Shown in pieces: positions 1 through 36,600 of a DNA stretch of 36,600 nucleotides. Location of the stretch: the NCBI GenBank assembly GCA_027365195.1, contig DAHXNW010000104.1:1-36600 (forward strand). Reading direction: 5' to 3'. The stretch's first letter is position 1. Each line of letters starts with the position of its first letter. The notes beneath the pieces are model-generated. The model made no database searches. It worked only from the letters and a program-made list of their open reading frames with translations, and was not told the DNA's origin. The translations under genes and the position numbers were made by a program. The DNA comes from Acetobacteraceae bacterium. Its GTDB lineage: Bacteria; Pseudomonadota; Alphaproteobacteria; Acetobacterales; Acetobacteraceae.

Positions 1-35
1 GGGCCGGCGCCGGCTAAAGCTATCATGCTCTAAGC
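1..35. repeat. Right end of a truncated copy (copy D) of the dispersed palindromic element
   Basis: gggccggcgccggctaaa matches the right arm of copy B (gggccggtgcaggctaaa, 16/18); element cut by window edge. Confidence 0.5.
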
Positions 36-66
36 CCGCAGGCTCAGAGCGACGGATTTTCCGCCC

Positions 67-1080
67 ATGGTCATGCCAAACCCATCGCCGCTGGTTTCGA
101 TCGTCATGCCCGCCTACAACGTCGCGCCGACCATCGAGGTCGCCGTGCGCTCCGCCCTTGCGCAGACGATGGCGGATTTCGAGTTGGTGATCGTCGATGA
201 CGGCTCGCGCGACGATACCAGGCGGATCGCCGAGAGACTGGCGGAGGCCGATCGCCGCATCCGCGTCTGCCCAACCCCGCAAAACGGCGGACGGATGATG
301 GCGATGAACCATGGCATGGCGGAAGCGCGCGGCACCTGGATCGCGGTGCTCGACGGCGACGATTGGTACGCCCCCGAACGGCTCGAAAAATTGCTGGCCG
401 CCGCCCGCGACGATATCGACATGATCGCCGACGACTGGATCGCGGTAGACAGCAAGGCCGGGCTCAACCTGGCCTCGCCCTTGCCACAGGGGGCCGGCGA
501 CCGGATCATCGATCTGGACGCGTTCCTCGATGGCTCCAACCCCACCGCCAAGGCCGATCTCGGCATGCTCAAGCATATGGTGCGCGCCGATTTCGTCCGC
601 CGCACCGGCATCACCTATTACCCGAAGGCGCGCACCGGCGAGGATTTTTATTTTCTGCTGTCCTATTTCCTGGCCGGCGGCCGCTGCCTGCTGCTGCAAG
701 CGGCCTATTACTATTATGTCGAGCCGTTCGGCACGGTCTCGCGGCAATGGGCGCAAGAAGGGCGCAAGCGCTACCGGTTCGAGGTACTGGTGGAGGTCAA
801 CGAGGATTTCCTCGCCCTGCACGGGCCGGCGATGACCCCGCGCCAGCGCCGCCGCCTCGCCGCGCGCACCCAGGGTTGGCTCGCGCTGATCGCCATGCAC
901 CAGATCCGTGAGGCACTGGCCGAGCGCCGGCCCGGCGTTGCCCTGCGCAAGCTGCTGACCGCGCCGCGCAGCTTCTGGCACCTCGCCATGCTGCGCGCGC
1001 TGGCGCGGGTGCGGCAGAGTGCGTTGGGGCCGGAACGCAAAATCCTCGGCCCCATGGCGATGCCCACGGGGTCTTCCTGA
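67..1080 (+). CDS. Glycosyltransferase family 2
   Basis: VSIVMPAYNVAPTIEVAVRSALAQT...ELVIVDDGSRDDT...VLDGDDW GT-A motifs. Confidence 0.9.
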   Translation: MVMPNPSPLVSIVMPAYNVAPTIEVAVRSALAQTMADFELVIVDDGSRDDTRRIAERLAEADRRIRVCPTPQNGGRMMAMNHGMAEARGTWIAVLDGDDWYAPERLEKLLAAARDDIDMIADDWIAVDSKAGLNLASPLPQGAGDRIIDLDAFLDGSNPTAKADLGMLKHMVRADFVRRTGITYYPKARTGEDFYFLLSYFLAGGRCLLLQAAYYYYVEPFGTVSRQWAQEGRKRYRFEVLVEVNEDFLALHGPAMTPRQRRRLAARTQGWLALIAMHQIREALAERRPGVALRKLLTAPRSFWHLAMLRALARVRQSALGPERKILGPMAMPTGSS

Positions 1081-1091
1081 GCGACCCCGGC

Positions 1092-3515
1092 ATGGAGCTG
1101 CCGGTCGGCGCCCTCCTGCCCCAACTCCTGCGCAGCCTCGATACCTGCCCCCGCGCCGTGCTGGCCGCTCCGCCCGGCGCCGGCAAGACCAGCCTCGTGC
1201 CGCCCGCTCTGCTGACGGCCGATTGGTGCCGGATGGGCAAAATCCTGCTGCTCGAGCCGCGCCGCCTCGCGGCACGGGCAGCGGCGGCGCGGATGGCGGC
1301 ACTCCGCGGCGAGCCGCTCGGCCAGAGCATCGGGCTGCAAACCCGGATCGAGCGGGTGGTCTCGCCGGCCACCCGCATCGAGGTGATCACCGAGGGGTTG
1401 CTGATCCGTCGCCTGCTCGCCGATCCCGGACTTGAGGACGTGGCGGCGGTGATCTTCGACGAGGTGCATGAGCGCGGCCTGGATGCCGATCTCGCCCTCG
1501 CCCTCTGCCTCGATCTGCAATGCACGTTGCGCCCGGAATTACGGCTGTTGGCGATGTCGGCGACCGCCGATACCGCGCGCCTCGCGCAATTGCTCGCCGC
1601 CCCGGTGATCGAGAGTGCCGGGCGGGCCTATCCGGTGGACATCCGCCACGCCGCGCGCGATCTCGCTGGCGCCCGCGAAGTGGGCGAGGCGGTGGCGCGC
1701 GCGGTGCGCGCCGCTCTCGCCGCCCATGCCGGCGACATCCTCGCCTTTCTGCCCGGCATGGCCGACATCCGCCGCGCCGAGGCGGCACTCGCCGGCTGTG
1801 GCGCCACGGTGCTCGCGCTGCATGGCGATCTGGCGCCAGAGGCGCAGGCGCTCGCCCTGCAACCGGCGGCCGATGGCAGTCGGCGGGTGGTGCTGGCGAG
1901 CGCCATCGCCGAAACCTCGCTCACCGTGCCCGGCGTGCGGGTGGTGGTGGATGGCGGCTGGCGCCGCGCGCCGCGCCACGATCCGGCGAGCGGGCTGAGC
2001 CGGCTCACCACCCTGCGCATCAGCCGCGCCGCCGCCGCGCAGCGTGCCGGGCGGGCCGGGCGCGAGGCGCCGGGCGTCGCCATCCGGCTGTGGAGCGAGG
2101 CGCTGCATCGCGGGCTTTCCGCCTTCGACACGCCGGAAATCCTCGACGCCGAACTCTCCGCCCTGTGTCTGGACTGCGCCGCCTGGGGCACCGCGCCGGA
2201 GATGCTGGCCTTCGCCGACCCACCGCCGGCCGCCGCGCTGGCGAGCGCGCGGGCGCTGCTACGGGCGCTCGGTGCGTTCGATGCGGGCGGGGCGATCACC
2301 GATCGCGGCCGGGCGATGGCGCGGCTCGGCGCGCATCCAAGGCTCGCGGCGATCATGCTGGCCGCCGGCAATCCGACCGAGGCGGCGCTCGCGGCCGATC
2401 TCGCAGCCCTGCTGGAGGAACGCGATCCGCTGCGCCGGTCACAGCGCGCCGATCCGCCGGCGGATATTGCGCCGCGTCTGGCGGCGCTGCGCGGCGCAGC
2501 GGCGGGCGATCTCGACCACGCGGCCCTCGCCGCCATCCGACGGGGTGCGGCCAGCTATCGCCGCCGTCTGCGTCTGCCCGCCGATACGCGGCCCGGTGGC
2601 GATCCGGCGCCGCTGCTCGCGCATGGCTTTCCCGACCGCATCGCGCAGCGACGCAGCGAGCCGGGGAGTTTTCGTCTCTCCGGCGGTGGCGGTGCGCGGC
2701 TCGCCGACACCGACGCGCTGGCCCGCGCACCGCTATTGGTGGTTCCCACGCTCGCGCTCCAGGCCGCCCCGCGTATTCGTCTTGCCGCCGCCCTCGACCC
2801 TGCCGCGCTGACCACCATCCTGGCCGGCCAAATCCAGGAAAGCCAGGAAAGCGGCATCGACCCGGCGAGCGGTGCCGTGCTGCTGCGCCGGCGCCGGCGC
2901 CTCGGCGTGCTGGTGCTGGAGGACCGCACCGAGCGCGCACCGCCGGCATTCGCCGCCGCCTGCCTCGCCGAGGCCGCCGATCTCGCGTCCCTGCCCTGGA
3001 GCACGCCGGCGCGACAGTTGCAGGCAAGGGTCGGCCTGCTGCATGCGCTGGAACCGACGGATTGGCCGGATCTCTCCGATGCCGCGCTCGCCGCCGACAA
3101 ACCGGGGTGGCTGGAACCGGCGCTGCTCGGCTGCGCGCGGCTCGCCGATCTCGCGACCCTCGACATGGCGGCGATCCTCGCGGCACGGCTCGATTTCGCG
3201 CAGCGCCGGCGGCTTAACCGGCTGCTGCCCGAGGCGCTCGACCTGCCCGGCGGCCGGGCGGCGATCGACTATCTCCAGCCGGTGCCGCAGGCGGCGGCGC
3301 GGGCGCAGGCGTTCTACGGTCTGGCCGAGACGCCGCGATTGGCGGAGGGCCGCATTCCGCTGCGCCTCGCCCTGCTCTCGCCGGCCGGCCGGCCGATGGC
3401 CATCACCGCCGATCTCGCCGGCTTCTGGCGCGGCGCCTGGGGCGAGATACGGCGCGAGATGCGCGGCCGCTATCCGAAACACGCCTGGCCGGAAGACCCG
3501 ATGCGGTTGGGTTAA
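1092..3515 (+). CDS. hrpB: ATP-dependent helicase HrpB (DEAH-type)
   Basis: PPGAGKTSLVP Walker A, DEVHER box, AMSAT, QRAGRAGR helicase motifs; HrpB-like C-terminus (WPEDP). Confidence 0.93.
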   Translation: MELPVGALLPQLLRSLDTCPRAVLAAPPGAGKTSLVPPALLTADWCRMGKILLLEPRRLAARAAAARMAALRGEPLGQSIGLQTRIERVVSPATRIEVITEGLLIRRLLADPGLEDVAAVIFDEVHERGLDADLALALCLDLQCTLRPELRLLAMSATADTARLAQLLAAPVIESAGRAYPVDIRHAARDLAGAREVGEAVARAVRAALAAHAGDILAFLPGMADIRRAEAALAGCGATVLALHGDLAPEAQALALQPAADGSRRVVLASAIAETSLTVPGVRVVVDGGWRRAPRHDPASGLSRLTTLRISRAAAAQRAGRAGREAPGVAIRLWSEALHRGLSAFDTPEILDAELSALCLDCAAWGTAPEMLAFADPPPAAALASARALLRALGAFDAGGAITDRGRAMARLGAHPRLAAIMLAAGNPTEAALAADLAALLEERDPLRRSQRADPPADIAPRLAALRGAAAGDLDHAALAAIRRGAASYRRRLRLPADTRPGGDPAPLLAHGFPDRIAQRRSEPGSFRLSGGGGARLADTDALARAPLLVVPTLALQAAPRIRLAAALDPAALTTILAGQIQESQESGIDPASGAVLLRRRRRLGVLVLEDRTERAPPAFAAACLAEAADLASLPWSTPARQLQARVGLLHALEPTDWPDLSDAALAADKPGWLEPALLGCARLADLATLDMAAILAARLDFAQRRRLNRLLPEALDLPGGRAAIDYLQPVPQAAARAQAFYGLAETPRLAEGRIPLRLALLSPAGRPMAITADLAGFWRGAWGEIRREMRGRYPKHAWPEDPMRLG

Positions 3516-3626
3516 CTTGAGCCTGCACCGGCCCGCCCCCCCCACCCGGCCACCCACGACAGTATGCTGAACGGGGGCCGGGTGGGAGCGCGGGCCGGTG
3601 CAGACTCAGACTTGAACATATCAACC
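3505..3626. repeat. Dispersed palindromic element, copy A, between convergent hrpB and ahpD
   Basis: Arms tgcaccggcccg...cacccggcc / ggccgggtg...cgggccggtgca around cagtatgctg; outer ggttg/caacc. Confidence 0.75.
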
Positions 3627-3627
3627 T

Positions 3628-4158
3628 CTAACCGGCGAGCGCGCTCTCGCCATCGAGCACCGCCGCCACCGCATGCACCACGGAAGCGATGCGGGCGGCG
3701 CTCTGCACCTGCTCCTGCGTCAGCCCGGCCTCGCGCACCACATGCTCATGGCTGCTCATGCAGGCGCCGCAGCCATTGACCGCCGAGACCGCGAGGCACC
3801 AGAGCTCGAAATCGGCTTTTTCCACGCCGGGCCGGCCGATCACGCTCATCCGCAGCTTCGCCGGCATGTTCGGATAATCGCCGCCGACCAGATGGGTGAA
3901 ACGGTAGTAGATGTTGTTCATGCCCATGATCGCCGCCGCCGACTTCGCCGCCTGGAGCGCCTCGGCGCTGAGTTGCGGCGCGAATTCAGCGACGATCGCC
4001 GCCGTCACCTCGGCATTGCGCGCGGCGAGGGCCACGGCGATGAAGCAGCCAGCGCGCTGCTGCAGGCTCAAACTCGGCTCCGCCGCCTGGGTGCCGAGAT
4101 TGAGGCGGAGATCCTTGGCATAGTCGGGTATGCGCGTTTTCAGCGCCTCGATCGACAT
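3628..4158 (-). CDS. ahpD: Alkyl hydroperoxide reductase AhpD-family carboxymuconolactone decarboxylase
   Basis: [34 protein letters not shown] CxxC motif; adjacent to ahpC. Confidence 0.93.
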
Positions 4159-4183
4159 GGCGGCTCCTTCATAAGGGAAAGCC

Positions 4184-4206
4184 CCCCCCGCGGGCGGCGC
4201 GGGGGG
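4184..4206. other. GC-rich hairpin between ahpC and ahpD
   Basis: ccccccgcg-ggcgg-cgcgggggg, 9-bp perfect stem in the ahpC-ahpD intergenic gap. Confidence 0.6.
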
Positions 4207-4212
4207 AGCGGG

Positions 4213-4767
4213 TCAGGCGGCCGGACGGAGGAACTCGTCGCCCTTGTTCCAGTTGCACGGGCAAAGCTCGTCGCTTTGCAGCGCGTCGAGCACGCGCAGC
4301 ACCTCGGCCGGATTGCGGCCGACCGAGAGATCGTTCACCGCCGCGTAGCGGATGATGCCGTCGGGATCGACCAGGAAGGTCGCCCGCAGCGCCACGCCCT
4401 CGTTCTTGTCGAGAATGCCGCAGGCGGTGGCAAGCTCGCGCTTGATGTCGGCCAGCATCGGGATCGACAGATCGCGCAAGTCGTCATGGTTCAGGCGCCA
4501 GTTCACATGCACGAATTCGCTGTCGGTGGAGACACCGTAGATCACCGTGTCCCGATCGGCGAACTCGCCGGAAAGCTTGGCGAAGGCGACGATTTCGGTC
4601 GGGCAGACGAAGGTGAAATCCTTCGGCCAGAAAAACACCAGCTTCCACTTGCCGGCATCGCTCGCGCCGGTGATGTCGGTGAAGCAGGTCTTCAGATCGA
4701 GTCCAGCCTTGCCGGGCTTGACGGCCTTGAGGGCGAAACTCGGGAATGTGTCTCCGATTGTCAGCAT
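4213..4767 (-). CDS. ahpC: Peroxiredoxin AhpC
   Basis: MLTIGDTFPSFALKAV...FFWPKDFTFVCPTEI peroxiredoxin motif; start set at 4767 with RBS ggaaaggag. Confidence 0.93.
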   Translation of the reverse strand: MLTIGDTFPSFALKAVKPGKAGLDLKTCFTDITGASDAGKWKLVFFWPKDFTFVCPTEIVAFAKLSGEFADRDTVIYGVSTDSEFVHVNWRLNHDDLRDLSIPMLADIKRELATACGILDKNEGVALRATFLVDPDGIIRYAAVNDLSVGRNPAEVLRVLDALQSDELCPCNWNKGDEFLRPAA

Positions 4768-4936
4768 GTCGGCTCCTTTCCGTAACGCGCCGTTCGTTCG
4801 CACGTGCAGCATAACTAGGCTGCCATACCTCTCTTGCCAATCATCCCGGCGATTTTTTCATCGAACAACTGATTGGGATCGCGCCCAACGACTTCAGTCT
4901 ATGTTTCGCGCGCCGCCGCCGGCCAACCCGGCGCGC

Positions 4937-4987
4937 ATACCAGCGGCCGTTGATCTCGGAAGAGTCGAGATCAACGGCCGCTGGTAT
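4937..4987. repeat. Perfect 22-bp inverted repeat (hairpin), possible terminator downstream of the radical SAM gene
   Basis: ataccagcggccgttgatctcg-gaagagt-cgagatcaacggccgctggtat, about 5 nt past the stop at 4993. Confidence 0.8.
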
Positions 4988-4992
4988 TACAA

Positions 4993-6072
4993 TCAGAAGA
5001 GTGATAATTGCGCACTCGGCGGCGCGGGCGGGAGGGCGAAGCGGGTGGTGTCGAGCGCCGGGGTGGCGGTAAAGCCGCATTGCCGCGCGGCGCGGGCGAA
5101 GCGCTGCGCCAGCAGGACCGCATAGGGGCCCTCCCCCGTATGCCGGCGGTGGAAGGTCGCGTCGTTCATCGCGCCGCCCCGGCATTGGCGGATCAGGCTC
5201 AGCACATGGGCGGCGCGCGCCGGATAGTTCTGGCGCAACCAGTCCTCGAACAGCGGCCGCACTTCGAGCGGCAGGCGCAGCAGCAGGCTGCCGGCATGGC
5301 GCGCCCCGGCGTTCGCGGCCGCTTCCAGGATATGTTCGAGTTCGGCGTCATTCAGCCCGGGGATCATCGGTGCGGCGAGCACGCCCACCGGCACGCCGGC
5401 ACGCGCCAGGGCGGCGATGGTCTGCAACCGGCGCGCCGGCGTCGCCGCGCGCGGCTCCATCCGCCGCGCGAGGCCGGCATTGAGCGTGGTGAGCGAGACA
5501 TGCACGCGCACCAGCCGCTCCTGTGCCATCGCCGCGAGAATGTCGAGATCGCGCAGCACGCCGGCGGATTTGGTCACGATGCTGAGCGGATGGCGGAAAC
5601 GCTGCAACACGCCGAGCACGCCGCGCGTCAGCCGCAGGCCGCGCTCCACCGGCTGATACGGATCGGTATTGGTGCCGAGCGCCAACGGGCGCACGCGATA
5701 GCCCGGCTTGCGCAGTTCCCGCTCCAGCAGGGCCGCCACCTCCGGCTTGAACACCAATTCGGTCTCGAAATCGAGGCCGGGCGAGAGGCCGAGATAGGCA
5801 TGCGTCGGCCGCGCGAAGCAATAGATGCAGCCATGCTCGCAGCCGCGATAGGGATTGAGCGAACGGTCGAAGCCGAGATCGGGGCTGCTGTTCCAACTGA
5901 TCGCCGAACGGCTCGCATCGCGCCGCAGGCTCGTCTGCACCGGGGCGACAACCCCCGCATCCTCGGCGCTCCAGCCGTCGTCGAAGCATTCGGTGTGCTG
6001 CGTCTCGAAGCGCACCGGCGGATTGCTGGCGGCGGCCCGGCCGCGCGGCGCCGTGAGGGAGGGGGCTGGCAT
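4993..6072 (-). CDS. PA0069 / SPL-like family radical SAM protein
   Basis: NPYRGCEHGCIYCFARPTH CxxxCxxC cluster motif; ALGTNTDPYQPVE; TLNAGLARRMEPRAATPARRL. Confidence 0.9.
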   Translation of the reverse strand: MPAPSLTAPRGRAAASNPPVRFETQHTECFDDGWSAEDAGVVAPVQTSLRRDASRSAISWNSSPDLGFDRSLNPYRGCEHGCIYCFARPTHAYLGLSPGLDFETELVFKPEVAALLERELRKPGYRVRPLALGTNTDPYQPVERGLRLTRGVLGVLQRFRHPLSIVTKSAGVLRDLDILAAMAQERLVRVHVSLTTLNAGLARRMEPRAATPARRLQTIAALARAGVPVGVLAAPMIPGLNDAELEHILEAAANAGARHAGSLLLRLPLEVRPLFEDWLRQNYPARAAHVLSLIRQCRGGAMNDATFHRRHTGEGPYAVLLAQRFARAARQCGFTATPALDTTRFALPPAPPSAQLSLF

Positions 6073-6120
6073 GGCCCGAATTTCGCCGCAGGGCCGCCGG
6101 CTGTCAAGAACAAAATAAGA

Positions 6121-6236
6121 ACATCATGGAAAGCCTGCACCGGCCCGCACCCCCACCCGGCCACCCATGCGAGTATACTGACGTGGGTGGCCGGGTGGGG
6201 TGCGGGCCGGTGCAGGCTAAACTTGAGCATGTCATC
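6121..6236. repeat. Dispersed palindromic element, copy B
   Basis: Left arm 6132-6167 and right arm 6184-6218 are near-perfect reverse complements (35/36 nt, one extra c); loop contains gagtatactg. Confidence 0.85.
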
Positions 6237-7895
6237 CTATCCGCTCGGCCGCAGCCGGTCTGGCAGCAGCGCGCCCTGGCCTTCGAGCACCGGGTAGGCG
6301 GCGGCGGCGACCAGATGCGCGTTGATCCGCTCCAGGTCGCGCAGCACGTCCAGATGCAGCGCCCCGCTCTCGGCACTCTCGATCCGCCCCTCGCGCAAGC
6401 GCTGAAAATGCGCCGCCGTCGCCTGCGCCTCCTGGTCGCGAAACACCGCTTTTTCGCTCGCCAGCAGACGGGCGGCGCGGGCGTCCTCGGTCAGGAACAC
6501 CGCCGCCGCCGTGCGCAGATTGGCGGCCAGCCGGGCGAGCAGCCGGCCGATCTCCACCCGGCCCTCGTCGGAGAAGGTGAGGCCATGCTTGAGCCGACGG
6601 CTCGCCAGCGTCATCAGATTTTTGTTCACCACATCGCCGGCATGCGCCAGATGGGTGGTAAAGGCGAGGATCTGGCCGAGCCGGCGATGGTCGTCATCGC
6701 TCAGCGCGTCGGCGTCTAGCGAGGTGAGATAGCTCCGCACCGCCGCGTTCAGCCGCTCCACCACGTCATCGAGACGGCGGGTTTCGGCCACCCGCTTGCG
6801 GTCGCCACCGATCAGCGCCTCGCCGGCACTGCTCAACATCGCCTCCAGCATATCGCTCATCCGCAGCGCCTCGCGCGCCGCCGCGGCGATCGCGACCGAC
6901 GGGCTTTCGCGTGCCTTCCCATCGAGATAGAGCGGCTGGCCGGGATCGGCATCCGCCACCCGCGCCGGCAGCAGCCGACGCAGCAGCCGCGCATAAGGCG
7001 GCAGCAACGGGAAGAACACCAGCGCGAGAGCGAGGTTGAAGCCGGTGTGGAAATCGGCCACCGCCCGCGCCGCGTCCGGCTCGATCTGCACCATCTGCCG
7101 GCCGAGCCAGTCGATCGCCGGCAGCACAGCGATGCAGCCGGCGATGCGCGTGAGCAGATTGCCGAGCGGCAGGCGCCGCGTCGCCGGATCCTCTCCCGCA
7201 CCACCCTCCAGCAACGGATTAACCGCGGTGCCGAGATTGGCGCCGAGCACCATGGCGAAAGCGGCATCCAGCGGCACCACGCCGCGCGCCGCCAGCGACA
7301 TGATCAGCAGCACGACGGCGACCGAGGAATGCGCCGCCCAGGTGATCACTGCCGCCAGCAGCAGGCCCATCACCGGGCTGGTGACGAACACGCCGAGCAG
7401 CAGCCGCAGGCTCGGCACATCCTCATACGGTGTCACCAGCGCGAGCAACTGATGCAGCGCCAGCAGCATCAAGCCGAGGCCGATCGCCACCCGCCCGAGA
7501 TCGCGTACCCGCGTCGCCCCGGCGCGGCGGAACATCACCACCCCCACCAGCACCAGCAGCATCGACAGCCAGGAGACGTCGAACGAGAGCACCTGCACGA
7601 TCAGCGTGGTGCCGATATTGGCGCCCAGCATCACCGCCAGCGCCGGTACCAGATCGACCAGCCCGGCGACGGTGAAGCCGGTGACCATCAGCCCGGTGGC
7701 GGTACTGCTCTGCAACACCGCGGTGACGCCGATGCCGGCCAGCACCGCGCGCCAGCGCCGGCTCAACGCCGCCGCCAGCACGCCGCGCAGCGCCGGGCCG
7801 AAGGCACGCTGGATGCCGCTCTGCACCATGTGCACGCCCCACAGCAGCAGCGCCACGCTGCCGGCCAGATCGACCAGGAAAAGGGTTGCGTCCAT
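6237..7895 (-). CDS. Na/Pi cotransporter family protein with C-terminal PhoU-like domain
   Basis: GVHMVQSGIQRAFGPALRGVL, LQSSTATGLMVTGF, MLGANIGTTL; start set at MDATLFLVD (7895). Confidence 0.88.
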   Translation of the reverse strand: MDATLFLVDLAGSVALLLWGVHMVQSGIQRAFGPALRGVLAAALSRRWRAVLAGIGVTAVLQSSTATGLMVTGFTVAGLVDLVPALAVMLGANIGTTLIVQVLSFDVSWLSMLLVLVGVVMFRRAGATRVRDLGRVAIGLGLMLLALHQLLALVTPYEDVPSLRLLLGVFVTSPVMGLLLAAVITWAAHSSVAVVLLIMSLAARGVVPLDAAFAMVLGANLGTAVNPLLEGGAGEDPATRRLPLGNLLTRIAGCIAVLPAIDWLGRQMVQIEPDAARAVADFHTGFNLALALVFFPLLPPYARLLRRLLPARVADADPGQPLYLDGKARESPSVAIAAAAREALRMSDMLEAMLSSAGEALIGGDRKRVAETRRLDDVVERLNAAVRSYLTSLDADALSDDDHRRLGQILAFTTHLAHAGDVVNKNLMTLASRRLKHGLTFSDEGRVEIGRLLARLAANLRTAAAVFLTEDARAARLLASEKAVFRDQEAQATAAHFQRLREGRIESAESGALHLDVLRDLERINAHLVAAAAYPVLEGQGALLPDRLRPSG

Positions 7896-8017
7896 GCGGT
7901 GGCTCGTTCGGATTCGGGTTCGGCGATGCAAATGATACTGGATCGGCGCGCCAGCATGCGCTGTAGTGGCGAAACAGTTCAATGGCGCGCCGAGCCGCCC
8001 GCCGCAAGGAGTTCGCC

Positions 8018-9322
8018 ATGCCCGAGGCCCTACCGCACGCCGCCGCGCTGAGCCCGGCCGACATCCGCCGCGCGGTGCTCGCCTCGGTCATCGGCAACGC
8101 ACTCGAATGGTTCGATTTTCTGATCTATGGCTCGTTCGCCGCAGTGATCGGCGCGGTGTTCTTCCCCTCCAGCGACCCGACGCTGTCGCAGATCCTGGTG
8201 TTCGCGACCTTCGGCGTCGGCTTCGTGGTGCGCCCGTTCGGCGGCATCCTGATCGGCATGTATGCCGATCGCGCCGGGCGGCAACGCGCGCTGTCGCTGC
8301 TCATCGTGCTGATGGCCGCCGGCACGGTGGCGCTCGGCCTCACGCCGAGCTACGCCAGCATCGGCATCGGAGCGCCGATCATCATCGTCGCCGCACGCAT
8401 TCTGCAAGGGATCTCGGTCGGCGGCGAATTCGCCTCGGCGACAGCGATGCTGGTGGAATACGCGCCGCCCTCGCGCAAGCTGTTCTACGGCTCGTTCCAG
8501 ATGGTGTCGCAATCCTTCGCCGTCACCTTCGCCGCCGGCTGCGCCTTTCTGCTCACCGCCCTGCTCAGCCCGGCGCATCTGCATGCCTGGGGCTGGCGGC
8601 TGCCGTTCCTGCTCGGCGGGCTGGTCGGGCCGATCGGCTTTTACATCCGCCGCCGCGTCGCCGAATCGCCGGAGTTCGTGCGCCTGCGCCAGACCATGCC
8701 GGCGCGGCAGCGCGCGCCGATCGCACTGCTGCTGGGCCACCATCTGCCGCGCGTGCTCTGCGCCATCGGCGTCATTCTCGCCGGCACCGCATCGACCTAT
8801 CTGTGGAATTTCTATCTGCCGGTCTATGCCACCCATACGCTCGGCCTGCCGGCGACGGCGCCGCTGCTCGGCGTGGTCGCCGGCGGCTTGCTCGGCATGA
8901 TCATCAACCCGCTCTCTGGCAAGCTCGCCGACCGGGTCGGTGCCTATGCGGTGTTCCTGCCGCCGGTGATCCTGGCCGGGGTGCTGGCGTTGCCGATGTT
9001 CGCCTTCATCGTCGGCCATCCGACCCGGCTCAATCTGTTCGCCCTGCAGGTCGGCGCCACGCTCGTGCTGGGCTGGATGGCCGGACCGATGCCCGGCCTG
9101 CTCGCCGGCATGTTTCCGACCGAAGTGCGCTCGACCGGCATGGCGCTGTCCTACAACGTCTCGGTGACTTTATTCGGCGGCCTCGCGCCATTCACCGTCA
9201 CCTTCATCACCCGGCTCACCCACAGCAGCATGTCGCCGGCCTATTACCTCACCGCCGCCGCCGCGCTCTCGCTGATCCTGGTGCTCGGCTTCCGCCCACG
9301 CGAGATGCGGGCGCAAGCATGA
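8018..9322 (+). CDS. MFS transporter, metabolite:H+ symporter (MHS) family
   Basis: VLASVIGNALEWFDFLIYGSFA, RPFGGILIGMYADRAGRQRAL, GISVGGEFASATAMLVEYAP; RBS aagga before ATG 8018. Confidence 0.9.
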   Translation: MPEALPHAAALSPADIRRAVLASVIGNALEWFDFLIYGSFAAVIGAVFFPSSDPTLSQILVFATFGVGFVVRPFGGILIGMYADRAGRQRALSLLIVLMAAGTVALGLTPSYASIGIGAPIIIVAARILQGISVGGEFASATAMLVEYAPPSRKLFYGSFQMVSQSFAVTFAAGCAFLLTALLSPAHLHAWGWRLPFLLGGLVGPIGFYIRRRVAESPEFVRLRQTMPARQRAPIALLLGHHLPRVLCAIGVILAGTASTYLWNFYLPVYATHTLGLPATAPLLGVVAGGLLGMIINPLSGKLADRVGAYAVFLPPVILAGVLALPMFAFIVGHPTRLNLFALQVGATLVLGWMAGPMPGLLAGMFPTEVRSTGMALSYNVSVTLFGGLAPFTVTFITRLTHSSMSPAYYLTAAAALSLILVLGFRPREMRAQA

Positions 9323-9331
9323 TGGGGCCAT

Positions 9332-9461
9332 GGTAGTGGGTCAGTTTGGAAAGCAAGCCGGCGCCGGCCCGCACCCCCACCCGGCCACCCATTCAGTATA
9401 CTGTCGTGGGTGGCCGGGGGGGGGTGCGGGCCGGTGCCGAACTTCAAACTGACCCACTACC
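9332..9461. mobile_element. MITE-like palindromic element, copy C, with terminal inverted repeats and 8-bp flanking direct repeat
   Basis: ggtagtgggtcagttt...aaactgacccactacc perfect 16-bp TIR; ggggccat at 9324-9331 and 9462-9469 directly abuts both ends; centre cagtatactg. Confidence 0.8.
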
Positions 9462-9552
9462 GGGGCCATTGCCGATGGTGCCATGCGGCCATTAGAAAGA
9501 CTGCGAACGATCGCCCCGAGCCCGCCCCTTCATATCCAGGAGTTGCCTGCCG

Positions 9553-10770
9553 ATGACCGACCCCGCCTCCCGCCGTGCCCTGCTCGGCGGTTTTGCCGCA
9601 GGCGCACTGATGCTCGCCCGTCCGGGTGCTTCCCGCGCGCAGCCGGCGAGCGTGAAGCTCGGTCTGCTGCACCCGGTCACGGGCGCCTTCGCCTATGAGG
9701 GCGGACAGGGTCGGCGCGGTGCGCAGTTGGCGATCGAGGAGATCAACGCGGCGGGCGGCATCCGCTCGCTCGGCGGCGCGCGGATCGAGCCGGTGCTGGC
9801 GGATGCGCAATCGAGCCCGGACGCGGCGGTCGCCGAGGTCGATCGGCTGGACAGCGCCGGGGTTTGCGCCATCCAGGGCGGCTTCGCCAGCAACATCGGC
9901 CTCGCCGCCACCCAGCAGGCGGCGCGGCACGATCTGCTGTTCCTGTGCGATGTCTGCGTCGCCGATCAGATCGTGCAGCGCGGCCTCACCAACACCTTCC
10001 GCTTCGGCCCCGGCTTCGGCAAAGTGGTGCAGACTGGTCTCACCAACCTCGTGGCGATCAACGATGCCGCCGGCAAACCGGCGAAGACCGTGGTGATCGT
10101 GCATGAGGACGGCGCCTTCGGCGGCGGCATGGCGAAGCTGCTGGCCGCCCAGTTGCCCGGCCTCGGCTTCACCGTGCTCGACTCGCTGAGCCACCCGACG
10201 CCGCAGCGCGATTTCACCACCATCGCACTCCGTGTGCGCAAGGCCGCCCCCGATCTGATCATCCCGTCCAACTACAAGAACGAATTCATCCTGATGGCGC
10301 GCGCCTTCGCGCAGCAGCACGTGCGCCCGAAGGTCGCGACCTACGCCATTCTCGGCGGCGCCGCCTCCAACCCCTCCTTCGCGCAGCAATATCCCGCACC
10401 GGCGCAATACATCATGGATTGCAACAACTGGTACGATCCGCTGAAGCCGCTCTCGCAGGCATTCCGCAAGACCGTCGCGGCACGCGGCTGGGATCTGACC
10501 TATGAGCTGATGTTGAACTACGCCGGCGCCCGCGTGCTGGCGCATGCGATCGAGGCCGCCGGGAGCACCGATCGCGCCAAAGTCATCGCCGCCATGGCCG
10601 CGTCGAGCTACAGCGACACCATCATGCCCTATGGGCCGACGCATTTCGTGAATGGACAGAATGCAGGCGCGCAGCCGATCAACACGCAGATCCAGAACGG
10701 CCAGATCACCGTCGTCTATCCGGCGCAATATGCGTCGGCCAAGGTCGTCTACCCGCGTCCAGCCGGCTAA
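9553..10770 (+). CDS. ABC transporter substrate-binding protein (branched-chain amino acid/amide type)
   Basis: Tat-like N-terminus RRALLGGFAAG; VKLGLLHPVTGAFAYEGGQGRRGAQLAIEEINAAGG. Confidence 0.9.
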   Translation: MTDPASRRALLGGFAAGALMLARPGASRAQPASVKLGLLHPVTGAFAYEGGQGRRGAQLAIEEINAAGGIRSLGGARIEPVLADAQSSPDAAVAEVDRLDSAGVCAIQGGFASNIGLAATQQAARHDLLFLCDVCVADQIVQRGLTNTFRFGPGFGKVVQTGLTNLVAINDAAGKPAKTVVIVHEDGAFGGGMAKLLAAQLPGLGFTVLDSLSHPTPQRDFTTIALRVRKAAPDLIIPSNYKNEFILMARAFAQQHVRPKVATYAILGGAASNPSFAQQYPAPAQYIMDCNNWYDPLKPLSQAFRKTVAARGWDLTYELMLNYAGARVLAHAIEAAGSTDRAKVIAAMAASSYSDTIMPYGPTHFVNGQNAGAQPINTQIQNGQITVVYPAQYASAKVVYPRPAG

Positions 10771-10776
10771 CCACCG

Positions 10777-11649
10777 ATGGCTTGGGATCTGCTGCTGCCG
10801 GCCGTGCTCGACGGGCTGACCAACGGGGCTGTCTACGCGCTGGTGGCGCTCGGCCTCACGTTGATCTACGGCGTGCTGCACATCATCAACTTCGCCCATG
10901 GCAGTCTGCTGATGCTGGCGCTCTATGCGGCCTATTTTCTCTACAGCCTGCTCGGCATCAGCCCCTATGCGGCGCTGCCGATCCTGATGCCGGCGTTTTT
11001 CGCCCTCGGCTATGGGGTGCAGCGCTGGATCGTCGCCCCGGCGAGCCATGGGCGCGAGCAGAACGTGCTGATGATCACCCTCGGTCTCGCCATCGTGCTC
11101 GATAATCTCGCCCTCTACGCCTTCACCTCGACCACCCGCAGCATCGATTTGCCGCTCGCCGGCGAGAGCATCGATTTCGGCGTCGCGGTGATCGGCGTGC
11201 CGAAGCTGATCGCCTGCGCAGGGGCGCTGCTGCTGGCCGGCGCGCTGTGGCTGATGCTCGCGCGCACCGATCTGGGCCGCGCCATCCGCGCGGTGGCGCG
11301 CGAGCCGGAGGGGGCGCGGCTGGTCGGGATTCGCGTGGAGCGGATCTACGCCATCACCTTCGGCATCGGCACCGCCTGCGTCGCCGCCAGCGCCTGTCTG
11401 CTGCTGCCGAGCTTCTACGTCACGCCGCAAGTCGGCTACGCCTTCGTCCTGATCGCCTTTACCACCGTGGTGCTCGGCGGCATGGGCAGCCTGCCCGGCG
11501 CGCTGCTGGCCGGGCTGCTGCTCGGGGTGATCGAGGCGGTGAGCGGACTCTATCTCGGTGAGAGCCTGGGGCAGCTCGGCATCTATGCCGTGTTCATCCT
11601 GATCCTGCTGTTCCGCCCCACCGGCCTGTTCGGGGCGCGGGCGGCGTGA
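10777..11649 (+). CDS. Branched-chain amino acid-type ABC transporter permease (LivH family)
   Basis: LDGLTNGAVYALVALGLTLIYGVLHIINFAHGSLLML. Confidence 0.93.
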   Translation: MAWDLLLPAVLDGLTNGAVYALVALGLTLIYGVLHIINFAHGSLLMLALYAAYFLYSLLGISPYAALPILMPAFFALGYGVQRWIVAPASHGREQNVLMITLGLAIVLDNLALYAFTSTTRSIDLPLAGESIDFGVAVIGVPKLIACAGALLLAGALWLMLARTDLGRAIRAVAREPEGARLVGIRVERIYAITFGIGTACVAASACLLLPSFYVTPQVGYAFVLIAFTTVVLGGMGSLPGALLAGLLLGVIEAVSGLYLGESLGQLGIYAVFILILLFRPTGLFGARAA

Positions 11650-12581
11650 AGGCTCTCCTTCCAGGAACCGCCGTGCTGGCCGCGCTCGGTGTACTGCCCT
11701 GGCTCGCCGGCAGCGGTTTCTGGCTGACCAGCGCGACCTTGGTGCTGCTCTATGCGCTGCTCGGGCAGTCCTGGAACGTGCTGGGCGGCTATGGCGGGCA
11801 GTATTCCTTCGGCCAGGCGCTGTTTTTCGGCGCCGGGGCGTTCGCCAGCGGCGTGTTGCAGATCCGTCTCGGCGTGAATGCGTGGCTCGCGGCGGCGCTC
11901 GGCATCGGCGCCGGGGCGGCGCTCGGCGCGGCGGTTGGCTGGCTGGTGTTCCGCTACCGGCTGCGCGGCTCCTATTTCGCCCTCGTGACGCTGGCCTTCG
12001 CCGAACTCGCGCGCATCCTGGTCGCCGCCTTCGCCTTCACCGGCGGCGGGTTCGGCCTGCTGGTGCCGCTCAGGCGCGGCGCCGCGACGTTCCAATTCGC
12101 CGATCCGCGCATACCCTATACGCTGCTCTGGCTGGTGGTGGTCGGCAGTTGCCTGCTCGGGCTGTGGCTGGAGCGCTCGCGCTTCGGTGCCCGGCTGCTG
12201 GCGCTACGCGAGAACGAGGCGGCGGCGCAGGCGCTCGGCGTGGCACCGGTGCGGTTGAAGACGCAGGCGATCACCCTCTCCGCCGCCCTCGCCGCCACCG
12301 CGGGGGTATTCTATCTGCAAATTTTTCTGTTCGTCGACAGCGGCGGTGGCTTCGGCCCGGCGATGTCGATCGCCGCCCTGCTGGCGCCGATCATCGGCGG
12401 GCTCGGCACGCCGTTCGGCGCGCTCTATGGCGCGGTGCTGATGCATCTGCTCGGCGAGGCGGCAAAGCGGGTGAGCGGCCATGCGCCGGGCCTCGATCTG
12501 GCGTTCTACGGCGTCATCCTGCTGCTGATGCTGCGTTTTCTGCCGGCCGGCCTCGCCGGCATCGGGCGCCGCGATGCTTGA
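11646..12581 (+). CDS. Branched-chain amino acid-type ABC transporter permease (LivM family)
   Basis: LLYALLGQSWNVLGGYGGQYSFGQALFFGAGAF; GTG start overlapping upstream TGA. Confidence 0.92.
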   Translation: MKALLPGTAVLAALGVLPWLAGSGFWLTSATLVLLYALLGQSWNVLGGYGGQYSFGQALFFGAGAFASGVLQIRLGVNAWLAAALGIGAGAALGAAVGWLVFRYRLRGSYFALVTLAFAELARILVAAFAFTGGGFGLLVPLRRGAATFQFADPRIPYTLLWLVVVGSCLLGLWLERSRFGARLLALRENEAAAQALGVAPVRLKTQAITLSAALAATAGVFYLQIFLFVDSGGGFGPAMSIAALLAPIIGGLGTPFGALYGAVLMHLLGEAAKRVSGHAPGLDLAFYGVILLLMLRFLPAGLAGIGRRDA

Positions 12582-13300
12582 GGTTGCCGGACTGAGCAAA
12601 AGTTTCGGCGGCCTGCACGCGGTGCGGGATGCCTCGCTCGTCCTCGCGCCGGGCGAAATCCTCGGGCTGATCGGGCCGAACGGCGCCGGCAAGACCACGC
12701 TGTTCGGGTTGATCTCGGGCTTCATCGCGCCTGACGCCGGCACGGTGCGGCTCGATGGCGCTGCGATCACCGGGCTGCCGCCGGAGGCGATCTGCGCGCG
12801 CGGCCTCGCCCGCACGTTTCAGATCGTGCAGCCCTTTGGCCGGCTCAGCGTGCGCGAAAACATCGCCATCGGCGCGCATCTGCATGAGCCGCGCCGCGCC
12901 GCGGCCCTGGCGGCAGCGGGCACGGTGGCCGGCCGGCTCGGTCTCACCGACCGGCTCGATCAGCCGGCGCGCACCCTCACGCTCGCCGGGCGCAAGCGGC
13001 TGGAGGTGGCGCGCGCGCTCGCCACCAGCCCGCGCGTGCTACTGCTCGACGAAGTGATGGCCGGGCTCAACCCGAGCGAGATCGCCGACTTGCTGCCGCT
13101 GGTGCGCGCCATCGCGGACTCCGGCGTCGGCATCGTGATGATCGAGCATGTGATGCAGGCGGTGGTGAATTTATGCGCGCGCGTGTGCGTGCTGAACCAC
13201 GGCAGCGTGATCGCGCGCGGCAGCCCGGCCGAGATCGCCACCGATGCGCGGGTGGTGGAAGCCTATCTCGGCCATGGCGCCGCGGCGCGGTTGGGCCGCC

Positions 13301-13311
<11 letters not shown>
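12574..13311 (+). CDS. ABC transporter ATP-binding protein (LivG family)
   Basis: GPNGAGKTTLFGLISGF Walker A; RTFQIVQPF; LLLDEVMAGLNP. Confidence 0.93.
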
Positions 13312-14005
<694 letters not shown>

Positions 14006-14009
14006 AACC

Positions 14010-15665
14010 ATGCTCGATCCGGTGACGCTCGCGGTGCTGCAAGGCAGGCTGGAACAGATCGCCGACGAGATGGACGCGAGCCTGTTCCGCGCCGCCTTCA
14101 ACCCCACCATCGCCGAAGCGCGCGACGCGAGTCACGGGCTGTACGACGCGGCGAGCGGCGAGACGCTGGTGCAAGGCAAGGCGGGATTGCCGATCTTCGT
14201 CGGCGCGATGGCCTATGCGGTACGCGCGGTGATCGGGCATGCGGCGAAGACGGGCGATCTCGCCGAGGGCGATGTGTTCCTGTTCAACGACCCCTATGAC
14301 GGCGGCACGCATCTGTCGGATTTCAAGCTAGTGCGGCCGTATTTCCGTGACGACGCGCTGTTCTGCTGGCTCGCCTCGGTCGGCCATTGGCACGATGTCG
14401 GCGGCAATGTGCCGGGCAACTACAACCCGAGCGCGCGGGAGTGCTTCCAGGAAGGCATGCTGATCCCGCCGGTGCGCCTCTATGCCGCCGGCGTGCTGCG
14501 CTCCGACATCATCGACATCGTGCTCGCCAACAGCCGGCTGCCGGGCAGTGCCTATGGCGATCTGCACGGGCAGATCAATGCGCTCGATCTCGGCGCCAAG
14601 CGGCTCGATGCGCTGCTCGACGAGCATGGCGCGGCGAGCGTCGCCGGGGCTTTCGTCGCCTTGCGCGCCCGCGCGGCACGGCTGATGCGCGCCAATATCG
14701 CCGAATTGCCCGACGGCCACTACAGCGCCGAGGATTTCCTCGACAACGACGGCGCCAGCGACACGCCGTTGCGTATCGCGCTCGACCTGACGATCGCCGG
14801 CGAGCGTCTGGTGCTGGATTTCTCGCGCAGCGCGCCTGCTTGTCTCGGGCCGCTCAACATCGCGCGCTCGACCGCGATCGCCGCCTGCTACGTGGCGCTC
14901 AAGCATGTGTTTCGCGACGTGCCGGCGAATGCCGGGGTGCTAGAGCCGGTCGAGGTGATCATCGCCGAGGGATCGCTGCTCGATGCGCGCTGGCCGAAGC
15001 CGGTGGGCGGCTATACCGAGACCATCCTGCGGCTGATCGACGTCGTTTTCGTGGCGCTCGCCGAGGCCGCACCGGAGCGGGTGAACGGCTGCGCCTATGG
15101 CACCATCAACGCGCTCTCGATCGCCGGCCATCGCGCCGACGGTCGGCGCTTCGTGATGTTCTCCTTCTTCGGTGGCGGCCATGGCGGCCATCCCGAGGGC
15201 GACGGGTTGAACCATGGCAACGCGCCGATTTCCACCGCCACCATCCCGCCGGTGGAAATTCTCGAAGCCGCCTATCCAGTGCTGTTCCGGCAATGGGCGT
15301 TGCGGCCCGATAGCGGCGGCGCCGGGCGGCAGCGCGGCGGCCTCGGCGCGATCTATGAAATCGAACTGCTAGAATCACATGCGGACGTGTTCCTGTTCGG
15401 CGAGCGCGCCCGCTTCGCCCCACCCGGCGTGTGCGGCGGCGGCCCGGGGGCGCTCAACCGGTTCACCGTGCTGACGCGCGCGGGCGACGTGACACCGCCG
15501 CTCGGCGCCAAGCTGGTCGGCTTTTCGCTCGCGCGCGGCGAGCGGGTGCGGCTCGAAACCCCCGGCGGCGGCGGCTACGGCCCGGCGGCCGAGCGCGCGC
15601 CCTCCGCCATCGCCGCCGATCTCGCGCTCGGCTATAGTACGCTGGCCGGGGAGTGCGGCGCGTGA
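14010..15665 (+). CDS. hyuB: Hydantoinase B / oxoprolinase family protein
   Basis: MLDPVTLAVLQGRLEQIADEMDASLFRAAFNPTIAEARDASHGLYD; NDPYDGGTHLSD; GGGGYGP C-terminus. Confidence 0.9.
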   Translation: MLDPVTLAVLQGRLEQIADEMDASLFRAAFNPTIAEARDASHGLYDAASGETLVQGKAGLPIFVGAMAYAVRAVIGHAAKTGDLAEGDVFLFNDPYDGGTHLSDFKLVRPYFRDDALFCWLASVGHWHDVGGNVPGNYNPSARECFQEGMLIPPVRLYAAGVLRSDIIDIVLANSRLPGSAYGDLHGQINALDLGAKRLDALLDEHGAASVAGAFVALRARAARLMRANIAELPDGHYSAEDFLDNDGASDTPLRIALDLTIAGERLVLDFSRSAPACLGPLNIARSTAIAACYVALKHVFRDVPANAGVLEPVEVIIAEGSLLDARWPKPVGGYTETILRLIDVVFVALAEAAPERVNGCAYGTINALSIAGHRADGRRFVMFSFFGGGHGGHPEGDGLNHGNAPISTATIPPVEILEAAYPVLFRQWALRPDSGGAGRQRGGLGAIYEIELLESHADVFLFGERARFAPPGVCGGGPGALNRFTVLTRAGDVTPPLGAKLVGFSLARGERVRLETPGGGGYGPAAERAPSAIAADLALGYSTLAGECGA

Positions 15666-17710
15666 GCGGGGCGTCGCTGGTCGTCGGCGTCGATGTCGGT
15701 GGCACCTTCACCGATCTGTTCTTTCTCGACGAGGCGAGCGGTCGCTGCTGGATCGGCAAGGTGCCGTCCACGCGCGGGCGCGAGGCGGAGGGTTTTCTCG
15801 CCGGCCTCGCCGATCTCGCGCCTGGCGACATCCGCACCATCGTGCATGGCACCACGGTCGGCACCAATGCGCTGCTGGAGCGGCGCGGCGGTAAGGCGGC
15901 ACTGCTCACCACCGAGGGCTTCCGCGACGTGCTGGAGATGCGCCGGCGCGACCGGCCACGCACCTGGGGGCTGTGGGGGCAGTTCACCCCGGTGGTGCCA
16001 CGCGACCGGCGGCGCGAAGTGGCCGAGCGCATCCGCGCCGACGGCAGCATCGATACGCCACTGGACGAGGACAGCCTCGTCGCAGAAGCCCGCGCGCTGC
16101 TGGCCGAGGGGGTGGAGGCGCTGGCGGTGTGCTTCATCAACGCCTATGCCAACCCGGCGCATGAGCGCCGCGCCGGCGCGTTGCTGCGCGCCCTCTGGCC
16201 GAATGACTACGTCACGATTTCGAGCGACATTCTGCCGGAAATCCGCGAGTTCGAGCGTACCTCCACCACCGTGCTGAACGCCTATCTGCAGCCCGTGGTG
16301 GCACGCTATCTGGACCGGCTGGAGCAGGATCTGGCCACCGCCGGCATCACCGGACAATTGCTCATCGTGCAGTCGAACGGCGGGGTGATGAGTGTCGCCG
16401 ACGCCCGCGCCCGGCCGGTGCGCACCGCCCTCTCCGGCCCGGCGGCCGGGGTGATCGCGGCGGCGCATATCGCCGCCTCGGCGGGTTTCGCCAATGTGGT
16501 GACCGGCGATGTCGGCGGCACCAGTTTCGACGTCTCGCTGATCGCCAATGGAGAGACCGCGATCGCGGCGCAGAGCAGCCTCGATTTCGGCCTCGTGGTG
16601 CGCACGCCGATGATCGAGATCACCACCATCGGCGCCGGCGGCGGCTCCATCGCCTGGGTGGATCGCGGCGGATTGTTGCAGATCGGCCCGGAATCGGCCG
16701 GCGCCATCCCCGGCCCCGCCTGCTACGGTGCCGGCGGAGAACGCCCCACGCTGACCGACGCGCAGGTGCTGCTCGGGCGCATCAACGCCGAGCGGCCGAT
16801 CGGCGGCAAGCTCGCGGCCCTCGATGTCGCGGCGGCGCGGGCGGCGATCGTCCGCGACGTCGCAACCCCGCTCGGCCTCACGGCGGAGGCGGCGGCGGAG
16901 GCGATCCTGCGCGTCGCGAACAGCCGCATGGCCGGGGCGATCAGGCTCGTGTCGATCGAGCGCGGGCATGATCCGCGCGATTTCGCCCTGATGCCCTTCG
17001 GCGGCGGCGGCGGGCTGCACGCCGGGGCGCTGCTGCGCGAAGTCGGGCTGCGCTGCGCGCTGCTGCCGCGCTTTCCCGGCGTGACCAGCGCGCTCGGCTG
17101 CGTCATCGCCGACATGCGGCATGATTTCGTCCAAACCCTCAACCGCCCGCTCGCCGCCCTCGACACCGCTGCCCTGCATAGGGAAATCCAGCGCTGCGCG
17201 GCAGAGGGTGCCGCACTGCTGGAACGCGCGGGCGTCGCGTTCACCGGGCGCGAGATCGCGGTCGGCCTGGATATGCTGTATCAGGGCCAGACCCACAGCG
17301 TCGCCGTGAAGCTGGACTGGCAGGATGCCAGACCGCCCGACCGAGGCGCCATCGCCGAGGCCTTCGCCACGCGCTACCGCGCCGTCTATGGGGGGGTGCT
17401 GGCGGATATCGCGCCCTTGGTGATGAACCTACACGTCGCCGTCATCGGCCGCCGGCCGAAGCTCGATCTCGCCGCCCTCGCGCCGCAGAGTGGCAGCCTG
17501 GAAGAAGCCCGGCGCGGCACGCGGGCGGTGTTCGCGGATGGCGCCTGGCACACGGCGCCGGTGTTCGACCGCGCGACACTGCCGATCGATGCCTGCGTCA
17601 TGGGCCCCGCCGTGCTGGAGCAGGCGGACACCACCATCTTCGTCGATCGGGGCCTGCGGGCGCGGGTCGATCGCTTCGGCAACGTCATTCTCGAAGGCAT
17701 CGAACCATGA
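15662..17710 (+). CDS. hyuA: Hydantoinase A / oxoprolinase family protein
   Basis: VVGVDVGGTFTDLFFLDEASG; HGTTVGTNALLERRGGKAALLTTEGFRDVLEMRR; GTG start overlapping hyuB stop. Confidence 0.9.
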   Translation: MSGASLVVGVDVGGTFTDLFFLDEASGRCWIGKVPSTRGREAEGFLAGLADLAPGDIRTIVHGTTVGTNALLERRGGKAALLTTEGFRDVLEMRRRDRPRTWGLWGQFTPVVPRDRRREVAERIRADGSIDTPLDEDSLVAEARALLAEGVEALAVCFINAYANPAHERRAGALLRALWPNDYVTISSDILPEIREFERTSTTVLNAYLQPVVARYLDRLEQDLATAGITGQLLIVQSNGGVMSVADARARPVRTALSGPAAGVIAAAHIAASAGFANVVTGDVGGTSFDVSLIANGETAIAAQSSLDFGLVVRTPMIEITTIGAGGGSIAWVDRGGLLQIGPESAGAIPGPACYGAGGERPTLTDAQVLLGRINAERPIGGKLAALDVAAARAAIVRDVATPLGLTAEAAAEAILRVANSRMAGAIRLVSIERGHDPRDFALMPFGGGGGLHAGALLREVGLRCALLPRFPGVTSALGCVIADMRHDFVQTLNRPLAALDTAALHREIQRCAAEGAALLERAGVAFTGREIAVGLDMLYQGQTHSVAVKLDWQDARPPDRGAIAEAFATRYRAVYGGVLADIAPLVMNLHVAVIGRRPKLDLAALAPQSGSLEEARRGTRAVFADGAWHTAPVFDRATLPIDACVMGPAVLEQADTTIFVDRGLRARVDRFGNVILEGIEP

Positions 17711-18324
17711 GCCAGACCCTTGGGCCGCCCGACCGTTTCGCGCTGGTGCTGGTCGATCTGCAGAACGATTTTCTGCACCCCGATGGCGCGTATGGGCGCG
17801 CCGGACAATCGAGCGCCGCGATCGCCGCCCTGCCGGAGCGCTTGCGGCCGCTGGTGGCGGCGACCCGGGCGGCGGGCGGCTGGGTGATCGCGACGCAGTT
17901 CACCCTGGTGCCGGGGCGTCGGGGCGAGCCGCTGATCGCGGCCCATCTGCGCGCGTTGCGACCGTTTCTGACACGCGGCGATTTCGCCCCGGGCAGTTGG
18001 GGGCAGGCGCTGGTGGAGACGCTCGCGCCGGCCGATCTGCTGGTGGAAAAAATCGCCTATTCCGCCTTCTACATGAGCCGTATGGACTTCCTGCTGCGCA
18101 AGACCGGCATCGAAACGCTGGCCTTCGCCGGCATCGTCACCAATGGCGGGGTCGCGGCGACGTTGCGCGATGCGCATATCCGCGAATTCTCTCCTATTCT
18201 GCTGGAAGACGGCTGCGCCGATTTTTCCCCCGCCGCGCATCAGGCCGCCATCGCCTCGCTCGCCGGCATCAGCCGGGTGATGCGTATCGCCGATCTGATC
18301 GAACAGCTCGGCCCGCCGGCGTAA
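17707..18324 (+). CDS. Isochorismatase-fold (cysteine hydrolase family) protein lacking the usual Cys nucleophile
   Basis: ALVLVDLQNDFLHPDGAYG; VEKIAYSAF; GIVTNGGVAATLRDA (Gly where Cys is usual); ATGA overlap with hyuA. Confidence 0.85.
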   Translation: MSQTLGPPDRFALVLVDLQNDFLHPDGAYGRAGQSSAAIAALPERLRPLVAATRAAGGWVIATQFTLVPGRRGEPLIAAHLRALRPFLTRGDFAPGSWGQALVETLAPADLLVEKIAYSAFYMSRMDFLLRKTGIETLAFAGIVTNGGVAATLRDAHIREFSPILLEDGCADFSPAAHQAAIASLAGISRVMRIADLIEQLGPPA

Positions 18325-18402
18325 TACCGGCGCGCACGCTGGCCTGAAGCGCCATTCCCGGTGTATGCGGCTGCGGGAGAGTTGGTGGAGAGCGGTCGGA
18401 CG

Positions 18403-19587
18403 ATGGACGAGGCAACGCAGGCGAGACAGGCATGGCGCGTCGGGGTGCTGTTTTCGCAGCGCGGTGTCACCGCCGGTGTCGAGCGCACGCAACTCCAGGC
18501 AACCTTGCTGGCGATCGAGCAGATCAACGCGGCGGGCGGCCTGCTCGATCGGCCGATCGAGCCGGTGGTGTATGATCCGGAGTCCAACCCAAAGAAATTC
18601 CGCGCGCTCGCCGAACATCTCCTCACGGTGGATCGCGTGCGGCTGGTGTTCGGCTGCTATATGTCGAGCAGCCGCAAGGCGGTGCTGCCGGTGATCGAAT
18701 CTTATCGCGGGCTGCTGTTCTACCCAACCCTATATGAGGGGTTCGAATACTCGCGCCACTGTATCTATACGGGTGCGGCGCCGAACCAGAACTCGCTGCA
18801 ACTCGCGCGCTTTCTGTTCGAGCATTTCGGCAATCGCTTTCTGCTGGTCGGCTCGAACTATGTCTATCCGTATGAGTCGAATCGGGTGATGGCCGATCTG
18901 GTGCGGCAGAATCACGGTAAGATCGTCAATGAGATCTATGTGCCGCTGAATGCGGGCGTCGCCGATTTCGGCCGGGTGATCGCGGAAATCCACAAAAGCG
19001 CGCCGGATGTCATCTTTTCCACCGTCGTCGGCCATAGCACCGCCAGTCTCTACGAGGCGTATCGCGCCGCCGGCTTCGACCCCGCCCGCCGCCCGATCGC
19101 GAGCCTGACCACCAGCGAGGCGGAGGTCGCGGAGATGTCCGCGGAGGTTGCCGAGGGCCATATCACCGCTGCCCCGTTTTTCGAGACGCTGGGCACCGCG
19201 ACCGCGCGGCGCTTCGTTGCCGCCTACAAGGCCCGCTATGGCGCCGACGCACCGGTGCCGGCGGCGGCCGAGGCGGCCTATTTCCAGGTCTATCTGGCGG
19301 CGGCGGCGATCACGCGGGCCGGCAACGCGGAGCCCGATCGCGTGCTCGCGGAACTCGGCGAGATCGAGTTCGCTGCCCCGCAGGGGCGGGTGCGCATCGA
19401 TCGGGAAAACAACCACGCCTATCTCTGGCCCCGCGTGGCGCGGCTCGACGCCGAGGGTCGTTTCCAGATCGTCTGGAACCCCGGCGTGCGCGTGCGCCCC
19501 GATCCGTATTCGATGCTGCAAAGCCTGGATGACTGGTCCTCGGACGGGATCGCCACACTGGCGGCCGCCCGCACCGACCCTGTGTGA
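18403..19587 (+). CDS. amiC: AmiC-like amide-sensing periplasmic-binding-fold regulator
   Basis: VGVLFSQRGVTAGVERTQLQATLLAIEQINAAGGLLDRPIEPVVYDPES; no signal peptide; followed by ANTAR protein. Confidence 0.85.
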   Translation: MDEATQARQAWRVGVLFSQRGVTAGVERTQLQATLLAIEQINAAGGLLDRPIEPVVYDPESNPKKFRALAEHLLTVDRVRLVFGCYMSSSRKAVLPVIESYRGLLFYPTLYEGFEYSRHCIYTGAAPNQNSLQLARFLFEHFGNRFLLVGSNYVYPYESNRVMADLVRQNHGKIVNEIYVPLNAGVADFGRVIAEIHKSAPDVIFSTVVGHSTASLYEAYRAAGFDPARRPIASLTTSEAEVAEMSAEVAEGHITAAPFFETLGTATARRFVAAYKARYGADAPVPAAAEAAYFQVYLAAAAITRAGNAEPDRVLAELGEIEFAAPQGRVRIDRENNHAYLWPRVARLDAEGRFQIVWNPGVRVRPDPYSMLQSLDDWSSDGIATLAAARTDPV

Positions 19588-19599
19588 GACGGGCGCGCC

Positions 19600-20205
19600 A
19601 TGTCCATCCAGATCCTGCGCGATCTGCGCGGCCTGCGGGTGCAGGTGATCCATGCACCCGACACCGAGGGTGTCGATCTGGTTGACCATCTGCGCCGCGT
19701 CGGCTGTCAGGTCGAGCCGGTCTGGCCGATTCCGGAGGCGGCGGAGAGTGCCGATGTCGTCGTCCTCGCCATCGACCATGAGAGCAGGGCGCCGATCCAG
19801 CGGCTGCTGCGCAGTTTCAACGGCGCTCCGCCGACGCTGATCGCGGTGGTCGGCTATGAAGATCCCTCGATCCTGCAAATCGTGCTCGACGCCGGCGCGC
19901 ATGCGGTGATCGAGCGGCCGGTGCGGCCGTTCGGTCTGCTCACGCAACTGACCGTCGCGCGCAGCCTGTGGCTCGAACGCCAGGCGGCGGCGCGCCACAT
20001 CCAGAAGGTCGAGCGCAAGCTCGCCGGGTTGCAGAACATCCAGCGCGCCAAATCGATCTTGATGGCAGCCCAGGGCTTGTCGGAGGAAGAGGCGCATCAG
20101 ACGATCCGTCGCAAGGCGATGTCCAAGCGCGTGCCGATCGAGGAGATGGCGCTCGCGATCATCAATGCAAATGAAGTCTTGAACTCGCCAACGAAACTCC
20201 GCTAA
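19600..20205 (+). CDS. amiR: AmiR-like antiterminator with C-terminal ANTAR domain
   Basis: C-terminal KLAGLQNIQRAKSILMAAQGLSEEEAHQTIRRKAMSKRVPIEEMALAII is ANTAR-like; next to amiC. Confidence 0.88.
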   Translation: MSIQILRDLRGLRVQVIHAPDTEGVDLVDHLRRVGCQVEPVWPIPEAAESADVVVLAIDHESRAPIQRLLRSFNGAPPTLIAVVGYEDPSILQIVLDAGAHAVIERPVRPFGLLTQLTVARSLWLERQAAARHIQKVERKLAGLQNIQRAKSILMAAQGLSEEEAHQTIRRKAMSKRVPIEEMALAIINANEVLNSPTKLR

Positions 20206-20215
20206 GAACGATCTC

Positions 20216-20278
20216 GTGGTGAATTGAGCGGAACGCTCGCACCATACGCCGGGGCACCAGCGCTGTTGCTCCGCATGG
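20216..20278 (+). promoter_or_regulatory. Candidate ANTAR (AmiR) RNA target: two consecutive hairpins in the leader
   Basis: gtggtg/caccat enclosing gagcg/cgctc (20216-20245), then cggggcaccagcgctgttgctccg (20250-20273) foldable with hexaloop AGCGCT (A1,G4). Confidence 0.45.
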
Positions 20279-20283
20279 CATCG

Positions 20284-20330
20284 AAGCCAGGCAAGCCCGA
20301 ACAGGGCTTCCCTGGCTTTTTTTGTTTTTT
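20284..20330 (+). terminator. Intrinsic (Rho-independent) terminator in the amiR to SBP leader
   Basis: aagccagg-c-aagccc-gaaca-gggctt-c-cctggctt followed by T-rich tract (tttttgtttttt). Confidence 0.9.
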
Positions 20331-20400
20331 CTACGGGCCCGGCTAACGCCGCAGTCCGGGTTAGTGCCGCGCGCATGCATATTTCGGGGAGAGAGCCACG

Positions 20401-21657
20401 ATGAGTTTGAATCGCCGATCTTTGTTGAAAGCCAGCGGCATCGGGGCGAGCACCCTGGCGATGCCATATTTTTTTCACCGCAGCGCCGCCGCTGCCGAGC
20501 CGCTGCGCGTGGGCGTGCTGTTTTCGCTCACCGGCGGCCTTTCGATCATCGAGAAATCGCTGTCCGACGCAACGATGATGGCAATTACCGAGATCAACGC
20601 CAGCGGTGGCGTGATGGGCCGGCCGATCGAGGCGGTGCTGGAAGACGGCGCCTCCGATCCGAAAACCTATAACGAGAAAGCCTCGAAGCTGGTCATCGGC
20701 GACAAGATCGTTACCGTGTTCGGCTCCTACACCTCGGCCAGCCGCAAGGCGGTGCTGCCGGTGTTCGAGAAGCATGACGCGATGTATTTCTACCCAACGT
20801 ATTACGAAGGCTTCGAATGTTCGCGCAACGTGGTCTATACCGGCGCGGTGCCGAACCAGCAGCTCTCGAACTTCATCCCCTGGATCGTCAAGACGCTGGG
20901 TAAGAAGAAATTCTTCATCGTCGGCTCGAACTACATCTATCCGCGCGAGATGGCCAAGGTCTGCAAAATCCTGATGAAGCAGAATGGCGCCACTTATGTC
21001 GCCGACGAATATCTCGAACTCGGGGACTCCGAATGGGGTTCGATGGTCAACAAAATCAAGAATTCGGGCTGCGATGCGGTTCTCTCCAACGTCGTCGGTG
21101 ATTCCGTCGTTGCGTTCTATCGTGAATACAAGAACCAGGGCCTAACGCACGAGACATTGCCGATCTGTGCGACGGTGACGTCGGAAATCGAGATCGCGGC
21201 GATGGGGCCGGAATATGCCGTCGGCAGCTATACCTCCTTCCCTTATTTCATGGCGATCGATACACCGCGCAACAAAGCCTTCGTCCAGCGCTATCGTAGC
21301 TTCGTCAAAGACCCCAAAGCGGTAACGCATCATGCTCTGGAGTCTTCTTATTTCCAGGTATTTCTCTGGAAGCAAGCGGTCGAGAAGGCCGGCAAGGCGA
21401 CCGCCGATGCGGTGCGCGAAGGCGTGCGCGGTCAGGAATTCGATTCGCCGGGCGGCCATGTGACGGTCGATCCGAATAACCTGCATACCTATCTGACCCC
21501 CCGCATCGCGCAGTGGCAGGCCGATGGCCAGGGCAAGATCGTCAATGCCTATCCGCATCCGATCGAACCGCTGCCCTATGTCGCCTATGGCGAGACAGAC
21601 AGCAATCTTTTCTGTACCCGCAATGGTCTTGATGTCGCAAAGCTGCGCAAGTCCTGA
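20401..21657 (+). CDS. Urea/short-chain amide ABC transporter substrate-binding protein (UrtA/FmdD family)
   Basis: [16 protein letters not shown] signal; [68 protein letters not shown]. Confidence 0.9.
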   Translation: [418 protein letters not shown]

Positions 21658-21695
21658 ATCCACCGTGGCTTCGACCGGCATGTGGGAACCGCATC

Positions 21696-22589
21696 GTGTT
21701 TGATGTCATCTTCATCGGTCTGAGCCTCGGTTCGATTCTGCTGCTGGTCGCACTCGGCCTCGCCATCACCTATGGCGCGATGGGTGTCATCAACATGGCG
21801 CATGGCGAGATGGTGATGGTCGGCGCCTACACCACGGTGATGGGCGGCCTGTGGCTGCATATCGGCTTCCTCGCTTCCCTGCCGCTCGCCTTCGTCATCA
21901 CCGGGCTGCTCGGTTGGGCGATCGAGCGTATCGTGGTGCGGCGGCTGTACGGACGGTTGCTCGATACGCTGCTTGCCACCTGGGGGGTGGCGATCTTGCT
22001 GCAGCAGGCGGTGCGGCTGGAATTCGGACTGTCGTTCTTCGGCATCCATATCCGAGGTCTCGGGCCGGGGTTGCAGAACGTGAAGGTGCCGGCATGGATG
22101 ACCGGCGTCGTCAGCATCGGTGGCGATCAGGTGAACATCTATCGCCTGTTCATCATTCTGGTGACGGCGGCTCTTACCTTCGTCACCTGGCTGCTGATGT
22201 TCCGCAGCGACATCGGCATCCAGGTGCGCGCCATCACGCGCAATCCGCGCATGGCGGCGGCCTGCGGCATCGACGTGCAGCGGATCAACGCGCTCACCTT
22301 CGCCTATGGCTCGGGTCTCGCAGGGGTTGCCGGCGTGATGATGTCCGGATTCAAGACCGTCTTTCCCGACATGGGTAGCGCAATGGTGGTGGACGGATTC
22401 ATGGTGGTCGTGGTCGGCGGTGTCGGCAGCCTGCTCGGCTCGGTGCTCTCGGCCGGACTGCTCGGCCAGGTGAATGGCGGGGTGGCCGCCGTGACGAACG
22501 ATATTCTGGCGCGTGCGGTGGTGTTCGGCCTCGTCATCCTGATCATCATCATCAAGCCGACTGGCCTGTTCTCGTTCAAGGGCCGCTGA
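21696..22589 (+). CDS. Urea/amide ABC transporter permease (UrtB-type)
   Basis: GLSLGSILLLVALGLAITYGAMGVINMAHGEMVMVGAYTT. Confidence 0.9.
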   Translation: MFDVIFIGLSLGSILLLVALGLAITYGAMGVINMAHGEMVMVGAYTTVMGGLWLHIGFLASLPLAFVITGLLGWAIERIVVRRLYGRLLDTLLATWGVAILLQQAVRLEFGLSFFGIHIRGLGPGLQNVKVPAWMTGVVSIGGDQVNIYRLFIILVTAALTFVTWLLMFRSDIGIQVRAITRNPRMAAACGIDVQRINALTFAYGSGLAGVAGVMMSGFKTVFPDMGSAMVVDGFMVVVVGGVGSLLGSVLSAGLLGQVNGGVAAVTNDILARAVVFGLVILIIIIKPTGLFSFKGR

Positions 22590-22591
22590 GC

Positions 22592-23752
22592 GTGATCACC
22601 CAACGCAGACTAGACCGCGCCGCCTACATTCTTTTCATCGCGTTGATTTTGCTGGCACCGCTGGTGCTAGGTGATTTCTGGGTCAATCGGATCGCCAAAT
22701 TCCTGGTATTCGGCATCGTCGCTGTCGCGGTCTCGCTGTGCTGGGGCTATGGCGGCATCCTCAATCTCGGGCAGGGGCTGTTTTTCGGCGCCGGGGCCTA
22801 CATGCTCGCGATGTCACTCAAGCTCGCGAGCGCCACCAGCATGCAGCAGGGATCGGATCATCCGGTGCCGGACTTCATGCTCTGGAACGCCGATCCCGGC
22901 GCGCCGACGGAATTATGCTGCATCAATCGAGGATCCTTCCTCTGGCTACCGTTCCAATGGCAGTGGTTCGGCGTCGTAATGGGAATTCTGCTGCCCGTGT
23001 TGCTCGCGGGAGGGCTCGGCCTCGTCGTTTTTCGCAAACGCATCGCCGGCGTTTTTGTCTCCGTCATTACGCTGGCCCTGGTACTGCTGGTGCGCCTCGT
23101 CGTCATCGATGCACAGCCGCTTACCAATGGTTTCAATGGGCTGACCGATCTTGGTACGTTCCATGTGGCTGGATTCGGCTTCGACCCATATGCCCGCGCA
23201 ACCTACTATCTCGTCGCGGGCTTTTTGATCCTGACTTTGGTGGGTAGCCGACTCCTGGTGGAAACACGCGCCGGGCTGATTCTACAAGCAATCCGCGACG
23301 ACCAGAATCGCGCACGCTATCTCGGTTTCGACGTACCGATCTATCAATTGTTTTTCTTCACCGTGTCGGCGGCAATCTCCGGCCTCGCCGGAATGCTCTA
23401 TGTAATCGTCGCAGAGTTCGCATCACCGACCTTCATGGATCTGAGCTTCTCGATCACCATGGTGGTCTGGGCCGCGCTCGGTGGCCGCGCGTCGCTGCTC
23501 GGCGCCTGCATCGGCGCCATACTGATAAACGTCATTGCAGCCAGCATCAGCGAAACCGCGACCTTTGTCGAGGCATGGAAAGCGATCATCGGAGTGGTGT
23601 TCGTGCTGGTGGTACTCTATCTGCCACGCGGTCTCGCAGGATTCGCGCAGGATTTCGGCGAGAGGCTGGAACGCCGCTTTGCCGATTCTGGCAAAACAAC
23701 CACGCCCGGCGTCATCCCGCAAGCTCAAGTGCCAAGAGGCCAGGCGCCATGA
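22592..23752 (+). CDS. Urea/amide ABC transporter permease (UrtC-type)
   Basis: CWGYGGILNLGQGLFFGAGAYMLAMSLKL; PDFMLWN insert; VITLALVLL. Confidence 0.9.
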   Translation: MITQRRLDRAAYILFIALILLAPLVLGDFWVNRIAKFLVFGIVAVAVSLCWGYGGILNLGQGLFFGAGAYMLAMSLKLASATSMQQGSDHPVPDFMLWNADPGAPTELCCINRGSFLWLPFQWQWFGVVMGILLPVLLAGGLGLVVFRKRIAGVFVSVITLALVLLVRLVVIDAQPLTNGFNGLTDLGTFHVAGFGFDPYARATYYLVAGFLILTLVGSRLLVETRAGLILQAIRDDQNRARYLGFDVPIYQLFFFTVSAAISGLAGMLYVIVAEFASPTFMDLSFSITMVVWAALGGRASLLGACIGAILINVIAASISETATFVEAWKAIIGVVFVLVVLYLPRGLAGFAQDFGERLERRFADSGKTTTPGVIPQAQVPRGQAP

Positions 23753-24507
23753 CGGTCGCCTTGACGATCGACGGCATCGGCGTCTCTTTTGCTGGCGTAA
23801 AAGCCGTCGATAATGTCTCGATGCTTGTCCATGAAGGCGAATTGCGCGTGCTGCTGGGTGCCAATGGCGCCGGTAAGACGACGCTGATGGATTTGATCTC
23901 CGGCAAGACGCGCAGCACCGATGGCCGGGTGTTCCTGTTCGAGACCGAGATCACAAACTGGTCGCCCAATCGCATCGCGCGTGCCGGCATCGGACGTAAA
24001 TTCCAGATCCCGAGTGTGTTTCGCGATTTCTCCGTGCGTGGTAATCTCAATGTCGCCAGTTGTACCGACCCACGAATACGAAGCAATCTCGGCATCGGCA
24101 TCCCGCGCACACGCCGTCAGCGCATCGAGGAGGTGCTGGAACTCACCGGTCTCGCCGAATTTGCCGAAACCCCAGCAGCCAATCTCAGCCATGGCCAGAC
24201 GCAATGGCTCGAACTCGGCATGCTGATCGTACAAAACCCGAAACTGCTGCTGCTCGACGAACCAACCGCCGGCATGACGCAGAACGAGACGCATAAAACC
24301 GCCGAGATCATCAAAGGGTTGCGCGGTCAGCACACAATTCTGGTGGTCGAGCACGACATGGCCTTCGTGCGCGAGATCGCCGAGCAGATTACGGTGATGC
24401 ATCTCGGCCGGGTACTCGCCGAGGGCAGCATGACCGCGATCGAGCGTAACGAAGCAGTGCGCCACGCCTATCTCGGCTCCTACGGCATAAGCGCGGAGGC
24501 CGTCTGA
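23749..24507 (+). CDS. Urea/amide ABC transporter ATP-binding protein (UrtD-type)
   Basis: MTVALTIDGIGVSFAGVKAVDNVSMLVHEGELRVLLGANGAGKTTLMDLISGKT; ATGA overlap with UrtC-type gene. Confidence 0.9.
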   Translation: MTVALTIDGIGVSFAGVKAVDNVSMLVHEGELRVLLGANGAGKTTLMDLISGKTRSTDGRVFLFETEITNWSPNRIARAGIGRKFQIPSVFRDFSVRGNLNVASCTDPRIRSNLGIGIPRTRRQRIEEVLELTGLAEFAETPAANLSHGQTQWLELGMLIVQNPKLLLLDEPTAGMTQNETHKTAEIIKGLRGQHTILVVEHDMAFVREIAEQITVMHLGRVLAEGSMTAIERNEAVRHAYLGSYGISAEAV

Positions 24508-25202
24508 TGCTGACACTGCGCGAGGTGAACAGTTTCTACGGTCGCAGCCATGCGCTGCATGGCGTAACGATGGATATCGCCGATCGCAGTATCACCGCTA
24601 TCCTTGGCCGCAACGGAGTTGGCAAGACAACATTGCTGAAATCGATCATCGGCCTTATGGACCGCGTGGCCGGCAGAATCATGCTACAAGGCAAAGACAT
24701 CACGATACTCCCGGCATTCCGCCGCGCGCGCCTTGGTATCGCCTATGTGCCACAGGGGCGCGACATCATTCCGGATTTCAGTATCCGCGAAAACATTTTG
24801 ATGGGGGCCTTTGCCCGAACCGACGGCAAGCGGGCCATCCCGGATCTCATCGCGCAGTTGTTCCCCTATCTAACGCAGAATCTGGATCGGCCTGGAGGCG
24901 TGCTTTCGGGTGGCCAGCAGCAACAATTGGCGATCGCACGCGCGCTCGCCGCAGAGCCAAAACTGCTGCTGCTCGACGAGCCGACCGAAGGCATTCAGCC
25001 CAATATCGTCGAAGAAATCCAGACGCTGATTCTGCGCCTCAATCAAGAAGTTGGCATCACCATCATTCTGGTCGAGCAGAATGTCGCGTTTGCGCGCCGT
25101 GCGGCGGGTGCCTTCGTGATGATGGAGAAAGGGCGCGTCGTCGTTGCCGAAAAGATCGCCGGTCTCACCGACGATATCGTGCATCGGCACATGGCGGTCT
25201 GA
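24507..25202 (+). CDS. Urea/amide ABC transporter ATP-binding protein (UrtE-type)
   Basis: MLTLREVNSFYGRSHALHGVTMDI; GRNGVGKTTLLKSIIGL; LSGGQQQQLAIARAL; LDEPTEGIQPNIV. Confidence 0.92.
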   Translation: MLTLREVNSFYGRSHALHGVTMDIADRSITAILGRNGVGKTTLLKSIIGLMDRVAGRIMLQGKDITILPAFRRARLGIAYVPQGRDIIPDFSIRENILMGAFARTDGKRAIPDLIAQLFPYLTQNLDRPGGVLSGGQQQQLAIARALAAEPKLLLLDEPTEGIQPNIVEEIQTLILRLNQEVGITIILVEQNVAFARRAAGAFVMMEKGRVVVAEKIAGLTDDIVHRHMAV

Positions 25203-25247
25203 ACCCCATTAGCATTTACGACCACGCGTTTTTACAAGGAGGGTACC

Positions 25248-26285
25248 ATGTTACATGGCGATATAAGCAGCAGCAATGATACTATCGGCGTTGCTGTGGT
25301 GAATTACAAAATGCCACGTCTACACACCAAGGCGGAAGTACTTGCGAATGCCCGTAAGATCGGCGACATGCTGGTTGGCATGAAAAGCGGCCTCCCGGGT
25401 ATGGATCTCGTAATTTTTCCGGAATATTCCACGCACGGCATCATGTATGATAGTGCCGAGATGTATGCAACAGCATCCACCTGCCCAGGCGAGGAGACCG
25501 AGATTTTTGCCGAGGCGTGCCGCAAGGCAAAGGTTTGGGGTGTATTCTCGCTAACCGGCGAGCAGCACGAGGAGCATCCCAAAAAAGCACCATACAACAC
25601 ACTGATCTTGATGAACGACAAGGGCGAGATCGTGCAGAAGTATCGCAAGATCATGCCCTGGGTGCCTATCGAGGGATGGTATCCCGGCAATTGCACCTAT
25701 GTCTCCGAGGGACCGAAGGGCCTCAAAGTCAGCCTGATCATATGCGACGATGGTAATTATCCGGAAATCTGGCGGGACTGCGCGATGCGCGGGGCAGAAT
25801 TGATTGTACGCTGCCAGGGCTATATGTATCCGGCGAAGGAGCAGCAGATCATCATGGCCAAGGCGATGGCCTGGGCCAACAATACTTATGTTGCGGTCTC
25901 CAACGCCGCTGGATTCGATGGCGTATATTCCTATTTCGGCCACTCTGCCATCATCGGATTCGATGGCCGCACGCTCGGCGAATGCGGTGAAGAGGAATAC
26001 GGCATCCAATACGCAGCACTCTCGAAATCATTGATCCGCGACGCGCGGCGTACTGGACAATCGGAGAACCATCTGTTTAAGCTCCTGCATCGCGGCTATA
26101 CCGGCATGATCAACTCCGGCGATGGCAACAAAGGCGAAGCCTCCTGCCCTTATGATTTCTACAAGAAGTGGATCACCGACCCAGATGCGACGCGGGAGAT
26201 GGTAGAATCTTTCACACGTCCGACGGTTGGCACCGAGGAATGCCCGATCGAAGGTTTACCCACCGAAAAGACGACCCACCGCTGA
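25248..26285 (+). CDS. amiE: Aliphatic amidase
   Basis: [79 protein letters not shown]; very close to Pseudomonas AmiE as remembered. Confidence 0.96.
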
Positions 26286-26295
26286 GGGATACGTT

Positions 26296-26322
26296 CCAAC
26301 GGCCATCACGCGTGGCCGTTGG
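26296..26322. terminator. Hairpin between convergent amiE and sugar-ABC ATPase gene (likely bidirectional terminator)
   Basis: ccaacggcca-tcacgcg-tggccgttgg, 10-bp perfect stem 11 nt after amiE stop. Confidence 0.65.
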
Positions 26323-26369
26323 TATTCGTCTCCTTTCTCCTGCTGTCGGACAATCCATATACAGCGATT

Positions 26370-27434
26370 TCATGCAGCGAGGCGCTTGCCGCTCTCAGGA
26401 TCGAACAGATGAGCACGTGCAGGGTCGACCATGATATGCAGAATCGTGCCGGGCTGCGCAATAATACGCTCGCGCGACGCAGCGATCAGCGTACTCCCGC
26501 TCGCTTGCAGCACCACCTGCGTCTCCGAGCCCGTCGGCTCGACCAGTTGAACGCGCGCCGGTATACCCGCTTCCGTGATCGTGATATGCTCAGGGCGAAT
26601 GCCGTAGACCACCTTTCGCCCGGATAAAGGTTGCGCCGCGAACGACTCTGGAAGAGGCCAGCGCAATCCGTCGGCAGCAATCATAGCGCCTTCGGCAATT
26701 TCGCCGTCTAAAAAGTTCATTGATGGCGAACCAAGAAACCCAGCGACAAATTGATTGGCCGGATGATCATAAAGATCGAGTGGTGCGCCCGTCTGTTCGA
26801 CATAGCCGTTTCGCATGATGACGATTTTATCCGCCATGGTCATTGCCTCGATCTGATCATGGGTGACATAGACTGTCGTAGTCTTCAGGCGCTGCTGCAA
26901 CTCTTTGATCTCGGCGCGCATCTGCACGCGCAATTTGGCGTCAAGATTAGAGAGGGGTTCGTCAAACAGAAAGACTTGCGGATTTCGTACCAGAGCACGC
27001 CCCATGGCGACACGCTGACGTTGTCCGCCCGAGAGTTGACGTGGCGACCGATCGAGCAATTGACCAAGCCCCAGGATTTCAGCCGCTCGCTCGACACGTT
27101 TATCAATCTCAACTCGTGCCGTGCGCGCCAGGCGCAGGGCAAACGACATATTCTGCCGCACCGTCATATGCGGATATAAGGCATAATTCTGAAATACCAT
27201 GGCGACATCACGTGCTTTAGGTGCAATGTCATTGACACGTCGGCCGCCGATCAAAATCTCTCCATGGCTCACATCTTCAAGTCCGGCAATCATACGCAAC
27301 AGCGTCGTCTTGCCGCAGCCGGATGGACCAACAAGGATGACGAAATCACCATCGTCGATTTCGACATCGACGCTATGTAAAACCTCGATTTGGCCGAATA
27401 GCTTGCGTACACCTCGGATCGCGACCGCCGTCAT
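26370..27434 (-). CDS. smoK: Sugar/polyol ABC transporter ATP-binding protein (MalK/UgpC/SmoK type)
   Basis: GPSGCGKTTLLRMIAGLEDVSHGEILIGGRRVND; LSGGQRQRVAMGRALVRNPQVFLFDEPLSNLDAKLR. Confidence 0.88.
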   Translation of the reverse strand: MTAVAIRGVRKLFGQIEVLHSVDVEIDDGDFVILVGPSGCGKTTLLRMIAGLEDVSHGEILIGGRRVNDIAPKARDVAMVFQNYALYPHMTVRQNMSFALRLARTARVEIDKRVERAAEILGLGQLLDRSPRQLSGGQRQRVAMGRALVRNPQVFLFDEPLSNLDAKLRVQMRAEIKELQQRLKTTTVYVTHDQIEAMTMADKIVIMRNGYVEQTGAPLDLYDHPANQFVAGFLGSPSMNFLDGEIAEGAMIAADGLRWPLPESFAAQPLSGRKVVYGIRPEHITITEAGIPARVQLVEPTGSETQVVLQASGSTLIAASRERIIAQPGTILHIMVDPARAHLFDPESGKRLAA

Positions 27435-27462
27435 TCGTCATGCCTCCCTTTGGAGATACCGT

Positions 27463-28752
27463 TCAGCCAGACGTCGCCCAACGGTAGCGTGCCAAAACAT
27501 CCGATATAGACGCTTTCACGAGATCGCGCCCTCGTGCCGCAATTTGGCCGGATAAAACACGATCGTGGAGCGCAGGTAAAAATTGCGCGATCAGGGATTT
27601 GGGAATGTCGTTATCAGCAAGCAGAGTTAGAAGTTTTTCGACTGCGACAATCGCCGGTTGGGCGTTCCAATAATAGCGGATACGATCGCTATAGCCGTAG
27701 TGCCGAAGCATCTTTTTTGTATTTTCATCGCCGCGGCAGTAGTGTTGCCATTGTTTTGGAAACATAACCATCAGCCGTTCCATCGTATGCCTGAGTAACT
27801 CGGTCTCATCAACAACAATGGCGGCAATCTCATCAAGCGCGTAGAGGGCAGCACGCAAGGCGAAAGTGAGTTCAGGTCCGACTTTGAGGATCGCAAAACC
27901 ATCCTGCACCAGTTCACGGAGTTGTTTGGATGGTTGATAATCGGTCGAATGCGCTTCAAACACGAGGGCCGGATATGCGGTGAGCACACTCGAGAGTTCG
28001 ACAGCTTCGCATGAATTATAAAGTGCAACATTGGTATTGCTGAACTCTACACCCGGCTGCACGACAAGGGCAATGATACGCTCTATTGCATCAGCAATCC
28101 CATGCTCAGCGAAAGCCGCGTGATGCGCAACGATTGTTTGGTGTGCGTCGGCTGAGTTCGTTGGCGTGATGGCTGTGAGCTCCTCCGATTCACCGCCTGG
28201 CACTGGCACTTCGGTGCCAATGACATAGAGCGGTGCACAATACCCGGCCTCCATCGCCGATTTCTCGGCCACAACAGCGAGGGTCGCAGCGCGAGAGGCA
28301 ACTACAGATTCACTGAGAATGGGCGGATCATCGGCGCAACGCATGCTGGTATCGAGATGAATTTTTGTAAATCCAGCGGCTGCATAGTCACCAACCATAG
28401 TAGCTGCTTTGTCTAGTGCTGCTTGCGCACCGAGCCCACGCCAAGGATTAGGTCCGAGATGATCGCCGCCAAGGATGATGCGGTCTATTGGCAGCCCAAT
28501 GCGCGCCGCATGGCTATGCACAAACCGCACAAAGTCCGCCGGCAGCATGCCGCTATAACCACCGTCTTGATTGACTTGATTACATGTCGCCTCGATCAAC
28601 ACGGCATGATCGCCCGATCGCGCTGCCGCCAGCGTGGCCTCAATCACCAGCGGATGCGCCGAACAAATAGAGGTGATCCCGCGTGGCGAGGCGGTGCCTC
28701 GCGCTTCTGCCAGAGTTTTCAGTGCATCCCTCGGGCGCTTCAATTCAGGCAA
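27463..28752 (-). CDS. GatZ/KbaZ-family protein (annotated tagatose-bisphosphate aldolase non-catalytic subunit)
   Basis: GITSICSAHPLVIEATL, IEATCNQVNQDGGYSGM, GGDHLGPNPW, VFEAHSTDYQ; TTG start overlapping upstream SDR stop. Confidence 0.88.
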   Translation of the reverse strand: MPELKRPRDALKTLAEARGTASPRGITSICSAHPLVIEATLAAARSGDHAVLIEATCNQVNQDGGYSGMLPADFVRFVHSHAARIGLPIDRIILGGDHLGPNPWRGLGAQAALDKAATMVGDYAAAGFTKIHLDTSMRCADDPPILSESVVASRAATLAVVAEKSAMEAGYCAPLYVIGTEVPVPGGESEELTAITPTNSADAHQTIVAHHAAFAEHGIADAIERIIALVVQPGVEFSNTNVALYNSCEAVELSSVLTAYPALVFEAHSTDYQPSKQLRELVQDGFAILKVGPELTFALRAALYALDEIAAIVVDETELLRHTMERLMVMFPKQWQHYCRGDENTKKMLRHYGYSDRIRYYWNAQPAIVAVEKLLTLLADNDIPKSLIAQFLPALHDRVLSGQIAARGRDLVKASISDVLARYRWATSG

Positions 28753-29510
28753 TTTCCGCCATCGACATTATAGGTTTGTCCAACAATATAATCCGCATCC
28801 TGACTAGCCAGAAACACAGCCATGCCGGTAAGGTCGTCAGTACGTCCCATGCGGCCATATGGGACAGCAGCCCCCACCTGCCGCTTTTTCTCACCGATCG
28901 GCAGGTTTTCGTATCTCGCAAATAAAGCATCGACTTCATTCCACATAGGCGTATCAACGACGCCGGGCGAGATCGCATTGACGTTGATATGATATGGTAT
29001 AAGGCTAAGTGCGGCACTTTGCGTATAGCTGATTACGGCGGCTTTGGAGGCGCAATAAATGCCGGCTAAAGCTTCCCCGCGTCGTCCAGCCTGAGAGGCA
29101 AAATTGATGATCTTGCCGCCAGTACCTTGGCTTACCATCTGCTGCGCAACGGCTTGAAGCATAAAGATCAAGCCTTCGACATTGACTGCAAAAAGCCGTT
29201 GATAACTCGCACGCGTCGTCTCGAGCACGGGCGCCAGATCGAATACTGCGGCATTGTTGACCAGTATATCGATACGCCCTTTGACACCAACAACGTGCGC
29301 AATCAGCGCATCGATTTGACCCTGCTGCGTTACATCAAGTGCAATGCCAATCGCCGGATCGCCAATCCCTTGCGCAACACGCGAGGCTTCCACGCCGTCG
29401 ATATCGGCAATAACGACGACGGCCCCCTCTTTGGCATAGCGTTCCGCGATCGCCGCACCGATCCCACGCGCGCCACCGGTAATGACCGCGACCTTATCTT
29501 TGAGTTTCAA
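28740..29510 (-). CDS. smoS: Sorbitol/galactitol 2-dehydrogenase-type SDR (SmoS-like)
   Basis: KLKDKVAVITGGARGIGAAIAERYAKEGA; KIINFASQAGRRGEALAGIYCASKAAVISYTQSAALSLI; TTG start with RBS aaggga. Confidence 0.85.
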   Translation of the reverse strand: MKLKDKVAVITGGARGIGAAIAERYAKEGAVVVIADIDGVEASRVAQGIGDPAIGIALDVTQQGQIDALIAHVVGVKGRIDILVNNAAVFDLAPVLETTRASYQRLFAVNVEGLIFMLQAVAQQMVSQGTGGKIINFASQAGRRGEALAGIYCASKAAVISYTQSAALSLIPYHINVNAISPGVVDTPMWNEVDALFARYENLPIGEKKRQVGAAVPYGRMGRTDDLTGMAVFLASQDADYIVGQTYNVDGGNCLN

Positions 29511-29523
29511 GAGAAAACTCCCT

Positions 29524-30297
29524 TCACCAACACGTATAACCACCATCAGCCTGCACGATAGCCCCGGTAATAAGGCTTGCTGCGTCGGAGGCAAGAAAGA
29601 GTGCAACAGATGCGATTTCCTCAGGTTGACCGACGCGGTTCATCGGCGTCATCTCGAGCCAGGTTTTGTACATTGCTTCATTCTGCATCCCGAACTGCGT
29701 CAGTGGCGTTTCGATATAGGTCGGTGCGACAGCATTGACCCGCACACCACGACCGCCCCACTCGGCGGCAAGCGAGCGCGTGAGATGATGCACGCCCGCT
29801 TTCGATGCGTTATAGAAACTCTGCGGCTGCGGTTTGTTAACGATAAAGCCGGACATGGAGCCGATATTCACCACCGCTCCTGTGCCACGCTCCAACATCC
29901 GCCGCCCGAAGCTCCGGCAGCAATAAAACAATCCGTCCAGATTGACCGCCATATGCATGCGCCAATGCTCATCCGTCGTATCTTCTGCACGCACATCGCT
30001 CACCGCGACGCCCGCATTATTGATAAGAATGTCGATCCTGCCATGGTCTTGCATGATGCGTTCGGCGAGCGCTTCCACCGCAGCGGAATCGGTCACGTCC
30101 AGCACTGCGCCCTCGGCCTTGATCCCGTGCTGACGCAACGCTTCTTGTGCGGTCCCTATACGTTCTGGAAGAAGTTCGGCCAACACGATTCTTGCTCCAG
30201 CTTCGCCGAGTGCCTGTGCGCAGCAGAGACCGATGCCTTGGCCCGCGCCAGTGACGACGCCGACGCGGCCGTGAAGATCGTATTTTCCAAGATACAT
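29524..30297 (-). CDS. SDR family polyol dehydrogenase (galactitol dehydrogenase-like)
   Basis: VGVVTGAGQGIGLCCAQALGEAGA; VNIGSMSGFIVNKPQPQSFYNASKAGVHHLTRSLAAEW. Confidence 0.82.
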   Translation of the reverse strand: MYLGKYDLHGRVGVVTGAGQGIGLCCAQALGEAGARIVLAELLPERIGTAQEALRQHGIKAEGAVLDVTDSAAVEALAERIMQDHGRIDILINNAGVAVSDVRAEDTTDEHWRMHMAVNLDGLFYCCRSFGRRMLERGTGAVVNIGSMSGFIVNKPQPQSFYNASKAGVHHLTRSLAAEWGGRGVRVNAVAPTYIETPLTQFGMQNEAMYKTWLEMTPMNRVGQPEEIASVALFLASDAASLITGAIVQADGGYTCW

Positions 30298-30333
30298 CGC
30301 AAGACTCCCGATTAATGCGCCGTCGTTCGATTA

Positions 30334-31149
30334 TTATTTCACCGCGCCAAAGGTCAGCCCACGCACCAACTGCCGCTGGCTGATCCAGCCGAACGCCAGA
30401 ATCGGTGCGATCGCGAGAACGGAGGCCGCAGAAAGCCGTGCCCAGAACAGCCCTTGCGGCGCAGAGAACGAGGCAATGAACGCAGTCAGCGGTGCCGCGT
30501 TATGCGCTGTCAGATTGAGGCTCCAGAATGCTTCATTCCAGCATAGAATGACCGAGAGCAGCGCCGTCGAGGCAATTCCCGGCGCCACCAGCGGCAACAA
30601 GACATAGAGAATGGTCTGGCCCACGTTGGCACCATCGATGCGGCTCGCCTCAATGATATCCTTCGGCGTCTCACGAAAAAAGGTGAACAGCATCCACACC
30701 CCGATCGGCAGGTTACTCAGAAAATCAATGATAACCAATGCCGTACGCGTATCGAGCAGACCGAGATCCCGGCTCAAAAGATAAATCGGTACCAGCACGC
30801 CAACAGCGGGTAGCATCTTGGTCGAGAGCATCCAGAGCAGAATATCGCGCGTGTAACGGCCAGGATAGAACGCCATCGCAAAAGCCGCTGGCACAGCTAC
30901 GAGTAGCATCAGCAGCGTCGCCAGAACCGAGATTGCGATGCTGTTGAAGGCATATCCGGCATAACCCTGCAATGCAAAAATGTCACGGTAGTTTGCAAGA
31001 GTCGGATGAAAAATAAACAGCGGTGGCGTTTGCACTGCCTCCACTTCGGTCTTCAAACTCGCCAGCAGCATCCAGAAGATCGGAAAGAAATTGACGATGG
31101 CGATGAGCCAGGCGACCCCGCCGGCCAACCATGTTTTAACGCCGCTCAT
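30334..31149 (-). CDS. smoG: Carbohydrate/polyol ABC transporter permease (SmoG-type)
   Basis: MalG-type EAAxxDGA-like loop (IIEASRIDGANVGQTILYVLLPLVAPGI). Confidence 0.85.
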   Translation of the reverse strand: MSGVKTWLAGGVAWLIAIVNFFPIFWMLLASLKTEVEAVQTPPLFIFHPTLANYRDIFALQGYAGYAFNSIAISVLATLLMLLVAVPAAFAMAFYPGRYTRDILLWMLSTKMLPAVGVLVPIYLLSRDLGLLDTRTALVIIDFLSNLPIGVWMLFTFFRETPKDIIEASRIDGANVGQTILYVLLPLVAPGIASTALLSVILCWNEAFWSLNLTAHNAAPLTAFIASFSAPQGLFWARLSAASVLAIAPILAFGWISQRQLVRGLTFGAVK

Positions 31150-32027
31150 ACATCGAGCCTTCGTGCGACGGTGCGGATCAGCAACGCCGCCAGCACATTG
31201 GCCAGGATGATCGCGATCACACCAGCGGCCGAGGCGCCACCGATATTGAAGGCGAGCAAAGCGCGCTGATAGATGAGAAACGGTAGATTGGTCGTAGCGA
31301 TTCCGGGACCGCCGGCTGTTGTGACGTAGATTTCGGCAAAAATACTGAGCAGGAAAATTGTCTCCATCATGACCAGCACGCTGATCGCACGGGCCATATG
31401 CGGCACTTGGATGAAGAAGAAGACGGCAATCGTGCCAGCACCGTCGAGCCGCGCCGCCTCCAATTGTTCTTCATCGAGCGATTGCAGCGCCGTCAGCAGG
31501 ATCAGGAACGCAAACGGCAGCCATTCCCAGGTGACGATGATGATGATCGAGATGAGCGGGAAACTGCTGAACCAGTCGATCACCGGAAAGCCGAGACTGC
31601 GCAGCACACCGGCGAACAGGCCGTTCACTGGGTGCATCAGAAGGTTTTTCCAGATTAGCGCACTCACGGTTGGCATTACGAAAAATGGCGAGATCATCAG
31701 CACGCGCGCGATACCCTGCCCCGGAAAACCGGTGTTGAAAATAGCCGCGAGAACCACGCCAAGGCTGATGGTGAGCACCATGACCGCCAGCACCAGAACC
31801 ACCGTGATGACCAGGATGCTAGGCAGCGCGGGGTCGCGGAGCAGGAAGCGATAGTTGTTGATACCGGCGAAGCCGGTCAGCATCGGATTGAGTAGATTAT
31901 AGCGTCGGAACGAAAACCACAGCGTCATCGCCAGCGGCACGATCATCCACACCAGAAGCGCACCGACCGAGGGAGCGATCAACGGGATGGTACGAACGCG
32001 TGCCGCGGAATGTCCGTCACGCTGCAT
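31146..32027 (-). CDS. smoF: Carbohydrate/polyol ABC transporter permease (SmoF-type)
   Basis: MalF-type EQLEAARLDGAGTIAVFFFIQVPHM; overlaps next permease. Confidence 0.85.
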   Translation of the reverse strand: MQRDGHSAARVRTIPLIAPSVGALLVWMIVPLAMTLWFSFRRYNLLNPMLTGFAGINNYRFLLRDPALPSILVITVVLVLAVMVLTISLGVVLAAIFNTGFPGQGIARVLMISPFFVMPTVSALIWKNLLMHPVNGLFAGVLRSLGFPVIDWFSSFPLISIIIIVTWEWLPFAFLILLTALQSLDEEQLEAARLDGAGTIAVFFFIQVPHMARAISVLVMMETIFLLSIFAEIYVTTAGGPGIATTNLPFLIYQRALLAFNIGGASAAGVIAIILANVLAALLIRTVARRLDV

Positions 32028-32054
32028 ATCGTACCCTCCCGCCGGATCGGGCGA

Positions 32055-33383
32055 TTATTGCGTATAGCCCGATTGTTCCATGGTCGACGTCACGCTCGCC
32101 TGCGCCTGCTTTAACGTCTGCGCAACGGTCATCTGCCCAGTGAGAGCCGCCGCCACCATTTGCCCGACAGTGGTGCCGATCGCCTGGAATTCAGGAATGG
32201 CGACGTATTGAATGCCGGTATAGGGCACCTTCTTGAGCGTCGGGTGATCGAGATCGGCGGTCATGATCGCCGTTTTCACATAACTCGCGAAGGGTGCGGC
32301 TTTTATGTAATTCGCATTTGCATAGGTGGAGGCACGCGTTCCCGGCGGTACTACGGTCCAGCCGTCGGTATTGCCGACCAGTTCAATATACTCGCGCGAC
32401 GTCGACCATTGCAGGAAAGATTTGGCGACCGCGACGTTCTTCGAGGTGGACGGAATGGCCATCGCCCAGGCCCAGAACCAATGCGAGCCATTCGGTGTCT
32501 TATCGATCGGTGCGGCGGTAAATGCCACTTTGTCGGCAACCTGGCTTTGACTTTTGTCGTACAGCAGACCGGCGCCGGAAGTCGCATCGATCCACATGGC
32601 GCAATGCCCGGTGGCGAAAAGTGCCTGATTTTCGTTGAATCCGTTGGAATTAGCCCCCGGCGGACCATCCCTGCGCATCAAATCGATATAGAAGGTGAGC
32701 GCGTCGTGCCACGCCTTGCTGTCGAGCCGCGCCTGCCATTTTTCGTCGAACCAGCGACCTCCCGAGGTGTTTACCAGCGTATCGAGATAGGCCATGTTCT
32801 CGCCCCAGCCCGGCTTGCCGCGCAGGCAGATGCCATATTGCTGATGTGCGCGATCCGTGAACTTATCGGCAAAGGCTTTGATCTGGCTGTATTTCGGCTG
32901 TGTCGGCATAGTCAGCCCGGCCTTGTCGAAAAGATCCTTGCGGTAGAAGGTGAAGGAACTCTCGGCATAGAACGGCACCGCGTAGAGATGGCCCGATTCG
33001 GTCAGCGCCTGCCGCACCGAGGGAAACACATCAGCCATGTCATAGGATGCAGGAAAATCATCCAGAGCAACGAGCCAGTTCTGTTTGCCCCAGATCGGCG
33101 TTTCGTAAGAGCCGATGGTGAGAATATCGAACTGCCCGCTCTTGGTGCTGATGTCGGTGGTGGCGCGTTGCCGCAGCACGTTCTCTTCGAGAACCACCCA
33201 GTTTATTTTGTTACCAGTTTTTTTCTCCCAGATCGGGGAGAGTTTCTGCATCTCGACCATTTGCGAGTTATTGACGGTCGCGATGGTGATGGTCGCGGCA
33301 GTCGCGGCGAACGCGCTACCGGCGAGCATGCCGACGGTCAGAGCCATGCCCGAGATGACGCGTGCGGCAGAGTGTCGCTTCAT
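32055..33383 (-). CDS. smoE: Extracellular polyol-binding protein of ABC transporter (SmoE-type)
   Basis: Signal peptide MKRHSAARVISGMALTVGMLAGSAFA; family-1-type SBP sequence; first gene of polyol operon; RBS ggggaggg. Confidence 0.83.
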   Translation of the reverse strand: MKRHSAARVISGMALTVGMLAGSAFAATAATITIATVNNSQMVEMQKLSPIWEKKTGNKINWVVLEENVLRQRATTDISTKSGQFDILTIGSYETPIWGKQNWLVALDDFPASYDMADVFPSVRQALTESGHLYAVPFYAESSFTFYRKDLFDKAGLTMPTQPKYSQIKAFADKFTDRAHQQYGICLRGKPGWGENMAYLDTLVNTSGGRWFDEKWQARLDSKAWHDALTFYIDLMRRDGPPGANSNGFNENQALFATGHCAMWIDATSGAGLLYDKSQSQVADKVAFTAAPIDKTPNGSHWFWAWAMAIPSTSKNVAVAKSFLQWSTSREYIELVGNTDGWTVVPPGTRASTYANANYIKAAPFASYVKTAIMTADLDHPTLKKVPYTGIQYVAIPEFQAIGTTVGQMVAAALTGQMTVAQTLKQAQASVTSTMEQSGYTQ

Positions 33384-33413
33384 CGTAGTCCCTCCCCTGG
33401 GTTTTAGCGGGCG

Positions 33414-33434
33414 TTTGCCCTTATTCCGGGCAAA
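33414..33434. promoter_or_regulatory. Candidate operator (dyad) upstream of the polyol-binding protein gene
   Basis: tttgccc-ttattcc-gggcaaa, 7-bp perfect arms, about 31-51 nt before the start at 33383. Confidence 0.45.
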
Positions 33435-33458
33435 TTACACACGCACGGCGTACCGGTG

Positions 33459-34442
33459 TCAAGGCCGATCTAAAGCCGCGAGCAATGCCTCTGCCGTCGT
33501 CTCGTCGGTGATCAACCCGGTGAGCAACCCGCCGGCGAGGGCGGCGCGCAACGCGGGCAGTTTTTCACGCCCGGCGCCGATGCCGACGCGCACCGCGTTT
33601 GCCGCACTCCCCGCCCAGAGCGCGTTGATCCGCTCGGCAACCGGCGCGCGCACGGGCGCCCCCGCGGCATCGAAGGCACAGCCAGCAATCTCGCCGACCG
33701 CGCCGGCCGCCATCAACTCGCTCAATTCGGCATCGTTGATGAAGCCGCCCTGGTGCAGCGGCGCCCGCCAGCCGACCTGCGCCACACCGAGCAGCAGGCA
33801 GCGTGCTTGCTGCTGCAAGGTTTGCAGTGTTTTATAGGCGCGCTGCCGCCCGGCGAGCGATTTTTCCTCCACCGAACCGGCGGCGAGCGCCAGCGTCATC
33901 GGATAATATTGTGCGCCGACTTGCTCGGCGACGCGCATGGCGGGGTCGGCGGCGATGGCGCGGCCATCGGCAGCGAGGGTGCCGCAGAGCGAAAACAGTT
34001 TGTGCTGCGGTGCCGCCATTGGCGAAACCTCGGCGGCCAATGCCCGCAGCGTCCGCCCGGTCGACATCCCGATCACCAGCGGCAGACGCTGCGTCAGCCA
34101 GCCTTCGAGATATTGCGCCCCGGCAACCGCGAGCCCAGCGAGGCTACTGCTTTCTCCGGCATCCGAAGGCACCACCTCGCAGACTGCGAGCGCATAACGC
34201 CGCGTCAGCTTCTCGGCCCAGGCGAGGCAGGCGTCGAGCGGATGATCGAACCGGAACTTGATCAGTTTCTCCGCCACCGCGCGCGCCACCAGGCGCTGCG
34301 CGGTCTGGCGCGACACGTTGAGCTGGCCAGCGATCTCATCCTGCGTACGTCCGGCGATATAATAGAGCCATGCGGCGCGGGCCGCCTGATCGAGCCGGTT
34401 GCGCGCCGCCCGCCTGAGCGGCGTCTCAGCTTCGATGTTCAT
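33459..34442 (-). CDS. SorC-family sugar-binding transcriptional regulator
   Basis: N-terminal HTH RAAWLYYIAGRTQDEIAGQLNVSRQTAQRLVARAVAEKLI; sugar-binding C-terminal domain (FSLCGTLA, GVAQV). Confidence 0.87.
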   Translation of the reverse strand: MNIEAETPLRRAARNRLDQAARAAWLYYIAGRTQDEIAGQLNVSRQTAQRLVARAVAEKLIKFRFDHPLDACLAWAEKLTRRYALAVCEVVPSDAGESSSLAGLAVAGAQYLEGWLTQRLPLVIGMSTGRTLRALAAEVSPMAAPQHKLFSLCGTLAADGRAIAADPAMRVAEQVGAQYYPMTLALAAGSVEEKSLAGRQRAYKTLQTLQQQARCLLLGVAQVGWRAPLHQGGFINDAELSELMAAGAVGEIAGCAFDAAGAPVRAPVAERINALWAGSAANAVRVGIGAGREKLPALRAALAGGLLTGLITDETTAEALLAALDRP

Positions 34443-34534
34443 GCGATGCTCCGATGCATGCGGTCAAAATCGATGGATTGCCCATGACGATGACTTTTGC
34501 CACTCTGCCGCTCGAAGAGCCAGGGGGAAGCGCG

Positions 34535-35482
34535 ATGCCCGAGATCGTCACCATCGGGGAGTTGCTCGTCGAGATCATGGCCGAGACCGTTGGCCAGTCC
34601 TTCGCCGCGCCTGGGCGCTATCTCGGCCCCTATCCGTCCGGCGCGCCGGCGATCTTCGCCGATCAGGCGGCGCGTCTCGGCATTCCCACCGGCTTGATCG
34701 CGACCATCGGCGAGGACGAATTCGGCACGCTGGCGCTGGAGCGCCTGCGCCGCGATGGGGTCGAGACCAGGGCCATCCGCCGGGTATCTGGCGCCACCAC
34801 CGGAACCGCCTTCGTCACCTACGCCGCCGACGGCACCCGGCACTTCATTTTCCACCTCGCCGACGCCGCCCCCGGCCGGCTTGCCGCAAGCGATCTCGAT
34901 CCCACGCTGTTCGCCGATTGCCGCACTCTTCACATCATGGGCTCCTCGCTGTTCTCGGCCGGCATGATCCGCACCGTCGACCGCGCGATCGTGCTGGCGA
35001 TGGAGGCCGGCGCGCAACTGTCATTCGAACCCCAACATCCGCGCGCCAGTGCTGCGCCAGCCCGGTGTGGCAGAGGCGATCCGAGGCATCGCCGCGCGCG
35101 CGGACATTCTGATGCCGAGCGAGGCCGATCTCGCCTTTCTCTGTCCCGGCGCCACGATCGACGCGGCGATCGAAGGTTTTCTTGGCCAGGGTACGCGATG
35201 CGTATTCCTCAAGCGGGGCGCCACGGCACGCTCTATGCCGATCACGCACGTCGGATCACAACGCCTGCTTTCGCGGTGCGTGAGGTCGATCCGACCGGCG
35301 CGGGAGATTGCACGGGGGCGACGTTCCTCGCCGGCCTGCTGCGGGATCTGCCGCTCGACGAGGTGTTGCGCCGCGCCAATGCCGCAGGCGCGCTGGCGGT
35401 GGGCGCGCGCGGGCCGATGGAGGGCAACAGCGATGCGGCATCGCTCGCCGCCTTCATCGCGCACGCAGATCCGAGAGGATGA
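34535..35482 (+). pseudogene. PfkB-family carbohydrate kinase (2-keto-3-deoxygluconate/tagatose kinase-like) with two compensating frameshifts
   Basis: MPEIVTIGELLVEIM...EVDPTGAGDCTGATFLAGLL in frame 2; middle part RGIAARADILMPSEADLAFLCPGATIDAAIEGFLGQGTRCVFLKRGA is in frame 3. Confidence 0.8.
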
Positions 35483-35496
35483 CTGCGGCACACACG

Positions 35497-36600
35497 TCAA
35501 CGGCGCGACAGGCGGAAATAGAGATCCGACAGCCGCGCCGGCAGATCCTCCAAGCGTTGCAGCACCGCATGGCCGGCGCGGCCGAAAATGCGCGCCGCCG
35601 TCGGTGCGCCCTCGGCGCCGAGCACCACGGCAAAGCTGTCGATCCCGCGCCCACGCAGGCCGAGCACGGCGCGGCGCGCGTCCTCGACCAGATCGAGCGG
35701 ATCGGGCACGTCGATGTCAGATGGTTCGCCATCGGTCAGCACCAGCACCAGCCGACGGAAGCTGCGTATCGGGGCCAATTCGGCGCCGGCATGACGCAGC
35801 GCGGCGCCGAGCCGTGTGGAGAGGCCGGGCGATAATCCGGCGAGGCGGGCGCGGGCGGCGCCATCGAACGGCGCGGCGAAATCCTTGATCCGCGTCAGTT
35901 GCACCCGCGCCCGCCCGTCGGAAGCGAAAGCGAGGAGCGCGAACGGATCGCCCAGCCGCGCCATCGCCTCTCCCAGCAAAGCGACCGCGAGACGCTCGGT
36001 TTCCAGCACCGCGGCGGCGCGAGTGGATTCCGAGACATCCACCAGCACCACGGTCGCCAGATCGCGGGCCTGCAGCGCACTCGCGCGATACAGCCGCTCA
36101 TCGGGCCACTCACCGGAAGCGCGCGCCACCTCGGCATCCAGCACCGCATCCATATCGAGTTCCATGCCGTCGCGCTGGCGCTTTAGCCGGCGCGGCCGGC
36201 CGGGGCGGGCGGCGCGCACCAGACGGTCGATGCGCCGGCGCAGATCGGGCGCCGCGTCGAGCGCCGCATCGAGCCGTCGGCGGTCGCCGAGTACGGCCGG
36301 CACAGCGCGCACGCTGGTCCAGTCGGGCCGCTCCACCGCTTCGCTGCGGTCCCATTCCGGATAGCGGGCAAGCAGCACCCCCTCCGGCTCCGGCGCGGCC
36401 GAGGGACGCGCACGTGCGCTCCCCGTCTCCTCGGCCTGGCGGTCGGCGCGGCCCTCGCCCGCCGCCTGGCGTAGCCGCGCCGCCTCGATCATGAGGTCGA
36501 TGGAGTCGGCGGCAGCCTCGGCGGGGGGGTCGAACTCCCATAACCCAAGCCCGTCGTCGCGATAGGCCGGCTCGACTACATAAGTTCGGGCATTGAACTG
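35497..36600 (-). CDS. VWA-domain protein, NorD/CbbO-like, truncated at the window edge
   Basis: VVLVDVSESTRAA MIDAS, VLTDGEPSDIDV; reading frame stays open to 36600 (...YVVEPAYRDDGLGLWEFDPP upstream of the listed Met). Confidence 0.82.
   Translation of the reverse strand, partial: QFNARTYVVEPAYRDDGLGLWEFDPPAEAAADSIDLMIEAARLRQAAGEGRADRQAEETGSARARPSAAPEPEGVLLARYPEWDRSEAVERPDWTSVRAVPAVLGDRRRLDAALDAAPDLRRRIDRLVRAARPGRPRRLKRQRDGMELDMDAVLDAEVARASGEWPDERLYRASALQARDLATVVLVDVSESTRAAAVLETERLAVALLGEAMARLGDPFALLAFASDGRARVQLTRIKDFAAPFDGAARARLAGLSPGLSTRLGAALRHAGAELAPIRSFRRLVLVLTDGEPSDIDVPDPLDLVEDARRAVLGLRGRGIDSFAVVLGAEGAPTAARIFGRAGHAVLQRLEDLPARLSDLYFRLSRR

Follow-up and report, generated by a model that had tools for sequence, protein, structure and literature searches.

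A near-invariant hairpin core in an IS1-like-related MITE of an Acetobacteraceae genome and in MITEs with unrelated ends

MITEs are usually viewed as shrunken copies of one insertion sequence (IS). In the IS1 family the target-site duplication (TSD) is 8-9 bp long and the ends start with GG; the MITEs that duplicate TNA are, we assume, of the IS5 type (IS1031 and IS427 groups). Mosaic intergenic elements are also known, and one of them, RIME, has an alphaproteobacterial distribution. The REPs tagged by GTAG/CGTC are palindromes of 20-40 bp, and the CGTC repeats are stated to be missing from the Acetobacteraceae (PMC3733652). Finally, the intrastrand triplex motif TM is about 36 nt long, combines two purine stretches with a pyrimidine stretch in a perfect triplex and is reported not to be transposon-associated (PMC4666352).

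With these systems in mind, we have analysed an element in a stretch of 36,600 nt (hereafter the window; positions 1 to 36,600 of contig DAHXNW010000104.1, our C289) from an Acetobacteraceae bacterium, whose assembly (GCA_027365195.1) amounts to 2.93 Mb in 353 contigs and is 86% complete. A search of the open-licence literature found no description of the hairpin core that the element carries, which is not proof of absence.

The window element and its end family

A preliminary description had read positions 9324-9469 as a MITE-like palindrome with perfect 16-bp terminal inverted repeats (TIRs), a flush 8-bp duplication, long arms folding around a palindromic centre and no coding capacity in its 130 bp, lying just past the stop codon of an MFS gene. 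All of these features are present (Table 1). The sequence GGTAGTGGGTCAGTTT at 9332-9347 is the perfect complement of 9446-9461, and the pairing in fact goes one base deeper on each side (9348/9445), so that the TIRs are 17 bp long (GGTAGTGGGTCAGTTTG); GGGGCCAT abuts both of them. The 33-nt arms are 94% complementary, the 15-nt loop between them holds CAGTATACTG, and a single DNA strand of the element folds into one hairpin of -70.4 kcal/mol, where shuffled sequences average -27.3 (z = -14). The MFS gene ends at 9322, two bases before the left GGGGCCAT, and a periplasmic binding protein gene begins at 9553, past the element. Having the testable defining features of a MITE (130 bp, non-coding, 17-bp TIRs), the segment 9332-9461 is one, that is to say, a non-autonomous transposon copy.

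Table 1. Positions of the MITE at 9324-9469 and of the other core copies in the window
Feature	Position	Strand	Remarks
Type A end TAGAGCATGATAGCTTTAGCCGGCGCCGGCCC on a truncated core arm	1..32	-	contig begins inside
Second core copy	3520..3606	+	between convergent genes; eroded right arm resembling type A (ACTTGAACATATCAACCTCTA)
Third core copy	6132..6218	.	flanks eroded, type-A-like
Left 8-bp TSD GGGGCCAT	9324..9331	.	flush direct repeat
Left TIR GGTAGTGGGTCAGTTTG	9332..9348	+	the 2301-bp IS1-like element and further loci have ends of this family
Linker between left TIR and core, GAAAGCAAGC	9349..9358	+	linkers unlike between the two ends and between copies
Hairpin core, conserved	9359..9439	-	arms 9359-9391 and 9407-9439, loop 9392-9406; copies in host and other genomes; covariation
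Linker between core and right TIR, AACTT	9440..9444	+	
Right TIR, reads CAAACTGACCCACTACC on the + strand	9445..9461	-	
Right 8-bp TSD GGGGCCAT	9462..9469	.	flush direct repeat

The further genomic copies with these termini that the preliminary description had proposed to look for do exist: with up to 2 mismatches allowed, the end sequence is matched 23 times in the host genome and once in the reversed control. Exact 8-bp TSDs surround elements of the same end family on two other host contigs (GCCGACAA on C74 and, on C145, CCAAATCC around a 67-bp element whose core is deleted), in genome G160 (GGAAAATC) and around a short element in genome G156 (GCCCGCCG). The duplication is identical at 8/8 positions in five short elements, with sequences that are all different; in two more copies it is lost or mutated. 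By chance, an exact inverted pair of 16 bp abutted by exact direct repeats of 8 bp would arise with a probability of about 4^-24 per placement and, by our own estimate, about 1e-7 over all window positions and spacings up to 500 bp; a chance origin is excluded by the four further short elements and one full-length IS that have exact 8-bp TSDs, all of them different.

This IS, another object of the proposed searches, is a 2301-bp element in the relative G156 (L155, G156:C2:698-2998) with ends GGTAGTGTCTCAGTTTG and an exact 8-bp TSD, CATCGCTG. Its ends are identical to those of the G160 MITE and belong to the same family as those of the window element (15/17 identical); another G160 element (L127) has one end of the GGGTC variant and the other of the GTCTC variant, and so ties the two variants together. 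The 292-aa protein encoded by the 2301-bp element matches IS1 transposase models, with scores under the curated cut-offs of both (NF033558, 68.3 bits vs 100; PF03400, 24.0 vs 24.1), and the ends GGTAGTG together with the 8-bp TSD fit the IS1-family rule. Moreover, the host genome holds a decayed C-terminal remnant of this transposase, 62% identical and with an internal stop, followed by a related end, GGCAGTGTCTCAGTTTGCA. The matching IS with its related ends and the host remnant give a good answer to the question of the mobilising transposase that the preliminary description had raised: the window MITE was probably moved by an IS1-like enzyme.

The 2301-bp element also has passenger ORFs, one of them with a SocA/Panacea antitoxin-like domain. 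Elsewhere in G160, a 1.4-kb segment with TIRs of the same end family (L138/L151, G160:C23:18248-19652) was rejected as an autonomous IS, its 331-aa ORF having no Pfam match and no transposase being present. The one-ended L038, L042 and L043 were considered as ends of full ISs, but their flanking ORFs are ordinary genes or unrelated, and we regard them as truncated arms; a perfect inverted flank on G160:C4 was judged to be an assembly fold-back at the contig end.

The hairpin core in the host and in other genomes

While the related ends, the exact but different 8-bp TSDs and the 2301-bp element uphold the MITE reading, the GC-rich arms, which the preliminary description had treated as part of this MITE, are not private to it. 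They form a separate conserved module, common to MITEs with unrelated ends in the host and in other alphaproteobacteria. This module is a palindromic core of about 80 bp with a near-invariant loop, CGACAGTATRCT (also labelled CGACAGTATNCT; the canonical reading of the window copy, CCACGACAGTATACTGAATGG, is on the minus strand).

Searching the host genome with the whole element gave many more matches than the ends explain, most of them on the interior only, and a half-core pattern had 98 forward and 91 reverse matches against 0 in the control, where one palindromic copy can score on both strands. The stretches retrieved yielded at least 94 distinct copies, a lower bound: type A ends (TAGAGCATGAT), one or both, are present in 39, an end of the window MITE (type C) in 9, and AATAAGTGC or GTTTGCAGTCC ends in a few; in 37 we recognise none, many of these last resembling eroded type A elements. 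Elements with a type A end on either side, 21 in number, measure 127 bp for the most part and are nearly all TA-bounded, as are most of the classifiable host copies, a TA that can belong to the end itself instead of being a duplication. In the window, too, none of the other core copies has the ends of the MITE described here. We have therefore rejected the view of this element as a single-family MITE only, the core being mostly found outside these ends. In an alignment of 85 copies, most core columns have conservation values of 0.9-1.0 and the columns just outside 0.3-0.7. No clean MITE pair differing solely by the presence or absence of the core was found; the coreless 67-bp copy retains core-arm remnants and thus looks like a deletion, and in L047 the left end of the window MITE is joined to a right type A end, with the core lost. 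Besides the start of the window itself, 2 of 15 readable contig starts fall within a core, and such repeats account for part of the fragmentation of assemblies of this kind.

Of 398 genomes from the same family, 39 contain the core; they represent 22 of 102 genera, and roughly one in four of the matches is weak and partial. An exact-pattern scan named Neoroseomonas, Roseomonas, Belnapia, Endobacter, Acidisoma and others among the Acetobacteraceae and, beyond the family, Roseospira, Rhodospira, Tistlia and the sphingomonad Hephaestia; three sphingomonad plasmids carry the core at 87-89% identity. Phage records gave no match. Different ends or partner hairpins accompany the core in each lineage. 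In Neoroseomonas and its relatives it lies in elements of about 141 bp with ends GAGACCGTTTGAGAATG, 12 of 25 having an identical TNA on both sides, and on a Novosphingobium plasmid a similar arrangement has, by eye, TGA on both sides. The 8-bp and TNA types thus show the same core travelling in elements whose duplications clearly differ. For neither the TNA nor the TA type was an autonomous partner identified. In one genome, tandem half-arm repeats CACTTGAAGTCCGGCACCGGCCCGCACCCCCGTGCTT lie ahead of a complete core close to the end of a contig (L153, G104:C5), which may be an assembly artefact.

The origin and maintenance of the core

The explanation that we favour, and hold to be rather probable, is that several transposases mobilise the core, a modular hairpin, in trans via interchangeable ends, the window element being an IS1-like-related MITE that carries it. 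A transposase supplied in trans would recognise the ends of about 17 bp, move the element and leave the 8-bp duplication. Its payload would be the core, also present in two or more further MITE types whose ends are unrelated (TNA and TA) and which were presumably moved by other transposases; we infer that IS1-like and other DDE enzymes did the moving. The core may swap ends either by recombination through the arms or by module capture, and it may persist either because the hairpin helps the element or because it is harmless between genes. Of this shared-module reading, the data show the ends and their duplications, the IS that matches them, the sharing of the core, the covarying arms, the location between genes and the presence or absence among sister species.

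As regards the covariation, 91% of arm positions pair among 191 aligned core copies, with 249 compensatory cells versus at most 87 in 200 shuffles, which leave relatedness in place; hairpin-templated repair could yield the same pattern. The loop is likewise conserved, but the search patterns favoured it. Within the arms, 128 of the 191 copies have a G-quadruplex pattern in the G-rich arm. One variant has GGGTGCCAAGGGGAGATGACG in its right arm (L004, L060, L065, L159, L165, L166, L176 and L192) and differing outer ends, as if core segments had been exchanged between copies; a sub-type (L072, L160, L162 and L195) has paired double changes in the two arms, CACCTTCCCGC with GCGGGAAGGTG instead of CACCGGCCCGC with GCGGGCCGGTG.

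Such strong conservation of the arms beside eroded ends, together with the near-invariant unpaired loop, could also be that of a selected chromosomal hairpin (an RNA 3' end, an mRNA stabiliser or a protein-binding site) that MITEs have merely picked up, and all 61 host copies scored with a simple codon-based gene caller are intergenic. However, the orientation of their neighbouring genes is not clearly biased (37 tandem, 12 convergent, 12 divergent), which led us to reject a strict terminator role, and the core has no run of T. Nor does it belong to a known RNA family, Rfam giving only sub-threshold matches, mostly to microRNA models that fit any long hairpin. Moreover, gene conversion among so many copies would likewise homogenise the core, the loop was favoured by the search patterns, and presence or absence differs between sister species, so that we find selection as a chromosomal hairpin improbable.

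This last difference is seen at a Neoroseomonas locus where two genomes have a 120-bp core-bearing stretch between two genes; in sister genomes the gap measures -2 to 7 bp or is filled by 27-44 bp of different sequence, or in one case by an unrelated insert of 500 bp. The empty-site comparison that the preliminary description had proposed, applied to this core-bearing insertion, thus does find empty sites. A core-bearing element has therefore been gained or lost within Neoroseomonas. As the TSD of this polymorphic element is eroded, gain as the direction rests on the number of empty sites.

Is the core perhaps mobile in its own right, a palindrome that enters existing MITEs or hairpins by means of an unknown enzyme or of replication-linked template switching? 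Its homology has a sharp edge across unrelated surroundings, 37 of the 94 host copies are without recognised ends, and direct repeats GCATTCTCAA flank the core in the Neoroseomonas element L106 (by eye). In type A copies (e.g. L015, L017, L158 and L177) the core faces one way or the other with respect to the two unlike outer arms about equally often, again by eye, which suggests either recombination of the arms or frequent re-placement of the core. Nevertheless, no consistent duplication surrounds the core itself, many of the copies that lack recognised ends resemble type A elements that have eroded, TIR-bounded units enclose most of the intact copies, and there is no enzyme candidate; we consider independent mobility unlikely.

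Taken more broadly, the evidence leaves us evenly divided on whether one conserved hairpin, in at least two alphaproteobacterial orders, serves several unrelated MITE families as an exchangeable module, or moves between them by itself, and outlives and changes transposon ends. A near-invariant hairpin in MITE types of differing ends and TSDs, across many genera, makes a testable case for a non-coding module that passes between transposon families; alternatively, the hairpin may be actively useful to these families.

Comparison with known systems

As in IS1-derived MITEs, the window element is short and non-coding, has TIRs in common with a transposase-bearing element and has a TSD of fixed length, here 8 bp. 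It differs from them in that its interior is a hairpin common to unrelated MITEs and not a remnant of the parent IS, and in the sub-cut-off scores of the IS1-like protein. The Neoroseomonas elements, with their GAGACCGTTTG ends and TNA on both sides, resemble the TNA-duplicating, IS5-type MITEs but hold the same core as the 8-bp-TSD MITE, and we found no transposase gene with their ends.

The GTAG/CGTC-tagged REPs and their RAYTs (PMC3733652) likewise provide high-copy, short intergenic palindromes that are sometimes combined with other hairpins. It is very hard to see the core as a REP/BIME-type repeat moved by a RAYT (Y1) transposase, however: PF01797 (Y1_Tnp) is absent from 11 of 12 genomes, one of them single-contig and the host being 86% complete, although control genomes matched; the core arms are longer than such REPs; the GTAG tag was not seen at the hairpin base; and the CGTC type is reported missing from the Acetobacteraceae. 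The TM motif (PMC4666352) is also a GC-rich intergenic repeat with C-rich and G-rich arms, but was rejected as an identity for the core on a by-eye comparison, the core being a covarying hairpin inside MITEs in which no exact mirror repeat was seen. Finally, the RIME and BIME mosaics similarly combine several hairpin modules in varied order between genes, whereas here one core is common to TIR-bounded, TSD-flanked elements of different types.
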